Assembly (NCBI RefSeq): GCF_013359725.1
Contig: NZ_JABFMW010000010.1
Location: 1 to 64,000, forward strand
From: Pseudarthrobacter sp. C4D7
Lineage (GTDB): Bacteria > Actinomycetota > Actinomycetes > Actinomycetales > Micrococcaceae
DNA: 64,000 bases
Reading direction: 5' to 3'
Shown here: positions 1-64,000 of the stretch, piece after piece
Position numbering within the stretch: the first letter of the stretch is position 1
Layout of the letters: every line of letters begins with the position of its first letter
Translations under genes and position numbers: made by a program
The notes under the pieces: generated by a model
What the model saw: only the letters and a program-made list of their open reading frames with translations
What the model was told of the DNA's origin: nothing
Databases searched by the model: none

Positions 1-34
1 GTGGGATGGGATGCGTCAGGAGGTGGTGGGGGGA

Positions 35-1270
35 TCAGGCGGTGGCTTCCCTGAGAAGTTCGCGGCCGTAGTCGTTGCCGTTGGGGGTGCGGACCACGGT
101 GTGCATGTGGAACGGGGCGGGCTCCTCGTTACTGAGGAAGACGCCGGTGTGGTGGTCCAGTTCCAGCACCACCACCGGGCTCTGCACCCGGAAGTAGAAC
201 GCTTCCTCCCCCTCCCAGCCGCCGATCCAGCTGAAAAACGTCTCACCGTAGTGCTCCTGGATCTCCCGGCGGCGCGCGGCGCGGGGACCGTCCGGGAGGT
301 AGGCGATGAAGTCCTCCACCACGGCGTCAAGCAGCTCCCGGGCTCCGGGCGGCATGCCGGTGACCGGGATGCCCTCGTACGGGATCACCCGGTTGTCCTG
401 GAAGCAGCCGCCCAGGTGCCGTTCGTCGCCCGGGTGGAGGCGGCCCGCGGGCATGGCCGGATCCACCATCGCCGCATAGACAACAGCGCGTTCCTGCAGG
501 TCTTCGGGCAGCGCGGCCATCAGCTGCCGGGCCAGGGCGATGCGCTCCTTGAACACCTTGACGCCCTGGTGCGGGCCGGCGTCGATCATGTCCGGTTCGG
601 CGCCCATGAATACCGGCGAGACCACCAGCTGTGTCCCGGCCACCAGGCAGTTCAGCGCCGCGTGGTGGCCGAACAGCTGCCACCCCCACGGCTCAGTTTC
701 GGACGGCTCCCCGTACAGGGCGAAGTTGTAGCTGAACTCGTTCATGAGCAACGGCAGCTCCACCAGGTCACCCAGGAAGCCATTGATGCGCATCAGGTTC
801 CGCACCAGTTCAAAGCCGGCCGGGCTCAGCGAAGCCTCCATCACGCCCAGCACCGCGTCCCGTACGGGGGCGACAATCTCATCCAGGCGCAGACCGGTAT
901 CGTGCTGCATGAATTCGGGGTTGGCCCAGCTCTGCCACTCCGGCGCGTCCACGGCGTAGCAGAGCTTCCCGGCCTGGTCCGCGGTGACAGTACCCAGCAG
1001 CTTCCGCGCCGCAGCCACCATGGCCGCGGTGGGCGCTTCCTCCCCGGGCCGGGCCTGCGCCAGCGGGTAGAGGCCCTCCCGGCGGACACCGTCGCTGGTG
1101 ATCCCGGTGAACGGCTGCGGATAGAGCTTCCGCCAGCCCTCGATCATGGGCCCGGCGAACGCGTCGGTCTTGGCGGCCTCGGCGTACCCGCGGGCATCCA
1201 GTCCGCGGATGTCCGCCACGCGGGGGTGGTCCGGGGCGAAGAGGTAATCACGGAATGACGGCGTCGACAC
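35..1270 (-). CDS. DUF3500 family protein
   Basis: A 411-residue protein that I recognise as DUF3500, a family of unknown biochemical function. The C-terminal stretch LELDHHTGVF followed by HMHTVVRTPNGNDYG is the conserved His-rich end of the family. I chose the GTG start at 1270: AGGAG lies 7 nt upstream, and the open frame further upstream is Pro/Arg-rich and is antisense-like sequence inside the preceding gene. The start lies 23 bp inside the end of the monooxygenase gene, so the two are translationally coupled. It is the last gene of a four-gene operon, so a role in the same aromatic or ester catabolism is inferred from context only. No signal peptide or membrane segment is visible. Confidence 0.85.
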   Translation of the reverse strand: MSTPSFRDYLFAPDHPRVADIRGLDARGYAEAAKTDAFAGPMIEGWRKLYPQPFTGITSDGVRREGLYPLAQARPGEEAPTAAMVAAARKLLGTVTADQAGKLCYAVDAPEWQSWANPEFMQHDTGLRLDEIVAPVRDAVLGVMEASLSPAGFELVRNLMRINGFLGDLVELPLLMNEFSYNFALYGEPSETEPWGWQLFGHHAALNCLVAGTQLVVSPVFMGAEPDMIDAGPHQGVKVFKERIALARQLMAALPEDLQERAVVYAAMVDPAMPAGRLHPGDERHLGGCFQDNRVIPYEGIPVTGMPPGARELLDAVVEDFIAYLPDGPRAARRREIQEHYGETFFSWIGGWEGEEAFYFRVQSPVVVLELDHHTGVFLSNEEPAPFHMHTVVRTPNGNDYGRELLREATA

Positions 1271-3014
1271 GGGCGCTCCTGGTTTCGGGGGTAGGTGCAG
1301 GTTCTTCAGGACGTGCGGGAGGAAAAGCGGGCGCCCAGCCCGCGGCAACGGACAGCGCGGCGGCGGCTTCCACCGGGGAGTTGCCGCGCCAGGCCACGTG
1401 CTGGTCGGGACGGACCAGCACGGCGGGAGCACCCCACAGGTCCGCAGGGTGCGTGCCGTCGACGGACGGCCCGACGACGGCGACGGTCACCGGGATGCCC
1501 TTCCGGGCACCGGCGGCCAGGACCGGCTCGAAAAATGCTGCGGCGTCCGCCCCGCCCAGCGATCCGGCGTCGGCCAGCAGGGTGAAACCTGGCCCCAGGG
1601 CGCTGTACAGGGAACGGGAATCGGCCAGCCAGGCGTGCGGCAGCAGTGCCCCCGGAGACGCGGACGGGACGTAGCGGATGGGGTCTTCGGCGGGGAGGGC
1701 TGATCCGTCCGGCAGCACCACGGGCGAGCCGCCGTACGCGTAGCCCAACACCAGGCCGAGCGAATCGAACTCGCTCTGCTTCACGGCGAGCGCCTGGCGG
1801 GCAGCGCCGCGGGCGGCGTCCCCCGCCGGCCCGTCCGCACGCAGCTCCGGATCCGCGAAGTGGTAGGCCAAGGCCTTGCCGTTGGCCGCGGCGTCGCGGA
1901 TGGTGCGCGCAGCCACGGGCCGGCGCTCGACCCCGTAGCTGGCGAGGAGTCCGGGACCCGCCCAGCCGTTGATGGTGGCGGCGAGCTTCCAGGCCAGGTT
2001 GGCGGCGTCGCCGATACAGGTGTTAAAGCCGTGGCCTCCCCAGGGCGGGTTGAGGTGGGCGGCGTCCCCCACCAGGAAGACGTTGCCGCGGCTGTAGTCA
2101 GGAGCCAGCAGCATCCGGGCCGTCCACGGGTCGGTGGCCACCACCTCGATGTCCACGTCCGAGCCCACCAGGGAGCGGACCATCGCGGCCGCATCCCCGG
2201 CAGTGACCGTCACCGAGGGATCCACGCCCTGGACGATCGCCCACCACGTGCCGTCACGGTCCATCGGCCCCACCATGCCGGAGGTCTCGGAGCCCACCAC
2301 CCAGTACTGAACGGCCGGGTCCAGGGCGACGGCGGATGCCAGCGATTTCGAGCGGAAAAGGATGCTGATGTTGGACAGCTCGGCGGAGCCGCCTTCCAGC
2401 CGCAGTCCCAGGCTGCGGCGCACGGCGGAGGACCCGCCGTCCGCGCCGATGACGTACTCCGCGGCGAGGGTGCGTTCGGCCCCTGCGGGGTCCCTAACGA
2501 CGACGGCGCAGGGTTCCGTGGCTGCCCCGCCTTCCGGGGCGCTGACGCCGGTAACCGTCCACCCGGGCAGGAAGGTCACCAGCGGGTGGCGTTCGGCGGC
2601 GGTGCGGAGCACCTCTTCGAGGACGGGTTGCGGTACCTGCTGCCCGCACTCCGGCTGCGGTCCGTACCGGCCAGGGACCAGCTGGAACGCGTTGCGGAAC
2701 CGGCGCAGCTCATGCGCCGCAGGGCCGGTGAGGCCGGTGCAGAAGATGACGTCCTGGGCGTACTCCACCGGCAACGGCGACGCTTCCCGCAGGGTGTCGG
2801 CAAGGCCCAGGCGGCGCAGGTGCGTCATGGTGCGGGCGTTGGTGGTCTTGGCGCGCGGACGGGTGTGGTCCAGCGTGGTCCTCGGTTCGATGACGGTGCT
2901 GGGCACGCCGCGGGCAGCGAGGTCCAGTGCCAGGAACAGGCCGCTGGGGCCGCCCCCGGCGATCAGGACCTGCACCTCCGCAGGAAGGTCCGCAGCGGAC
3001 TGGAGGGAGCCCAT
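1248..3014 (-). CDS. FAD-dependent aromatic monooxygenase (PheA/TfdB family)
   Basis: 588 residues, full length for single-component flavoprotein hydroxylases that use NAD(P)H and O2 to hydroxylate phenols or related rings. The Rossmann motif GGGPSG is at about residues 20-25. The DG motif (VIGADGGSSAVRR) is near residue 190. The GD motif (FLVGDAAHLNPPWGGHGFN) is near residue 320, and the C-terminal third fits the thioredoxin-like dimerisation domain of phenol hydroxylases. The ATG at 3014 overlaps the stop of the FAH-family gene by one base (TGATG). Together with the FAH hydrolase and the alpha/beta hydrolase it suggests an aromatic ring-degradation operon, although no ring-cleavage dioxygenase is present in the window. 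The substrate cannot be read from the sequence. Confidence 0.9.
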   Translation of the reverse strand: MGSLQSAADLPAEVQVLIAGGGPSGLFLALDLAARGVPSTVIEPRTTLDHTRPRAKTTNARTMTHLRRLGLADTLREASPLPVEYAQDVIFCTGLTGPAAHELRRFRNAFQLVPGRYGPQPECGQQVPQPVLEEVLRTAAERHPLVTFLPGWTVTGVSAPEGGAATEPCAVVVRDPAGAERTLAAEYVIGADGGSSAVRRSLGLRLEGGSAELSNISILFRSKSLASAVALDPAVQYWVVGSETSGMVGPMDRDGTWWAIVQGVDPSVTVTAGDAAAMVRSLVGSDVDIEVVATDPWTARMLLAPDYSRGNVFLVGDAAHLNPPWGGHGFNTCIGDAANLAWKLAATINGWAGPGLLASYGVERRPVAARTIRDAAANGKALAYHFADPELRADGPAGDAARGAARQALAVKQSEFDSLGLVLGYAYGGSPVVLPDGSALPAEDPIRYVPSASPGALLPHAWLADSRSLYSALGPGFTLLADAGSLGGADAAAFFEPVLAAGARKGIPVTVAVVGPSVDGTHPADLWGAPAVLVRPDQHVAWRGNSPVEAAAALSVAAGWAPAFPPARPEEPAPTPETRSARVDAVIP

Positions 3015-3895
3015 CAGGCACGGCTCCGCAGGGAAAGATCGCCCACCGGAGTGGTGAGGGTGCCCAGTTTCTCAATCTCCACTTCCACTGTGTCGCCCGG
3101 CTGCAGGAGCCACTGCGGGGTGCGTGCATAACCGACCCCTTCGGGGGTGCCGGTGGCAATGACGTCCCCCGGGTGCAGGGTGAAGGTTTCGCTGATCAGC
3201 GAGATGATGGCCGGAACAGAGAAGATCATGTCCCGGGTGTTGCCGTTCTGGGCTTCGATGCCGTTGACTCGGGTGCGGACCTGGAGCCCGTCGCGCAGGT
3301 CGCCCACCTCGTCGCGGCTGACCAGGGGGCCCAAGGGTCCGCTGAAGTCGCCGTTCTTGCCCAGGGTCCACTGCGAGGTGAGCTTCTGGGCCCTGCGGGA
3401 GGTGATGTCGTTGAACGTGGAGTACCCAAAGACGGCATCCGACGCGGCTTCTTCGCCGGCGGACTCCACGCGCCGGCCGATGTAGGCGGCCACTTCGCCT
3501 TCCCAGTCCAGCCCTGCCTCGCCCGCCGGCACCGGCACGGGAACGTTGCCCACGGAAAGGGACGCCGTCCACCGCGCGAACAGGGTGGGGTACGGCGGCA
3601 GCTCCTGGTCCTTGAAGCTGCCCTCGGCCACGTGCGCCTTGTAGTTCAGCCCCACGCAGATCACCCGCGCGGAGGCGGGGACCAGCGGCACTTCGGCGAC
3701 ACTGCCGCGCTCCAGCCAGCCGTCGCCGTCGGACGCTTCGGTGTGTGCCGCGCCGGCAACCAGGGCTGCCGCCTTGTCCTGCCAGCCCTCGGCGTCGGCC
3801 CAGAAATCGTTGACGGACGTGAGCTGAAGGACGCGGGAGCCTGCGAGCGCCGCCACCCAGGGTTCGCCGTGGTGGGTGATGCCGATGAACTGCAT
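3014..3895 (-). CDS. Fumarylacetoacetate hydrolase family protein
   Basis: 293 residues starting MQFIGITHHG. The C-terminal two thirds carry the FAH fold signatures: VICVGLNYKAHV, the metal-binding region around DWEGEVAAYIG, FGYSTFNDITSR, and the closing GDVIATGTPEGVG. The family hydrolyses or decarboxylates acylpyruvates and 2-keto acids arising from aromatic meta- or gentisate-type pathways, with Mg2+ or Mn2+. The start at 3895 removes a low-complexity extension that overlaps the upstream hydrolase gene. It lies between the hydrolase (58 bp away) and the monooxygenase (1-bp overlap). The likely job is carbon-carbon bond hydrolysis late in the same pathway; the exact substrate is inferred only. 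Confidence 0.9.
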   Translation of the reverse strand: MQFIGITHHGEPWVAALAGSRVLQLTSVNDFWADAEGWQDKAAALVAGAAHTEASDGDGWLERGSVAEVPLVPASARVICVGLNYKAHVAEGSFKDQELPPYPTLFARWTASLSVGNVPVPVPAGEAGLDWEGEVAAYIGRRVESAGEEAASDAVFGYSTFNDITSRRAQKLTSQWTLGKNGDFSGPLGPLVSRDEVGDLRDGLQVRTRVNGIEAQNGNTRDMIFSVPAIISLISETFTLHPGDVIATGTPEGVGYARTPQWLLQPGDTVEVEIEKLGTLTTPVGDLSLRSRA

Positions 3896-3953
3896 GGGAG
3901 GCCTTTCGGTCTGGTCCGGGGTGCGCGTGCTGCCCCGGCGTGATGGTGGGAAA

Positions 3954-4835
3954 TCAGTGCTGTTCCGCGTGGCGGCGGAAGAAGTCGAGTGTGGCGGCAA
4001 TGGCCCGCTCCGCGGCGCCGCTGTTGCCGTCCGGGCTGGTCCACATGTGGTCCGCGCCCTCGAGCAGGAGGAGGTCGACGGCGTTGCCCGCGCCTTCCAG
4101 CGCAGCGGCCAGCGAGGTGGACTGGGCTGCCGGGACGAAGCGGTCCGCCGTGCCGTGGATGAGGAGGAAGGGCGGGGCGCCTGCGTGGACGTAGCTGAGC
4201 GGGCTCGCGGCCCTGGCCTTGTCCGGGGCGTCGGCGGGCTGTGCGCCAATCAGCAGCGCTTCGCGGGATCCCGGATCATCCGCCCGGGCCACGGCGTCCG
4301 GTCCCGCCTGTTCGCCCATCCTGAGCAGGTCCGTGGGCGGGTACCAGGCCACGACGCCGGCAACGGAGTCGTCGCTGTCCGTCCCGTCGGTGCCGCCCTG
4401 GCCCGCAAATTCCGCAGCCCCCGCGGTCAGGCCCAGGAGGCTGGCCAGGTGCCCGCCGGCCGAATCGCCCCAGGCGTAGATGCGGTGCGGGTCCACGCCG
4501 TATTCGGCCGCGTGGGTGCGGAGCCAGCGGACAGCCGCCTTGGCGTCCGCCAGCTGGGCTGGGAAGGTGGCCACCCCGCTGAGGCGGTAGTCCGCCGAGG
4601 CCACCACGAACCCTGCGTCCGCGAGCTGCTCGATGGGGCTGAGTCCAAAACCGTCAACAGCGGGGCCCAGTGAGGACCGCTCACCCATCCGCCAGCCGCC
4701 GCCGTGGAAATGGACCACGGCGGGCCGGGCGCCCTGGCGCGTTTCTCCCGCAGGAAGGTAGAGGTCCAGCAGCAGCGGCTCCGCGTTCCGTGGCCGGGCG
4801 AACTCGATCCCCTTGAGGATCCGCGGTCCCGTCAT
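3954..4835 (-). CDS. Alpha/beta hydrolase (esterase/lipase, HSL/BD-FAE-like)
   Basis: 293 residues. The oxyanion-hole motif HFHGGGW is near residue 45 and the nucleophile elbow GDSAGGH gives Ser125. The C-terminal acid and His fit the PFLLIHGTADRFVP and EGADHMW segments. I prefer the ATG at 4835 over the one at 4847, because the sequence ATGGAG at 4842-4847 then supplies a GGAG ribosome site 6 nt upstream. It is the promoter-proximal gene of the operon with FAH hydrolase, FAD monooxygenase and DUF3500. It probably releases an aromatic acid or alcohol from an ester. A palindromic operator lies about 145 bp upstream. Confidence 0.88.
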   Translation of the reverse strand: MTGPRILKGIEFARPRNAEPLLLDLYLPAGETRQGARPAVVHFHGGGWRMGERSSLGPAVDGFGLSPIEQLADAGFVVASADYRLSGVATFPAQLADAKAAVRWLRTHAAEYGVDPHRIYAWGDSAGGHLASLLGLTAGAAEFAGQGGTDGTDSDDSVAGVVAWYPPTDLLRMGEQAGPDAVARADDPGSREALLIGAQPADAPDKARAASPLSYVHAGAPPFLLIHGTADRFVPAAQSTSLAAALEGAGNAVDLLLLEGADHMWTSPDGNSGAAERAIAATLDFFRRHAEQH

Positions 4836-4980
4836 CGTTGACTCCATGTGTAGCGCGCCGTTTCTGTGCTGGGTGTAGTGAAGCGTTTAGTGAACTGCTG
4901 GATGGGCTGGGCGGGGGCCGCAACGGGCCACCCGTTCATTGACTCAACTCTGTGCCATGGGCCGGCCTGCACGCGCCGCT

Positions 4981-4999
4981 AGTTTCACTGAATGAAACT
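4981..4999. promoter_or_regulatory. Palindromic operator AGTTTCA-N5-TGAAACT
   Basis: A perfect 7-bp inverted repeat (AGTTTCA, spacer CTGAA, TGAAACT). It belongs to the TTYCA-N5-TGRAA motif group seen at four other places in the window. It sits about 145 bp upstream of the aromatic hydrolase operon, which is expected of an IclR- or GntR-type site. The regulator is not known. Confidence 0.5.
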
Positions 5000-5044
5000 G
5001 GTTCGCCCAGCACTGGATCCTCCCACGGGGTGCGTGCGCCGGAG

Positions 5045-5075
5045 TTGAACCTGACGCGGCGTCAGGTTCTACGGT
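5045..5075 (+). promoter_or_regulatory. MerR-type promoter with 19-bp spacer
   Basis: A -35 TTGAAC at 5045-5050 and a -10 TACGGT at 5070-5075 are separated by 19 bp. The spacer is almost filled by a perfect palindrome (5047-5069: two 11-bp arms, GAACCTGACGC and its complement, around a single G). An over-long 19-bp spacer with a dyad between the boxes is the hallmark of MerR-regulated promoters. It points toward the small open frame ending at 5257. Confidence 0.55.
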
Positions 5076-5110
5076 GGGCGAGATGGAACCACCGGAAGAA
5101 TCCCGCTGGA

Positions 5111-5257
5111 GTTGGCGAGATTGGCGCCCTGCTGGACGGGTCGAAAGGAAGTTCCGGTTCCCTGCAAAAACTGCTGCGGAGGCAGCTTGAGGCCTTAAGC
5201 GAGCAGGCGCTGCAGGTCCTGGTGGCGCACCTCCAGGCGGCGCGGGAGACGCTCTGA
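5111..5257 (+). pseudogene. Possible remnant of a MerR-family regulator
   Basis: The frame reads VGEIGALLDGS and then a Leu/Arg/Gln-rich helix (LQKLLRRQLEALSEQALQ) ending at a stop at 5257. VGEIGALL resembles the very N-terminus of MerR proteins and the helix resembles a regulator C-terminus, but the DNA-binding wing and most of the middle are missing. Third codon positions are strongly GC-rich, unlike random sequence. It sits directly behind a MerR-type promoter. An internally deleted gene is my best guess; a small unrelated protein or chance ORF remains possible. Confidence 0.3.
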
Positions 5258-5276
5258 AAGTTCCCGCAGCCGGCGC

Positions 5277-5759
5277 TTAGCTGACCAGGATCTGGGTGGC
5301 GGACTCCTTCAGCTTCCCGTTGGCCCACTTCATCTGGCGGATGGTCTGCGGGTGGCACTTCTCCGCCAGGGCCAGGAGGTTCTTGTCCTTCATCCCCTGG
5401 GCGGCCTGGGCCAGCAGTTCCCAGTCCGCTGACACCCCGCAGGCCTTCAGGTAGAGCTCGCGGAGGTCGCGCAGCAGCAGCATCCCGGTTTCGGGGCGCC
5501 GGCCAACCATCCCGCTGCCCTTCTCCCGGATGGTTTCCATCAGCCCTGCTTCACTGCGGGGCTCCGGGTCCAGGTTTTGGCCGTAGTTCTTGGCGATGTG
5601 CGCGATGTCCCGGACGTGCTGCTGCGACCAGCGCGCCAGGTCCCGGGCCAGGTGGTAGATCTCGTGGTCCACCTTGTGCCGCTCGGAGACGACCAGCAGA
5701 TGGTGTGCCAAGTCATTTTCGGAGCGGTGCATTTCCTCCAGTACCAGCCCGAATTTCAT
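5277..5759 (-). CDS. Small helical protein co-translated with the molybdoenzyme
   Basis: 160 residues; I do not recognise the family. It is predicted to be almost all helix. The first 60 residues are dense in His and acidic residues (His11, 19, 20, 28, 32, 36, 48, 54; Glu33-x-x-His36), in the style of ferritin-like or hemerythrin-like helical bundles. There is no signal peptide or membrane span. Its ATG at 5759 overlaps the stop of the molybdopterin oxidoreductase by 4 bp (ATGA), so the two are made together, and a dedicated partner or maturation factor is the simplest inference. A metal- or O2-binding bundle is a guess from residue pattern alone. Confidence 0.75.
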   Translation of the reverse strand: MKFGLVLEEMHRSENDLAHHLLVVSERHKVDHEIYHLARDLARWSQQHVRDIAHIAKNYGQNLDPEPRSEAGLMETIREKGSGMVGRRPETGMLLLRDLRELYLKACGVSADWELLAQAAQGMKDKNLLALAEKCHPQTIRQMKWANGKLKESATQILVS

Positions 5760-8221
5760 CGTGCGACTCCTGCCGTGCCGGTTGCCTCGTCCGCCAAAGC
5801 GGTGGCGATGCCCTTGGTCCTGGCGCCTTCCGGGAAGTCGCCCACCGGAGCCGACGCCGTGGTGGTGGGCGCCTGGGACGGCCCGTCGCCGCCGGAAATG
5901 CGGGTAACGCGTGCTGCCGCCGTCTTGAAGATGGGCTGCTTGGACGCCGCATCCCAGTCGGTGATGGTCAGTTCGTTCGCTGCGCGCCCTGCCCCGTCCG
6001 GCTGGTGTCCGCCGTTCGTGTCCCAGTAGCCGTAATGGAAGGGTAGGAAGAGGACGCCGTTCCGGATGCCGCTGATCCGCACCTTGGCACGGACCGAACC
6101 GCGGGGTGTCTCCACCTCGGCAAGGTCGCCTTCGGCGATCCCGTACGCGCCGGCGTCGTCCGCTGACAACTCCACCCAGACGTCCGGCGCGGCCGCCTGC
6201 AGCTCAGGTGCCCGTCCCGTCTTGGTGCGGGTATGGAACTGGTAGAGCGTGCGGCCGGTGATGAGCTGGAGGGGGAAGTCCTGGCTGGGCAGCTCGTGCG
6301 GCGGCATGTATTCGGCGGCCTTGATGATGGCCTTGCCCTCCGGGTTCAGGGCCTTGTACTCCGTGGGTTCCACGGGCGCACCGGTGATGAGGTCGCGGCC
6401 GTAGGTTTCGCAGTAGTCGGGGTGCGCCCAGAATTTTCCGTCAGCGTAGATGCGCTCCGTACCGTCCGGATTTTCGTCGTTGCAGGGCCACTGGATGCCG
6501 GAGCCGCCGCGCAGTTTGGCGTAGGTGATGCCCGTGTAGTCGCAGGGCCGGCCGCGGGTACATTCCTTCCAGGCCTCGAAGGCGGATTCGGGGTCGTGCC
6601 ACTTGATCAGCGGCTGCCCGTCCTTGTCCTGCAGGCCCATGCGGTGGGCGTAGTCGATGAAGATCTCCAGGTCCGGCCGGGCCTCGCCCGGCGGGTCCAC
6701 GGCCTTCTCGGAGAGGTGGACGGTGCGGTCCACATTCGTGAAGGTGCCGGTCTTCTCGCCCCAGGTGGCGGCGGGAAGGACGACGTCGGCCAGCTGGGCG
6801 GTCTCGGACAGGAAGATGTCCTGCACCACCAGGAACAGGCGGTCCTGTTCCAGGATGCCGCGGATGCGTGCCAGCTCGGGCAGCGAGACGGCCGGGTTGG
6901 TGCCGCTGACCCACAGCATCCGGATGGAGCCGTCCTCCGCGTACCGCATCATCTGCATGACGTGCGTGGGCGGGGAGTAGTGCGGGATGGACATGGGATC
7001 TATGTTCCAGACCCTGGCCAGGTCCTGGATGTGCGCATCGTTGGACCAGTTCCGGAAGGCGGCGAGGTCGCCGTCGGCCCCGCATTCGCGGGTGTTTTCG
7101 GCGGTGGGCTGGCCGTTCATCTGCAGGATGCCGCAGCCGGGTTTGCCCAGCATGCCGCGGATGATGTTGACGTTGTTGACCTGCACGGCGGCGGCCGTGG
7201 CCTGGTTGGACTGGTAGAAGCCCTGCAGCACCGTGGACAGCAGCCGCTCCGCGTGGCCGATGATGCTGGCCGCCTCGGAGATCTGTTCCGCCGGGACGCC
7301 GCAGATTTCCGCCACGAGAGCCGGAGGGTAGTTCTTGACCTCTTTTTCGAGCTCCGGGTACCCCACGGTGTGGGCCCGGATGTACTCCTGGTCCACCCAG
7401 CCGTTGGTGATGATCTCGTGCAGGATGCCGTTCATCAGGGCCACGTTGGTGCCGGGCCGCGGCGCCAGGTGCACGGTGGCGGCCCTGGCCACGGGCGTCC
7501 TGCGCGGGTCCACGCAGATGATCTTCGGCGGGTTGGGGCCGGCCAGCCGGTCCAGCATGCGGGTCCAGAGGACGGCCTGGGTTTCGGCCACGTTGTGCCC
7601 GTACAGCGCGATGACATCGGCGTGGTCCACGTCCGTGTAGGAGCCGGGCTGGCCGTCGCAGCCGAAGGATTCCTTCAGGGCCTCGCCGGCAGTCGCGGTG
7701 CACAGACGCGTGTTGCCGTCCACGTGGTTGGTGCCGATGCCACCGTGGGCCATAGTGCCCAGGGTGTAGTACTCCTCGGAGAAGAGCTGGCCGGTGGTGT
7801 AGAAGCCAAGGGCGCTGGGGCCCTGCTCCGCGAGCAGCGCCTTGGACTTGTCCACGATGCGCTGCATGGCGGTGTCCCAGTCCGTCTCCACCAGCTTTCC
7901 GCCCTCGCGGATGAGGGGTTTGGTGAGCCGGTCCCGGGAGGCGTTGGCCTGCCAGCCGTAGAGGTCCTTGGGGCCCAGGCGGCCGTGGTTGACGCGGTCC
8001 ACGGCCCGTCCCCGCACGCCGACGATCCTGTTGTCCTTGACGGCGATGTCCATGGCGTCGCCGTTGGAATGCAGGAGCGACGCCGTCTGGACCCATCGGT
8101 CCACGTCTTCCGGCGCCACCCCTTCTGCCAGGTGGGTATCCACCCTGACCGGCCAGTCAGCGCCGCTGCCGTACGGCGTCCGTGTCCCCCATGGTTCAGC
8201 TATTCGGTCAATCCGAGCCAT
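5756..8221 (-). CDS. Molybdopterin (bis-MGD) oxidoreductase lacking the N-terminal FeS motif
   Basis: 821 residues of the DMSO-reductase superfamily, nearest in pattern to assimilatory nitrate reductase / NapA-like proteins. NTRLCTATAG at residues 170-179 gives Cys174 as the likely molybdenum ligand. ICVDPRRTP, QMNGQPTAENTRECGADG and LWVSGTNPAVSLPEL are cofactor-pocket motifs, and the C-terminal domain has TGRTLYQFHTRTKTGR. The position of the usual CxxCxxxC cluster reads TASLLHSNGDAMD (residues 46-58) with no cysteine at all, and the fourth position reads RLGPKDLYGW. No [4Fe-4S] cluster is therefore expected. No twin-arginine signal is seen, so it is cytoplasmic. The physiological reaction is unknown. 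Confidence 0.88.
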   Translation of the reverse strand: MARIDRIAEPWGTRTPYGSGADWPVRVDTHLAEGVAPEDVDRWVQTASLLHSNGDAMDIAVKDNRIVGVRGRAVDRVNHGRLGPKDLYGWQANASRDRLTKPLIREGGKLVETDWDTAMQRIVDKSKALLAEQGPSALGFYTTGQLFSEEYYTLGTMAHGGIGTNHVDGNTRLCTATAGEALKESFGCDGQPGSYTDVDHADVIALYGHNVAETQAVLWTRMLDRLAGPNPPKIICVDPRRTPVARAATVHLAPRPGTNVALMNGILHEIITNGWVDQEYIRAHTVGYPELEKEVKNYPPALVAEICGVPAEQISEAASIIGHAERLLSTVLQGFYQSNQATAAAVQVNNVNIIRGMLGKPGCGILQMNGQPTAENTRECGADGDLAAFRNWSNDAHIQDLARVWNIDPMSIPHYSPPTHVMQMMRYAEDGSIRMLWVSGTNPAVSLPELARIRGILEQDRLFLVVQDIFLSETAQLADVVLPAATWGEKTGTFTNVDRTVHLSEKAVDPPGEARPDLEIFIDYAHRMGLQDKDGQPLIKWHDPESAFEAWKECTRGRPCDYTGITYAKLRGGSGIQWPCNDENPDGTERIYADGKFWAHPDYCETYGRDLITGAPVEPTEYKALNPEGKAIIKAAEYMPPHELPSQDFPLQLITGRTLYQFHTRTKTGRAPELQAAAPDVWVELSADDAGAYGIAEGDLAEVETPRGSVRAKVRISGIRNGVLFLPFHYGYWDTNGGHQPDGAGRAANELTITDWDAASKQPIFKTAAARVTRISGGDGPSQAPTTTASAPVGDFPEGARTKGIATALADEATGTAGVAR

Positions 8222-8247
8222 CTGTCCATCTCCTTACAGGAACCGGC

Positions 8248-8272
8248 GGACAGCGCAGAAACGGCGCTGTCC
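8248..8272 (-). terminator. Hairpin between BASS transporter and molybdoenzyme genes
   Basis: Perfect 9-bp arms (GGACAGCGC / GCGCTGTCC) with a 7-nt loop, 45 bp past the transporter stop. There is no clear U-tract. It probably separates the two transcription units. Confidence 0.45.
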
Positions 8273-8316
8273 CTATCGGATTCTGTACCCGGAATGGCTG
8301 GCTGGAAACGGGCTTC

Positions 8317-9312
8317 TTAGGCCTGGTTGTCCTGCAGCGGACGCCGGGCCAGCCACGCGGCCACGATGGCGCCGGAGATGTTGTGCCAGAGCGAGAAAAC
8401 TGCGGACGGCAGTGCAGCCAGCGGAGTGAAGTGTGCGGTGGCGAGCGTCGCGGCCAGGCCGGAGTTCTGCATGCCCACTTCGAAAGCGAGGGCGCGGCGG
8501 GCTTTGTCGTCCAGGCGGCCCAGCTTGCCGGCCAGGTAGCCGAGGCCCAGTCCAAAGCCGTTGTGCAGCACCACGGCAAGGAACACGATGGCCCCGGCCT
8601 CAATGATCTTGTTGGCGCTGCCGGCCACCACGATGGCCACGATCAGGGAGATCACGACGGCGGACGCCCACGGCAGCGCGGGCAGCACCTTGTCGACGAG
8701 CTTCTTAAGGAAGACCCGGGCGAGGAGCCCGGCGATCACCGGCAGCAGCACGGTCTTGACGATGTCCAGCACCATGCCCGCGGCGTCGATCTGCAGGTAG
8801 GAGCCAGCCAGGAACAGGACCAGCAGCGGGGTGACGATCGGGGCGATCAGGGTGGAGACGGAGGCCACCGCCACGGAGAGGGCAACATCGCCCTTCGCCA
8901 GGAAGGCCATGACGTTCGAGGCCGTGCCGGAGGGTGCGCAGCCCACCAGGATCACGCCGACGGCCAGTTCGGGCGGGAGATTCAGGGCACCGGCGATCAG
9001 CCAGCCGGCGCCGGGCATGATCACGTAGTGCGCCACGATGCCCAGGGCTACAGCCCACGGCCGCTTGGCCACCGCGGCGAAGTCCGGCGGGGTGAGGGTC
9101 AGGCCCATGCAGAACATGATGATGCCCAGCAGGTAGGGCACGCTGGGGGCCATGGGCTTGAAGACTCCGGGGAGCAGGAAACCGAGGATGCCTGCGACAA
9201 CCACCAGGATGGGGAACACGGTCACCGCGATGCGGGCGATTTTGCTTTCCGCTTCGAGCGCGGGGTTGACGGGTGTTCCGTCCGAATTCTGGGGTTTAGT
9301 TGCCTCAAGCAT
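8317..9312 (-). CDS. Bile acid:sodium symporter (BASS) family transporter
   Basis: 331 residues with about ten hydrophobic segments. The family signatures GCAPSGTASNVM (about residue 120) and FEVGMQNSGLAATLA (about residue 290) are both intact; these line the sodium and substrate sites in the crossover helices. BASS carriers import organic anions such as pyruvate, pantothenate or bile acids with Na+. The start MLEATKPQNS at 9312 was chosen because the upstream frame is not membrane-protein-like, although the ribosome site is weak. It stands alone: a hairpin separates it from the molybdoenzyme, and a pseudogene lies upstream. The substrate is unknown. Confidence 0.88.
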   Translation of the reverse strand: MLEATKPQNSDGTPVNPALEAESKIARIAVTVFPILVVVAGILGFLLPGVFKPMAPSVPYLLGIIMFCMGLTLTPPDFAAVAKRPWAVALGIVAHYVIMPGAGWLIAGALNLPPELAVGVILVGCAPSGTASNVMAFLAKGDVALSVAVASVSTLIAPIVTPLLVLFLAGSYLQIDAAGMVLDIVKTVLLPVIAGLLARVFLKKLVDKVLPALPWASAVVISLIVAIVVAGSANKIIEAGAIVFLAVVLHNGFGLGLGYLAGKLGRLDDKARRALAFEVGMQNSGLAATLATAHFTPLAALPSAVFSLWHNISGAIVAAWLARRPLQDNQA

Positions 9313-9416
9313 CCAATCATGGTGGCACCGGCTGGTATGGTTCCGCCAATTGATGACCGTGAACGGTAACAACGGCGGAACCACATGGAGTGGCAGCCTT
9401 GGGCGGCATCAGCCTT

Positions 9417-9717
9417 TCAAAGCTGCTTCCGGAGCTCCATCTTCCGGATCTTGCCGCTGGCGGTGCGCGGCATGTCCTCCACCACCACCATCGACTTGGG
9501 GATCTTGTAGCGGGCAAGCCGGCCGTCGAGGAAACTGCGGAGCTGCTCCGCGGTCAGCGATTCCCCCTCGCGCAGGGTCACGATCGCCTGCGGGACCTCG
9601 CCCCACTTGTCATCCGGAATGCCGATGACGGCCACGCCGCCCACGGCGCCGTGCGCGGAGATGACCGCTTCCACCTCTGCCGGGTAAATGTTCTCCCCGC
9701 CGGAGATGATCATGCCG
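9417..9717 (-). pseudogene. Acyl-CoA ligase (AMP-binding) C-terminal fragment
   Basis: Only the mobile C-terminal domain remains. It starts at MIISGGENIYPAEVEAV, continues through IPDDKWGEVPQAIV, and ends with the catalytic-lysine motif PRTASGKIRKMELRKQ and a proper stop. The adenylation core (about 400 residues) is missing. Upstream of codon 9713 the frame changes to Arg/Ser-rich nonsense that is antisense to a MarR fragment. The gene has therefore lost its 5' part and promoter, and its product would be inactive if made. Confidence 0.8.
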
Positions 9718-9723
9718 GCCGAA

Positions 9724-9966
9724 GCCGTTGGGGTGGTCACGCTGGTGGACGACCTGGAACGCCGCGGCCTGGTGGAACGGGCGCAGGGCAAGCAGGACCG
9801 GCGCGCAAAAATCATCGTCTCCACGGCTGAGGGGCGGAAGATGCATGCAAAAGCCCGCACGGCCATGGACGCGGCGGAGCTGAACCAGCTGGCTGTGCTG
9901 TCCGGGGAAGAGTCCCAGGAGTTGAAGCGGCTGCTCCGCAAGGCCCTGTGGGGTGCGGCGGAGTAA
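9724..9966 (+). pseudogene. MarR-family regulator C-terminal fragment
   Basis: The frame reads VGVVTLVDDLERRGLVER, the end of the recognition helix and the start of the wing of a MarR winged helix. It continues with QDRRAKIIVSTAEGRKM and the C-terminal dimerisation helix to a stop at 9966. The N-terminal dimerisation helices and the first half of the HTH are missing, and no start codon precedes the fragment in a sensible context. It abuts the truncated ligase head to head. The original arrangement was probably a divergent ligase/marR pair whose shared promoter and both 5' ends were deleted. Confidence 0.75.
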
Positions 9967-9992
9967 TGTGCGTGTTCCCGCGGCGCGGGGTT

Positions 9993-10307
9993 TCAGTTCC
10001 CGGCCGTCGTCCGCCCGGAGCTCACGGATTCGTAGTGTTCCACCAAAGGGAACGGCTCGTAGAACCTGTGCAGAAGCCCCCGCCACTGCTGATACTCCCG
10101 GGATCCCCTGAAACCGACGGTGTGGTCCTCCAGGCTGTCCCACTCGACCAGAAGCAAGTACGTGTTGGGTGTCTCGATGGAGCGCGAGAGCGACAGCGAG
10201 ATGAAACCGGGCATCGACGCGATAATCGGGCGGGCGTGGTCGAATGCTGCCTCAAATTCTGCTTCCCGGCCTGCAATGACAGGCAGCAGCGCGTGTTCGG
10301 TAATCAT
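9993..10307 (-). CDS. Antibiotic biosynthesis monooxygenase (ABM) domain protein
   Basis: 104 residues, a single dimeric ferredoxin-like alpha/beta barrel domain. It starts MITEHALLPVIAGREAEF, with PGFISLSLSRSIETPNTYLLLVEWDSLEDH in the pattern of YgiN/ABM proteins, and ends in the usual aromatic-rich helix (FYEPFPLVEHYE). Such proteins include quinol monooxygenases, haem-degrading enzymes and many of unknown role. It is monocistronic. The 3' neighbour is the MarR remnant and the 5' neighbour is a divergent unknown gene, so context gives no substrate. Confidence 0.82.
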   Translation of the reverse strand: MITEHALLPVIAGREAEFEAAFDHARPIIASMPGFISLSLSRSIETPNTYLLLVEWDSLEDHTVGFRGSREYQQWRGLLHRFYEPFPLVEHYESVSSGRTTAGN

Positions 10308-10390
10308 GGGGCAAGTTTGGCAGACGCCGGGACAGCCGCGGACGGACGCCTGCCGTGGTTAGCTTTAGCCCTACCCGGGGGAGAAGCCTG

Positions 10391-11011
10391 ATGACAACAA
10401 ACGTTGAAGAACTCGCATCCGACATGATGAGGTTTGCCTTTCTGCTGCGGCACTTGAATCTTGTGGCAGTGGCCCTCAAATGCGAAGCCTTTGCACGGGC
10501 GCTTCAGAGTGAACCAACGCAGGAGTCCGTGGAGGAGGTCCGGCTGTGGCTCCGCGGGGCAATGAAAGGCGGCAGCGGGAGCCTCAGCGACAGGTACGTG
10601 CAGAAGGAGGGAGCGGTGGACGAGGTCCTTAACGCCGAGTACGAGGGGCTCCTCCAGAAGTTCACGGATTTTGTCAACGCTGGGCCTGAATCGAAAGAGA
10701 GTGCCGCCGCTGCGATGTTCGGCGACGGCAGCACGTACTTCCGCCTGGTTGAGGTTCCGGTCCGCAGGGGATGGTTCTCACGCACCGGGACGTACACGTA
10801 CGAGGTAGCCACCGGGCCGGGAGCCACCTGCCTGGTGACGCGGGATCAACTCGGTGACGCTGTGGGCTATGGACCCGGGCGCTCCCGGAAGGACTGGCAG
10901 GAGTGCCAGATGACTGCTGACCGCCTGTTCCGGGAGGCACGCAAGGAGGACTGGGTCCACTACTCCAGCTCCTGGGTGGTTCCGGATGAGGTACTCCGCC
11001 GCCACTGGTAG
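10391..11011 (+). CDS. Hypothetical protein
   Basis: 206 residues from the ATG at 10391, which has GGGGGAG about 8 nt upstream; an in-frame GTG at 10355 is a weaker alternative. I do not recognise a family. The first half is helical (ELASDMMRFAFLLRHLNLVAVALKCEAFARAL). The middle has mixed strands with a basic turn (VPVRRGWFSRTGTYTYEV), and the end is Trp- and Arg-rich (RRHW). There is no signal peptide or membrane segment, so it is probably cytosolic. It is convergent with the methyltransferase gene (19-bp gap). Confidence 0.7.
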   Translation: MTTNVEELASDMMRFAFLLRHLNLVAVALKCEAFARALQSEPTQESVEEVRLWLRGAMKGGSGSLSDRYVQKEGAVDEVLNAEYEGLLQKFTDFVNAGPESKESAAAAMFGDGSTYFRLVEVPVRRGWFSRTGTYTYEVATGPGATCLVTRDQLGDAVGYGPGRSRKDWQECQMTADRLFREARKEDWVHYSSSWVVPDEVLRRHW

Positions 11012-11030
11012 CGGAATGGCCGCCAAAGGA

Positions 11031-11855
11031 TCAGGCCGGCTTCGAGCACACAAACATGACGGTGCGGATGCGCCGTTCGGCGAGGTTGGCCACCTGGTTG
11101 GCCGTCATCTGCGCGAAGCTGTCACCGAGGAAGGTTGCGAACGTCACCGGTGGTGGCCCTTCCCGCTGGATCTTGGCACGCATCTTCTGGAACCAGGCCA
11201 GGCTCTCCTCCGTCGAGTCCAGCTCTGAAATGACATCGAAGCCTGCTGCCGGAAGGAATTTCCGCATCTCTTCCAGGGTCGCGGGAAAGCTGGTGGAGGA
11301 GTCAGCGGCCCACGGCACCGGGTAGTGCACTTCACCTCCTTCACCCTGCAGGACGTCGTAGGCCACAAACCTGCCGCCGGGCCGGAGGACGCGGAACGCT
11401 TCGGCGTACAGCGCGGGCTTATCGGGAATGTTCATCGCCACATGCATGGTCAGTGCGGCATCCACCGATTCCGCCGGCAGGCCGGTGGCGGTGGCGTCCC
11501 CAACGCGGAAGCGGGTGCGGCCGGACATGCCGGTCCACTCCGAGAGCGCCCCCGCCACCTCGCAGAACTCCGGCGTGAGGTCCACGCCCGTGACCGTGCA
11601 CCCGGCCACCTCGGCGAGAGTCCGTGCCGGCCCGCCCAATCCGCTGCCAAGATCCAGCACATGGGAATTGGCGGTGAGGGCCAGCGCCTCCAGGATTTCC
11701 AGGGTCGCCCTGCGGCCACGGATATGGAACTCGTCAACAGCAGCCAGATCGACCGGACGCAGCGCCGTGCGGTCCACCCCGGCCGCGTCCAGGGCCGAAC
11801 CGATAGCCGCCAAGAGCTTCCCGGGCCCGGTGTAAAAGTCCGAAACCTGGTTCAT
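11031..11855 (-). CDS. Class I SAM-dependent methyltransferase
   Basis: 274 residues. Motif I VLDLGSGLGG (about residues 66-75), acidic loop VTGVDLTPEF, motif II/III MHVAMNIPDKPALYAEAFRVLRPGG and FVAYDVLQGEGGEVHYPVPW mark a small-molecule methyltransferase of the UbiE/sarcosine-dimethylglycine methyltransferase type. The ATG at 11855 is preceded by GAGGA at a good distance; the longer frame adds only a Cys/Gly-rich tail. No operon partner is obvious, since the upstream hydrolase operon ends at 11928 and an independent promoter would have to lie in that 70-bp gap. The acceptor is not predictable. Confidence 0.85.
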   Translation of the reverse strand: MNQVSDFYTGPGKLLAAIGSALDAAGVDRTALRPVDLAAVDEFHIRGRRATLEILEALALTANSHVLDLGSGLGGPARTLAEVAGCTVTGVDLTPEFCEVAGALSEWTGMSGRTRFRVGDATATGLPAESVDAALTMHVAMNIPDKPALYAEAFRVLRPGGRFVAYDVLQGEGGEVHYPVPWAADSSTSFPATLEEMRKFLPAAGFDVISELDSTEESLAWFQKMRAKIQREGPPPVTFATFLGDSFAQMTANQVANLAERRIRTVMFVCSKPA

Positions 11856-11927
11856 GGCGCCATCCTCACACCCGGCGCCGGAAGCGTCAACGGGACGCAT
11901 TTCGCCGGCCGCCGGGGTTCCGCGCGC

Positions 11928-12890
11928 CTAAGGGCGCACAGCCGCCAGTTGGCCGGCCAGGAAGTCCAGGGCCGCCTGCCCTTCCGGCAGCCCTGCAGTG
12001 TGGTTGAGGTGGCCGTGCACTGCGCCCTCGGCCAGGAAGTAGGACACCGGAACCCCGGCCCGCTCCAATGCCGAGGCAAACTGCTCGGTGGAGCCGCGGG
12101 CGTCGTCGTACTCGCAGGCAAGCAAAGCGGCGGGCGGAAGCCCGGCAGGATCCGCGTAGCCGGGCATCGCGTAGGACGGTGCCATGCTGACTGGTCCGCC
12201 CACGTAGTTTTCCGCCGTCCGGATGCAGTCCTCCAGCGTGAACCGCAGGTGCCGCGGCAGCCCGGCCATGACCTCGCCGTCCAGGCCCCCGGCAGGCGGC
12301 GGGAGTTCGGCGTCCAGGAAGGGGTACGCCAGCAGGAGTTTGGCAGGCAGTGGTTTGCCGGCGTCGATCAGGTAGAGCGCTGCGCCCACGGCGAGGTTGC
12401 CGCCGGCACCGGCTCCGCCCAGGCAGAGCAGATCCGGGTCCAGGCCCAGGGATTCAGCGTTCGTCCGCGCCCAGAACCACGCGGCCAGGGCGTCATCGTG
12501 CGGGATGGGAAAGGACACGCCGTTGCGCGCCAGGCGGTAGTCGACGGACAGCACCGGCGTTCCCTGGTCCGCGAGAACGCGTGCCAGGTAGTCCGATTCG
12601 GGGCTGTCCATGCTTCCGCTGACGAACCCTCCGCCGTGCAGCCATACGAGCCCGGGGCTGCCGGCAGCAGCCGGCGCGCCGTAGATCCGGATGGCCACCG
12701 GCCCGTGCCGGCCGTCCGCCGCCACCGTGCGGATGGGCACGTCCGGCCCCGGCGAGCGCACGGCGTCCGGGTTGAGGAACTGCGGGCCTTCCGGCCTGGC
12801 CAGGTATTCGGCGAACCCGGCGTCGGGCGCCTGGCCGTCGTTGTGCAGGCCGGCCTCGGGGGCGGAGGCGACGGGTTTGGTGGGTGTCAT
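11928..12890 (-). CDS. HSL-type alpha/beta hydrolase with the catalytic serine replaced
   Basis: 320 residues with the HSL-family layout: LVWLHGGGFVSG oxyanion-hole motif (about residues 82-92), LSVDYRLA, and a C-terminal GVPVSYFLAEGAVHGHL carrying the usual His. The nucleophile elbow, normally GxSAG, reads GGAGAGGNL, so Gly161 stands where the serine should be (codon GGT). If the sequence is right the protein cannot be a classical serine esterase. The ATG at 12890 overlaps the stop of the previous hydrolase by 4 bp (ATGA). It is last in the operon rhamnosidase, hydrolase, hydrolase. Possible roles are a degenerate enzyme or a binding protein. Confidence 0.85.
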   Translation of the reverse strand: MTPTKPVASAPEAGLHNDGQAPDAGFAEYLARPEGPQFLNPDAVRSPGPDVPIRTVAADGRHGPVAIRIYGAPAAAGSPGLVWLHGGGFVSGSMDSPESDYLARVLADQGTPVLSVDYRLARNGVSFPIPHDDALAAWFWARTNAESLGLDPDLLCLGGAGAGGNLAVGAALYLIDAGKPLPAKLLLAYPFLDAELPPPAGGLDGEVMAGLPRHLRFTLEDCIRTAENYVGGPVSMAPSYAMPGYADPAGLPPAALLACEYDDARGSTEQFASALERAGVPVSYFLAEGAVHGHLNHTAGLPEGQAALDFLAGQLAAVRP

Positions 12891-13864
12891 GGCGTGCACA
12901 GCTTCCGTTCGAAGTAATCGATGGCGGTGGCCAGGATGGTGTCCAGCTGGTCTTCCGCGCCGAAGAAACAGTGATCGCCGCCCTCGACGGTCACCAGGTC
13001 ATGGTCTACGCCGGCGTCCGCGAGTGCCGCGGCGAGGAGTTCGGACTGCGAGTGCGGGACCAGCCCGTCGGAGTCCCCATGGACCAGCAGGAATGGTGCG
13101 GCCCCGGGGGCCACGTAATTGACGGGGCTGGCCGCGGTAAGCAGACGGGGGTCATCCGAGCCCCCGACCAGCATGTGGTCGGGCTGCAGGGACGTGCCCT
13201 GCGGCACGGCCGCGGTCAGCGCTGCGGGGAACAGTCCGTCCGGCTGCTGCATGCGCGGCAGGTCCGGCAGCGAGGAGACGCCGTAAAAGTCGACGACGGC
13301 GCTGACACCGCTCGGGTGCCCCTGCGCACCGAGCCCGCCCTCCAGGTCCTGGCGGTTTCCGGTGAGTCCCAGCAGGGCCACCAAATGGCCGCCCGCGGAC
13401 TCGCCCCAGGCGCCGAACCGCTCCGGATCCACATTGAGCTCCACAGCGTATTCGCGGAGGTAGCGGACTGCGGCCTTGAGGTCGTGGAGCTGCGCCGGGA
13501 ACGGCGCTTCCAGGGAGTGCCGGTAGTCCGCTGTGGCGCAGGCGATGCCGGCTTGGTTGAGGAGCCGGAACACGGACTCCGGTGCGAAGGTGGGCGGCAG
13601 TTCCCGGCGGTCGCCCAGCTGGAACGCGCCGCCGTGCACCCAGAGCACCAGCGCCGTGGGACCGGAGGCACTGCTTGGCAGCCAGATGTCCAGCTTCAAG
13701 GGCCGGAAGCCAAGGGCGCGGGCGTACGTCAGTTCACGGTGCACCAGGGAAGATTCGCCGGCCGGTTCCGGCATACCGGGGGCGTCGTAGACCGGGAACG
13801 GTGGAACGTCCCGGCCGCCCGGCCTGGAAACGTCGCGGCCCCCCGTAGCTTCCTCCACTGTCAT
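12887..13864 (-). CDS. Alpha/beta hydrolase (carbohydrate-ester-type esterase)
   Basis: 325 residues. VLWVHGGAFQLGDRRELP (about residues 73-90) is the oxyanion-hole region, GAWGESAGGH gives Ser156, and PFLLVHGDSDGLVPHSQ plus VEGGDHCF provide the acid and His. The layout is similar to the hydrolase at 3954-4835 and to BD-FAE-like esterases that remove acetyl or feruloyl groups from plant polysaccharides. The ATG at 13864 overlaps the rhamnosidase stop by 4 bp, so it is translationally coupled. Deacylation of rhamnosides is inferred from this linkage. Confidence 0.87.
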   Translation of the reverse strand: MTVEEATGGRDVSRPGGRDVPPFPVYDAPGMPEPAGESSLVHRELTYARALGFRPLKLDIWLPSSASGPTALVLWVHGGAFQLGDRRELPPTFAPESVFRLLNQAGIACATADYRHSLEAPFPAQLHDLKAAVRYLREYAVELNVDPERFGAWGESAGGHLVALLGLTGNRQDLEGGLGAQGHPSGVSAVVDFYGVSSLPDLPRMQQPDGLFPAALTAAVPQGTSLQPDHMLVGGSDDPRLLTAASPVNYVAPGAAPFLLVHGDSDGLVPHSQSELLAAALADAGVDHDLVTVEGGDHCFFGAEDQLDTILATAIDYFERKLCTP

Positions 13865-16575
13865 AGTGTGCTCCTCATTAGCTCAGATTGGGTGCTGTCC
13901 CCGCCGGTTGCGGCAAGGAAAGTATGGCGGCCGGGCCCGACGACGGCGGCAGGCCGGCCGGGCAGCAGCACCTGGGCGGTGGTGCCGGCGGGGATGGTGG
14001 CGGTGAGCGCCAGCACGGCGCCGTCCCCGCTTCCCTCCCGCACCGTCCACTGCACGTCGATCAGGCCGCGCGGCCCCTGGTGGGAGGTGGACGCGGAGGT
14101 GAGCCCGGCACCGGGCCGGGGTTCAATGACCAGCCGCTCCCAGCCAGAACTCCCGGAGGCCTGCCGCAGCCCGGCGGTGTAGCGGTGCAGGAAGGACACC
14201 ACGGCGCCCTTGCTGTAATGGTTGAGCGACTGGTGCGCGACGCCGGCCGCGTCGATGCCGTTCCACAGTTCCCATACGGTGGTGGCGCCGCGGTCCACCA
14301 TGGCCAGCCAGGACGGCTCGGAGTCCTGCAGGAGCAGTTCGTAGGCGAGGTCCAGTTCGCCGTTGTCCGCCAGGACCGGCAGCAGGTAGGGCGTGGCCAG
14401 GAAACCCGTGCCCAGGTGGGTGCCCGCGGCACGGATCAGGTCCACCAGCTGCGCGGTGACGGTGGCGCGGTGTTCCGGGCTGACCAGGTGGAAGGCCAGG
14501 GCGCGGACGCAGTTGGCCTGGCTGGCCGGCGCGACCTGCCCTGCGGCGTCGAGGTATTCGGTCTCCCAGGCCGCGCGGACGTTGGCCGAGAGCTTCGTGA
14601 GGGAGGCCGCCTCGGCGTCCCGCCCCAGGACCCCGGCGATCCGTGCCATCAGGTGGGTGGTGTGCCGGTAGTAGGCGGTGGCCACGATGCCGTTGTCCGC
14701 GGTGCGGGCGGCGAACAGGTCAGGTTCCGGGCCGTCCGGTTCCATCCATTCGCCAAAGTGGAAGCCGGTGTCCCACAGGTACTGCTCGTGCGGGGCCGGG
14801 ACAGGGCTGGCGGCTGCGCGGGCTGCGTGCCGGCGGGTTTCCGCGCTGGTCCGGACGAAGCCCAGCCAGCGCTGCATGGCTTCCCAGTTTTCGGCGAGGA
14901 TGGCGGCGTCCCCGGTGGCCAGGTAGGCCTCCCACGGCACCATGGCAATGGCGTCGCCCCAGCCGGCGGACCCGTTGGTGAAGCCCATGAACTCAGCGGA
15001 GGTGACAGCCGGGCCGGGCGACGGGGAGATGTTGGTGATGATGCCGTTGTCCCACTGGTCGGCGCGGACGTCGCGGAGCCATTTCCGGGTGAAGCCGGTG
15101 ACGTCGTACAGGTAGGCGGCGGCGGGAATGAACAGCTGCCAGTCGCCGGTCCAGCCGGCCTTCTCGCGCTGTGGGCAGTCGGTGGGAACCTCGCAGGAGT
15201 TGCCCAGGAAGCTCCATTCGACGATGTCGTGGAGCTTGTTCAGCCGCTGGTTGCTGCAGTGGAAGGCGCCGATGCGTTCCAGGTCTGTCCGGACCAGGCA
15301 GGCGGTGATGTCAGCGGCCTGCAGGTCCGCGGCGAGGCCCTGGACGGAGACGTACTGGAAGCCGTGGGTGGTGTGCCGGGGCTCGAAGACCTCGCCGGCG
15401 GCGCCGGAGGCGGTGACGGTGTCCACCTGCCCGGCATCCCGGAATGCCCCAGGCGCGCGGAAATCGTGCGGGCGGAGGTGGTCCCGGGTGACGTCACCGT
15501 CCGGGCCGAGCGCTTCGCCGTATTTTAGCGTGATGGTTTCGTCCGGGGCCCCGAGCCGGGACAGCCGGACCCAGCCGTGGATGTTTTGGCCAAAGTCCAC
15601 CACCTGGTGGCCGGTGGGCAGGCGCTTGATGGACACCGGCGCCAGTTCCTGCGTCACGCGGGTGGGAGGGGCCAGGGGGCCGGTGAGCTGCGTGAAGCTG
15701 CCGGGACGGACGACGGCGGGACGCGCCCCCGGTGCCTTGCCTGCGGGCGGTGCGCTCCCGGCGTCGCGCGCCCGGAAGTCAACCTGCTGGCCTGCCATGA
15801 GGTCAGCGCCGGTGATCCCGGTGGCGGATACCAGCCAGGAGCCGTCGGTGCCGATGACCCGCTTCCCGGCCCCGGACTCCAGCTCGAGCTGGGCAAGGAA
15901 CGCGGTGTGCGTGCCGTACATGTCGGCGTCGCGCGTGTACCCGAAGGTGCCGCGGAACCAGCCGTCGGTGAGGATGGCGCGGATGGTGTTGGGGCCTTCG
16001 CAGAGCAGGTCCGTGACGTCGTGGGCCTGGACCTGGAGGGTGGTGTGGTAACTGGTGGAGCCTGGGGTGAGCTGCTGGTCGCCCACGCGCCGGCCGTTGA
16101 TGAAGAGTTCGTAGATGCCGTGGGCGGTGGCGTAGGCGCGGGCCCTGGCCGGGGCGGAGCCCAGCGTAAAGGTTTTGGTGAACGCGTAACCGGGGCGCTC
16201 CCCCGCTGCCGGGATCTCCGGTTCGTCGGAGCCGATCCACTGCGCCACCCAGTCCGTGGCGTGCAGGAGGCCCAGTTCCACGGACACGGGCCGTGACCAT
16301 CCCGTGGCTGTTTCGGCGCCGGTTTCATCGGTGTTCCAAGTGCGGACGCGCCATTCGAAGTGGCTGCGGGAGGCCAGCGGGGGGCCGCTGTAGGGGACGG
16401 CGCACGCCGCTGATTCCTGCCGGCCCGTGTCCCAGCCGTTGCTGGCGGTGATCCGGTAGGCCGTCTGGCTGCCGGTGCCCCCGGGCGGCGTCCAGCTGAG
16501 GCGCGGCTCCCGCACGGCCAGGCCCATGGCCTCGCTCAAGTGTTCGGCCCGAAGCCGGGTGGGGGCGGCGCTCAT
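13861..16575 (-). CDS. Alpha-L-rhamnosidase, GH78
   Basis: 904 residues with the full GH78 architecture. An N-terminal fibronectin-like region (1-130) is followed by beta-sandwich domains with FINGRRVGDQQLTPG and then the (alpha/alpha)6 barrel starting near residue 440. The barrel contains the motif DCPQREKAGWTGDWQLF and the later GATTVWELWNGI. A C-terminal beta-sandwich follows. The enzyme hydrolyses terminal alpha-L-rhamnose from pectin fragments or plant glycosides. There is no signal peptide, so imported substrates are cleaved in the cytoplasm. The ATG at 16575 has AGGAG 9 nt upstream. It is first in an operon with two hydrolases and divergent from an IclR gene. Confidence 0.93.
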   Translation of the reverse strand: MSAAPTRLRAEHLSEAMGLAVREPRLSWTPPGGTGSQTAYRITASNGWDTGRQESAACAVPYSGPPLASRSHFEWRVRTWNTDETGAETATGWSRPVSVELGLLHATDWVAQWIGSDEPEIPAAGERPGYAFTKTFTLGSAPARARAYATAHGIYELFINGRRVGDQQLTPGSTSYHTTLQVQAHDVTDLLCEGPNTIRAILTDGWFRGTFGYTRDADMYGTHTAFLAQLELESGAGKRVIGTDGSWLVSATGITGADLMAGQQVDFRARDAGSAPPAGKAPGARPAVVRPGSFTQLTGPLAPPTRVTQELAPVSIKRLPTGHQVVDFGQNIHGWVRLSRLGAPDETITLKYGEALGPDGDVTRDHLRPHDFRAPGAFRDAGQVDTVTASGAAGEVFEPRHTTHGFQYVSVQGLAADLQAADITACLVRTDLERIGAFHCSNQRLNKLHDIVEWSFLGNSCEVPTDCPQREKAGWTGDWQLFIPAAAYLYDVTGFTRKWLRDVRADQWDNGIITNISPSPGPAVTSAEFMGFTNGSAGWGDAIAMVPWEAYLATGDAAILAENWEAMQRWLGFVRTSAETRRHAARAAASPVPAPHEQYLWDTGFHFGEWMEPDGPEPDLFAARTADNGIVATAYYRHTTHLMARIAGVLGRDAEAASLTKLSANVRAAWETEYLDAAGQVAPASQANCVRALAFHLVSPEHRATVTAQLVDLIRAAGTHLGTGFLATPYLLPVLADNGELDLAYELLLQDSEPSWLAMVDRGATTVWELWNGIDAAGVAHQSLNHYSKGAVVSFLHRYTAGLRQASGSSGWERLVIEPRPGAGLTSASTSHQGPRGLIDVQWTVREGSGDGAVLALTATIPAGTTAQVLLPGRPAAVVGPGRHTFLAATGGDSTQSELMRSTL

Positions 16576-16646
16576 GCGGCAGGACTCCTGGAGTGCGGTT
16601 GCTGGGATTCCAGCTTCGCGGCATGTGACGCCGCTCCACAGGCGGC

Positions 16647-16670
16647 TTTCAATGGTTGGAATGGTATTGT
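16647..16670. promoter_or_regulatory. Operator TTTCA-ATGGT-TGGAA plus TATTGT -10 box
   Basis: The imperfect dyad at 16647-16661 is followed after 3 bp by TATTGT (16665-16670), which can act as the -10 box for the IclR gene starting at 16723. The same block with the same 3-bp gap occurs at 30136-30159 in front of a GH1 gene (19 of 23 bases match). It lies between the divergent rhamnosidase operon and the regulator, so it fits an autoregulatory IclR site. Confidence 0.5.
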
Positions 16671-16722
16671 GGTTCAGCTCACTGCGAGCCGGAAACTGCC
16701 ACCGCCGCTAGGAACCACTGCC

Positions 16723-17553
16723 ATGACTGCCACTCCGGACACGGATACCCCGCCTGCCCGCGGAAAGCGGCCCAAGCAGGGCGAACCCGTCATCGACCGG
16801 GCCCTGAGCCTGCTCGCCGTCTTCTCGGACAGGCGCCGCGCGCTGACCCTCTCCGAGCTGGCCCGCCACGCGGACATGCCCGCACCCACGGCGCTGCGGC
16901 TGATCGCCCGGCTGGTGGCCTGGGGCGCCCTGGAGAGGCTCGACGACGGCCGGTACGTGGTGGGGGTCCGGCTGTGGGAAGTAGCCTCCCTGTCTCCGCG
17001 CGGGCACGGCGTACGGGAAATCGCGCTTCCCTACCTGGAGGACCTGTTCGAGGTCACCCGACACCACGTGCTGCTGGCGGTCCGGGACAACGAGGAGGCG
17101 GTGCTGATTGAACGGCTGTCCGGCAAGGACGCCACCGAGGTGGCGTACCGGGTGGGCGGCCGCGCCCCGCTGCGGTCCACGGCCATCGGGCTGGTGCTGC
17201 TGGCCGGTGCGGACCAACAGTTCCAGGAGGCCATCCTGAAGCGGCCGCCGGAAGACGAACCCGGCGTGCCGGAGATGCCGGAAGGCCAGCTGCGGCGCAC
17301 CCTCTCCGATGTGCGGCGGACCGGCATCGCCATGATCCGGCGGACCGTTCCCTCCCACACCGTGTCCGTGGCTTCACCCATCTTCGATGCGCAGGGTGCC
17401 GTGGTGGCGTCGCTGTCCATTGTGGTTCCGGACGGTGCCACGCCGCCCAACGTCCTTGCCCCGGCGGTCCGTGCCGCCGCCCGCGCAGTGTCCCGCAACC
17501 TGGGCTTCCAGGCGCAGGCGAGCTCCGGGATGTGGACCCACTCTCGGCGGTAG
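16723..17553 (+). CDS. IclR-family transcriptional regulator
   Basis: 276 residues. The N-terminal winged helix (residues 20-90) includes the HTH TLSELARHADMPAPTALRLIARL. The C-terminal IclR effector domain contains HHVLLAVRDNEEAVLIERLSG, GRAPLRSTAIG and VPSHTVSVASPIFDAQGAVVASLS. The ATG at 16723 has an AGGA about 10 nt upstream; the longer open frame runs back through the promoter. It is divergent from the GH78 operon and probably represses it until a rhamnose-related effector is present. The TTYCA-N5-TGRAA dyads seen in the window are candidate binding sites. Confidence 0.9.
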   Translation: MTATPDTDTPPARGKRPKQGEPVIDRALSLLAVFSDRRRALTLSELARHADMPAPTALRLIARLVAWGALERLDDGRYVVGVRLWEVASLSPRGHGVREIALPYLEDLFEVTRHHVLLAVRDNEEAVLIERLSGKDATEVAYRVGGRAPLRSTAIGLVLLAGADQQFQEAILKRPPEDEPGVPEMPEGQLRRTLSDVRRTGIAMIRRTVPSHTVSVASPIFDAQGAVVASLSIVVPDGATPPNVLAPAVRAAARAVSRNLGFQAQASSGMWTHSRR

Positions 17554-17559
17554 CGCTTC

Positions 17560-18711
17560 CTATCCCGCCGGCGCCGGGGCGTCCCTGGTGAACGTGCGGG
17601 CAGCCCGCGACCCTGCCGCGGCGCTGGCCGCGATGGTGATCAGGGCACCCAGGATCAAGGCGGAGGCTTCGCCGGGCTCCAGCAGATCCGTCTGGGTGCC
17701 GATGGCGGCTGCGGCAACCGGGATGCCCAACTGGGAGGCCGAGAGGACGGCGAGCGGAAGCGGCTGGCCCAGCAGGCGCAGGCTTCCGTGGACCACCAAG
17801 GTGCCCGCTCCAAGGCAGAGCCCCAGGAGCACCATGCCCGGCGTGCCGGCGAGCGCCCGCAGGTCCAGCGATGCGCCCAGCCAGACGAAGAACACGGGGC
17901 CCAGGAAACCATCGCTGACTGCGAAGAGCTGGTGCGCCAGCCGCCGCGGTTCACCCACTGCCGCCACCACCAGGCCGAACGAGAATCCGGCGAGCATGAC
18001 GGACACGTGCCCCGCCACGGCAAGCCCGGACAGTGCGAAGAGCAGGGCAAGCTGGATCCGCAGTTCCAGGGCGAACTTCCGCTCCTCGGAGACGGCATGT
18101 ACCCGCCCGCGGGCTCCACTGAGCTCCAGCCGGCGCAGCACGAAGAACAGCACCAGCGAACAGGCGCCGACTGCTGCCGCCCCGAGCGCTGCCCTCGGCG
18201 CGTTGGGTGGATCGACTGCGAGCGGAAGCGCCACGATGCAGGCGATGTCCGCCACCGCCACCTGCGCCGTTGTGGTGAGGACCTTTGGCCCCGCCAGCCG
18301 CAGGGAATCGATAATGGGCAGCACAAGGGCCGCCGACGAGGATGCCAGCAGGACGATGTAGAGCGGCGCATGTCCGGTGCCGAAGACGAACGCAATGAGG
18401 GTCCCTGAGGCCGCCGCGAGGGCAGCGGCGATGGCTGCCCTCAGCGCTCCGCCGCCCAGGGCGGGACGGATGGCCTTGTCCCGGACCGGCACGTGCGTTC
18501 CGGCGACGAACATGATGAGCGCGAACCCCACATCCGCAACAAACGTGAAGGTCGGGTCTGAGGAGTCCATCAGGCCCAGGCCGGTGCGTCCGATGGCGAT
18601 GCCGGCCAGCAGTTGCCCCAGCACCATGGGAAGGTGCCATGTCCGGGGGAATGCCAGCAACGGGCCCAGGAGTGCGACGGCGGCAATCAGCGAGAGCTGG
18701 AAGAACGACAC
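17560..18711 (-). CDS. Cation:proton antiporter (CPA2/KefB-like)
   Basis: About 383 residues, nearly all hydrophobic, with 11-12 membrane spans. PMVLGQLLAGIAIGRTGLGL is the typical first re-entrant segment of Na+(K+)/H+ exchangers, and VFFVWLGASLDLRAL is the late conserved segment. No C-terminal RCK/TrkA domain is present. I chose the GTG at 18711 because AAAGGAGG stands immediately upstream, although the 3-nt spacing is short; the longer frame adds an Arg/Gly-rich non-membrane tail. It is convergent with the IclR gene (6-bp gap). It probably exchanges K+ or Na+ for protons. Confidence 0.8.
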   Translation of the reverse strand: MSFFQLSLIAAVALLGPLLAFPRTWHLPMVLGQLLAGIAIGRTGLGLMDSSDPTFTFVADVGFALIMFVAGTHVPVRDKAIRPALGGGALRAAIAAALAAASGTLIAFVFGTGHAPLYIVLLASSSAALVLPIIDSLRLAGPKVLTTTAQVAVADIACIVALPLAVDPPNAPRAALGAAAVGACSLVLFFVLRRLELSGARGRVHAVSEERKFALELRIQLALLFALSGLAVAGHVSVMLAGFSFGLVVAAVGEPRRLAHQLFAVSDGFLGPVFFVWLGASLDLRALAGTPGMVLLGLCLGAGTLVVHGSLRLLGQPLPLAVLSASQLGIPVAAAAIGTQTDLLEPGEASALILGALITIAASAAAGSRAARTFTRDAPAPAG

Positions 18712-18837
18712 CTGCCTCCTTTTGCCGGCGCGCCCGGACCCTGCCCGCCCAGGCTCTGGCTGCCTGCCGGGCCGGCGGACGGATAGTGCGCCCACAGTAC
18801 TCACGCCCATGCACGCGGTCAACGGCGCGCGCGGACG

Positions 18838-20325
18838 TCAGTCCCGTCCGCGGTAGGACAGCCGGCGGACCAGGACCTCGCCGTCCACAGCGAAGACGCC
18901 GAAAGCCCTGCCGGTGAAGGCCTTGGCTGTTTCGAAGGCCCAGTGCCTGCCGTCGAGTTCGGTGAGCAGCTGCCCGCCGGCGCTGCCGCCCTGCCCTGCG
19001 GGCCGGACCCACAGCTGGATCCTGTCACCGCCCACGCCACCGGCGCTGAAGTCCGACGGCGGCGGGCTGGCAACGATGGCGAGTTCAACGTCTCCGGAGG
19101 GAACGGTCGTTTCCCAAGTGCGGTCGAAGCCTGCGACGACGGCGCGCGCCGTGATCCTGACGGATCCGCTGTCCTGGCCGGCTTCTATGCCGAACCAGTT
19201 GTCCTCGGCATAGCGTACGGCGATGCCGCCGGCGCCGGTGGCGACGTCCAGCACGGCCTTGAATTCCATCCCGAGGTGGCGCTGGCGCTGGGCCAGGAAA
19301 CAGGGCCGGGGCGAGCTCATGGTGCTGCCCTCGCCCCTGAGCAGGAGCCCCTTGGAGGTGGGGGCGGAAAACTCGGCGGGCGTCCGGCGGACCCCGATCC
19401 ACTGCGGGTCCACCAGCCCTGCGCCGTTGCTGAAATCATAGGCACGATCCTCGGGCGGGGCGCCCGTCACCTGGGGCATCCGCGCATGCGGCCAGCCGTC
19501 CGCCCAGTCCACTGCGGCCAGGAATGTCTCGCGGCCCAGGGGCGAGAACGACTTCGCCAGCCCCACTGGGCGGACACCCAGCAGGACCATGGCCGTTCCG
19601 CCGTCGGGAAGCTCAACCAGGTCTGCGTGCCCGGTGTTCTGGACGGCCGAACCGGATCCAGCGGCGGTAAGGATGGGATTGTGCGGCGCGGATTCGAACG
19701 GGCCGTCCGGGCGCCGCGAGCGGGCCACCGTCACGGCATGCCCGCGGTCCGTTCCGCCCTCCGCCGCCACCAGGTACCACCAGTCACCGCGCCGGTACAG
19801 ATGCGGCCCCTCGGGCGCGTAAAGGCCGCTGCCGGGCCACAGGGCCCGCGGCTGTTCGAGGGCTTGCCCCGTTTCGAGGTCCACCCGCACCTGCTGGATC
19901 GCGTCAGGGTGGCGGGCAAAGGTCACATACGCAGTTCCGTCGTCGTCCCAGGCGAGGTCGGGATCGATGCCGTCCACCGCGCCAATGACGGTGCCGTCAC
20001 TCCAAGGCCCGGCGGGGTCCGTTGCCTTAAACACCACGCAGCCGCGGCCGCCAAGGAACACAGAGACAATCAGGTAGAACACTCCGTCCCGGTAGCGGAG
20101 GGTGGGCGCCCAGACGCCTCCCGGCGTGGGGACGTGGGCTATCCGCACCTGCTCCTCCCGCGTGGCCACGTGGCCCACCAGTTCCCAGCGTGCCAGGTCC
20201 GGGCTGTGGTAGACCGGCAGGCCCGGCAGGTATTCGAAGGACGAGGTGACCAGGTAGTAGCCGTCCGGGGTGCAGGCGATGCTGGGGTCGGGGTTGAAGC
20301 CCGGAAGGATGGGGTTGGAGTTCAT
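18838..20325 (-). CDS. Glycoside hydrolase family 43 (beta-xylosidase / arabinofuranosidase type)
   Basis: 495 residues. A five-bladed propeller domain (1-310) carries the GH43 triad: Asp13 in FNPDPS as base, Asp121 in DGIDPDL, and Glu172 in YAPEGPH as acid. A C-terminal beta-sandwich follows (about 315-495; GLLLRGEGSTMSSPRPCFLAQ), as in two-domain GH43 beta-xylosidases. There is no signal peptide, so it acts on imported oligosaccharides. The start MNSNPILPG at 20325 is preferred to the upstream frame, which runs through the operator dyad at 20368-20382. It appears to be its own transcription unit. Whether it prefers xylose or arabinose cannot be told here. Confidence 0.9.
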   Translation of the reverse strand: MNSNPILPGFNPDPSIACTPDGYYLVTSSFEYLPGLPVYHSPDLARWELVGHVATREEQVRIAHVPTPGGVWAPTLRYRDGVFYLIVSVFLGGRGCVVFKATDPAGPWSDGTVIGAVDGIDPDLAWDDDGTAYVTFARHPDAIQQVRVDLETGQALEQPRALWPGSGLYAPEGPHLYRRGDWWYLVAAEGGTDRGHAVTVARSRRPDGPFESAPHNPILTAAGSGSAVQNTGHADLVELPDGGTAMVLLGVRPVGLAKSFSPLGRETFLAAVDWADGWPHARMPQVTGAPPEDRAYDFSNGAGLVDPQWIGVRRTPAEFSAPTSKGLLLRGEGSTMSSPRPCFLAQRQRHLGMEFKAVLDVATGAGGIAVRYAEDNWFGIEAGQDSGSVRITARAVVAGFDRTWETTVPSGDVELAIVASPPPSDFSAGGVGGDRIQLWVRPAGQGGSAGGQLLTELDGRHWAFETAKAFTGRAFGVFAVDGEVLVRRLSYRGRD

Positions 20326-20367
20326 CCCGCCATCGTGCCGCCCAGCGGCGCCCCCGGCTGGGCCCGG

Positions 20368-20382
20368 TTCCAATCACTGGAA
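20368..20382 (-). promoter_or_regulatory. Operator TTCCA-ATCAC-TGGAA upstream of GH43
   Basis: A perfect dyad with arms TTCCA/TGGAA and a 5-bp spacer, 43 bp upstream of the GH43 start codon. The same dyad with the same arms stands 42 bp upstream of the nucleoside hydrolase gene (32435-32449), which argues for function. Confidence 0.55.
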
Positions 20383-20415
20383 GGCGTTCTTTGGCGCCGC
20401 GGCCCGGTGCCGGCC

Positions 20416-20880
20416 CTAGTACTGGCCCTTGATCACGAAGTAGGAGCCACGGATGGTGCCCGCGAGCTTGGATTTCTGGCGTGCGAACTTGAAGCTGGCG
20501 GCCAGTTCCTCCGGGACCTCCATGCCGTCGGACAGCTTGAAGCCCACTGCCCGCTTGCCGCCCTCTTCGACGGAGTACATGACGTTGATGGACAGCCCCG
20601 ATTCGTAGAAGACATAGGCCATCCGCAGCCCGTCCACCTCGAAGGAGGTCACCTCCAGCGGCTTGGAAGCGATCACCAGGTTCCGCTCCGTGGAGAGGAT
20701 ATTGGTGATGTACTGCAGCGTCTCCGGATCGTCTTCGGCCGGAGTGACGGTGAAGTCGTGGTCGTACTTGTTCTTGTAGTAGCGCGCCTCATTGGCGCGC
20801 AGCCCGGCCAGCGCTTCCGCCACCGGGGACGATTCCAGACCGGTGGTGGCGACGTTCTTGAAATCCACGGTGTAAGGCAT
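20416..20880 (-). CDS. Conserved hypothetical protein
   Basis: 154 residues starting MPYTVDFKNVATTGLESSP; family not recognised. It is a mixed alpha/beta soluble protein with several regular strands (RNLVIASKPLEVTSFEVDG, MAYVFYESGLSINVMYSVEE) and no signal peptide or Cys. The ribosome site is strong (GGAGGA, 5 nt before the ATG), so it is genuinely expressed. It lies 80 bp downstream of the second rhamnosidase and in the same direction, and may be the last gene of that operon. Nothing in it resembles a carbohydrate enzyme. Confidence 0.75.
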   Translation of the reverse strand: MPYTVDFKNVATTGLESSPVAEALAGLRANEARYYKNKYDHDFTVTPAEDDPETLQYITNILSTERNLVIASKPLEVTSFEVDGLRMAYVFYESGLSINVMYSVEEGGKRAVGFKLSDGMEVPEELAASFKFARQKSKLAGTIRGSYFVIKGQY

Positions 20881-20960
20881 GGGTCCTCCTGGGCTTGGTC
20901 CTGTGCCACATCGTTGCAGATCAGCGCCCCTGTTGCACCCTTCGCCAGATCTTCCGCAGG

Positions 20961-23240
20961 CTACCGCACCGCCAGGCCCAGCCCAGCCGCAAAGGAGTGC
21001 TGCCCGCCCTCAACCGTGTGCCGCGAACCGTCCGGAAGCACGACGTCGGCCGCCACACCGTCAGGGACGGTCGCCTCCAGCCGGAACTCTCCGTCGTCGG
21101 ACGTCCAGGCCACGCGGATCTCACCGTGCGGGGTCTTCAGTGATGCCCTGGCCCAGCTGATCCCCTCCCCCGGCTGGGGTGCGATGAGCACGCGGGCGTA
21201 GCCGGGTTCGGCCGGGCGGATGCCACCGATGGCCTTGTGCATCCAGTCCGCCACGGCGCCCAGGGCGTAGTGGTTGAAGCTGGTCATTTCACCGGGGTTG
21301 ATGGTGCCGTCCGGGAGCATGGAGTCCCAGCGTTCCCAGACGGTGGTGGCGCCCATGGTCACCGGGTAGAGCCATGAAGGGCAGCCCTCCTCCAGCAGCA
21401 GGCGGTAGGCCTCGTCCATGTGGCCGGTGTCGGTGAGCGCGTGGGTGATGAACGGGGTGCCGGCGAACCCGGTGGAGACCCGGTAGCCGTTGTCCCGGAC
21501 CAGTTCCGCCAGCCGGTTGCCGGCGAACTCCCGCAATTCCGGGGTTTGGAGCACATCAAAAGCGATGGCCAGCGCGTAGACGGTGGTGCAGTCGCTGGTG
21601 ATGGTGCCGCCGGCCGCGACGTAGTGGTCGGCGAAGGCTGTCCGCACCCGGTCAGCGAGCGCGTTGAAGTGCGCTTCGTCGCCGTGCTTTCCCAGGAGCC
21701 CGGCGGCCTGCGCGGTGAGGCGCGCGGTGCGGTACAGGCAGGCGGTGGCCACGACGCCGGTGTCCGCCTTGGCAGCCCACGGCTGGTCCGGTGCGGCGTC
21801 AGGGTCCAGCCAGTCGCCGAACTGGAAGCCGGAATCCCACAGCCCGGACGGCGAGAGCAGGCCCTCCACGCGGCGGGTGTGCGCGGCCATCGAGTCGTAT
21901 TGCGTCTCCAGCACGCCGGGGTCGCCATAGGCCTCCCAGAGCGCCCACGGCACCCAGACCGAGGCCTCGCTCCATAGCGCGGACGATTCCGGCGACGGGA
22001 ATTCCGGCGGCTGCGGGCAGTACTTCAGGACATCGGGCACCACGATGGGCACCAGCCCGTCCTGCGCCTTTTGCTCCGCGGCGAGGTCCAGCAGCCAGTC
22101 CTGCAGGAAGTCCTTGACGTCGTACAGGTAGGCGGCGGTGGGCGCGAAGACGCCGATGTCGCCGGTCCAGCCGAGCCGTTCGTCGCGCTGCGGGCAGTCG
22201 GTGGGCAGGTCAAGGAAGTTGCCGCGCAGGCCCCAGACGATGTTGCGGTGCAGCTGGTTGACCAGGTCGTTGGAGCACTCAAAGGTGCCGGTGCGCTTCA
22301 GGTCGGAGTGGACCACCACGGCTTCGAGGTCACTTTTCGTGAGGTCCCCGGGCCAGCCGGTTACCTCGGCGTACCGGAAGCCGTGGAAGGTCTTGGTGGG
22401 CTCGAAGGAGTCCCGGCCGCCGGAGAGGATGAACGTGTCCGTGGCCTTAGCGGAGCGCAGCGGCCGGACGCCGAGTTCGCCGTCCTCCAATACTTCAGCG
22501 TGCCTGATGGTGATTGTGCGGCCGGCTTCACCCTGCACGGTGAACCGCAGCCAGCCCACCAGGTTCTGGCCGAAGTCCACCAGCGTCTTCCCGCCGGGTG
22601 AGGTGAAGACTTCTACGGGACGGACCGCGGCGGCGCGCACTACGGGTGGGCCCACCGGCTCGGCCAGCCGGGCGGCGTCGAACGCCAGTTCCCGGACCCC
22701 GGTCCAGCCGGTGCCCGGGCTGAAGCCGGGCTCCGCCCAGCCTGCCTGGAGCCTGCGGGCGTCAATCATCTGCCCGTCATAGAGGTCATTCGCAGTGGTG
22801 GCGGACGGGCCGGCCTGCCAGGTGGTGTCCGAAGCGACCGTCTGGATGTGGCCATCGGCAAACTCGATATCGAGCTGGCCGAAGAACCCCAGTTCACTGC
22901 CGTACAGGTTGGCCAGGCCGTGCCAGGCCAGCCGCCCGCGGTACCAGCCGTTGCCGAGTTCAACGCCGATCACGGTGGAGGGGCCAACCAGCGCGGTGAC
23001 GTCATAGCTGCGGTGGCGGAGGCGCCATTCGTAGGAGCTCCAGCCCGGGCTCAGCACGTCTTCGCCCACCGGCGTGCCGTTGATGGATGCCTCGTAGACA
23101 CCGAAGGCCGTCGCCCGCAGCGTTGCCTTCACCAGCGCGCCGTGCTCCTCCTCGAGGGTGAATTCCTTGCGGAGCAGCGGAGCGCCGTCGAAGTCCTCTT
23201 CGGGCGTGATCATGGCGGCGTGCCAGGGGGTGGAAATCAT
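20961..23240 (-). CDS. Alpha-L-rhamnosidase, GH78 (short form)
   Basis: 759 residues. Compared with the GH78 at 13861-16575 it lacks the first 120 or so residues and begins directly in the beta-sandwich that binds rhamnose (ASINGTPVGEDVLSPGW). The barrel motif DCPQRDERLGWTGDIGVF and GATTVWERWDSMLP are intact, and the C-terminal sandwich is present. It should therefore be active on small rhamnosides or pectin fragments. There is no signal peptide. It lies 72 bp downstream of the MBL-fold gene in the same direction as the dipeptide-type ABC importer genes, suggesting that the importer brings in its substrate. Confidence 0.92.
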   Translation of the reverse strand: MISTPWHAAMITPEEDFDGAPLLRKEFTLEEEHGALVKATLRATAFGVYEASINGTPVGEDVLSPGWSSYEWRLRHRSYDVTALVGPSTVIGVELGNGWYRGRLAWHGLANLYGSELGFFGQLDIEFADGHIQTVASDTTWQAGPSATTANDLYDGQMIDARRLQAGWAEPGFSPGTGWTGVRELAFDAARLAEPVGPPVVRAAAVRPVEVFTSPGGKTLVDFGQNLVGWLRFTVQGEAGRTITIRHAEVLEDGELGVRPLRSAKATDTFILSGGRDSFEPTKTFHGFRYAEVTGWPGDLTKSDLEAVVVHSDLKRTGTFECSNDLVNQLHRNIVWGLRGNFLDLPTDCPQRDERLGWTGDIGVFAPTAAYLYDVKDFLQDWLLDLAAEQKAQDGLVPIVVPDVLKYCPQPPEFPSPESSALWSEASVWVPWALWEAYGDPGVLETQYDSMAAHTRRVEGLLSPSGLWDSGFQFGDWLDPDAAPDQPWAAKADTGVVATACLYRTARLTAQAAGLLGKHGDEAHFNALADRVRTAFADHYVAAGGTITSDCTTVYALAIAFDVLQTPELREFAGNRLAELVRDNGYRVSTGFAGTPFITHALTDTGHMDEAYRLLLEEGCPSWLYPVTMGATTVWERWDSMLPDGTINPGEMTSFNHYALGAVADWMHKAIGGIRPAEPGYARVLIAPQPGEGISWARASLKTPHGEIRVAWTSDDGEFRLEATVPDGVAADVVLPDGSRHTVEGGQHSFAAGLGLAVR

Positions 23241-23312
23241 GGATGAAGTGATCCGTTCTGGGTGGCAGGTCGGGGGTTTGGTGGGCGGCGCGGCAGGGGA
23301 TACAGCGTCCTG

Positions 23313-24233
23313 CTAGAGCGGTATGACGTCCAGCGCCTTCGGCGCGATGATTTCGCCCTTGTAACCGATGGCTTCCGCCGCGGGGGTTGCCATGGCAAGC
23401 CAGACAGCAGGCGGGTGCGCAACAGGCGTGTAATGGCTGAAGACCAGCTTTTTGGCGTGTGCGCCCTGTGCGACAGCCGGGAGGTCAAGGACGCTGGAGT
23501 GTGCTTCGAAGAGATGCTTCTTCAGCTCCTCACCACGGGGGTGGGGAAGTCCGGCTGCAATGCGCTCGATGGCGCTGTTGTCCTGCGTTTCGTGGACCAG
23601 CACATCGCATCCCCTGGCGATGGCGGCAAGGTTGGCGTCGTGGGCGGCGGTGTCACCCGAAAAGACGACCACCTTGCCCGTTCCCTTAACGGAAAACCGG
23701 TAAGCATAGGCATCCGCCACTTCCGGCCCGTGGAACACCCGGGTGGCCTCAACACGGACATTGTCGTCTTCCATGACAGGTACGATTCCGCCCTCCAGGG
23801 GGACCTCCACGTCATGTCCAGCCGGTGCCGTGAAATCTCCGAAGCCACCGCCGGCTTGAAAGAGCGCGATCTCGTCCTCAAAGCCGGCCAGGAGCTGGGT
23901 TGCCTTTTGCTTGGCCCCCGGCGGCCCCCAGATGTCCACGGCCGGCAGGGGCGGCCGCGCTGTCCAGCCGTGCAGCAGGAGCCCGGGGAGCCCGGAGGTG
24001 TGGTCCAGGTGATGATGCGTGATGAAAATGCCCCGGATTCCGGCGAACCCCAATCCCGCAGTGAGCAGCTGGCGGGATGTGTCCAGCCCGCAGTCAACCA
24101 GGTACACAGCGTCGTTGACCACCAGCGCCAAGGCAGGTTTGGCTTCGTCAGGGGCCAGGACGGGGCCGCCGTTGACCCCCAGCATGACAATCCGATCGCT
24201 TGCTATATCCGGTTGCTGGTGCCGCTCTGTCAT
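23313..24233 (-). CDS. MBL-fold metallo-hydrolase (RNase Z/arylsulfatase-like)
   Basis: 306 residues. ITHHHLDHTSG (about residues 95-105) is the HxHxDH di-zinc motif. VVVFSGDTAAHDANL supplies the bridging Asp, VLVHETQDN and KKLVFSHYTP complete the site, and the pattern is like the Atsk/RNase Z-like branch. It lies between the ABC ATPase gene (81-bp gap) and the short rhamnosidase and reads in the same direction. A role in opening a lactone or phosphodiester of the imported glycoside is a guess from position. There is no export signal. Confidence 0.88.
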   Translation of the reverse strand: MTERHQQPDIASDRIVMLGVNGGPVLAPDEAKPALALVVNDAVYLVDCGLDTSRQLLTAGLGFAGIRGIFITHHHLDHTSGLPGLLLHGWTARPPLPAVDIWGPPGAKQKATQLLAGFEDEIALFQAGGGFGDFTAPAGHDVEVPLEGGIVPVMEDDNVRVEATRVFHGPEVADAYAYRFSVKGTGKVVVFSGDTAAHDANLAAIARGCDVLVHETQDNSAIERIAAGLPHPRGEELKKHLFEAHSSVLDLPAVAQGAHAKKLVFSHYTPVAHPPAVWLAMATPAAEAIGYKGEIIAPKALDVIPL

Positions 24234-24314
24234 CGGGGCTCCCCTTCTGGGTTGGGTGGTGTCTTTGAGGTGATGCAGGAAGCTGCACGTCCGGAACTGC
24301 CGGCGGCGGTCCGC

Positions 24315-25322
24315 TCAGGCATAGTGGCAGGCGACGTCCGACGCGCCCACGCGGCGCAGGGCCGGCCGTTCGGTGGCGCACAGGTCCGTGGCGAGCGGGC
24401 AGCGGAGCCGGAACGGGCAGCCGCCGGAGCCGGGAACGGCTGCGGCACCGGTACGGACCCCCAGCGCTTCGCGGGCTTCGCGGCGCGCGGCCTGCTCGGC
24501 CGGCCGCGGCACGGGAGACGCGGCAACGAGCGCCTGGGTAAACGGGTGCTTCGGGCTGCCGGTGACGGCGACGGCGGGACCGGTTTCCATCACCTGTCCG
24601 CGGTACAGCACCACCACGCGTTCGGCCAGGAACTGGACCACGGCGATGTCGTGGGCGATGAACAGGTAGCTCAGGCCGCGTTCGTCGCGGAGGTCCGCCA
24701 GGAGGTTGAGCACCTGTGCCTGGGTGGAGAGGTCCAGTGCGCTGACGGCTTCGTCGCAGACCACCAGCTGGGGGTCGCAGATCAGGGCACGGGCCACGGA
24801 GATGCGCTGCCGCTGGCCGCCGGAGAACTGGCTGGGGTACCGGTCCACGGCTTCGCGCGGCAGCCCGACACGTTCCAGCATGTCCTCCGCCTTGGCCCGC
24901 GCCTCGGTGGCGGAAACACCGCGGAGCCGCAGCGGTTCGCCGAGGGAAGCGCCGATGGTGTTGCGCGGGTTCAGCGACGAGTTGGGGTCCTGGAAGACCG
25001 CGCGCAGTTCCCCGCCCAGCGCCCGCCGCTGGGCGGCATTGGCGGCGGTGATGTCCCGGCCCTGGTAGGTGATGGACCCACCGGAGACCTTCTGCAGGCC
25101 CAGGATGGCTTTGCCGATGGTGGATTTTCCCGAGCCGGACTCCCCCACCAATCCCACGGTCTCGCCAGGGGCAATGCTGAAGCTGACGTGGTCGACGGCG
25201 GCGGGTGCGGCGGCTGCCTTGCGGCCCCGGCCGTAACGGACCACCAGGTCCTTGACCTCAAGCACGGGGGTGCCGGCGGCAGAGGGCGGTGTATCGCGGC
25301 GTTCCGTGACTGCGGTGCTCAT
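24315..25322 (-). CDS. Dipeptide/oligopeptide-type ABC transporter ATPase (DppF/OppF-like)
   Basis: 335 residues. Walker A GLVGESGSGKSTIGKAIL, signature FSGGQRQRISVARAL and Walker B LVVCDEAVSALDLS are all intact. The C-terminal Opp-type extension (CPFRLRCPLATDLCATERP) contains the conserved cysteines of the oligopeptide ABC family. The ATG at 25322 overlaps the fused permease/ATPase stop by 4 bp. It is the second nucleotide-binding subunit of the importer encoded from 30024 downward. Confidence 0.93.
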   Translation of the reverse strand: MSTAVTERRDTPPSAAGTPVLEVKDLVVRYGRGRKAAAAPAAVDHVSFSIAPGETVGLVGESGSGKSTIGKAILGLQKVSGGSITYQGRDITAANAAQRRALGGELRAVFQDPNSSLNPRNTIGASLGEPLRLRGVSATEARAKAEDMLERVGLPREAVDRYPSQFSGGQRQRISVARALICDPQLVVCDEAVSALDLSTQAQVLNLLADLRDERGLSYLFIAHDIAVVQFLAERVVVLYRGQVMETGPAVAVTGSPKHPFTQALVAASPVPRPAEQAARREAREALGVRTGAAAVPGSGGCPFRLRCPLATDLCATERPALRRVGASDVACHYA

Positions 25323-27460
25323 GCCAGGTCCTTTTCAACGATGCCGGAAAGTGGGGTGTTCAGTTCGCGGGTGCCACCCTTGGGGGTGACCTCCAGTGCG
25401 CGGGCGGAGGGCAGGTCCGTGGCCAGCCAGTCCATGCCCTCGACGGCCAGCTGGTCCGCTTTGACGCAGCGCACCAGGCCGTCGCCGGCGCCGGAGGGCA
25501 GCAGCGGGACCGGTTCCAGGCAGGCGGACCCGGCGAACTGGCACCGGGCGGCGAAGCGGCAGCCGGCGGGCCAGTCCTTGGGCTGGGGAACCTGGCCGCT
25601 GATGGTGGCCAGGCGTTCCGGCATGGCGTCCCCGTCGTTGGCGTGCGGGTCGGCGGCGAGCAGGGCCAGGGTGTAGGGGTGGCGCGGGTTGTCCAGGATG
25701 GCCTGGGTTTTCCCGTTTTCCACCACCTGCCCGGCGTACATCACGGCCACCTGGTCGCAGATGTCCGCCACCACGCCCAGATCGTGCGTCACCATCACCA
25801 CGGACATTCCGGTGTCCTTCACCAGGGCCCGGAGCAGGGACAGGATCTCCGCCTGGACCGTGACATCCAGGGCTGTGGTGGGCTCATCCGCCACCAGCAG
25901 TTTCGGCTGGCCGGAGAGTGCAAGGGCGATGGCCACGCGCTGGGCCATGCCGCCGCTGATCTGGTGCGGATACGTCTTCAGGATCCGGGCGGCGTCAACG
26001 ATGCCCACCTTCTCCAGCAGGGCCAGGGCCTCCACCCGCGCGTCGGCTTTGCCCATCCCGCGGAGGCGGCGGATGGTTGCGGTGAGCTGGTAGCCCACCG
26101 TGAACATCGGGTCCAGGGCGCGCATGGGCTCCTGGCTGATCAGGGCGATGTCACGGCCCCGAATGGCTTCCATGTCCTTGTCCGTGGCGGCCGCGAGGTT
26201 CTTTCCGTTCCACAGGATCTGGCCGCCGGTGGCGGATACGCCGGAGGGCAGCAGGCCCAGGAGGGACAGCGCCGTCATGGTTTTGCCGCAGCCGGATTCA
26301 CCCACCAGGCCCAGGACGGTGCCCTGTTCGACGTCGAAGGAGACGCCGGTGACCAGGCGGACGCCGTTGCCCGCGCCCGCGCTGTCGACGCCGACGGACA
26401 GGTTGCGGACGCTGAGCGTGCCCTTCGCACCGGAATGAATGCCGGCGTCGTCCTTTTCCTTCCCGCCCGGCGCTGCGGCGGCAATGGCGGCAACGGCTTT
26501 GGCGCGCTGCCGCCGGGACGCGGCGGAGGGCAGGTGCGGGGCGGCCGCATTGGGCGCCTTGCCCAGGGCATTGCCGATGGCATTGGCGGAGAGGACGGTC
26601 AGTGCCAGGACGGCCCCCGTGGGCACCATCATCCAGGGGGCGTCGTAGACGTGCTGGGAGGCGCCCTGGATCATGCCGCCCCAGCTGGGCTGCGGGATGG
26701 GCGGGCCGAACCCGATGAAGGCCAGGCCGGCCTGGATGAGCATGCCGACGGCGAAAATCAGGGCCGCCTGCACCACAATGGTGTTGGCAAGGCCGGGCAG
26801 CACGTGCCGGAGGCTGATGCCCAGCGGTCCGACGCCGTCCACCTTCGCCGCGTCCACATAGAGCTGGGACTGCAACGACTTGGCCTGGCCCAGGATCACC
26901 CGGTAGATCCCGGCGGACATCAGGATGCCCAGGATGGCCATGACCATGGGAATGTTGGTGCCCACGGCGCCAATAACGGCCAGGATGATCACGGTCCCGG
27001 GCAAGGACATCATGATCTCGGTGACACGGCTGATGACACCTTCCACCCGCTCGCCGCCACCGGCGGCCGCCATGGCGAGGATGGTGCCAATCCCGACGCC
27101 GACAATCACCGTGAGCATCGATGTTCCCAGGGTGCCTGCGGCGGCAGCGAAGATCCGGCTGAGGATGTCGCGGCCCAGTTCGTCGGTGCCGAGCCAGTGG
27201 GCGGGCGTGGGGCCGGACAGGACGGCGGTGAAATCCTGGTCCTCGGTCTTGAACGGCAGCCACAGCGGCGCGGTCAGTGATGCCGCCACCACGGCCACGA
27301 GCCAGAGCAGGCCGGCCACCGCGCCGGGTGAACCGAGGAGCCGGTGCCTGGACAGCCTGGTGGGTGCAGCTTTGCCTGCGCCGGGCACGGAGGCGTCTGC
27401 CGTCGTCGTACTTCCTGCCTGGTCCGCGTCCGCGGAGGCCGGGGAAACTGTGGGGATCAT
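25319..27460 (-). CDS. Fused ABC permease-ATPase (DppC-DppD-like)
   Basis: 713 residues joining two subunits. Residues 1-310 or so are a DppC permease (LGTDELGRDILSRIFAAA, then the EAA-like loop DAAKVDGVGPLGISLRHVLPG). Residues 345-690 or so are an ATPase with Walker A GLVGESGCGKTMTALSLLG, signature ISGGMAQRVAIALAL and Walker B LLVADEPTTALDV, ending in the Opp-type Cys-containing tail (CRFAARCQFAGSACLEP). A Lys/Ala-rich linker joins them. Such fusions are known in actinobacteria, so this is not a sequencing error. The start overlaps the DppB stop by 4 bp. Confidence 0.92.
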   Translation of the reverse strand: MIPTVSPASADADQAGSTTTADASVPGAGKAAPTRLSRHRLLGSPGAVAGLLWLVAVVAASLTAPLWLPFKTEDQDFTAVLSGPTPAHWLGTDELGRDILSRIFAAAAGTLGTSMLTVIVGVGIGTILAMAAAGGGERVEGVISRVTEIMMSLPGTVIILAVIGAVGTNIPMVMAILGILMSAGIYRVILGQAKSLQSQLYVDAAKVDGVGPLGISLRHVLPGLANTIVVQAALIFAVGMLIQAGLAFIGFGPPIPQPSWGGMIQGASQHVYDAPWMMVPTGAVLALTVLSANAIGNALGKAPNAAAPHLPSAASRRQRAKAVAAIAAAAPGGKEKDDAGIHSGAKGTLSVRNLSVGVDSAGAGNGVRLVTGVSFDVEQGTVLGLVGESGCGKTMTALSLLGLLPSGVSATGGQILWNGKNLAAATDKDMEAIRGRDIALISQEPMRALDPMFTVGYQLTATIRRLRGMGKADARVEALALLEKVGIVDAARILKTYPHQISGGMAQRVAIALALSGQPKLLVADEPTTALDVTVQAEILSLLRALVKDTGMSVVMVTHDLGVVADICDQVAVMYAGQVVENGKTQAILDNPRHPYTLALLAADPHANDGDAMPERLATISGQVPQPKDWPAGCRFAARCQFAGSACLEPVPLLPSGAGDGLVRCVKADQLAVEGMDWLATDLPSARALEVTPKGGTRELNTPLSGIVEKDLA

Positions 27461-28398
27461 GAGGCACGCAACTTCGGGTCGAGGAACTTGGTGGCCAGCT
27501 CCAGCACCAGGTTGACGGCGACCACCACCACGGTGGCGATCACCACTACGCCCTGGACGGCGGGAGCATCGTGGGTGCTGACGGAGGTCTGGACGGCCTG
27601 GCCCAGCCCGGGCATGGCGAACAGCTGCTCCGCGATCACGGAGCCGCCGAACAGGCCGATGAACTGCAGGGCGATGCCGGCCACAATGGGCAGGCTGGCG
27701 TAGCGCAGGGCATGGACGTAGAGGATTTTCCAGGTGGGCGTGGCCGTGGCGCGCAGCGTGCGGATGTGCTCCTGCTGCAGCGCCTCGAGCATGGACGCCC
27801 GGGTCTGGCGGGCAATGAAGGCGGCGCCGCCCACCGCCAGCGTGATCACCGGCAGCGCCAGGGAGAGGGCCCAGTCCTGCGGCGAAACCTCGAACGGCAC
27901 GTAGCCGGTGGCCGGAAAGATAGAGGACTGGACGGCGAACAGGTAGACGAAGAGGACGCCCACCCAGAACGCCGGCAGGGCCACCAGCAGGCCCACGAAG
28001 CCGCCGATCACCTGGTCCAGGAAACCTCCGCGGACCGCGGCGGTCACCCCCAGGGCGATGCCCAGGATGGCGCTGAGGAGTGTGGCACCGGCGGCGAGGG
28101 ATGCCGTGACGGGCAGCCGGCTGGCGAGGTCTGCGCTGACGGAGCGGCCATCAATGAGCGAGACGCCCAGGTCGCCCTGCACTGCCGAACCCAGCCAGGT
28201 GATGAACTGTGTGGGCAGTGGATCGTTCCAACCCATCCGCTGGTTGACCTCGTCAATGGCTTCCTGGGACGCACCGGCGCCGAGGGACACGGCGCCCGGG
28301 CTGCCCGGCATCGCGTGCACCAGCAGGAATGCCAGGACGGCGACCACCAGCACGGTGGCCAGCGCCATCAGCAGGCGCTTGGTGATGAATAGTGCCAT
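27457..28398 (-). CDS. Dipeptide-type ABC transporter permease (DppB-like)
   Basis: 313 residues and six membrane spans. It starts MALFITKRLLMALATVLVV, the usual DppB beginning, with the permease loop EALQQEHIRTLRATATP and a closing FLDPKLRAS. I chose the ATG at 28398 because GGAGG stands 5 nt before it; the ATG four codons upstream overlaps this site. An intercistronic hairpin at 28417-28462 separates it from the binding-protein gene. Confidence 0.92.
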   Translation of the reverse strand: MALFITKRLLMALATVLVVAVLAFLLVHAMPGSPGAVSLGAGASQEAIDEVNQRMGWNDPLPTQFITWLGSAVQGDLGVSLIDGRSVSADLASRLPVTASLAAGATLLSAILGIALGVTAAVRGGFLDQVIGGFVGLLVALPAFWVGVLFVYLFAVQSSIFPATGYVPFEVSPQDWALSLALPVITLAVGGAAFIARQTRASMLEALQQEHIRTLRATATPTWKILYVHALRYASLPIVAGIALQFIGLFGGSVIAEQLFAMPGLGQAVQTSVSTHDAPAVQGVVVIATVVVVAVNLVLELATKFLDPKLRAS

Positions 28399-28416
28399 GG
28401 TGACCTCCATCGGTCA

Positions 28417-28462
28417 GCACCTTCCCGGGCGGCCCTAGCCTTGCGGCCGCCCGGGAAGGTGC
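28417..28462 (-). terminator. Intercistronic hairpin between binding protein and permease genes
   Basis: Perfect 18-bp GC-rich arms with a 10-nt loop and no U-tract, 5 bp after the binding-protein stop and 18 bp before the permease start. It is most likely an attenuator or 3' mRNA stabiliser that lets the binding protein be made in excess over the membrane subunits. Confidence 0.65.
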
Positions 28463-28467
28463 GGGTA

Positions 28468-30024
28468 TCAGCTAGCCGGCGTGTAGGACGAAAGGAGCGG
28501 GTAGGCGTTGGTGCCGGCGAACTTCACCGGGGCTACCTTCTTGGTGTTGTACCCCTGGTTGGTCAGCGCCTCGTAGAGCGGGATCATCCAGCCGGACTCC
28601 ACCAGCCGGGTGTTCAGCTTGGTGGCGGCAGCCTTCACGGCAGCGTCGTCCTTGGCCGCCGCCAGCTCGCCGGTGGCGGCGCTGAGCTGGTCATCGGTGG
28701 CCTTTTGCACGTTGGTGAAACCATTGAGGACGACGCCGTACATGACGCCCACGGGGTTGTCCCAGTTCAGCGGGGCGTAGCCCAGGGGCGTGGTGGCGAC
28801 GGCGGCGAAGGCTTCGTCGGTGGAGGCGGCCATCTTCACGTTCATGGTGATGCCGACGGCGGCGAGGTCCTTTTGGACGGCCTGCAGGTCCGTCTGGGTC
28901 TGGGCGCCGGCGATGATGGTGTACTCGAAGCCGTTGGGGTAGCCGGCCTCGGCCAGCAGGCTCTTGGCCTTGTCCGGGTTGTACGCGAACTTCGTTTCCA
29001 GGTCCTTGGTGAATCCGGCAGAGTCCTTGGGCAGGGCATTCCAGGCAGGGATGTCACCCTTGTGCAGGGCGTCCACCAGGGCCTGGCGGTTGATGGCGTA
29101 CTGGATGGCCTGGCGGACCTTTTCCTGCGCAAAGGCCGGGGCGGTCTTGCCGATCTTATCGAAGGAGATCATGGTGTTGACGGTGCCGCCGGCCTGGGAA
29201 ACGCCGACACCCTTGGACTTGGCGAAGTCCACGGTGGAGGACGTCAGCATCGCGACGTCGGCCTGGCCCGAGACCAGGGCGTTGGCGCGGGCCTGGGGGT
29301 CCAGGACCACGCTGAAGACAACCTTCTTGTAGGCGTACTTGGCAGCGTCAGCGCTCTTGTCGTTCTTCACCAGGACGTACTTGTTGCCCTTCACGGTGGA
29401 GGGGTCAAGGGTGTAGGGGCCGGAACCGTCCGGCGTGGCAGCCAGGCTGGCGGTGTCCGTGACACCGTTCTTGCCCACGATCATTCCGGTGGTGGAGGCC
29501 AGGTTCTTCTCGAATCCGGGCTGCGGCTTGGCGAAGGTGAGGGTCACCTGGGTGGGGCTGACCACGTCCACGGACGTGATCTCCTGGGCGCCGCCCTTGG
29601 CGACGGCGGAGTAAGCGGTCAGGGCGGGGTCGGACCGGCGGTCCAGGTTGGCCTTGACCAGTGCCGCATCAAGCGTGGAGCCGTCCGTGAACGTGATGTT
29701 GTCCTTGAGGTTGAGCGTCAGGACGGTGTTGTCCGCGTTGTAGCTGAAGTCCTTGGCCAGCCCGGGGCCCGTGGAGCCGTCCGGCTGGAGGGTCATCAGG
29801 CTGTCGTAAAGGCCCTCGAAGAACTGGCGCTGGGCTGCAGCAACGCGCAGGGGGTCGTAGCCGAAGGAGGCAGAATCGCTGTCGATGGCCAGGGTCAGGC
29901 TGCTCGCATCAGCCTTCGCTGCGGCCTGGCTGGACCCGCCGCCGCAGGCTGCCAATGAACCCATCAGCAGGGCACCGGCCAGGACGGCTGCGCCCGCACG
30001 GGCGGTGGAGTTCGGAAGTTTCAT
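28468..30024 (-). CDS. ABC transporter substrate-binding lipoprotein (SBP_bac_5)
   Basis: 518 residues. It has a lipoprotein signal with the lipobox LAAC (Cys at about residue 27, followed by GGGSSQ). The mature part follows the DppA/OppA/NikA fold: DPLRVAAAQRQFFEGLYDSLM, the middle NIT FTDGSTLDAALVKANLDRR segment, and a C-terminal lobe. The family binds peptides, nickel-chelates or oligosaccharides. The surroundings (two GH78, GH43, GH1) make a plant oligosaccharide or glycoside the more likely ligand here. The ribosome site is AAAGG. It is first in a likely operon running to the short GH78. Confidence 0.92.
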   Translation of the reverse strand: MKLPNSTARAGAAVLAGALLMGSLAACGGGSSQAAAKADASSLTLAIDSDSASFGYDPLRVAAAQRQFFEGLYDSLMTLQPDGSTGPGLAKDFSYNADNTVLTLNLKDNITFTDGSTLDAALVKANLDRRSDPALTAYSAVAKGGAQEITSVDVVSPTQVTLTFAKPQPGFEKNLASTTGMIVGKNGVTDTASLAATPDGSGPYTLDPSTVKGNKYVLVKNDKSADAAKYAYKKVVFSVVLDPQARANALVSGQADVAMLTSSTVDFAKSKGVGVSQAGGTVNTMISFDKIGKTAPAFAQEKVRQAIQYAINRQALVDALHKGDIPAWNALPKDSAGFTKDLETKFAYNPDKAKSLLAEAGYPNGFEYTIIAGAQTQTDLQAVQKDLAAVGITMNVKMAASTDEAFAAVATTPLGYAPLNWDNPVGVMYGVVLNGFTNVQKATDDQLSAATGELAAAKDDAAVKAAATKLNTRLVESGWMIPLYEALTNQGYNTKKVAPVKFAGTNAYPLLSSYTPAS

Positions 30025-30135
30025 GTAATGCGCCTTTGCAGTCTGATGTGATGACGGAAGAACGGTTTTAGGGGGCTGGCTGCTCGCCGGCTCCCTTCAA
30101 GAATCGGGCGGAGCCGCAGGCGCCAGACATGAGAA

Positions 30136-30159
30136 TGTCATTGATTGAAAAGGTATTGT
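30136..30159. promoter_or_regulatory. Operator TGTCA-TTGAT-TGAAA plus TATTGT -10 box
   Basis: A dyad with one mismatch (30136-30150), then a 3-bp gap, then TATTGT (30154-30159), in the gap between the divergent ABC binding-protein and GH1 genes. It has the same geometry and a near-identical sequence to the site in front of the IclR gene at 16647-16670, so it is probably controlled by the same regulator. Confidence 0.45.
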
Positions 30160-30244
30160 GGCCCCGGTCACGCCGGGCGGAAGGATGGATGCAGGCAGTG
30201 AGGCCTGGACGCCGCCGCGCGTCCATCATGAGAGGAATCCCCCG

Positions 30245-31504
30245 ATGACCAACCCATTTCCGCGCGACTTCCTTTGGGGCGTGGCCACCGCCGGCCACCA
30301 GGTGGAAGGCAACAACGTCACCAGCGATGTCTGGTTCCTGGAGCACCTTCCGGGCACCATCTTCGCGGAGCCTTCCGGGGACGCCGTGGACCACTACCAC
30401 CGCTACCGTGAGGACATCGCCCTGATCGCCGGCCTGGGCTTGACCAGCTACCGGTTCTCCCTGGAGTGGGCCCGGATCGAGCCGGAAGAGGGCCACTTTT
30501 CGGTGGCCGAACTGGACCACTACAGGCGGGTACTCGAGGCCTGCCACGAGCACGGGCTGACGCCGGTAGTCACGTTCCACCACTTCGCGTCGCCGCTCTG
30601 GCTGCTCCGCCTGGGCGGCTGGGAGGGCGAACGCACGCCGGAGCTGTTCGCGCGCTACTGCAGCCGCGTGATGACGCACCTGGGTGACCTTATCGGCGTC
30701 GCCTGCACCCTGAACGAACCCAACCTTCCATGGCTGCTGGCATCGTTTGGCATCGGCGGCGAAGCGCCGGAAAACCGCGGCAATGTCCCCATGTGGGCAG
30801 CCGCCGCGGAACGCCTTGGCGTGGACGCCGGTACGGTGGCCCCTTTCCAGTTCTGCTCCACGGAGGCCGGCTTCCACGTCAAACTTGCGGCGCACAAGGC
30901 GGCCACCGCAGCCATCAAGGCCCACCGCCCGGAGCTGCAGGTGGGCTGGACCCTGGCCAACTCGGACATCCAGTCCATCCCCGGCGGCGAGGAAACCGCG
31001 GACCGGGTGCGCCGGGAGGTCAACGAACGGTTCCTGGAAGCCTCCCGCGGTGACGACTTCGTGGGCATCCAGACCTACGGCCGCACCGTGTACGGCCCGG
31101 ACGGCCACGCCCCCGCACCGGAGGGCGCGCCCACCAACGGGATGGGCGAGGAGATTTACCCGCAGGCCCTGGAGGCCACCGTCCGGGAGGCGTGGCGCGT
31201 TGCCGGCATCCCGGTGATGGTCACCGAAAACGGGCTGGCCACGGACGATGACACGCAGCGCGTGGCGTACCTGGAGGCAGCGGTGGACGGCGTGGCCGCC
31301 TGCCTTGCCGACGGCATCGACGTGCGGGGCTACATCGCCTGGTCGGCCTTCGACAACTTCGAGTGGATCTTTGGTTACCGGCCCAAGTTCGGCCTGATCG
31401 CCGTCAATCGTTCCACCCAGGAGCGGACGCCCAAGGAAAGCGCACGGTGGCTGGGCGGTTTTGCCCGGCAGCACGCCCGGGCAGCGGCACCGCAGCCGGC
31501 CTGA
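30245..31504 (+). CDS. Glycoside hydrolase family 1 (beta-glucosidase type)
   Basis: 419 residues and a complete GH1 barrel: FLWGVATAGHQVEG at the N-terminus, acid/base Glu158 in TLNEPN, nucleophile Glu328 in VMVTENG, and AFDNFEWIFGY near the C-terminus. It is slightly shorter than the 450-480 usual for the family. There is no signal peptide, so it acts in the cytoplasm. It is transcribed divergently from the dipeptide-type ABC importer, whose imported beta-glycoside it may hydrolyse. The ATG at 30245 follows an AGAGGAA site. Confidence 0.92.
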   Translation: MTNPFPRDFLWGVATAGHQVEGNNVTSDVWFLEHLPGTIFAEPSGDAVDHYHRYREDIALIAGLGLTSYRFSLEWARIEPEEGHFSVAELDHYRRVLEACHEHGLTPVVTFHHFASPLWLLRLGGWEGERTPELFARYCSRVMTHLGDLIGVACTLNEPNLPWLLASFGIGGEAPENRGNVPMWAAAAERLGVDAGTVAPFQFCSTEAGFHVKLAAHKAATAAIKAHRPELQVGWTLANSDIQSIPGGEETADRVRREVNERFLEASRGDDFVGIQTYGRTVYGPDGHAPAPEGAPTNGMGEEIYPQALEATVREAWRVAGIPVMVTENGLATDDDTQRVAYLEAAVDGVAACLADGIDVRGYIAWSAFDNFEWIFGYRPKFGLIAVNRSTQERTPKESARWLGGFARQHARAAAPQPA

Positions 31505-31511
31505 GACCACT

Positions 31512-31547
31512 AATGGCCCGGACTTCCACGTGGAAGTCCGGGCCATT
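31512..31547. terminator. Bidirectional terminator-like palindrome
   Basis: A perfect 36-bp palindrome (18-bp arms, centre CACGTG), 8 bp after the GH1 stop and 16 bp past the end of the convergent nucleoside hydrolase. Position and strength fit a shared terminator. Confidence 0.7.
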
Positions 31548-31562
31548 TGCTTTGGCACGCCG

Positions 31563-32393
31563 TTACGCCTGCAACCCCAGCTTCGCGACAAAGTCCGCCA
31601 TGATCAGCCTGGTGTCCACGGAGGTGTAGGTGCGCCTTTGGGGTTCAGCGGACGTTTGGACGTAGGTGGACGTGACGTCGTCGAGCCCGGTGACCACCAA
31701 GGGCGCGCTGTCGCCCAGGCACCAGAGCGGCCCGAACTTCACGAAATCCGGCACCTCAAGGCTGTTGAAAAGCTCCCACAACCAGGTGCCGGCCGGCCCG
31801 GTGTTCCGGAACGCACGGTCCAGTTCAGCCACGGGGGCAACAACCTGCCGGTAGGTCTCTGCCGGGAACTGCCATACCGCCAGTTCCCGGTTGCCCAGGA
31901 CGTAGTCCGCGGCAGCGGGATCCGTGAAGTAGTTGTACTCCTCCCCGTTCGCTGCTGCTCCGCCCACCCAGGCCAGGGTGAGGGAAGAAGCGACGGCGGG
32001 ATCCAGGAGGAGCGCGTCGGCCACGTTGGTGAGCGGGCCGGCACAGACCAGGACCAGGGGCAGCTCTCCTCCAGCCGCCGCGGCGTCCACCATGGCCCGG
32101 GCGGCAGCATTGCCGCGGACGTGCCCGGTGAAGGGAGTGTCCGGACCGGCCTGCACGCCCGGCACGTCCGGCCGCTTCAGCACCCGGAGCAAATCGGCCG
32201 CCAAATCCGCGCCTTTCTGCGCCATACCCTGGGGCGGTCCAAACATCGGGTTGGTCAGTGAGCTCGTAACACCGGCGATCCTGTTGGCGGGCGACATCGC
32301 ATGGTGGGCCAGGGCCACCAGCCCGTCCGGGTCCCCCGCAAAGTCGTTGTCGATTATCACGCGGCACCGGGGCTCGACCTGAATCATGTCCAT
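31563..32393 (-). CDS. Inosine-uridine-type nucleoside hydrolase
   Basis: 276 residues. RVIIDNDFAGDPDGLVAL (about residues 10-27) is the Asp-rich Ca2+ site of the IU-NH family. It has one change: the usual DTDxGxDD appears as DNDFAGDPD. VCAGPLTNVADAL and the C-terminal SVDTRLIMADF are also family motifs. It hydrolyses the N-glycosidic bond of nucleosides, or possibly a related glycoside given its surroundings. The start MDMIQVEP at 32393 leaves the operator dyad 42 bp upstream. It is transcribed alone. Confidence 0.87.
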   Translation of the reverse strand: MDMIQVEPRCRVIIDNDFAGDPDGLVALAHHAMSPANRIAGVTSSLTNPMFGPPQGMAQKGADLAADLLRVLKRPDVPGVQAGPDTPFTGHVRGNAAARAMVDAAAAGGELPLVLVCAGPLTNVADALLLDPAVASSLTLAWVGGAAANGEEYNYFTDPAAADYVLGNRELAVWQFPAETYRQVVAPVAELDRAFRNTGPAGTWLWELFNSLEVPDFVKFGPLWCLGDSAPLVVTGLDDVTSTYVQTSAEPQRRTYTSVDTRLIMADFVAKLGLQA

Positions 32394-32434
32394 GATGCAA
32401 GCCTTGCAGCGCCACCGCCCTGCCGGGCGGTGGA

Positions 32435-32449
32435 TTCCATTCGCTGGAA
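32435..32449 (-). promoter_or_regulatory. Operator TTCCA-TTCGC-TGGAA upstream of nucleoside hydrolase
   Basis: A perfect dyad with the same arms and spacer length as the site before the GH43 gene, 42 bp upstream of the start codon (43 bp there). This shared geometry supports a common regulator for the two genes. Confidence 0.55.
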
Positions 32450-32469
32450 GGAAGGATGCGTGGAGAGCC

Positions 32470-32907
32470 TTAGTCCGCGCCCTGCCCACGGATGATCAGC
32501 ACGGGGCAATGCGCGTGATGGATGGTCTGGTGGGACACGGACCCGAGCAGCATTCCGGTGAAGCCACCGTGGCCGCGTGAACCGACGGCCACCAGATCCG
32601 CATCCCGGGAGGCATCGATGAGGGCCGAGGCAGGGTTTCCTTCCACGATGCGTCCGGTAATCGGCACGCCGTGGTCCTTGACGCGCTCAAGCTCAGCTTT
32701 GAGGATGGCTTCGGCGTCCTTTTGGAAGATGTCGTAGTCCCAGGCGGTGCCGAGGGCATCGCTGACGTACGGGAAGCTCCAGGCTGTCACCGCCTGGACT
32801 TCGCCCCCACGCAGCCGTGCTTCCTCCATGGCCCAATCCATGGCGGCCTGGGACTGGTCCGATCCGTCCACGCCCACCACAATCCTGAAGCTTCCGCTGC
32901 CGGCCAC
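32470..32907 (-). CDS. Universal stress protein (UspA family)
   Basis: 145 residues. IVVGVDGSDQS at the N-terminus and GSRGHGGFTGMLLGSVS (the G-2x-G-9x-G(S/T) ATP-binding motif) near residue 110 are intact, and it ends in CPVLIIRG. This is the ATP-binding, filament-like branch of Usp proteins, active in dormancy and redox or starvation stress. It starts with GTG at 32907 behind AAAGGAA. The gene upstream in the same direction encodes a small Cys-rich protein (36-bp gap), perhaps co-transcribed. Confidence 0.93.
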   Translation of the reverse strand: MAGSGSFRIVVGVDGSDQSQAAMDWAMEEARLRGGEVQAVTAWSFPYVSDALGTAWDYDIFQKDAEAILKAELERVKDHGVPITGRIVEGNPASALIDASRDADLVAVGSRGHGGFTGMLLGSVSHQTIHHAHCPVLIIRGQGAD

Positions 32908-32943
32908 TGCGTTCCTTTCTTCGTGTGATGTTGTCCCGCAGGG

Positions 32944-33228
32944 CTAGCCCTGGCCCGGCGCGTTGCCGTGCGCCGGTACGGCCACCGCCGTATGCCCGGC
33001 CTTCGCGGCCTGGTGCGGGTTCCCTGCTTCCTTTGCACAATGAAGGCAGCAGTAAATGCCGGCTTCACTGTCAACGGGGTGGCCCAGGATCCGGCAGCCG
33101 CAGTGCTCGCATGCGGGAGCCATCATGTGGATGGCACATTCGAAACTGTCGAAGGTGCCCGTCTGGTTCCCCATATTGACGGTGAACATGCGGCCCTCGG
33201 TGCTGCCGCAGACATCACATGCGCCCAT
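32944..33228 (-). CDS. Small Cys/His-rich metal-binding protein (metallothionein- or zinc-ribbon-like)
   Basis: 94 residues. An N-terminal CDVCGS knuckle is followed by MMAPACEHCGCRILG and then IYCCLHCAKEAGN, so eight or nine cysteines and several His cluster in the first 70 residues. The pattern CxxCGCxI... YCCxxCA resembles bacterial metallothioneins (SmtA-type) and zinc ribbons, but I cannot assign the family with certainty. The ribosome site is AGGAGG, 7 nt before the ATG. It probably binds Zn2+. It precedes the universal stress protein gene. Confidence 0.75.
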   Translation of the reverse strand: MGACDVCGSTEGRMFTVNMGNQTGTFDSFECAIHMMAPACEHCGCRILGHPVDSEAGIYCCLHCAKEAGNPHQAAKAGHTAVAVPAHGNAPGQG

Positions 33229-33318
33229 GGTCCTGCCTCCTGTTGTGCTTGTCCGGTCCAGACACTCAAGTTGACTGCGTGGGCGGGTTGGCTGCCTAGG
33301 GGCGAAGGTCCTCCGGGC

Positions 33319-34041
33319 CTAGATGTGGCGCAGGTAGCGGTGCGGCGAGTCCATGAACCGGCGCCAGTTCGCCACGAGTTCCAGGTCCTCCCAAGTGCGG
33401 GGCCGTAAACCCCAAGGCCCCACTTCGAGGATCGTGGCGCCGGGAAGGGCGGCCAGCAACGGGGAGTGGGTGGACATCACCACCTGGGATTTGCCGTCGG
33501 CGAGCAGGTCCTTCAGGACGGACAGCAGGCTCAGGCAGCCGGAGAAGGACAGGGCCGATTCCGGTTCGTCCAGCACCCACAGGCCGGGGCCGGTGAACCG
33601 GTCAGCGGCCAGCTGCAGGAAGGACTCCCCGTGGGACATGTCGTGGAAGGCGATGTCCGGGAGGGAGGTGCTGGGGTTCTGCTCCAGGTATGTGTAGAAC
33701 CCGTGCATCGTTTCGGCCCTGAGGAAGTAGCCGCGGCGGGTGGCGCCTGCGTTCCGGACCAGTTGCAGATGGTCGCCAAGGATGGATTCGGTGCGGCGGG
33801 TGGCATGCCGGGCGCCTGTCGACCCGCCCTCGGGCGACAGGCCGTAGGCGAGCGCCAGGGCTTCCACCAGCGTGGATTTTCCCGACCCGTTCTCGCCCAC
33901 GAGGATGGTGGCAGGACCCAGGTCCAGCCCCTGGTCCAGGACCTGGGAAACCGGCGGCAGCACGGCCGGCCAGCATGCACGGTCCAGGACGTTGGCCGGG
34001 TCCTCCGCCAGCCGCCGGACGGGGTAGGTGCGCAGGGACAT
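33319..34041 (-). CDS. AAA / ABC-type ATPase, stand-alone
   Basis: 240 residues. Walker A is ATILVGENGSGKSTLVEAL (about residues 44-62), the signature-like segment is DMSHGESFLQL, Walker B is LWVLDEPESALS, and the switch His is in VVMSTHSPLLAAL. The order is that of SMC/ABC-type ATPases of the predicted-ATPase group found alone in bacterial genomes. No membrane domain or nuclease gene is next to it, so neither transport nor a defence role can be claimed. It probably has its own promoter in the AT-rich gap at 34042-34147. Confidence 0.87.
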   Translation of the reverse strand: MSLRTYPVRRLAEDPANVLDRACWPAVLPPVSQVLDQGLDLGPATILVGENGSGKSTLVEALALAYGLSPEGGSTGARHATRRTESILGDHLQLVRNAGATRRGYFLRAETMHGFYTYLEQNPSTSLPDIAFHDMSHGESFLQLAADRFTGPGLWVLDEPESALSFSGCLSLLSVLKDLLADGKSQVVMSTHSPLLAALPGATILEVGPWGLRPRTWEDLELVANWRRFMDSPHRYLRHI

Positions 34042-34147
34042 GGCCCCATTTTCGCAGGCTTAAAAACTTTTTGAATTTTTTCCCATCCATCTGGCCCATC
34101 GTTCCGAAGACCAAGAGTAGGAGTGTTGCCAACGCGAGGACGGGACG

Positions 34148-34453
34148 ATGGATGCCGTTGACCAGCAAGCCCTGACCGTTGCTGTCATCCAGGAGCACCG
34201 GTTGGATGTGGCACGGTTGTGGCTGGCGTTCGTTGGGCTGGGCGGCGATGCCTCGGAGCAGCACATCCGCGACTACTGCGCCGGCCAGGCCACCCTGTCC
34301 CCCAAAGAACGGGACGCGCTGGCCCTGGCCGTCAACGAATACTGCGCGGACGAGGGGCTGCCGCTGCGCGCTCCCCTCAGCAGCTTTTCCCTGTTCCGCT
34401 TCCAGCCTGAGCCGTGCGATCCGGACCGGAACGGCCCCTACTCGTCGAAGTAG
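34148..34453 (+). CDS. Hypothetical protein, small
   Basis: 101 residues from an ATG with GAGGA about 7 nt upstream. It is a helical, acidic protein (LDVARLWLAFVGLGGDASEQHIRDYCAGQ). No family is recognised and there is no signal peptide. Its last 16 bp overlap the end of the convergent GAF-ANTAR gene. Confidence 0.65.
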   Translation: MDAVDQQALTVAVIQEHRLDVARLWLAFVGLGGDASEQHIRDYCAGQATLSPKERDALALAVNEYCADEGLPLRAPLSSFSLFRFQPEPCDPDRNGPYSSK

Positions 34454-35190
34454 GTGAAGGTCTCCCCGGCGCCGGCCACCGAAGCGACCACGGCGGCGGC
34501 AACCTCACGCAGCTTCATGTTCCGGCTGTTGGACGCGTCCCGGAGGACTTTGAAGGCAGCAGACTGGCTGCACCTGTTCTGTGCCATGACGGCCCCCGTT
34601 GCCAGGTCGATGACGGTGCGGGTCTGCATGGCGGCGCTCATACCGTCCCTGGTCTCTTCCAGCTTCAGCATGCGAAGGGCAAGTTTCAGGCCCTTGGAAG
34701 CCCGCCGCACGAAAGCCTCGGCAGCGCTAATGCCGTCGCTTCCTGAGGCAACAGGATGTGAGCAGTACAGCGTCAGGACTCCCTTAGTGTCCCCTTCCAG
34801 GTCCGCCGGGATGCTGAGCACCGAGAGGACGCCCTGCTGCCGGGCCGCCGTGGCGTACTCCGGCCACCGCAGGTCACTCCGCAGGTCAGCCATCAGCACC
34901 GTGCCGGCAGTGCGCATCGCAGTCAGCCCCGGCCCGTCGCCATGGTGCAGTTCCAGCGGGGTGATGAGCGCAGCGCCCGGCCTGCTGCTGGCGGTCGCTG
35001 GGGTTTTCTTGGGCCGGAGCACCGTTATTTCGCAGGAACATTCCTGGCCCTGGGCGCCCAGCCGGGTGGCGGCGTACTCGGCCAGGTCCCGGAGGAGGGC
35101 CTCCACCTCCATGTTGTGCAGGAACGATTCCTGAAGGTGCAGGGCAACGTCTGCGAAGTCCCCGTATGCAGGGACGTCGGCGTTCGGCAC
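34438..35190 (-). CDS. GAF and ANTAR domain RNA-binding regulator
   Basis: 250 residues. A GAF-like sensor covers about residues 20-170 (ITPLELHHGDGPGLTAM, VLSVLSIPADLEGDTKGVLTLY). The C-terminal ANTAR domain (about 190-240) has the hallmark IDLATGAVMAQNRCSQSAAF and RNMKLREVAAAVVASV. ANTAR proteins bind paired RNA hairpins and prevent transcription termination. The GTG at 35190 is preceded by GGAGG at 8 nt, which decides the start. A paralogue lies at 62209-63174; both are of the single-polypeptide type common in Arthrobacter relatives. It is divergent from the carboxylesterase. Confidence 0.9.
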   Translation of the reverse strand: MPNADVPAYGDFADVALHLQESFLHNMEVEALLRDLAEYAATRLGAQGQECSCEITVLRPKKTPATASSRPGAALITPLELHHGDGPGLTAMRTAGTVLMADLRSDLRWPEYATAARQQGVLSVLSIPADLEGDTKGVLTLYCSHPVASGSDGISAAEAFVRRASKGLKLALRMLKLEETRDGMSAAMQTRTVIDLATGAVMAQNRCSQSAAFKVLRDASNSRNMKLREVAAAVVASVAGAGETFTYFDE

Positions 35191-35292
35191 GGGTCTTACC
35201 TCCGGACAATGGTTAAACTCCACATCATCGTGGCCGCCCACTGCCGAACGGTGATGACAGCCTACCTGTGCGGACACCGTACGCTGTCAACC

Positions 35293-36823
<1,531 letters not shown>

Positions 36824-36846
<23 letters not shown>

Positions 36847-37267
36847 GCGTGTCCCGGATCCCGTTCAACGCGGGATCCCGAAGGGAATTGAAGGCAGGCT
36901 TCAGGAGCGGCTGGATGATCTTGGCCGGCCCGTGGATGCTGAACTCGGCCGTGTACTTCACCACCGAGCCTGCCCCGCTGGGGCTGACATCGATGGAATC
37001 GAACGAGGTGACGGTCTTGTTCTCGCCGCGCAGCTTGATGTGGTTGTCCGTCAGCTCGATGACCTCATAGACCAGGGTCTGGCGCTTTCCGCGGAACTCG
37101 GACTCGGCGTGGTACTTGTGGCCCACGGCAACCGGCCCCGGCGTGATCTTGTCCATGACAGGGGTGTTGGGGTCCCACTTGGGGGTGTTTTCGAACTCAC
37201 GCATGAAGGCAAAGGCCTTCTCGGCGGACAGGTTGGTTTCCACACTTCCGGTGACTGTGATCATCAC
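36824..37267 (-). CDS. SRPBCC (START-like) family protein
   Basis: 147 residues starting MITVTGSVETNLSAEKAFAFM. The MREFENTPKWDP segment and the long C-terminal helix are typical of polyketide-cyclase-like SRPBCC proteins that bind a hydrophobic ligand. There is no catalytic clue and no operon partner with a defined pathway. The last 23 bp overlap the end of the esterase gene. Confidence 0.85.
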
Positions 37268-37308
37268 CCCAGTCTAGGAGCACTGTGCAGCCGGGCGGCG
37301 GCCATTTT

Positions 37309-37533
37309 TTAACAGAGTCTTCCGCCCGGCTCCCGGAGCCTGATCCACGCCTCGTACCCTTCTGCGGCGGTGAACAGTTCCCGGCCGCCGCCGGCATCGG
37401 CGGCGAGCCACAGCGCGGCCGGGCGCGGCCTGGCCTCATCCACCACGCCGCCCCGGACCAGCTTCGAGTCCAAGCGGATCTCCACCGGTACGCCGATCAG
37501 GCGGTGCCAGTCGGAATAGGGGTAGGGCTTCAT
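37309..37533 (-). CDS. Hypothetical protein, 74 residues
   Basis: Starts MKPYPYSDWHRLIGVPVEIRL and ends at 37309. It looks like a small beta-rich domain (VRGGVVDEARPRPAALWLAA). GGGAG stands about 8 nt before the ATG. It lies 39 bp downstream of the SDR gene and may be the last gene of that operon. No family is recognised. Confidence 0.6.
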   Translation of the reverse strand: MKPYPYSDWHRLIGVPVEIRLDSKLVRGGVVDEARPRPAALWLAADAGGGRELFTAAEGYEAWIRLREPGGRLC

Positions 37534-37572
37534 ATCGGCTCCCTTGGCGCTTTCCGCCGGCAGTTTGGGGTC

Positions 37573-38346
37573 CTAGTGGATGTGGCTGCCGCCGTTGATG
37601 TCGATGGTGGTGCCGGTGAGGTACGCCGAGTCCTCGGAGGACAGGAAGGCGATCACGGCGGCCACTTCCTCGGTGGTGGCATTGCGGCCCAGCGGGATGC
37701 CGGCGTTGATGGCCGCCTCCTGCTCCTCGGTGCTGCCCACGCGGATGTTGGTGTCCACGGCGCCGGGGGTGATGGCGTTGACGGTGACGCCGGTGGTACC
37801 GAGCTCGCGGGCCAGAGCCTTGGTGAAGCCGAGGATGGCTGCTTTTGCTGCGGAGTAGGGGACCTTGCCGAAGACGCCGCCGCCGCGCTGGGCGGACACG
37901 GAGGACATGTTGACGATCCGGCCCCAGCCGTTGTCGATCATGTCCGGCAGGAAGGCCTTGGTCACCAGGTAGGTGCCGGTGGCGTTGACGTCCATGACCT
38001 TGTGCCACAGCTCGAGGGTGGTCTCCAGGAACGGGATGGGCGAGGTGATGCCGGCAATGTTGGCCAGGGCGCCGACGGGCGGGAGGTTGCCGGCGGCCAC
38101 TTCAGCGGCGACGGCGGCCTGGGCGGCAATGACGGAGGCTTCGTTGGCGACGTCGATCTCGTGGCCGAAGGCGGGGACGTTGAATTCGTTGCCGATTTCC
38201 GCGGCGACCTTGGCGGACTTTTCGCCGTCGAGGTCCAGGATGACAATGCCCCAGCCGTCACGGGCGTAACGGCGGGCCGTGGTGATTCCGATGCCGCGGT
38301 CCGATGTTGCTCCGGTGAGGACGGCGGTGCGCTGGATGGTGGTCAT
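37573..38346 (-). CDS. Short-chain dehydrogenase/reductase (SDR)
   Basis: 257 residues. The nucleotide motif is TGATSDRGIG (residues 11-20), and Asp38 at the end of strand 2 suggests NAD(H) rather than NADP(H). The catalytic set is Ser149, Tyr164 and Lys168 (YSAAK), and the end SAYLTGTTIDINGGSHIH is the classical SDR C-terminus. It oxidises or reduces a sugar or polyol hydroxyl. It is downstream of the TIM-barrel isomerase gene across a 101-bp gap that holds a 27-bp-arm hairpin, and shares the GntR-controlled divergent promoter with the transporter/transketolase operon. Confidence 0.93.
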   Translation of the reverse strand: MTTIQRTAVLTGATSDRGIGITTARRYARDGWGIVILDLDGEKSAKVAAEIGNEFNVPAFGHEIDVANEASVIAAQAAVAAEVAAGNLPPVGALANIAGITSPIPFLETTLELWHKVMDVNATGTYLVTKAFLPDMIDNGWGRIVNMSSVSAQRGGGVFGKVPYSAAKAAILGFTKALARELGTTGVTVNAITPGAVDTNIRVGSTEEQEAAINAGIPLGRNATTEEVAAVIAFLSSEDSAYLTGTTIDINGGSHIH

Positions 38347-38374
38347 GGTGGTGCTCCTTGAATTGTTTTATCGG

Positions 38375-38434
38375 ATCGATTGCTCCGTAAGTGTCGTTTT
38401 GGACGTTCAAAACGACACTTACGGAGCAATCGAT
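38375..38434. repeat. Palindromic repeat, 27-bp perfect arms
   Basis: Two perfect 27-bp inverted arms (each containing TCCGTAAGTGTCGTTTTG or its complement) separated by 6 nt (GACGTT). It fills most of the gap between the isomerase stop and the SDR start. It is far longer and less GC-rich than a usual terminator and has no U-tract, so a dispersed palindromic element (REP- or MITE-like) is more likely. No second copy is seen in this window. Confidence 0.8.
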
Positions 38435-38447
38435 GGAGGGGGTGGGC

Positions 38448-39275
38448 TCAGATGAGGTCGGTGATGAAGCTTGCTGCCTTGGCGGCGGCGGCGGGGCGTT
38501 CGTCGTTGGTGACGTCCCGGGTTTCGAGTTCGAGCGAGAAGTGGCCCGTATAGCCATCGGCGGCGAGCCTTTTCAGGCCGCCGGCGAAGTCGGCGTCCCC
38601 ATTGCCGATACGGAGGTTGATGTTCCCCGGCACGGCGTCGCGCAGGTGGACATGGCTGATGCGGCCCCGGTGCCGGTCCAGGTAGGCCTGGATGTCTTCG
38701 CCGGAGGCGACAATGTGGCTGAAGTCCATGACAATTCCGACGCCGGAACCGGCCAGGCGGTCGGCCAGCAGTCCTGCGCGCTCCAGGTTCCAGCAGAACC
38801 GAAGGAAGTGCAGCGACTCAGTCCAGAGTTCGACGCCGAACTCCGCCGCCCGCTGTCCGGCACCCATGAGCTGGGCGGCAACGAGGTCCAGGTCCTCGTC
38901 AACGCTCCGGACCGGGGTGTGGTCCAGGGCGCCGCACGGCAGGACCAGTGCCTTCGCACCGATGGTGGCCGTCAAGGTGAGCAGGGCGTCAAGGTGGCGG
39001 TCCCGCATAGCCCGGCCCTCGTCGTCCAGCACCTTGTTCAAGTCCCCGATATCGCCGTTCACGGAGCGGACCCGCAGGCCCGAGGCAATGACCTCGGCGG
39101 AGACAGTATCCACCGCATCCGCGGTGAGCTCGTAGGGCACGTGGTTGCAGACGCCGGGCAGGGCGCCCAGGTCGATTTCCTCGAAGCCCAGCCCCTTCAT
39201 GGTCCGCAGGGCGGCGCCCAGGTCCTGGTGCCGGAAGCTGATGGACGAGCACCCCAGTCGGGAGTGGAACATCAT
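38448..39275 (-). CDS. Sugar phosphate isomerase/epimerase-like TIM-barrel protein
   Basis: 275 residues of the AP-endonuclease-2-like xylose-isomerase fold: LGCSSISFRHQDLGAALRTM, FEEIDLGALPGVCNHVPY, ALVLPCGALDHTPVRS, FGVELWTESLHFLRFC, GIVMDFSHIVASGED and HVHLRDAVPGNINLRIGNGD. The Glu/Asp/His residues in the last four segments are the metal ligands of the family. It probably isomerises or epimerises a keto-sugar or sugar acid. It is the first gene on the left of the divergent GntR-controlled promoter region. Confidence 0.88.
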   Translation of the reverse strand: MMFHSRLGCSSISFRHQDLGAALRTMKGLGFEEIDLGALPGVCNHVPYELTADAVDTVSAEVIASGLRVRSVNGDIGDLNKVLDDEGRAMRDRHLDALLTLTATIGAKALVLPCGALDHTPVRSVDEDLDLVAAQLMGAGQRAAEFGVELWTESLHFLRFCWNLERAGLLADRLAGSGVGIVMDFSHIVASGEDIQAYLDRHRGRISHVHLRDAVPGNINLRIGNGDADFAGGLKRLAADGYTGHFSLELETRDVTNDERPAAAAKAASFITDLI

Positions 39276-39314
39276 TGATCCTTTGATTCGTGCCGGGCGG
39301 TAGTGATGGAGACC

Positions 39315-39344
39315 ACAATACGGACGTCAACTGTCAACAGTCAA
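39315..39344 (-). promoter_or_regulatory. Promoter of the isomerase/SDR operon
   Basis: Reading leftward: -35 TTGACT (39344-39339), 18-bp spacer, -10 TATTGT (39320-39315). The operator dyad ACTGTCAACAGT at 39330-39341 lies between the two boxes and overlaps the -35, which fits repression. Confidence 0.6.
39330..39341. promoter_or_regulatory. GntR operator 1, ACTGT-CA-ACAGT
   Basis: A perfect dyad between the divergent operons. It matches the arms of the sites at 39356-39369, 39400-39413 and in front of the gntR gene (42851-42868). Confidence 0.7.
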
Positions 39345-39355
39345 CTCTAAAAGTC

Positions 39356-39369
39356 GACTGTTGACAGTC
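39356..39369 (+). promoter_or_regulatory. GntR operator 2, GACTGT-TG-ACAGTC, over a -35 box
   Basis: A perfect 14-bp dyad. It contains a consensus -35 TTGACA (39361-39366) for the transporter operon; 17 bp on lies CACACT as a possible -10. Binding here would block RNA polymerase. Confidence 0.7.
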
Positions 39370-39399
39370 ATAATGATGTGGGTCACACTGGTGTCCATC

Positions 39400-39413
39400 A
39401 ATTGTTAACAGTC
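39400..39413. promoter_or_regulatory. GntR operator 3, AATTGT-TA-ACAGTC
   Basis: One arm is perfect and the other degenerate, 46 bp upstream of the transporter start codon. It is a probable auxiliary site. Confidence 0.5.
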
Positions 39414-39458
39414 GACAGCGGCCGACCTCCTTCAGCCGCTTTTCGAAAGGGAACCACC

Positions 39459-40796
39459 ATGAGCAAAGATGCTCTGACCATGCGCGGCCCGGTCCACGGC
39501 ACCAAGGACGCCCGGCGAGTTGCCATCGGATCCGGCGTGGGGGCCGTGATTGAGACGTATGACTTCATCGGCTTCGGCACCGCTGCCGCACTGTACTTCG
39601 GCACTGCATTCTTCCCCGGCACCGATCCGGTCACCGGCACCCTGGCCTCCTTCGCCACCCTGGGCGTCGGCTTCGCAGCCCGCCCCCTTGGCGGCATCAT
39701 CGGCGGCCACCTCGGCGACAAAGTAGGCCGCAAGCCGGTCCTGGTGGCCTCCCTCATCCTCATGGGCCTGGCAACCTTCGCCATCGGCCTGCTCCCCACC
39801 TACGCGGCCGTCGGGCTGCTGGCCCCGGCGCTGCTGGTATTCGTCCGCATCGTCCAGGGCCTGGCCTTCGGTGCTGAGTGGGGCGGCGCCATCCTCATGA
39901 GCTACGAACACGCCCCCTGGAAGGCCAAGGGCAAGTACACCGGCATCGTCCAGGCCGGCTTCCCCGTCGGCCTGCTGCTGGCCAACCTTACCTTCCTGTT
40001 CAGCGTCCAGCTGGGCGGCGAGCTCGCCTGGCGGATCCCGTTCCTGGCCAGCATCCTGTTGGTGGCCGTGGGCCTGGTGATCCGGTCGAAGGTTCCCGAG
40101 TCCCCGGTCTTTGACGAAGTCAAGGACAGCGGCGCCATCGTCAAGGCACCCATTGTGGAGGTCATCAAGACCGACTGGCGCAACATCGTCAAGGGCATCG
40201 GCCTTCGCATCGCCGAAACCGCCGGTTACGCCGTGTCCATCACCTACATGATTTCCTACATCAACAGCCAGCACCTGGCGGACAAGAGCCAGACCCTGAT
40301 CGCGCTCTGCATCGCTTCGGCCATCGGAATCTTCGCCACCCAGGCCTGGGCCGCCCTGACAGACCGCATCGGCCGCCGTCCCCTCTACGTCTGGTCCACG
40401 GCCTTCGCCGCACTGTTCGCGATTCCGATGTTCCTGCTGGTCAACACCGGAATGTTCATCGCCATCATCCTCACCATCGTGATCTCCTACGCGGTCTGCC
40501 AGAATTCCCTGGCCGGCGCCCAGGGCGCCTGGTTCCCAGAGCTCTTCCAGGCCAAGACCCGCGCTTCCGGCGCCAGCCTGGCCTACCAGATCTCGGCCAT
40601 GGTGTCCGGATTCACCCCCTTCATCACCACCCTGTTGTTTGTCAGCTTCGGCTGGATGGGCCCGGCCCTGCTCTTCGGCGCCTACGCCCTGATCGGCCTG
40701 TGGGCCGCCATCGCCACCCGGGAAACCTGGGGCCAGCGGGAACGCGAACTGGCTGACGAGGCCACCAAAAGCACCCCCAACACCGTCAACGCCTGA
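39459..40796 (+). CDS. MFS transporter, metabolite:H+ symporter (MHS) type
   Basis: 445 residues with 12 membrane spans. The MHS-type beginning IETYDFIGFGTAAALYFGTAF, the loop GGHLGDKVGRKPVLV after span 2, and VRIVQGLAFGAEWGGA in span 4 place it with carriers of organic acids and zwitterions (shikimate, alpha-ketoglutarate, proline/betaine). That suggests the pathway substrate carries a carboxylate. It is first in the operon with the two transketolase subunits and is governed by the GntR dyads upstream. The ribosome site is AAAGGG before the ATG at 39459. Confidence 0.92.
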   Translation: MSKDALTMRGPVHGTKDARRVAIGSGVGAVIETYDFIGFGTAAALYFGTAFFPGTDPVTGTLASFATLGVGFAARPLGGIIGGHLGDKVGRKPVLVASLILMGLATFAIGLLPTYAAVGLLAPALLVFVRIVQGLAFGAEWGGAILMSYEHAPWKAKGKYTGIVQAGFPVGLLLANLTFLFSVQLGGELAWRIPFLASILLVAVGLVIRSKVPESPVFDEVKDSGAIVKAPIVEVIKTDWRNIVKGIGLRIAETAGYAVSITYMISYINSQHLADKSQTLIALCIASAIGIFATQAWAALTDRIGRRPLYVWSTAFAALFAIPMFLLVNTGMFIAIILTIVISYAVCQNSLAGAQGAWFPELFQAKTRASGASLAYQISAMVSGFTPFITTLLFVSFGWMGPALLFGAYALIGLWAAIATRETWGQRERELADEATKSTPNTVNA

Positions 40797-40832
40797 ATGA
40801 CCACCACTCACGAAACGACCACGGAGCCAGCA

Positions 40833-41744
40833 ATGCCTACAGACACCGTCCAGGACGCCGCCCCGCAGGAAAAAACACTGCCGACCGCAGTAACACCCGA
40901 ACGGCTGGAGAAAATCAGCGCTGCCGCCTACCGGATCCGGCACCACGCCCTGAACATGGGAGAGGTGCAGGGCCAGGGGTACGTGGGCCAGGCCCTGGGT
41001 GCCGCGGACATGCTCGCCACCGTCTACGGGGACCAGCTGAACTTCCGCGCCGAGGACCCGCACTGGGACGCCCGCGACCGGTTCCTGCTGTCCACCGGCC
41101 ACTACGCGATCGGCCACTACGCAGCCCTCGCCGAAGCCGGAATCGTCCCCGTAGAGGAACTTGAGACCTACGGCTCGGACGATTCCCGGCTGCCGATGTC
41201 CGGGATGTCCACGTACACCCCCGGCATGGAAATCTCCGGTGGCTCCCTGGGCCACGGCCTGACCATCGCGGTCGGCATGGCCCTGGGGCTGCGCTGCCAG
41301 GGCTCGTCCGCCCGGATCTTCAACTTCCTCTCCGACGGCGAACTGGACGAGGGCTCCACCTGGGAAGCGGCCATGGGTGCACACCACCACCAGCTGGGCA
41401 ACCTCACCGCCATGGTGGACATCAATGCCCTGCAGGCTGACGGCAAGACGGACACGGTCCTCCGCACCGAGCCGGTGACCGAGAAGTGGGAATCGTTCGG
41501 CTGGTACACCCAGCGCGTGGACGGCAACGACGTCGGTGCGCTGCTCGCAGCGTTCGACAACGCGGCCGCCCAGGCCACCGCCGTCGGACGCCCCTCCGTG
41601 ATCCTGTGCGACACCAAGGTTGGCCGGGGCGTGCCGCTGCTGGAAAACCGTGAAAAGGCGCACTTCATGCGCATCGAAGAGAACGAATGGCAGATCTGCC
41701 GCGAGCAGCTCACTGCCGGCTACGAAGGAAAGGCTTCAGCATGA
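40833..41744 (+). CDS. Transketolase, N-terminal (ThDP-binding) subunit
   Basis: 303 residues from the ATG at 40833, which has GGAG 7 nt upstream; an ATG directly abutting the transporter stop (40797) lacks a ribosome site. ALGAADMLATVYGDQL, YAIGHYAALAEAG, GGSLGHGLTIAVGMALGL and the ThDP motif SDGELDEGSTWEAAM with the closing Asn are intact. Split transketolases consist of this subunit plus a C-terminal one; they serve specialised pathways rather than the pentose phosphate cycle. It is coupled to the next gene by a 4-bp overlap. Confidence 0.92.
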   Translation: MPTDTVQDAAPQEKTLPTAVTPERLEKISAAAYRIRHHALNMGEVQGQGYVGQALGAADMLATVYGDQLNFRAEDPHWDARDRFLLSTGHYAIGHYAALAEAGIVPVEELETYGSDDSRLPMSGMSTYTPGMEISGGSLGHGLTIAVGMALGLRCQGSSARIFNFLSDGELDEGSTWEAAMGAHHHQLGNLTAMVDINALQADGKTDTVLRTEPVTEKWESFGWYTQRVDGNDVGALLAAFDNAAAQATAVGRPSVILCDTKVGRGVPLLENREKAHFMRIEENEWQICREQLTAGYEGKASA

Positions 41745-42772
41745 GCACCACCACCGAGGCCCCCGACACCGCGGCGGCCGCTGCACCACCCGCCAAGCCG
41801 AAGCTGAAGACCTCGGCGATGATCGCCTCATTCGCCGACCCGGGCCAGAAGACCTCCAACGCCCCGTTCGGGCATGCCCTGGTCAATGCCGCACAGGAAA
41901 ATGACAAGATCGTGGGCCTGACCGCGGACCTGGGCAAGTACACGGACATGCACATCTTTGCCCAGGCGTTCCCGGAGCGGTTCTTCCAGATGGGCATGGC
42001 CGAGCAGCTGCTCTTCGGCGCAGCGGCCGGCCTGGCCGAGACCGGGCTGGTACCGTTCGCGTCCACCTACTCCGTGTTCGCCGCCCGCCGCGCCTACGAC
42101 TTCCTCTGCCTGGACGCCGCGGAACCAAACCTGAACGTGAACATCGTGGGCGGCCTCCCCGGCTTGACCACCGGGTATGGCCCCAGCCACCAGGCCACCG
42201 AGGACATGGCGATCTTCCGCGGCATGCCCAACCTGACCATCGTGGACCCCTGCGACTCGATCGACATCGAACAGGCCGTCCCGCAGCTTGCCGCCTCCGA
42301 AGGCCCCACGTACCTGCGGCTGCTGCGCGGCAACGTCCCCACGGTCCTGGACGAATACGACTACACGTTCGAACTTGGCAAAGCCAAGGTCCTCCGCGGG
42401 GGCAACGACGTGGTGTTCATTTCTTCCGGCCTGATGACCATGCGCGCCCTGCAGGCAGCCAAGGCCCTTGCGGCACACAACGTGGACGTCGCCGTCGTGC
42501 ATACCCCCACCATCAAGCCGTTCGACGCCGAAACCGTGCTCAAGGAAATCAACACGGACCGCCTCGCCGTCACCCTGGAGAACCACTCCGTGGTGGGCGG
42601 CCTGTTCGAAACCGTGGCCTCCGCCGTCGTCACGGCCGGAGTGGGCAAGCGCGTGGTGCCCATCGGTCTTCCGGACCAGTTCCTCGACGCCGGCGCCCTG
42701 CCCACCCTGCACGACCGGTACGGCCTGTCCGTGGACCGCATCGTGGCCAAGGTCCTGTCCGAACTCGGCTAG
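41741..42772 (+). CDS. Transketolase, C-terminal (pyrimidine/transketolase-C) subunit
   Basis: 343 residues. A Pro/Ala-rich start is followed by the Pyr domain (KIVGLTADLGKYTDM, RFFQMGMAEQLLFGAAAG with the catalytic Glu, and GPSHQATEDMAIFRG with its His). The transketolase C domain has VVFISSGLMTMRAL, then VAVVHTPTIKPFD and VTLENHSVVGGLFE. It forms the active site together with the N-terminal subunit and transfers a two-carbon ketol unit; the donor and acceptor are not known. The ATG at 41741 overlaps the previous stop by 4 bp. Confidence 0.92.
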   Translation: MSTTTEAPDTAAAAAPPAKPKLKTSAMIASFADPGQKTSNAPFGHALVNAAQENDKIVGLTADLGKYTDMHIFAQAFPERFFQMGMAEQLLFGAAAGLAETGLVPFASTYSVFAARRAYDFLCLDAAEPNLNVNIVGGLPGLTTGYGPSHQATEDMAIFRGMPNLTIVDPCDSIDIEQAVPQLAASEGPTYLRLLRGNVPTVLDEYDYTFELGKAKVLRGGNDVVFISSGLMTMRALQAAKALAAHNVDVAVVHTPTIKPFDAETVLKEINTDRLAVTLENHSVVGGLFETVASAVVTAGVGKRVVPIGLPDQFLDAGALPTLHDRYGLSVDRIVAKVLSELG

Positions 42773-42786
42773 GACAGGAAACCACT

Positions 42787-42831
42787 GCAGAAAGCACGGC
42801 ACCGGTTCCCCGCCGGCGCCGTGCTTTCTGC
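42787..42831 (+). terminator. Terminator of the transketolase operon
   Basis: Perfect 14-bp arms (GCAGAAAGCACGGC and complement) with a further short internal stem, 14 bp past the transketolase stop. It is followed by an AT-rich stretch rather than a clean U-tract. Confidence 0.65.
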
Positions 42832-42850
42832 CGTAATATCTAATCCAGTA

Positions 42851-42868
42851 TCGACTGTAAACAGTCGA
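42851..42868. promoter_or_regulatory. GntR autoregulatory operator TCGACTGT-AA-ACAGTCGA
   Basis: A perfect 18-bp dyad, 24 bp upstream of the gntR start codon. It shares the core ACTGT-N2-ACAGT with the operators at 39330-39413, so the regulator probably represses itself and both flanking operons. Confidence 0.75.
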
Positions 42869-42892
42869 CTTATGACATTGAGGACAGAAGCC

Positions 42893-43552
42893 ATGGCCGG
42901 ACTGACCGCCCCACTGCTGGGACTGGAAAAGAAAAGCCTGCGCGAGCAGGCACTCTCGGCTCTGCGGACCGCCATCACCAGTGGTGAGCTGGAACCGGGC
43001 CGGCACCTGGTGGAAACCGAATTGTCCGAAATGCTCCAGATCAGCCGCGGCACGCTCCGCGAAGCCCTGCGCCAGCTGGAACAGGAGGGCCTGCTGTCCG
43101 CCGGCCCCCGCGGACGCCTGTCCGTGCGTCACCTGGACGAGAAGGAAATCCGGGATATCTACGCTGTCCGGGCCGCGCTGGAATCCCTCGCCGCCCGCTC
43201 TCTCTGCGAACTCCCGGACCGGCAGCACGTCACAGAGTCGCTGCACAAAGCCATCGACGCCATGACGGCAGCCACCACCGGCACCCTGGAGGAACGCATC
43301 GAGTCCGACCTCGAGTTCCACCGCACCCTCTGCCGGCTTACGGGCAACGAAACCCTGCTCCACTCCTGGGAATCGCTGGAGGGCTCCATCCGGATGTCCA
43401 TCATGTTCGCGGGCCTGGAAAAGGGCGTCAGCAACATGAGCGTTGACCGCCACAAGGACATCGTGGGCGCTATCGACACCGGGGACGCCACCTTGGCCCG
43501 AAAGACCATCCTGGAACACATGGACACCGCCGCGGCCAACCTGGTGGCGTAG
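42893..43552 (+). CDS. GntR-family regulator (FadR/FCD subfamily)
   Basis: 219 residues. The N-terminal winged helix has LVETELSEMLQISRGTLREALRQLEQEGLL (about residues 38-67). The C-terminal FCD ligand domain is all-helical with metal/ligand residues in DLEFHRTLCRLTGN and VDRHKDIVGAI. The ATG at 42893 follows GAGGA at 9 nt. The dyads upstream of itself and between the divergent operons are its probable targets. FCD effectors are usually carboxylic acids or sugar acids, in line with the MHS-type carrier. Confidence 0.92.
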   Translation: MAGLTAPLLGLEKKSLREQALSALRTAITSGELEPGRHLVETELSEMLQISRGTLREALRQLEQEGLLSAGPRGRLSVRHLDEKEIRDIYAVRAALESLAARSLCELPDRQHVTESLHKAIDAMTAATTGTLEERIESDLEFHRTLCRLTGNETLLHSWESLEGSIRMSIMFAGLEKGVSNMSVDRHKDIVGAIDTGDATLARKTILEHMDTAAANLVA

Positions 43553-43643
43553 CCCATCGGGCCCGTACATCCGGGAATCCTCCCGCCCTCCCGGCCGTTA
43601 ACTTACTGCGCGGTAAATAACCGCGGCGTAATCGAGGGACGGT

Positions 43644-44093
43644 ATGACCGCAAAGTTTGTGTCAGTTGAGGACGACGCCGGTAAGGTCACCCGGTACGCC
43701 CGCCACGACAATGGCGGCGGGCTCATCGCGCCGGGAGCCAAGGTTGCGGACAGCGCCCGCATTGGACCCATGACCTACATTGAACATGGCGCCGAGGTGG
43801 GTGCCGGGTGCCTGATCGGCCACGGCAGCTGGATTGACCGTGGCGCCATCATCGGTGACCGCACGGTGATCGGTGACGGCGTACGCATCGGCCGGGGGAC
43901 GGTTATTGGCAACCGCGTCCACATCGGCAGCCATTCGCGGATCGGGTCCAGTGTCCTGGTTGAGCATGGCGTGCACCTGGATTCGGACAGTACCGTGCCG
44001 GACGGCAGCGAAGTCCTTGCCGGCGCCCATTCCCGCCTTGCCAGGGCGAAGCGCCGGCCACACCGGAAAACACGGGGCGGCCTGGCCGCCTAG
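43644..44093 (+). CDS. Left-handed beta-helix (hexapeptide repeat) protein
   Basis: 149 residues. From about residue 28 to 125 the sequence is continuous hexapeptide repeats of the [LIV]-G-x-x-x-x type (SARIGPMTYIEHGAEVGAG, TVIGDGVRIGRGTVIGNRV). The tail is basic (RLARAKRRPHRKTRGG). The fold is that of acyltransferases and gamma-carbonic anhydrases, but the zinc or CoA residues cannot be fixed here. It stands alone, convergent with the LacI gene (37-bp gap). Confidence 0.82.
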   Translation: MTAKFVSVEDDAGKVTRYARHDNGGGLIAPGAKVADSARIGPMTYIEHGAEVGAGCLIGHGSWIDRGAIIGDRTVIGDGVRIGRGTVIGNRVHIGSHSRIGSSVLVEHGVHLDSDSTVPDGSEVLAGAHSRLARAKRRPHRKTRGGLAA

Positions 44094-44130
44094 GCCCGCC
44101 GCCGGGCAGCCACCCGCCGTTTCCGACGTG

Positions 44131-45183
44131 CTACGCCACGGAGCTTCCGCGCACCACCAGTTCCGCAGGATAGATGACTGGTTCCGGCAGCTCCCCGGGA
44201 TTCGCGATGGCGTCCACCAGGAGCTTTCCGGCCGCGGCCGCGATGTCCGCCATGGGATGGGCAACCGTGGTGAGCCCCAGGCCGTTTGCCGCCTGGATGG
44301 AGTGGTTGTCGAAGCCCACCACCGCCACCTCGTCCGGTACCCGCCGCCCCTTCCCGCGAAGAGTGTCCACGACGCCGAGCGCCATAAGGTCTGATGCGGC
44401 GAATATTCCGTCCACATCGGGGGCCTCCGCCAGCAGCCGGGCCGCAGCATCGGCGCCGCCCGCCGTCGTGAAGTCCCCGTGGATGACCGGTCCGGGCTGG
44501 AGGCCCGCTTCCCGGAGTCCCTGCAGCCAGCCCTGCAGGCGGTCGACGGCGGCCGTCATGTCAGTGGGTCCGGCAATGGTTGCCAGTTTGCTGCGCCCGG
44601 CGCCGGACAGGTGCCGCGCCGCCAGCCGGCCGCCCTCGAAATTGTCCAGGTCCACGTAAGGGATCCCGGATTCCGTGTCCCACGGCCTGCCGATGAAGAC
44701 GGTGGGCAGTCCGGTGGCGCCCAGGGACTCCACCCAGTCATCGGCGCGGTGGTGGGAGACCACGATCGCGCCGTCAACGTGGCCGCCGCGCAGGTAGCGG
44801 ATGGTCCGCGCCGAGTCGTCCCCGGCCCGGGACATGAGCAGGACCAGCTGCAGGTCCGTCTCGCGGAGTGCTTCATTGACGCCCATGATCACCGCGGCGA
44901 AGTACGGGTCCATCATCACCCGGGCGTCAGGTTCGGGGATCACCAGCGCCACGGATCCGGCGCGCCGGGTGACCAGGCTCCGGGCAGCACGGTTGGGCGT
45001 GTAGCCCAGCGCCACGATTGCGGCGTCAACGGCAGCCTGTGCCTGCGCGCTCACCTTGGACCCGCCGTTGATGGCACGGGAAGCGGTGGAGCGGGACACC
45101 CCGGCTGCCAACGCCAGGTCCTCCAGCGTAGGACTGGGGCGCCCTGCCGCTGCCGGGGCAGGGCGGCTGGAGTTTGCGTTCAT
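44131..45183 (-). CDS. LacI-family regulator of the beta-glucan locus (CelR-like)
   Basis: 350 residues. The HTH is TLEDLALAAGVSRSTASRAIN with hinge GYTPNRAARSLV. A periplasmic-binding-protein-like effector domain follows (VALVIPEPDARVMMDPYFAAVI, GIFAASDLMALGVVDTL). It is last in the operon binding protein, permease, permease, GH1, lacI, with a 1-bp overlap with GH1 (TAATG). Three copies of the dyad GGGAGCGCTCCC, the operator known for CelR of Thermobifida fusca, lie at 49961-50085. Repression relieved by a beta-glucan disaccharide is the likely mode, inferred from that match. Confidence 0.9.
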   Translation of the reverse strand: MNANSSRPAPAAAGRPSPTLEDLALAAGVSRSTASRAINGGSKVSAQAQAAVDAAIVALGYTPNRAARSLVTRRAGSVALVIPEPDARVMMDPYFAAVIMGVNEALRETDLQLVLLMSRAGDDSARTIRYLRGGHVDGAIVVSHHRADDWVESLGATGLPTVFIGRPWDTESGIPYVDLDNFEGGRLAARHLSGAGRSKLATIAGPTDMTAAVDRLQGWLQGLREAGLQPGPVIHGDFTTAGGADAAARLLAEAPDVDGIFAASDLMALGVVDTLRGKGRRVPDEVAVVGFDNHSIQAANGLGLTTVAHPMADIAAAAGKLLVDAIANPGELPEPVIYPAELVVRGSSVA

Positions 45184-46667
45184 TACACCGACAATACGAC
45201 ACCCCGGGCCGGCGGCGGGACGGGGCTGCTGCCCGCAGGAAGGGCGTTGCCGGATGCCACCGATGAGTACCACAGCGCGCTCGCTTTCGGAATCCTTTCC
45301 TGGGTGCGGTAGTCCACCCGGACCAGGCCAAAACGCTGGTGGTAGCCGAAGGACCACTCGAAGTTGTCCAGCAGTGACCACGCGAGGTAGCCGCGGACAT
45401 CCACGCCGTCCGCAATGGCCCGGTGCACGGCGTCAAGATGGGCGGCGAAGAAGCCCAGCCGGTCCTGGTCGTCCACGAACCCTGTGGCATCGGGCACGTC
45501 GTCGTAGGCTGCGCCGTTCTCGGTGATGTAGATCGGGATTCCGGCCGGTCCCGTGTACTCGGTGTGGAGTCGGTTGAGCAGGCGCCGGAGTCCTTCGGGC
45601 TGCACCTCCCAGCCCATTCCCGTGACAGGAAGGCCCCGGCGGACCGACCTGGCGCCGTCGGCCGCCACGAACGGCGATGCCACTGCGCGGGTTGCCTGCC
45701 CGGGGACCGATGTGGTTTCCGGGGCCGCCTGTTCCTGTGCCCCTGCCGGATCCTTGGTGAGCGATTCGCCGTGGTAGTAGTTGACGCCCAGGAGGTCCAG
45801 CGGCGTGGCAATCAGCTCAAGGTCGCCGTCCTGCACCAGGTCCGCCATTCCCAGGTGCGCCACGTCCGCCAGGACGTCGGCCGGGTATTCACCGCGGAAC
45901 AGCGGGTCAAGGAAGATCCGGTTGAACTGCCCGTCAATCCGCCTCGCTGCATCACGGTCGCTTTCGCTGCCGGGATCCCTCGGGTCGGCGACTGTCAGGT
46001 TCAGGGTGATGCCCAGGGAGGCCTCCGTATCCCGGCGGCGGAGCTCCGCCGCTGCCAGGCCGTGGCCGAGCAGGAGGTGGTGCGCCGCAGCCAGGGCGGC
46101 CCGGGGTTCCTGCCGGCCCGGAGCGTGGATTCCTGCCGCGTAACCCAGGAACGCCGAGCACCACGGTTCGTTGAGGGTGGTCCAGATGCGGACCCTGTTC
46201 CCCAGCACGCTGTGCATAAGTGCCGCGTAGTCGGCGAAGCGGTAGGCGGTGTCCCGGTTGGCCCACCCGCCGTTGTCTTCCAGGGCCTGGGGCAGGTCCC
46301 AGTGGTAGAGGGTCAGCCACGGGGTGATGCCGGCAGCCAGCAGCTCATCCACCAGCCGGGAGTAGAAGGCGATTCCGTCGGGATTGGGGGTGACGCCGTC
46401 AGGCATGCAGCGGGCCCAGGAGGTGGAGAACCGGTAGGCCTTCATGTTCAGCCGGCCCATGAGCGCCACGTCCTGCCGGTAGCGCCGGTAGTGGTCGCAG
46501 GCCGTGTCCCCGTTGTGGCCATCCGCCACGGCCCCGGGGAGCCGGGCGAACACATCCCAGATGGAGTCCCCCCGGCCTTCGGCGTGTGCTGCGCCCTCGA
46601 TTTGGTAGGCAGCTGTTGCCGTCCCCCAGAGGAAGTCCTCCGGAAACGGACGTTGGGTGGAACTCAT
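45183..46667 (-). CDS. Glycoside hydrolase family 1 beta-glucosidase
   Basis: 494 residues, a full GH1 enzyme: FLWGTATAAYQIEGAA, acid/base Glu167 in TLNEPWC, nucleophile Glu383 in YITENG, and LLDNFEWSFGYHQRFGL. It is cytoplasmic. It is co-translated with the second permease (ATGA overlap) and the regulator. It would hydrolyse the disaccharides imported by the adjacent ABC system, cellobiose or laminaribiose; the GH55 gene next door makes laminarin products attractive. Confidence 0.94.
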   Translation of the reverse strand: MSSTQRPFPEDFLWGTATAAYQIEGAAHAEGRGDSIWDVFARLPGAVADGHNGDTACDHYRRYRQDVALMGRLNMKAYRFSTSWARCMPDGVTPNPDGIAFYSRLVDELLAAGITPWLTLYHWDLPQALEDNGGWANRDTAYRFADYAALMHSVLGNRVRIWTTLNEPWCSAFLGYAAGIHAPGRQEPRAALAAAHHLLLGHGLAAAELRRRDTEASLGITLNLTVADPRDPGSESDRDAARRIDGQFNRIFLDPLFRGEYPADVLADVAHLGMADLVQDGDLELIATPLDLLGVNYYHGESLTKDPAGAQEQAAPETTSVPGQATRAVASPFVAADGARSVRRGLPVTGMGWEVQPEGLRRLLNRLHTEYTGPAGIPIYITENGAAYDDVPDATGFVDDQDRLGFFAAHLDAVHRAIADGVDVRGYLAWSLLDNFEWSFGYHQRFGLVRVDYRTQERIPKASALWYSSVASGNALPAGSSPVPPPARGVVLSV

Positions 46668-47575
46668 CCTTTGACTGCTCCTTGCATGATTCCGGATACG
46701 AGTTGACGGCCTGCGGCAATGAACAGCAGCAGGAGCGGGACGGTGGCCAGGACGGCGCCGGCCAGGACCACGGAGTAGTCCACGAAGTGGGCGGCCTGCA
46801 GCAGCTGCAGGGCCACCGGGAGGGTGGGGTTGGAGGGGTCAAGGACAATGAATGGCCAGAAGAAGTTGGTCCAGGTGGCCACGAAAGTGAACAGCGCCAG
46901 CATGGCGGCCGCCGGGCGCGCTGCCGGAAAACCGATGTGCAGGAACGTCTGGATCATCGAGGCGCCGTCCATCCGGGCGGCCTCGATCAGCTCGTCCGGC
47001 AGGGCGTCCCGAAGGTACTGCGTCATCCAGAACACCCCGAACGCCGTCACGAGGCCGGGGATGATGACCGCCCACAGGGAGCCCGTCCACCCCAGTTTGG
47101 ACATCACGATGAACAACGGGACCACGCCCAGCTGGGTGGGGACCGCCATGGTGGCGATCACGAACACCAGCAGGGCCCTGCTGCCGCGGAAGCGGAGCTT
47201 GGCAAAGGCGAACCCCGCCAGCGTGGAAAAGACGACGACGGATGCGGCCGTCACGCCAGAAACGATCAGGCTGTTGCCCATCGCCTTCCAGAACGGGATG
47301 CTGTCGAAGACCTTGGCCGCATTGGCCAGGAAGTTCCCGCCGGGAAGCAGCGGGATGCCCCGGCTGAGGAAGGTGTTGTCATGGCTGCCCACCAGGAACG
47401 ACCAGTACAGCGGAAAGATCGAGGCAAGAAGCACGGCACCGAGGAAGCCATAGGTGGGGAAGCCCGGGCGGCGGCCTGCGCCGAAGCCTGCCGGGCGGTT
47501 GCCGCCGCCGCGCCGGGCCGCTGCCCTGGCCGCACCTTTGCCGGCAGTCTGTTCGATCATGGGAATGGAGCTCAC
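46664..47575 (-). CDS. Carbohydrate ABC transporter permease (MalG type)
   Basis: 303 residues and six spans. The permease EAA-loop is in LPDELIEAARMDGASMIQTF, and the end is VSGIMQGAVKG, as in CUT1-family sugar permeases. The GTG at 47575 is chosen because it overlaps the previous stop by 4 bp and has AGGAAGG upstream; the ATG at 47560 is an alternative. Confidence 0.93.
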   Translation of the reverse strand: MSSIPMIEQTAGKGAARAAARRGGGNRPAGFGAGRRPGFPTYGFLGAVLLASIFPLYWSFLVGSHDNTFLSRGIPLLPGGNFLANAAKVFDSIPFWKAMGNSLIVSGVTAASVVVFSTLAGFAFAKLRFRGSRALLVFVIATMAVPTQLGVVPLFIVMSKLGWTGSLWAVIIPGLVTAFGVFWMTQYLRDALPDELIEAARMDGASMIQTFLHIGFPAARPAAAMLALFTFVATWTNFFWPFIVLDPSNPTLPVALQLLQAAHFVDYSVVLAGAVLATVPLLLLFIAAGRQLVSGIMQGAVKG

Positions 47576-48567
47576 TTGCGGCCTTCCTGGCTGGCAATGC
47601 GTTTGGTGATGACGAAGTTGAGCAGGGCAATCAGGACGATGATCAGGAAGAGCAGCCACGCCACCGCGGAGGCCCTGCCGAAGTTGCGCTGGCCCCAGCC
47701 GAGCTCCCAGATGTACATGGTCAGCGTTTGCCACTGGCGGTCCGCGCCGCCCAGGCCGGACTGGTCAAAGACCCGGGGTTCATCGAAAATCTGGAGGCCG
47801 CCGATGGTTGAGGTGATCACCACGAAAATGATGGTGGGGCGAAGCATGGGTACTGTCACGGAGAAGAACTGCCGCAGCCTGCCGGCGCCGTCGATCGTGG
47901 CCGCTTCAAACACGTCCCGCGGAATCGCCTGCATGGCAGCGAGGAATATCAGGGCGTTGTAGCCCGTCCAGCGGAAGTTCACCATGGTGGCTATGGCGGC
48001 ATGGCTTGCCACCGGGTCGGAGTGCCACCGGACCGGGTCAAGCCCAAGCGCCTTCAACATCTCGTTGATCAGCCCGAACTGGTCGGCAAAGAGGTTGTTG
48101 AAGATCAGCCCCACCGCCACGGGGGCCACCACGAACGGCACCAGCACCCCCATCCGCCAGAACGTCCTTGCCCGCAGGTTCGCATCCAGCACCGCAGCGA
48201 CCACCAAGGCCGCCACCACCTGGGGAACGGAGGAGAGGATGAAGATGCTGAAGGTGTTGCCCACAGCGTTCCAGAAGTACGGCTGGGCCACCACGAAGGC
48301 GTAGTTTTCCAGTCCCGTGAACTTTCCCTGCCCGCCGATGAGGTTCCAGTTATGCAGTGAAACCCAGGCCGTGTACACCAGCGGGAAAAGGCCAGTGACG
48401 GCGAACAGCAGGAAGAAGGGAGAGATGTAGAGGTACGGGGACAGCTTGACGTCCCATCTGGAAACCTGCTGCGAGAACGCGAGGCGCCGGACGTTTCCGC
48501 CGTCGCGCCCCGCGCCGGGGCTGGGGCTGGGACCTGCCTCGGGCGTGACCCGGTCGGTGACTGCCAT
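47572..48567 (-). CDS. Carbohydrate ABC transporter permease (MalF type)
   Basis: 331 residues and six spans. It starts with a Pro-rich cytoplasmic tail, then LSPYLYISPFFLLFAVTGLFPLVYT. The EAA loop is in IPRDVFEAATIDGAGRLRQFF. It pairs with the MalG-type permease; the start is 2 bp past the binding-protein stop. No dedicated ATPase is encoded, so a shared MsiK-like ATPase elsewhere in the genome is expected, as is usual for CUT1 systems in actinobacteria. Confidence 0.93.
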   Translation of the reverse strand: MAVTDRVTPEAGPSPSPGAGRDGGNVRRLAFSQQVSRWDVKLSPYLYISPFFLLFAVTGLFPLVYTAWVSLHNWNLIGGQGKFTGLENYAFVVAQPYFWNAVGNTFSIFILSSVPQVVAALVVAAVLDANLRARTFWRMGVLVPFVVAPVAVGLIFNNLFADQFGLINEMLKALGLDPVRWHSDPVASHAAIATMVNFRWTGYNALIFLAAMQAIPRDVFEAATIDGAGRLRQFFSVTVPMLRPTIIFVVITSTIGGLQIFDEPRVFDQSGLGGADRQWQTLTMYIWELGWGQRNFGRASAVAWLLFLIIVLIALLNFVITKRIASQEGRK

Positions 48568-48569
48568 GC

Positions 48570-49862
48570 CTAGAGGGACGTCACTGCGGTGACGAACTTG
48601 TCCCAGGAGGACGCGGCGTCGTCCGACTTGTCAACGTCCACCCGGGTGAGGGCCTGCTGCATGGCGTCGTTGATGGCGAAGTACTTGGTTCCCTTGAAGG
48701 GCGTGACATCAACGGCCTTGGCCCGCTCGGCGAAGATTTCGCCGGTGGGGGCGCCGTTGAAGAACTTGCTCGTCTGGCCCAGCAGCTCGCTGCTTTCCAG
48801 CGCCTCCTTCTGGCTGGGGAAGGTGCCCTTGGCGGTGAACGCCTTGATCTGCTGCTCAGGGGCAGTCAACCATGCGGCCAGCTTTTTGGCTTCGGCCTGG
48901 TGCGCTCCCTGGGTGGGAACGGTCAGGTAGGACCCGCCCCAGTTTCCGCCACCGCCGGGGAAGACGTTGGCCACATCCCAGCCGGTGACCCCGGCTGCGT
49001 TGCCCTCGATCACCCCGAGCATCCAGCCCGGGCAAAGCGTGGTGGCGAAGGCGCCGGTCTGGAAACCGGAGGCCCAGTCATCGCTCCACTGCTTGAGGTG
49101 CGCGGACAAGCCGTCCTCGGTGGAGGCTTTCAGGACCTGCTTGTAGGTGTCCTTGACCTGCTGGTTCTCCGTGGCGATGACGGAACCGTCTTCCTCCTCA
49201 TAGACCTTTTCCAGCTGGTTGCTCATGCCCTGGTAGATGGCCCCGGCGGAGTCGAACCAGGCGGAACCGGGGTTTGCGGCCTTGAACTTCTTTCCGGCGT
49301 CGAAGTAGCTGTCCCAGGAGGTGCCCAGCATTTTGGCCACCTCGCCACGCTCGGTGGGCAGGCCGGCCTTCTTGAGGAGTTCGGAGTTGTAGCAGACGGC
49401 CTCGGGGCCGGAGTCTGTCCCGTAGCCAAGCAGCTTGCCGTCCGCGGTGGTGGCAGCCTGGGCCTTCCAATCCAGCCAGCGCCCTTCAACTGCGGGGTCG
49501 GCCAGGTCCGCGAAGCGGTCAGGATACTGCAGCAGTTCGGGAAGCCAGTCCACTTCCACGGCCTCGATATCGGACAGGCCCGAGCCTGCGGCGAGGCGCG
49601 TCGTGAGGTTGTCACGTGCCTCGTTGGTGGTCGCGGCCTTCTTGTGCTGGATGGTCACATTGGGGTTCTGTGCTTCGTACTCCTTGAAGAGCGCTTCGTA
49701 GCCAAACTCGTTGAACGTGCCGACGGTGAGCGTGACAGCCTCTGACCCGGTGGCGCCGTTCACATCTGACTTCCCGGGCGATGAGGAACCGCACGCCGTG
49801 AGCGACAGGGCAAGGCATGCGGCAGCGGCCGAAAGCACGGAGAGCTTGCTGGGGTTTTTCAC
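48570..49862 (-). CDS. Sugar ABC transporter substrate-binding lipoprotein (SBP_bac_1)
   Basis: 430 residues. The lipobox is LTAC at about residues 21-24 after a short signal. The mature part follows the MalE-like fold (TVGTFNEFGYEALFKEYEAQ, then VEVDWLPELLQYPDRFADL and GYGTDSGPEAVCYNSELLKK). It starts with GTG at 49862 behind GAAGGAG. It is first in the ABC/GH1/lacI operon, and the CelR-type dyads 99-223 bp upstream should control it. The ligand is probably a beta-glucan disaccharide or oligosaccharide. Confidence 0.93.
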   Translation of the reverse strand: MKNPSKLSVLSAAAACLALSLTACGSSSPGKSDVNGATGSEAVTLTVGTFNEFGYEALFKEYEAQNPNVTIQHKKAATTNEARDNLTTRLAAGSGLSDIEAVEVDWLPELLQYPDRFADLADPAVEGRWLDWKAQAATTADGKLLGYGTDSGPEAVCYNSELLKKAGLPTERGEVAKMLGTSWDSYFDAGKKFKAANPGSAWFDSAGAIYQGMSNQLEKVYEEEDGSVIATENQQVKDTYKQVLKASTEDGLSAHLKQWSDDWASGFQTGAFATTLCPGWMLGVIEGNAAGVTGWDVANVFPGGGGNWGGSYLTVPTQGAHQAEAKKLAAWLTAPEQQIKAFTAKGTFPSQKEALESSELLGQTSKFFNGAPTGEIFAERAKAVDVTPFKGTKYFAINDAMQQALTRVDVDKSDDAASSWDKFVTAVTSL

Positions 49863-49960
49863 AGGGGGAAGACTCCTTCGTCAGGGTGCCCATGGGGCCG
49901 CGTGCGCGGCCGGGGCTAGGGAGGTAATGGAGCGGCCGGCTGGCCGATGGACGGCTTTAG

Positions 49961-49974
49961 TGGGAGCGCTCTCA
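49961..49974 (-). promoter_or_regulatory. LacI/CelR-type operator, TGGGAGCGCTCTCA
   Basis: One mismatch from the perfect dyad TGGGAGCGCTCCCA. It is the site nearest the ABC operon. A consensus -35 TTGACA for that operon lies at 50008-50003 on the minus strand, so the operator sits just past the expected -10. Confidence 0.75.
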
Positions 49975-50015
49975 CCACATGGTGTCCCACCTCACAATGT
50001 CTTGTCAAGAAAATT

Positions 50016-50029
50016 TAGGAGCGCTCCCA
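50016..50029. promoter_or_regulatory. LacI/CelR-type operator, TAGGAGCGCTCCCA
   Basis: The central GGAGCGCTCC is perfect. It lies in the middle of the divergent region, so it can serve both the ABC operon and the GH55 gene. Confidence 0.8.
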
Positions 50030-50071
50030 CCACTCTTGCCGGGTCCTGCAGGCGGTGTTACGCTTCCCCGA

Positions 50072-50085
50072 CGGGAGCGCTCCCA
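50072..50085 (+). promoter_or_regulatory. LacI/CelR-type operator, CGGGAGCGCTCCCA
   Basis: A perfect 12-bp core, 70 bp upstream of the GH55 start codon, which is a natural place for repression of that gene. Confidence 0.8.
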
Positions 50086-50155
50086 CCACCTGATCCCAGC
50101 CTTCGGCCAGCAGCCGCCAATGGGTCATCCAGCCCCACCACTGACAGGACCAGCA

Positions 50156-52075
50156 ATGCCGCTATCCTTACGCCCTGATTCGCCCAGCCCCCTTTCGCCG
50201 CAGCGCCGGCACCACCCCGGCACCATTGCCGCAAGCACCGCCCTCCTCATCGGACTTGCCATCGCCGGCGGGACAGCGCCGGCGCAGGCGGCGCCTGCCG
50301 TGAAACCCGGAGTCCAGGCTCCGGCTTCACCGCCCCCGGCACCGGCGCAGCAAAACCCGTTCGGGTCAAACACCTACGTCTTCGACCCCAGCATGCCGGT
50401 AGCCCAAATCCAGGCCACGGTGGACGCCATTGCGGCGCAGCAGGTGGATGACGAAATGGGGACCAAGCGCTACTCCCTGCTGTTCAAGCCCGGCACCTAC
50501 GGCACCCCCGAAGAGCCGCTGATTGTCCAGGTGGGCTACTCCACGGAAGTGGCCGGGCTGGGTGCTGCACCCACCGACGTCACCATCAACGGACACGTCG
50601 ACGTCTACAACCGCTGCCTTACCGCTGACAACTGCATCGCCCTGAACAACTTCTGGCGGTCCCTGTCCAACCTCACCATCAACGTCACCGGCCTCGAAGG
50701 CTGCCGCAGCTCGGCAAACTTCTGGGCAGCCTCCCAGGCCTCACCGATGCGCCGGGTCAACATCACCGGCGGCAACCTCTCCCTGATGGACTACTGCACC
50801 GCCGGACCGCAGTACGCCAGTGGCGGTTTTATTGCGGACTCCAAGACCGGAGCGGTCATCAACGGCTCCCAGCAGCAGTACCTGGTGCGCGACAGCAGCA
50901 TAGGCAGCTGGTCCAACGGCGTCTGGAACCAGGTGTTCTCGGGCGTCAACGGCGCACCTGCGGATTCCTTCCCGGACCCGCCGTACACCACCCTGGACAC
51001 GACTCCCATCAGCCGGGAGAAGCCCTACCCGACCGTGGACCCCGCAGGGCAATACAGCGTGTTCGTTCCCTCCGTCCGCCAGGACTCAGCAGGAACCACA
51101 TGGGAGTACGGTCCCACCCAAGGCCGCAGCATCCCGCTGGCGGAGTTCTACATCGCCAAGCCCGGCGATTCGGTGCAGGCCATCAACACCCAGCTGGCCC
51201 GCGGAAAGAACCTCATCCTGACCCCCGGGGTCTACGACGTTGACCGCAGCATCGAGGTCAAGAGGGCCGGAACCGTGGTGCTCGGCCTGGGCATGGCAAC
51301 ACTTACCGCCGTGAACGGATCAGTTCCCCTGACGGTGGCGGATGTGCCGGGAGTGGACATCGCGGCCGTCACGGTGGACGCAGGCGAGGTCAACTCCCCC
51401 GCGCTCATGCGCGTCGGCAAGGCCATCCCGGGCGCAGGGGGCGGACCGGCCAACTCTGCCGTCCACAGTGATCCCGCCAACCCCACCACGCTCCACGATG
51501 TCTTTTTCCGCATCGGCGGCCCCCATGTGGGCAAGGCCTCGGTCAGCCTGGAAGTCAACAGCGACAACGTCCTCCTGGACCACATCTGGGCCTGGCGCGC
51601 AGATCACGGCAACGGAGTGGGGTGGGACACCAACACCGGCAGGAACGGCGTGATTGTCAACGGCAACAACGTCACCGCCACCGGTCTCTTCGTGGAGCAT
51701 TACCAGCAGTACAACGTCATCTGGAACGGCGAAAACGGCAGGACCGTCTTCTTTCAGAATGAACTGCCTTACGACGCCCCCAACCAGGCCGCATGGCAGC
51801 ACGACGGAGTCCTGGGCTGGGCCGGCTACAAGGTAGCGGACCCGGTCAAGACCCACGAACTGTGGGGCGGCGGAAGCTACGTGTACAACAACGTGGACCC
51901 CACCATCCACGCCACCCGCGGCTTTGAGGTGCCGGTGACGCCGGGCGTGACGCTGCACAGCCTGCTGACGGTGAACCTTGGCGCCGGGACATTGGACCAC
52001 GTGGTCAATGACACCGGAGCCCCGGTGTCCACCGACGCCGTCGGTATTCCCAGCTACGTGGCCGACTTCGGCTGA
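50156..52075 (+). CDS. Secreted exo-beta-1,3-glucanase, GH55-like
   Basis: 639 residues. The Sec-type signal (about residues 1-46) ends in APAQAAPA and is followed by a Pro-rich linker. The body is a two-part right-handed beta-helix with segments such as TYVFDPSMPVAQIQATVDAI, FKPGTYGTPEEPLIVQVGY, FIADSKTGAVINGSQQQYL, GKNLILTPGVYDVDRSIEVK and NVIWNGENGRTVFFQNELPY. I recognise the set from actinobacterial GH55 laminarinases, often mislabelled adenylyl cyclase in databases. It releases glucose or short products from beta-1,3-glucan outside the cell. Control by the adjacent CelR-type operators fits. Confidence 0.8.
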   Translation: MPLSLRPDSPSPLSPQRRHHPGTIAASTALLIGLAIAGGTAPAQAAPAVKPGVQAPASPPPAPAQQNPFGSNTYVFDPSMPVAQIQATVDAIAAQQVDDEMGTKRYSLLFKPGTYGTPEEPLIVQVGYSTEVAGLGAAPTDVTINGHVDVYNRCLTADNCIALNNFWRSLSNLTINVTGLEGCRSSANFWAASQASPMRRVNITGGNLSLMDYCTAGPQYASGGFIADSKTGAVINGSQQQYLVRDSSIGSWSNGVWNQVFSGVNGAPADSFPDPPYTTLDTTPISREKPYPTVDPAGQYSVFVPSVRQDSAGTTWEYGPTQGRSIPLAEFYIAKPGDSVQAINTQLARGKNLILTPGVYDVDRSIEVKRAGTVVLGLGMATLTAVNGSVPLTVADVPGVDIAAVTVDAGEVNSPALMRVGKAIPGAGGGPANSAVHSDPANPTTLHDVFFRIGGPHVGKASVSLEVNSDNVLLDHIWAWRADHGNGVGWDTNTGRNGVIVNGNNVTATGLFVEHYQQYNVIWNGENGRTVFFQNELPYDAPNQAAWQHDGVLGWAGYKVADPVKTHELWGGGSYVYNNVDPTIHATRGFEVPVTPGVTLHSLLTVNLGAGTLDHVVNDTGAPVSTDAVGIPSYVADFG

Positions 52076-52104
52076 CGCTGTCCGGGCTCACCAAGCCAGG
52101 GACA

Positions 52105-52145
52105 AAGGGTGCGGTGCCGGCAGTGGATGCCGGCACCGCACCCTT
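52105..52145. terminator. Bidirectional terminator
   Basis: Perfect 18-bp arms (AAGGGTGCGGTGCCGGCA and complement), 5-nt loop, between the GH55 stop and the convergent nickel transporter; it overlaps the transporter stop codon by 2 bp. Confidence 0.8.
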
Positions 52146-53184
52146 AGTTGTTCCGGGGCTGCCTCGAGGCCAGCGCTGCCCCGCCCCAGACGGCCAGCAG
52201 CAGCGCCACCAGCAGGAGGCCGGCCTCGCCCAGGTCGATCGAGGACAGCCATCCTGTCACCGGATCATCCAGGCTGAAGGCGGCATGGAAGAATCCGGCC
52301 AAGGTAATTCCGGCGATAAACAGGGCGGATATTGCCGATATGCCCGTCACCGCGGCGTTGAAGCCCAGCCTGCGCCGTGGGTCACCCAGCGCTGAGCGGT
52401 ACATCCGCATCATCGCCATGCCGTTGACCGAGTCGCACAGTGTCATGGCGGCAGCGAAGGCCAGCGGCAGAGCAAGCAGGGCCAGCGGATGCACCCCGCC
52501 CAGGGACGCCGCCGTCGTCATCATCAGCAGCCCAATGGTGGTGGCGGTATCGAACCCCAGCCCGAACAGGAAACCGATCACGTAGATGTTCCGTGGCCGG
52601 CGCACCCTGGCGAGGGGCCGTGCCAGGATCCGGGCCACCAGCCCCTGCGGTTCCAGGTCCCGGGGATCGATGGCGGCACCGTTCCGCGAGCGCCGTACCG
52701 CAGCAGCAGAGCGGGCGAAGGCCGAGCCGTTGAACAGCCCCATGGCCAGCAGGAACAGCCCGGACACTCCGCTGCCGATCAGCCCCAGCACCAGGTTGCC
52801 GGCCGTGCCGTCCTGCATCAGGCCACCCACGGCTGAGGCCCCGGCGATCACCAGCACCCCGGCCAGGGTCACCACCGAGCTGTGTCCCAGGCTGAACGCG
52901 AAGCCCACGCTGACGGGGTCTTGCTGCTGTGCCACGAACTTCCGGGTGGAGTTGTCGATCGCGGCCAGGTGGTCCCAGTCGTAGCTGTGCTTCACACCGG
53001 CCAGGTAAGCAGTGAGGACAAGTCCCCATGAGAGTGCCTGCGGTGCGGCGGCCCCCGTGTTTCCGGCCAGCAGGAGCACGACGGCGGCGGCATGCAGGGC
53101 GGCCACGGCACCGAAGGTGAACAGCGCCCGGGTCCGGAGCGGCAGTGATTCCCGGCCACGGTAGAGCGCCGCGATGCTGGTCAT
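52144..53184 (-). CDS. Nickel/cobalt transporter (NiCoT, HoxN/NixA type)
   Basis: 346 residues and eight or so spans. The signature H-x4-D-H appears as KHSYDWDHLAAIDN (about residue 65). LGHSSVV and GLGFDTATTIGLLMM are the second and third NiCoT motifs. It imports Ni2+ for the urease encoded next to it; the ATG at 53184 overlaps the ureD stop by one base (TGATG), so it is the last gene of the urease operon. Confidence 0.93.
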   Translation of the reverse strand: MTSIAALYRGRESLPLRTRALFTFGAVAALHAAAVVLLLAGNTGAAAPQALSWGLVLTAYLAGVKHSYDWDHLAAIDNSTRKFVAQQQDPVSVGFAFSLGHSSVVTLAGVLVIAGASAVGGLMQDGTAGNLVLGLIGSGVSGLFLLAMGLFNGSAFARSAAAVRRSRNGAAIDPRDLEPQGLVARILARPLARVRRPRNIYVIGFLFGLGFDTATTIGLLMMTTAASLGGVHPLALLALPLAFAAAMTLCDSVNGMAMMRMYRSALGDPRRRLGFNAAVTGISAISALFIAGITLAGFFHAAFSLDDPVTGWLSSIDLGEAGLLLVALLLAVWGGAALASRQPRNN

Positions 53185-54194
53185 CAGTGCTTCCTCAGGT
53201 CCAGGGCGCCCTGGCCGTGCCAGCGTCCGCGGAGCAGGTCCGTGCAGGACCGGAGCAGGCGGTTCAGCTGGTCCGTGCTGTTGGAGAGGCTCCGCAGCAC
53301 CAGCCCGGTGGTTCCCAGGACAGTGCGGGTCAGCGAGATGCCGGTCAGGACCTGGTGGCCGGCGGTCAGCAGGTGGAGTTCGTCGGCGAGCGCCTGGTCC
53401 ACCCGGGCGTCCACCACCACCAGCGATCCCAGGTGGCTGTACCCTTCCATGAACCCCATTCCGGTCACGTCGTGCAGCGGCGGCCGGATGAGCAGGTTGT
53501 CCACCGCCAGCAGCCCGGTGTCCGCCCCGGATTCCACGCGGATATCGTTGCGCAGCCGCACCTCCTCGTACCGGAAGCCGGCGCCGTCGGGCGACCAGCC
53601 GGGCGTCACCACTTCGGCCATGACCAGCGACGACGACGGCCGCAGGGTCACGGACATCCGCTGCCGGTAGCTGGCTTCCCGGTAGGCGATGAGCTGGTCC
53701 GGCATCAGTTCCAGCCGCGCCCCCTCCCCCAGGCGGACAGCCATCCGCTGCTCCGCAAAGGACCCGGGGGTCCGGTACACCTTCGTAGCGGACTGGGTAG
53801 TCAGCAGCAGGTCAGCCCCGTCCCCCACTTCAACATCGAGGACAAAGAGATCCGCCCCCAGATAAGCCCCGCCAGGATTCACGACGACATAACAAACCTG
53901 CCCGGAGTCATCAAGATAATGCGGCCGCATCACCCGAAGAGCGCCCTCATGGAACTGGTGCGAGGCAACCGAGCGGCCACCTCGCAAACTGACGCCCAAC
54001 TCAAGCCGCCCCATCGGTGACTTCTCAGCGCGAGCGGAGTCGGGGATAGGGGGCCGCGGCGTGGCGGGCCTCGTGGGGGGCCCACTGGCGCGAGGGCCCC
54101 GACCCGAGCTTGCGAGGGTTGGGAGCGCCTGGGGACGGGCACGGCCCCTTACATCCGGTGAAGCCGCCGGTGGCACTGCCGCCGTCGTACTCAT
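53184..54194 (-). CDS. ureD: Urease accessory protein UreD (with inserted N-terminal segment)
   Basis: 336 residues. From residue 61 on ([20 protein letters not shown], then [44 protein letters not shown]) it is a normal UreD, the scaffold for UreF/UreG on apo-urease. Residues 16-50 or so ([19 protein letters not shown]...) are Pro/Arg/Ser-rich and encoded by the 100-bp repeat copy at 54049-54148. The ATG at 54194 overlaps the ureG stop by 4 bp; an ATG at 54014 (MGRLEL) would omit the inserted part but has a poor ribosome site. Codon use changes abruptly inside the repeat. Confidence 0.9.
54049..54148. repeat. 100-bp GC-rich repeat, copy 1 (inside ureD)
   Basis: Identical base for base to 55547-55646. 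It lies within the ureD reading frame and is translated there. The flanks are only partly inverted (GGGGCCG / CGGCCCC at the ends). It contains the internal dyad GTGGG-GGG-CCCAC and an imperfect CCCGACCC / GGGTTGGG stem. Confidence 0.9.
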
Positions 54195-54805
54195 GCCAGG
54201 TCGAGCATCAGGACGTCGTGCCGGATCCATTCGATGACCTTCTCGAGGCCTTCGTCGGTTTTCAGGTTGGTGAAGCAGAACGGTTTGTTGCCGCGGAATT
54301 CCTTCGAATCCCGTTCCATGATGGCAAGGTCGGCGCCGACGTGGGGTGCCAGGTCGGTTTTGTTGATGATGAAGAGATCGGACTTGATCATGCCCTGGCC
54401 GGCCTTGCGCGGGATCTTCTCTCCCTGGGCCACGTCGATGATGTAGATGGAGAAGTCGACGAGTTCGGGGCTGAAGGTGGCGGAGAGGTTGTCGCCGCCG
54501 GATTCGACGAAGATGACCTGAAGGTCGGGGTGCCGTGCTTTGAGTTCCTCGATGGCGGCGGTGTTCATGGAGGTGTCTTCGCGGATGGCGGTGTGGGGGC
54601 AGCCGCCGGTCTCGACGCCGATGATCCGGTCCACGGGCAGGATGCCGTTGGCGGCGAGGATTTTGGCGTCCTCGATGGTGTAGATGTCGTTGGTGATGGC
54701 GGCCATGGAAATGCTGCCGCTCATGTGCCGGGTGAGCCGTTCCACGAGTTGGGTCTTGCCGGCGCCGACGGGCCCGCCGATGCCGATTTTGATGGGTTCA
54801 GTCAT
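54191..54805 (-). CDS. ureG: Urease accessory GTPase UreG
   Basis: 204 residues. The P-loop is GGPVGAGKT (residues 10-18), with [17 protein letters not shown] containing the CPH nickel-binding motif, [17 protein letters not shown], and the [12 protein letters not shown] guanine motif. It delivers Ni2+ to urease with GTP hydrolysis in the UreD-UreF-UreG complex. The ribosome site is GGAGG, and it lies 28 bp downstream of ureF. Confidence 0.96.
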
Positions 54806-54833
54806 GGTTTCCTCCTAAAGCAAATGAGCATGG

Positions 54834-55502
54834 TCAGCTCATGAACATCCGGGCACGCTGGCGTTCGTGCCGCATTTGCGAGATTTCCAGGCCGGGGCTG
54901 ACGGCGCCGAGGTCGTCGGGCGTGAGGTGGGCGATCGTGTCGATGGCGGCAGCGACGTCGTCGTGCGCTGTCCGGAGCACCCGCTGCCCGGCGTTCTGGC
55001 CGAGCGGGATGGCGCGGACGGCGTTCTGGGTCAGGGAGGTGACGGTGGCGAAGAGGTAGGCGGCGAGCGCCTCCTGCAGCGGGACGCCCAGGGAGCGGGC
55101 GACGACGGCGAACGCCAGCGGCTGGTGCCCGGCGGCGCGGCCGGTGGCCACCAGGTCGCGGTACAGTTCCAGCCCAGGCGAAGGAAATACCTCAGCCCCA
55201 ATCTCCAGCAGCCGAGACCCCATCTTCACGCTGGCCTCCCGAACCTGCCGCGGCAAAAGCGAGGCAGAGAGGAGAGCATCCAGCTCCCCCAGCTCACCAC
55301 CCTCATACAGCAGCCGAACAGCCAAGCCATCAGAGTAAGTCAAAGACTGCGAGATAAACGCGGAGAGCCAGCTTCCGAAGGACCCCTCATCAAAAACGAG
55401 CTCCCGGTCAAGGTACGCCTCAAACCCAAAAGAGTGAGCAAAAGCCCCAGTAGGAAGCGCAGAGTCAGTGAGCTGCTGAAGAGCAAGCTGGCAGCTGGTC
55501 AC
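54834..55502 (-). CDS. ureF: Urease accessory protein UreF
   Basis: 222 residues from the GTG at 55502 (VTSCQLALQQLTDSALPTGA), the natural UreF start; the longer frame runs back through the repeat copy and adds only Pro/Arg-rich sequence. The GFEAYLDRELV, DALLSASLLPRQVREAS and AYLFATVTSLTQNAVRAIPLGQ segments are the conserved all-helical UreF core. It forms the activation complex with UreD and UreG. It is separated from ureE by about 200 bp that contain the repeat. Confidence 0.93.
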   Translation of the reverse strand: MTSCQLALQQLTDSALPTGAFAHSFGFEAYLDRELVFDEGSFGSWLSAFISQSLTYSDGLAVRLLYEGGELGELDALLSASLLPRQVREASVKMGSRLLEIGAEVFPSPGLELYRDLVATGRAAGHQPLAFAVVARSLGVPLQEALAAYLFATVTSLTQNAVRAIPLGQNAGQRVLRTAHDDVAAAIDTIAHLTPDDLGAVSPGLEISQMRHERQRARMFMS

Positions 55503-55535
55503 TGCACCGCCGCCCAACGGGACGGAGCATCGCGA

Positions 55536-55658
55536 CGGCCCGGATTGGGGGCCGCGGCGTGGCGGGCCTCGTGGGGGGCCCACTGGCGCGAGGGCCCCGA
55601 CCCGAGCTTGCGAGGGTTGGGAGCGCCTGGGGACGGGCACGGCCCCCAATCCGGGCCG
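55536..55658. repeat. GC-rich repeat copy 2 with 19-bp terminal inverted repeats
   Basis: Between ureE and ureF. The central 100 bp (55547-55646) are identical to 54049-54148. Here the ends form perfect 19-bp inverted repeats (55536-55554 and 55640-55658; arm CGGCCCGGATTGGGGGCCG). It looks like an insertion-type or REP-like element, with no open frame of its own that resembles a transposase. Confidence 0.88.
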
Positions 55659-55709
55659 GCGCACCCAAGTGACACCACCCGTGGAGCGCGCAGCGCTGCG
55701 ACAGGGTTA

Positions 55710-56195
55710 CTAGTGCGAGTGTTCAGCATGGCGAAAAGGCACGGGCATGACGCGTTCCTGGCGGGTGTAGGGCACGGCGTTGTGGATGAGGTAGTCCTCG
55801 ACGGTGTGGTCGTAGGCGCACACCATGGCAGCCGCCCCGTACTCGCTGTCCGCGTCGAAGAATTGTGCCTGGAGGTGGCGGTTGCCCAGGGAGTGCGCGG
55901 TGACTCCCATGTCGTGGATGGTGCGGGGTGTGATGACCAGGACGTCGGTGGGGAGGACGGAGACCACGATCATGTTGGTGTCGGTGACGTGGAGGATGTC
56001 ACCGTCGCGGAGGTCGCCGGAGCCTGCGGGGAGGCGGATGCCGATCTCGTTGCCGTGGTCGGTGGTGGCCCGCTGGATGCGCTTGACCAGTGCGGCGCTG
56101 GGCAGGACGACTTTTTCGCGGTGGAGGCCGGAGTAGGCGGCGGGGTCAGTGCCCGGCAGGTCGTGGAGGTTGCCGAGAACTCGTTCGATGATCAC
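55710..56195 (-). CDS. ureE: Urease accessory protein UreE
   Basis: 161 residues. The N-terminal peptide-binding domain includes RVLGNLHDLPG and VVLPSAALVKRIQRATTDHG. The C-terminal metal-binding domain has LGNRHLQAQFFDADSEYGAAAMVCAYDHTVEDYL. The His tail is short (RHAEHSH), so it is a Ni2+ carrier with limited storage. It lies 17 bp after ureC. Confidence 0.95.
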   Translation of the reverse strand: MIIERVLGNLHDLPGTDPAAYSGLHREKVVLPSAALVKRIQRATTDHGNEIGIRLPAGSGDLRDGDILHVTDTNMIVVSVLPTDVLVITPRTIHDMGVTAHSLGNRHLQAQFFDADSEYGAAAMVCAYDHTVEDYLIHNAVPYTRQERVMPVPFRHAEHSH

Positions 56196-56212
56196 GTGGT
56201 TTCTCCGGATTT

Positions 56213-57939
<1,727 letters not shown>

Positions 57940-57943
<4 letters not shown>

Positions 57944-58293
57944 TGGCCGTCCCCTTCCGTGAGCGGTCCGCGCTGGCGCGTGCCGCCGTCGAGCCTGCCG
58001 TTGACCGCATTGCTGAGCCCGTAGACCTCACGGGTCCCGGCCAGTTCGATCAGCCGCACACTCCGCGAATCCCCTGGTTCAAACCTGGCCGCCGTTCCGG
58101 CGGGAATGTCCAGGCGCCGGCCGTGGGCCGCGTCCCGGTCGAAGGCCAGGGCAGCGTTGGCCTCGGCGAAATGGAAGTGTGAGCCCACCTGGACGGGCCG
58201 GTCGCCGGTGTTGGTCACGGCTACCTCAATGGCTTCCCGGCCCACATTCGCGGTGATGGGTTCCGGCCGGAGGATGTACTCGCCTGGAATCAT
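57940..58293 (-). CDS. ureB: Urease beta subunit UreB
   Basis: 117 residues. [40 protein letters not shown] and [20 protein letters not shown] are the beta-subunit signatures. It is a separate polypeptide, as usual in actinobacteria. It starts 11 bp after the ureA stop. Confidence 0.96.
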
Positions 58294-58304
58294 TGCCGGG
58301 CTCC

Positions 58305-58607
58305 TTAGCGGATGGGGTTGTGGACGGTGACCAGCTTGGTGCCGTCCGGGAAGGTGGCCTCGATCTGGACGTCGTGGATCATCTCCGGCACGCCTTCCAT
58401 CACGTCGCCGCGGGTGAGCAGCGTGGTGCCGTAACTCATGAGGTCGGCCACGGTCCTGCCGTCCCGGGCGCCCTCGATCAGTTCATAGCTGATGATGGCC
58501 ACGGCTTCGGGGTAGTTGAGCTTGAGGCCGCGGGACTGCCGGCGGCGGGCCAGGTCGGCGGCCACCACAATCAGGAGCTTTTCCTGCTCACGCGGCATCA
58601 GATGCAT
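58305..58607 (-). CDS. ureA: Urease gamma subunit UreA
   Basis: 100 residues from [20 protein letters not shown], the standard start; the upstream in-frame ATG adds a non-homologous tail. [21 protein letters not shown] and [17 protein letters not shown] are conserved. It is first in the urease operon ureABCEFGD-nickel transporter. The promoter must lie in the gap at 58608-58721; no recognisable operator was seen there. Confidence 0.95.
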
Positions 58608-58721
58608 GGGGTTCCCTTCGACGGCCTGCGGCGTGCTGCCAGCGTAAGCGGGCCACGTTTCCACCAGGTTTCAGGGATATCAACAAAAGCTGCGGAGCGG
58701 GAGGCGGAAGCCCCGGCGGGA

Positions 58722-59744
58722 CTACCCTGCCGGCGCCCCGGCGGGGGCAGAATCCCTGACCCTCAGTTCGAACCCGGCTTCCACGTGCACGCCCTGTTCT
58801 GAGGGCTCACGGCCCGCGATCCGGTCCAGCAGCAGGCTGACGGACCGCTCCGCGATCTCGTCCATGCCCGGCGAAATGGTCGTGAGGGACGGGGACGCGA
58901 ACCGCGCTTCGTCGATGTCGTCGAAGCCGGCCACCGCCACGTCCCGGGGCACCTTGACGCCGCGGACCAGCAGTTCGTGCATGGCTCCCAGCGCCAGTAC
59001 ATCGTTCAGGCCAAAGACGGCGTCGAACTCCACACCCTTGTCCAGCAGCCCGGCGACGGCGGCGGCGCCCGCGTCGCGCCGCCATTCAGCGGGTGCAACG
59101 AGCTCAGGGTCGAACGGGATACCCGCGTCGGCCAAAGCACTCCGGTACCCGTTCAGGCGCAGGCCCGCGGTCCCCGCGGACTCCCCGGTGTTGGCCCCCA
59201 CCACGGCGATCCGGCGGCGGCCGCTTGCCAGCAGGTGCGCGGTCAGCGCCGCCGCTGCTTCCGCGTTCTTCATGGTCACCAGGTCGAACCGGGGATCCAT
59301 GATGTGCTCGCCCAGCATCACCATCGGTTTGATGCCCCTCCGCGCGGCAATGGCGTCCGCGTCCACCACCAGCGGCGTGAACAGCAGGCCGTCGGTGAGC
59401 TGGCGGAAGGTGCCTTGGAGCGCGCCAAGTTCGGCGGCGGCATCGGCGTCGGACTGCTCCACCATGACCCGGTAGCCGCGGCGGGCGGCAGCCTTCATCA
59501 GCCTGGACGCGAGCTCGGCGTAGTAGGGAGCGGAGAGGTCGGACAGGACCAGGCCCAGCATCGAGGTCTTGCCGGACCGCAGGCTGCGGGCGGTGAGGTT
59601 GGCCTCGTAGCCCAGCTCCGCGATGGCATCCTGCACCCTCTGTCTGGTGGCGGGCCGGATGAATTCGTAGTCGTTCAGGACGTTCGAAACGGTCTTGAGG
59701 GAGACCCCTGCCGCCCTCGCGACGTCGTTCATGGTGACTGCCAT
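58722..59744 (-). CDS. LacI-family regulator (probable arabinose/arabinoside regulator)
   Basis: 340 residues. The HTH is TMNDVARAAGVSLKTVSNVLN with hinge ANLTARSLRSGKTSMLG; the effector domain has LGLVLSDLSAPYYAELASRL and VFGLNDVLALGAMHEL. It overlaps the HhH-GPD stop by one base (TAATG). The GH51 gene immediately beyond carries a LacI-type dyad (TACAACGTTATA) at its 5' end, so control of arabinofuranosidase is likely, by position and motif only. Confidence 0.9.
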   Translation of the reverse strand: MAVTMNDVARAAGVSLKTVSNVLNDYEFIRPATRQRVQDAIAELGYEANLTARSLRSGKTSMLGLVLSDLSAPYYAELASRLMKAAARRGYRVMVEQSDADAAAELGALQGTFRQLTDGLLFTPLVVDADAIAARRGIKPMVMLGEHIMDPRFDLVTMKNAEAAAALTAHLLASGRRRIAVVGANTGESAGTAGLRLNGYRSALADAGIPFDPELVAPAEWRRDAGAAAVAGLLDKGVEFDAVFGLNDVLALGAMHELLVRGVKVPRDVAVAGFDDIDEARFASPSLTTISPGMDEIAERSVSLLLDRIAGREPSEQGVHVEAGFELRVRDSAPAGAPAG

Positions 59745-60322
59745 TAACGTTCTTTTCCTGCCTTTGCCGCCGCCTTGGCAGCCTGCTTGCTGGCACGCAC
59801 CTTCGCCAGGGATTCCGGATCCACGATGTCAGCAACCGACAGGTAGGCGCCCTCTTCCCCGTAATGGCCTGCGGCTTCGCGCCAGCCCGCTGCCGCGAGG
59901 CCCCGCTGCTTGCCCAGCAGGGCCAGGAAGATCTTCGCCTTCTGCTCCCCAAAGCCGGGCAGCGCCTTGAGCCGTTTCAGCACCTCGGCACCGTCCGGCG
60001 AGCCCTTGGTCCAGATGGCTGCGGCATCGCCGTCCCAGTCATTCTGGACGGCCTCGGCGAGCGCCTGGACCCTGGCGGCCATGGAGCCCGGGAAGCGGTG
60101 GACGGCGGGCCGCTCCTTGAAGATTTCCACGAACGCCGCAGGATCGTGGGCTGCGACGGCGCCGGGCTCCAGCGACCCGAGCCGGGTCCGGATCTTCTCC
60201 GGCCCGGCAAACGCCGATTCCATGGTCACCTGTTGATCCAGCAGCATGCCGGTCAGGAGGGCGAAGTCGTCCTCACTCAACAACTTGTCCGCCGCGGGCT
60301 CGCCTGTGATGTGCAGTTCCAT
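59744..60322 (-). CDS. HhH-GPD-type base excision DNA repair protein
   Basis: 192 residues. Segments FALLTGMLLDQQVTMESAF, LKRLKALPGFGEQKAKIFLALLG (helix-hairpin-helix) and a Lys/Ala-rich tail are typical of the short HhH-GPD glycosylase-like proteins of actinobacteria. The start at 60322 has GGGAGG 9 nt upstream; an ATG nearer the site has no spacing. It is co-transcribed with the LacI gene, an unexpected pairing that is probably incidental. Confidence 0.87.
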   Translation of the reverse strand: MELHITGEPAADKLLSEDDFALLTGMLLDQQVTMESAFAGPEKIRTRLGSLEPGAVAAHDPAAFVEIFKERPAVHRFPGSMAARVQALAEAVQNDWDGDAAAIWTKGSPDGAEVLKRLKALPGFGEQKAKIFLALLGKQRGLAAAGWREAAGHYGEEGAYLSVADIVDPESLAKVRASKQAAKAAAKAGKER

Positions 60323-60387
60323 GCCGTCCATCCTCCCATTCGGGGCCGCCGCCGGCATAAGGACCAGCCTGGGGAGTTTGCGCCGGG

Positions 60388-61914
60388 TCAGGACTCCACG
60401 GCAAGCCGGATCATGGACCAGGACACGGCCGGAAGCTCGGCGGTGAGCCGGCCGCCGTCCACGGCAACGGTGCCGTTCTCCGAAGGCAGGACGGAGGTGG
60501 AATCGTCGGCGCTGGCCTGCCAGTAGGGATCCTTGTTGGCGTAGGTGACGGCTTCCAGGACCCGCACCTTGCCCAGGCCTGCCACGGCCGCGTCCAAGGC
60601 AAGGGTGTCGGTGGCGGAACGGTTCACGGCGAACACCACGGCTTCACCCTGGTCCGCGTCGTAGGTGGCAACGGCGGACAGGGCGGCAAAGCCGGGCGTC
60701 TTACCGCCGCTGACCAGCGGGGATTCGACCGCGAGCTGCAGTACGGTGCCTGCGGCGTACCGGGAGGTCAGGGCGAAGGGGTGGAAGGTGGTCTGCTTCC
60801 AGGACCTTCCGCCGGGCTCGGTCATGATGGGGGCGATGACGTTCACCAGCTGCGCCAGGCTGGCAGAGTGGACCCGGTCGGTATTCCGAAGCAGGGTGAC
60901 CAGGAGGTCCCCCACCACCACGGCGTCCGCCACCGTGTAGGTGTCCTCCAGCAGGACAGGGGCCACCGGCCAGTCATTGCCGATGGGCACCTTGGATGCG
61001 TCGCGGCTCATGTGCCAGACGTTCCATTCGTCGAAGGAGATGTTCACCTGCCTGCTGGACTTCTTTACCGACTTCACGTGGTCGATGTGGCTGACGATAT
61101 CGCGGATGAAGGCTTCCATTTTGTGCCCGGCGGCCAGGTGTTCCTGAAGGTCGCCGAAGTCCTCGAAGTACTGGTGGGCCGAAATCAGGTCCACCAGCTC
61201 ATAGGTTTCCGTCAGGACCACGCGCTCCCATTCCCCGAAGGTGGACATGGTGGGCCCGGAGCTGCCGCAGGCCACCAGTTCCAGGCCGGGATCGATCATG
61301 CGCATGCCGCGGGCAGTGTCCGCGGCCAGCCGGCCGTACTCCAGGGCGTTTTTGTGGCCGATCTGCCAGGGGCCGTCCATTTCGTTGCCCAGGCACCACA
61401 TCCTGATGCCGTAGCCGCTGGCCGCACCGTTGGTGCGGCGCTGCTCGGAGAGGGCGGTCCCGCCGTCGATGTTGCAGTACTCCACCAGGTCCAGTGCCTC
61501 CTGCACGCCGCGGGTGCCCAGGTTCACGGCCATCATGGGTTCCACGCCGGCCTTGGCGGACCATTTGGCGAACTCGTCCACGCCCACGGTGTTGGGATCG
61601 GTGGAGTGCCAGGCCAGGTCCAGGCGCGCGGGACGCTTCTCCACCGGGCCCACTCCGTCCTCCCAGCGGTAGCCGGAGACGAAGTTTCCGCCAGGGTAGC
61701 GGACGGTGGAAACGCCCAGCTCCCGGGTCAGTTCCAGGACATCCGTGCGGAAGCCGTCCTCATCGGCGTCGGGGTGTTCCGGTTCAAAGATCCCGGTGTA
61801 CACGCACCGGCCGAGATGCTCAACGAAGGCCCCGAACGTACGACGGCGGACGGGCCCTACGATGAACGACGGATCGATGGTGATTTTTGCTGCGGCGGGT
61901 TCTGGCTGGGTCAC
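60388..61914 (-). CDS. Alpha-L-arabinofuranosidase, GH51
   Basis: 508 residues. The acid/base is Glu178 in WCLGNEMDGPW and the nucleophile Glu296 in SFDEWNVW. RTFGAFVEHLGRCVYTGIF and VSTVRYPGGNFVSGYRW are the usual GH51 start, and the C-terminal beta-sandwich is present. It is cytoplasmic and trims arabinose from imported arabinoxylan or arabinan oligosaccharides. It starts with GTG at 61914 behind GAGGA. An AACGTT-centred dyad 23 bp upstream probably binds the neighbouring LacI protein. Confidence 0.94.
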   Translation of the reverse strand: MTQPEPAAAKITIDPSFIVGPVRRRTFGAFVEHLGRCVYTGIFEPEHPDADEDGFRTDVLELTRELGVSTVRYPGGNFVSGYRWEDGVGPVEKRPARLDLAWHSTDPNTVGVDEFAKWSAKAGVEPMMAVNLGTRGVQEALDLVEYCNIDGGTALSEQRRTNGAASGYGIRMWCLGNEMDGPWQIGHKNALEYGRLAADTARGMRMIDPGLELVACGSSGPTMSTFGEWERVVLTETYELVDLISAHQYFEDFGDLQEHLAAGHKMEAFIRDIVSHIDHVKSVKKSSRQVNISFDEWNVWHMSRDASKVPIGNDWPVAPVLLEDTYTVADAVVVGDLLVTLLRNTDRVHSASLAQLVNVIAPIMTEPGGRSWKQTTFHPFALTSRYAAGTVLQLAVESPLVSGGKTPGFAALSAVATYDADQGEAVVFAVNRSATDTLALDAAVAGLGKVRVLEAVTYANKDPYWQASADDSTSVLPSENGTVAVDGGRLTAELPAVSWSMIRLAVES

Positions 61915-61936
61915 GAAAGCATCCTCGACTAGTTTT

Positions 61937-61948
61937 TACAACGTTATA
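61937..61948 (-). promoter_or_regulatory. LacI-type operator TACAACGTTATA
   Basis: A dyad around the central CG with one mismatch, 23 bp upstream of the GH51 start codon. The AACGTT core is typical of LacI-family sites, and the LacI gene at 58722-59744 is the obvious candidate regulator. Confidence 0.55.
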
Positions 61949-62208
61949 GAAGACATTCTTTGCTGCCCCCGCGGCGCACGTCAAGGGGTGGCGGCACATT
62001 ACTGAGGGCAGGACCGGGCGGGGCCCGGAAACCTCCAAAGGCTCCCCATCAGCGGCAATACCGAAACGGCACGCGGGCTATGGGATCCAAGTACTACCTA
62101 TTCGAAAAAACAGGTACCTCCTACGCATTCACCGGCGGGCGAAGGGCAATTAGGTTTTTCACAGAGACAAGACCTGCAGGCTCCCGGTACTTGCCTCACT
62201 AGGGGGGT
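61949..62208. other. Intergenic region between GH51 and GAF-ANTAR genes
   Basis: 260 bp between divergent genes. It includes an AT-richer stretch (about 62080-62165) with an open frame MGSKYYLFEKTGTSYAF... of 40 codons that lacks a ribosome site, and a short inverted pair TACCT/AGGTA. Nothing I can call a gene. Confidence 0.5.
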
Positions 62209-63174
62209 GTGAGACTGGCAATGCACTATTCAGCACGTGCAGGCCGCCCGGATTTCCCGGTCCACAGGACCCGGGTAATAAGCGGGGCCGGCGACGAGGA
62301 GTCCTTCGAGACCAAGGACTCTCCCCCAGCCGTCGCCGGCCCTCCCGCCCCTCCGCTCTCCCGGAGGGGCCACTCACCGCTGTCCGCAGTGGGCAATGCT
62401 GAACCTTCAACCGGCCGGAACACATCCCTCCTGCTGGACCTCGTCAACGGCGCACGGACACTCTCCGACTCCCTGGACCTGCTGGTGGCGGCATCGGCGG
62501 CGCACGTGCTCGGAACGGCAGGGATCGACGTCGGCTGCGGCCTGGTGCTTCACCAGCCCAAGCGCGGGCCCGCCATCACCGGCACCACGAAGGAGATCGT
62601 CACCCTGCTGGAATGGGAACAGGAGGCGGCCGAGGGGCCGGTCACCGACGTCTTGTCCGGGGGCCACCCCGTGGCGGTGCTCCAGCGGAACGGCGATTTC
62701 CGGTGGCGGCACTATTCCGGCCAACTCCAGTCGGCCGGCTTTGGCAGCGCCCTCGCAGTGCGGCTCCGCCTGGATGCCGACGTTCCCGCGGACGACGGCT
62801 TTCCCGGCAACAGCGAACTCGGACAGTCGCGGGCCGCCCTTGCGTTCTTCGCCCAGGATTCGAAGGCATTCCCGCTCCAGGCCATCGCAGAAGCGCGCTC
62901 TTTCGCGGTGCTGGCAACCAAGAGCCTCCAGATGGCCGTCAACCTGCACAGCGCCCGGTCGCTGGCCACGGACCTCCGCTCGGCACTGGACAGCCGTACC
63001 TCCATCAACGTGGCCTGCGGCGTGATCATGGCCCAGAACCGATGCTCCTACCAGGAGGCGTTCGCCATCCTGGCCAAGGCCTCAAGCCACCGGAACATCA
63101 AAGTGCGCAAGGTGGCAGAAGACATCCTGGACCGGCTGCCGGAAGGCGCGCCGCACTCGCACTTCGGCCGCTGA
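62209..63174 (+). CDS. GAF and ANTAR domain RNA-binding regulator (second copy)
   Basis: 321 residues if the GTG at 62209 is used. Residues 1-65 are low-complexity. A GAF-like domain follows (about 70-250), then an ANTAR domain at about 262-310: INVACGVIMAQNRCSYQEAF, RNIKVRKVAEDILDRL. It is close in sequence to the C-terminus of the protein at 34438-35190, so the two are paralogues. The true start is uncertain, because the first 60 codons overlap strong DNA hairpins (62285-62369) and ribosome sites are poor for all candidates. Confidence 0.82.
   Translation: MRLAMHYSARAGRPDFPVHRTRVISGAGDEESFETKDSPPAVAGPPAPPLSRRGHSPLSAVGNAEPSTGRNTSLLLDLVNGARTLSDSLDLLVAASAAHVLGTAGIDVGCGLVLHQPKRGPAITGTTKEIVTLLEWEQEAAEGPVTDVLSGGHPVAVLQRNGDFRWRHYSGQLQSAGFGSALAVRLRLDADVPADDGFPGNSELGQSRAALAFFAQDSKAFPLQAIAEARSFAVLATKSLQMAVNLHSARSLATDLRSALDSRTSINVACGVIMAQNRCSYQEAFAILAKASSHRNIKVRKVAEDILDRLPEGAPHSHFGR
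62285..62369 (+). promoter_or_regulatory. Two adjacent strong hairpins at the 5' end of the GAF-ANTAR gene
   Basis: Hairpin 1: 11-bp outer arms (62285-62295 / 62332-62342) and, across a bulge, 8-bp inner arms (62299-62306 / 62314-62321). Hairpin 2: 8-bp arms CCCCTCCG / CGGAGGGG with a 6-nt loop (62348-62369). They could form a structured leader or terminator; ANTAR proteins act on paired hairpins, but the loop bases do not match their known loop consensus. Confidence 0.45.
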
Positions 63175-63220
63175 CCCGCTGGCGGCCCACCGCGGACGGG
63201 ACGCCTGGCGGGACAACCCC

Positions 63221-64000
63221 TCAGGACGCGAGCGTGCCCCGGGCTATGCTGACGCTGGAGTGGGCGGGGTTGCCGTCCATGGGTTCATCCGAGACGTCCA
63301 CCACCGGGTACTGGGAAAGGTCCAGGCCCGCCGGCACCTGGAACGTCCCCGACGTGGAGTTCATGACGCCCAGGCTCACCAGTTTGGAGAGGTCCGGCGC
63401 AATCAGCCACACCTCCTGGTAGCCCTTGGCTTCATCCTTGTCCAGGCTGACCTCCAGGCTTCGTGAACCGTCCGCGGCTGCCACCACCTTGGCTGATCCT
63501 GCTGCGGAGTGCTGTGCCAGTGGGGTCAGTTGCGCCGCGGCCAATTCCTGCGGCTGCGGTGGGCGGTTGAAGGTCCAGACGGCTCCGAAGACCACCAGAA
63601 CGGCAGCCGCCGCCGTTGCCAGCCACGCGCCGGGCCGCTGCCACCAGCCACCGCGGGCGCCGCCGCCCTTCGGCCGCGCGCCCCTGTTTGTCGGTGCCAG
63701 GGGGACAACGTTCGACGGCGGGACGTCCCCGGGGGCGGGCGCGTCGGCGGCAGTTGCCGCCAGCGGGTCCTCCAGGACTGATTCCCCGAGGCCAAGTTCG
63801 CGGTGGATTCCGGCCCAGACCCCGGGGCCGGGGACGGAAAGGTGGCTGGTGTCCGGCGTCGTCCGTACCGCTTCCACCGTGCGGCGCAGGGCTGCGTAGT
63901 CGGCAGCGCACTCGGGGCAGTCCAGGAGGTGCTCCCGCCCGGCCGGATCATCCCATTCGTCGTACAGGGCCAGGAGGCTCAACTCTTCCGGATCAAGATG
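63221..64000 (-). CDS. Anti-sigma factor, RskA-like (5' end beyond the window)
   Basis: At least 260 residues. Reading in from the edge the N-terminus is HLDPEELSLLALYDEW, then the zinc-anti-sigma motif HLLDCPECAADY. A single membrane span (AWLATAAAAVLVVFGAVW, about 150 residues in) follows, then an extracytoplasmic RskA domain (SLEVSLDKDEAKGYQEVWLIAPD, SKLVSLGVMNSTSGTFQVPAG). The start codon lies just past position 64000, since the frame stays open to the edge. An ECF sigma factor gene is expected immediately beyond. An internal TTG start near 63982 is possible but would cut the conserved start. Confidence 0.9.
   Translation of the reverse strand, partial: HLDPEELSLLALYDEWDDPAGREHLLDCPECAADYAALRRTVEAVRTTPDTSHLSVPGPGVWAGIHRELGLGESVLEDPLAATAADAPAPGDVPPSNVVPLAPTNRGARPKGGGARGGWWQRPGAWLATAAAAVLVVFGAVWTFNRPPQPQELAAAQLTPLAQHSAAGSAKVVAAADGSRSLEVSLDKDEAKGYQEVWLIAPDLSKLVSLGVMNSTSGTFQVPAGLDLSQYPVVDVSDEPMDGNPAHSSVSIARGTLAS

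Follow-up and report, generated by a model that had tools for sequence, protein, structure and literature searches.

Several described families of short repeats bear a likeness to the element analyzed here. Rickettsia palindromic elements (RPEs) have been described in many unrelated genes, and the REP/RAYT family is defined by its RAYT transposase. According to one report, RPEs are about 150 bp long and lie mostly in frame inside genes (PMC10969869). MIRUs (mycobacterial interspersed repetitive units), as portrayed in a review, appear to be mobile and insert at start codons, where their ORF is coupled to the gene with a spacing of -4 nt, an arrangement that likely limits the damage (PMC12548453). 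A table row of a third study names an Arthrobacter among the genomes scanned for palindromes (PMC12306157). A search of the open-licence literature, judged by titles and the beginnings of abstracts, returned no paper that apparently describes the present element, which we file as neither a MIRU nor an RPE and which is closest in behavior to both.

The element lies in the window, the whole stretch of 64,000 nucleotides from Pseudarthrobacter sp. C4D7 that was analyzed, within a urease operon on the minus strand in which the assignments of UreE, UreF, UreG, UreD and a NicO nickel transporter are backed by Pfam. The NicO-family gene (52144-53184, minus strand; Pfam 1.8e-52) is located directly downstream of ureD and fits a urease/nickel cluster. 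The features of the locus are as follows.

55710..56195, minus strand: ureE (Pfam UreE_N, 4.8e-18)
55499..55729, minus strand: leader ORF of 76 codons, with its ATG in the 3' end of ureE, running through copy 2 of the repeat; its TGA overlaps the GTG of ureF (GTGA)
54834..55502, minus strand: ureF (Pfam UreF, 1.6e-42), proposed start GTG at 55502
54191..54805, minus strand: ureG (Pfam cobW/HypB/UreG, 3.3e-39)
53184..54194, minus strand: ureD (Pfam UreD, 4.8e-49, residues 103-308); its ATG at 54194 overlaps the ureG stop (ATGA)
54049..54148, minus strand: copy 1 of the 100-bp repeat, A with nested B, 97-nt core at 54051-54147, in the ureD frame
55547..55646, minus strand: copy 2 of the 100-bp repeat, 97-nt core at 55549-55645, in the ureE/ureF gap and within the leader ORF
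55536..55554, plus strand: copy 2, left arm of the outer stem (19-bp inverted repeat), reaching 55532 with one mismatch
55640..55658, plus strand: copy 2, right arm of the outer stem (19-bp inverted repeat), extending to 55662
54078..54135, minus strand: B repeat within A of copy 1, match to a 58-position covariance model
55576..55633, minus strand: B repeat within A of copy 2, covariance model match
54029..54050, plus strand: copy 1, outer arm on the 3' side in the mRNA sense, G003 type; identical to the ureG-ureD arm of relative G003 (locus L038)
54149..54170, plus strand: copy 1, outer arm on the 5' side in the mRNA sense, L043/L058 type; not complementary to the other arm

The initial annotation described two identical 100-bp repeats, one inside ureD and the other between ureE and ureF, the latter bounded by perfect 19-bp inverted repeats. 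Direct comparison bore this out: every letter of 54049-54148 matches 55547-55646, the 19-bp arms of copy 2 pair without mismatch, and the two copies fall within the ureD reading frame and the ureE-ureF gap, respectively. With looser bounds the repeat reaches 105 nt at 99% identity (54044-54148 and 55542-55646), and the arms of copy 2 stretch to 55532-55554 and 55640-55662 with 1 mismatch in 23. When 3 mismatches or fewer were allowed, a 28-nt stretch of the repeat matched the window at these two sites only, and none of 100 dinucleotide shuffles gave two matches to it; the repeat is therefore not a product of chance. The region holding copy 2 has a folding energy of -100.4 kcal/mol, whereas its shuffles average -76.1 (z -6.4); the excess stability is large on both strands, with z values of -6.4 and -6.0.

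The repeat proved to be composite. A 40-nt palindrome, A, forms its centre, a dispersed repeat, B, is nested within A, and the whole is flanked by outer arms that differ among copies, each of the window copies having the order arm-A-B-A-arm. All 26 cores with A and B that were compared (AB cores) are 97 nt long, and B therefore adds 57 bp. At the urease sites of relatives the outer part is often found without B, i.e. as the 40-nt hairpin centre A. What had been taken for a single 123-bp unit is better described as an A centre with B nested in it, together making up the 100 bp, to which the 19-bp arms are added as variable outer modules. A covariance model of B matched this genome at least 13 times, with two of the matches falling within the urease copies and one being weak (E 0.008). 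This is a lower bound since 150 of 8396 first-look candidates were scored; copy numbers from the genome searches are in general lower bounds, as each scored part of its first-look candidates. Identity with a known structured RNA was considered and dropped, because nothing in Rfam reached the gathering score either for window positions 53900-55900 or for six loci.

Beyond the window, a 136-bp query run against 39 genomes matched the genome of origin and 23 of 24 others of the same genus, and none of 14 from other genera. The exact A pattern was present in 73 copies on 63 stretches of the GTDB species set, in records titled Arthrobacter, Pseudarthrobacter or Paenarthrobacter only. Urease junctions accounted for 63 of the 73 copies (33 at ureG-ureD, 30 at ureE-ureF); the others were at dnaJ (7), at dodecin (2) and, in L164, between a GNAT gene and a GntP permease (1). 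As the pattern was drawn from urease copies, diverged relatives such as A' at grpE-dnaJ are under-counted. When up to 3 mismatches were allowed, 56 copies of A were found in 35 of 61 genomes of the genus (52 with 0 mismatches, 2 with 1 and 2 with 2), with 0-3 A-only copies per genome, and the reversed control pattern had no match in these 61 genomes. Among 197 genomes of the family, nine matched the relaxed pattern, three of this genus and six of others; one of the six, G144, holds exact A and A', and the remaining five matched at 2-3 mismatches. Because G144 carries another genus code, A is not strictly confined to one. In the same genome (C7:43611-43927; loci L258 and L262) A' and an inverted copy of A lie about 280 bp apart. 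Inspection by eye of 19 loci from other genera (L215 and L217-L234) revealed no A at the urease junctions where these were printed (the ureE-ureF junctions of L224 and L225 excepted), and a B-like stretch at ureG-ureD of L221.

Presence at the two urease junctions is frequent without being universal. In loci picked by ureG alone, the element occupies 32 of 48 ureE-ureF and 36 of 52 ureG-ureD junctions and is absent from 15 and 16, respectively, five abutting ureE-ureF junctions being excluded. Loci L122-L184 were fetched for holding A, which inflates presence, and counts were hence split by locus origin. The earlier suggestion of a repeat that reaches beyond this window stands, since further copies, whose absence was to count against it, are common in relatives. 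The same distribution bears on the idea that the pair arose by local duplication of ureD sequence, or by chance. In its favor, the two urease copies are the only full-length (AB) ones found in this genome, six more matches covering the middle part only; against it, copies stand at orthologous junctions in dozens of other species, a relative carries an A-only hairpin with the same ureE-ureF arms, and the nested B has its 13 matches here. The copies in relatives already refute this explanation, and we give it practically no weight.

Related palindromes were also seen at other sites. In L164 (95-670; the same place in L114) A coincides with the beginning of an ORF for a GNAT acetyltransferase, the listed ATG of which is inside the element; this element adjoins the divergent GntP permease gene and is a candidate further translated copy. 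The grpE-dnaJ spacers of L185-L214 contain modular palindromes that are swapped between species and have variable arms that look complementary; they include A, A' and a longer type, GGGGCCCCGCCCC, whose inner hairpin varies, as well as B within this longer type and others. Sites of these kinds, with A absent or alongside, also hold a different repeat that resembles GGTGGTCGAGCTTGTCGAGACC and has a GATTTCGACAAGCTCAATCACC-like arm; it was seen at the ure junctions of L057, L085, L086 and L060 and the dnaJ spacers of L200, L205, L206, L210 and L211.

Reading frames were compared over 55 loci of the genus found by UreG and named loci found by A. Five of the first 55 loci (L042, L053, L071, L076 and L083) were dropped at ureE-ureF, where the alignments abut or overlap, and other rows were dropped because a gene was missing from the locus, was aligned only far inside, or the junction sequence was a duplicate. 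At ureG-ureD, the element is present in 58 junctions, 16 of them with A inverted, and absent from 17. The distance from the ureG stop to the ureD core is 2 mod 3 in 54 of the 58 element-bearing junctions (the exceptions being L072, L082, L161 and L175) and in 17 of the 17 element-less ones. The ureD frame is open in all 58 element-bearing junctions, and the ureD start overlaps the ureG stop (xTGA) in 49 of them and in every element-less junction (17/17). Frame is kept in 34/36 ureG-chosen and 20/22 A-chosen loci, and in 30/34 distinct junction lengths; as related species are not independent, binomial figures overstate the evidence, and counting by distinct length is fairer, being a rough protection against scoring kin more than once. 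Two side observations concern this part of the operon: in L040, L049 and L078 the ureG-ureD junction shows apparent palindrome deletions with one arm remaining, and in G044 (L091) ureG comes in two overlapping pieces (116773-117075 and 117063-117368), possibly through a frameshift or an assembly error.

In the window, copy 1 sits in an N-terminal extension of ureD, from 54194 to about 54017, ahead of the conserved UreD domain. A palindrome carried in frame within a coding gene, here in the ureD N-terminus, is a trait of RPEs. The element differs from them in that exact A is found mainly at two junctions of one operon, with orientations and frames differing by site; a spread over many unrelated genes was not seen, although the tally, with 63 of 73 exact copies at urease, used a urease-derived pattern only.

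At ureE-ureF, 51 junctions carry the element, one carries half of it and 18 carry none. An ATG located 17 nt ahead of the ureE stop is found in 69 of the 70 junctions (ACG in L075), and in 14 of the 18 element-less junctions the frame from that ATG continues straight into ureF. Because this ATG lies within ureE codons, its conservation may be due in part to UreE and does not by itself prove that the ATG is used. The distance from the ureE stop to the ureF core is 0 mod 3 in 48 of the 51 element-bearing junctions. Likewise in 48 of 51 the leader frame crosses the element and terminates at a stop that shares bases with a start codon of the ureF frame; in two it is fused with ureF, and in one it misses. 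The 48 overlaps comprise 25 GTGA, 13 ATGA and 6 TTGA (44 xTGA) and 4 TAGTG, and each of the overlapping starts is at most 14 nt from the aligned ureF core. The coupling frame is broken in L174, and L078 and L081 have ATGA coupling without the element, which could perhaps be deletion scars. By origin, 31/32 ureG-chosen and 17/19 A-chosen loci are in frame, and by distinct junction lengths 22/25. As a control, 21 grpE-dnaJ spacers of at least 100 nt split 7, 11 and 3 over the three frames; for this control, distances were entered by hand, the longest upstream ORF was taken to end at the grpE stop, and palindromes were judged by eye.

Open frames alone are weak evidence, because most frames through the GC-rich element are without stops. 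Translation of ureF in its own frame through the element was also considered and dropped, as in-frame stops occur at many junctions (TGATAG arms); the leader frame fits. The leader ORF itself had no match in Pfam. The remark that no coding content explains the repeat is probably wrong, given that frame is kept through the element at both urease sites; for copy 2 it is doubtful because this copy lies inside a 76-codon ORF that ends on the ureF start codon. Judged from these frames, both urease sites appear to be translated through the element. A free-standing terminator was set aside as a reading because the hairpin is located within sequence that seems to be translated.

The -4 nt coupling to the downstream gene, found at ureF in 44 of the 51 element-bearing junctions, is where the element resembles MIRUs. 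That trait is not seen at ureG-ureD, where the frame is fused, and the element differs further in having a long palindrome, swappable arms, a nested second repeat and a leader that begins 17 nt inside ureE. Exact A matched no mycobacterial record in the GTDB species set, and the likeness is one of description, not of sequence comparison.

We consider it probable, at roughly 0.6, that nested palindromic repeats of the Arthrobacter group persist in translated junctions of the urease operon and are exchanged as cassettes by recombination. At ureG-ureD the element would lengthen UreD in frame. At ureE-ureF it would have split ureF, so that the old ATG now opens a leader ORF through the hairpin, and the leader would hand ribosomes to a new ureF start via the stop/start overlap, mostly xTGA at -4 nt. 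The elements would be tolerated because ribosomes read through them, presumably with no benefit to the host, and cassettes may pass between the two sites and between strains by recombining over the conserved centre.

Centre and arms change at very different rates. In 38 ureE-ureF junctions with A alone, the per-site difference is 0.038 in A versus 0.245 at ureG third positions, and it is 0.400 in the 12-nt arms, yet the arms are paired. Over ten arm positions, pairing at ureE-ureF was 0.957 (47 copies) against at most 0.734 in 1000 re-pairings; it was 0.798 at ureG-ureD (57 copies) and 0.878 over all 127 copies, against a maximum of 0.623 in the re-pairings in both cases. The count is ungapped and misses arms offset by one base, which probably lowers the ureG-ureD value. 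The near-invariance of A could reflect selection for function, and together with the pairing of the fast arms and the occupation of the same two junctions in many species it speaks for selection having maintained a functional RNA or a device for translation coupling. Such a hairpin would tune UreF and UreD relative to UreE and UreG, with ureF reached only by ribosomes that unfold it. We regard such a device as unlikely: A also occurs at dnaJ, dodecin and one more place, it is inverted in 16 of the 58 element-bearing ureG-ureD junctions, many junctions do without the element (15/48 and 16/52 in the ureG-chosen loci), and Rfam gave no match at the gathering level. Moreover, the arms outpace silent sites while remaining paired, which agrees better with cassettes being exchanged whole than with slow compensation.

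Cassette exchange, as supposed in the preferred reading, is consistent with the distribution of stem types. On a ureG tree of 52 rows the stem type at ureE-ureF changes at least 18 times, a raw count taken without a shuffled-label control, the A/AB/none state at ureE-ureF changes 14 times and the orientation at ureG-ureD 7 times; the tree is weak, with 3 of 49 inner branches starred. A few arm types recur in scattered rows of the tree, and 3 of 34 stem modules are common to both urease sites. In the window itself, the arms of copy 1 are no longer complementary and form no outer stem because they belong to two different stem types, i.e. copy 1 is chimeric.

The identity of the two window copies can be viewed in the same light. 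Their cores are identical to each other and to the ureG-ureD core of G003, a close relative with a UreG 99% identical to that of the window (0/97 differences), and the next nearest core differs at 4 positions. In three other genomes with two AB cores, these differ by 7, 8 and 17. At ureE-ureF, G003 has A alone, and so does G007 (L045), whose arms are the same as those of the window. The proposal in the initial annotation of recent copying or gene conversion thus gains support from window cores that match each other and G003, and from the same arms enclosing only A in G007. On the simplest reading, the AB core of ureG-ureD was recently copied into an A hairpin at ureE-ureF, which would account for the 100-bp identity; the direction of copying is judged from few genomes. 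Shared cores and the hybrid arms of copy 1 point to recombination over the shared centre, and we infer this as the mechanism of exchange.

Transposition offers another account of how the element came to its sites. A non-autonomous element of the MITE kind, actively transposing and moved in trans by some transposase, would agree with the several chromosomal sites, with both orientations at ureG-ureD and with stem modules common to different sites; like MITEs in general, the element is short, has inverted repeats and lacks a transposase gene of its own. It appears to differ from them in having no constant terminal inverted repeat, the arms differing between copies, and A-only copies number just 0-3 per genome. 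No Y1 transposase, the one type searched for, was found in 60 of the 61 genomes, and much of the observed change is exchange at old sites. The element had no match in phages, and exact A none in viral contigs, where the pattern would miss an A with B inside; among plasmids, one Arthrobacter record held a B-like stretch covering 43% of the query. On these matches, a phage, viral-contig or plasmid origin was dropped, and we hold active transposition of such an element to be quite improbable.

A REP-like nature, as first proposed, is not borne out if meant in the RAYT sense. The resemblance to REP/BIME repeats lies in GC-rich hairpins and in a dispersed B, with at least 13 model matches here. The difference is that this genome has no RAYT-type transposase and that A is infrequent and situated in sequence that appears to be translated. 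The Y1 (RAYT) transposase PF01797 was detected in 1 of the 61 genomes of the genus and not in this one, with the control matched in 5 of 14, and membership of the REP/RAYT family was rejected on the absence of a Y1 transposase from this genome.

The preferred reading, persistence in translated junctions with exchange of cassettes, provides a comparison, drawn from dozens of species and from two junctions within a single operon, of the ways a repeat can become established in coding junctions and persist there. Two modes of survival would be represented, an in-frame protein extension at one site and a gene split into a coupled leader and a restart at the other, and the overlap of leader and ureF suggests the true ureF start in these genomes. 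A frozen centre with fast yet paired arms is unusual and makes the spread of a repeat without a transposase testable. A further-reaching and rather unlikely interpretation would have the frozen 40-nt centre act as a hot spot of recombination, or as a site for site-specific exchange, at which an alphabet of stem arms is shuffled between operon junctions and species while the operon keeps the palindrome translated. If this were true, the repeat would spread by cassette exchange without a transposase of its own, and the translational coupling of the urease maturation proteins would be rewired in the process.
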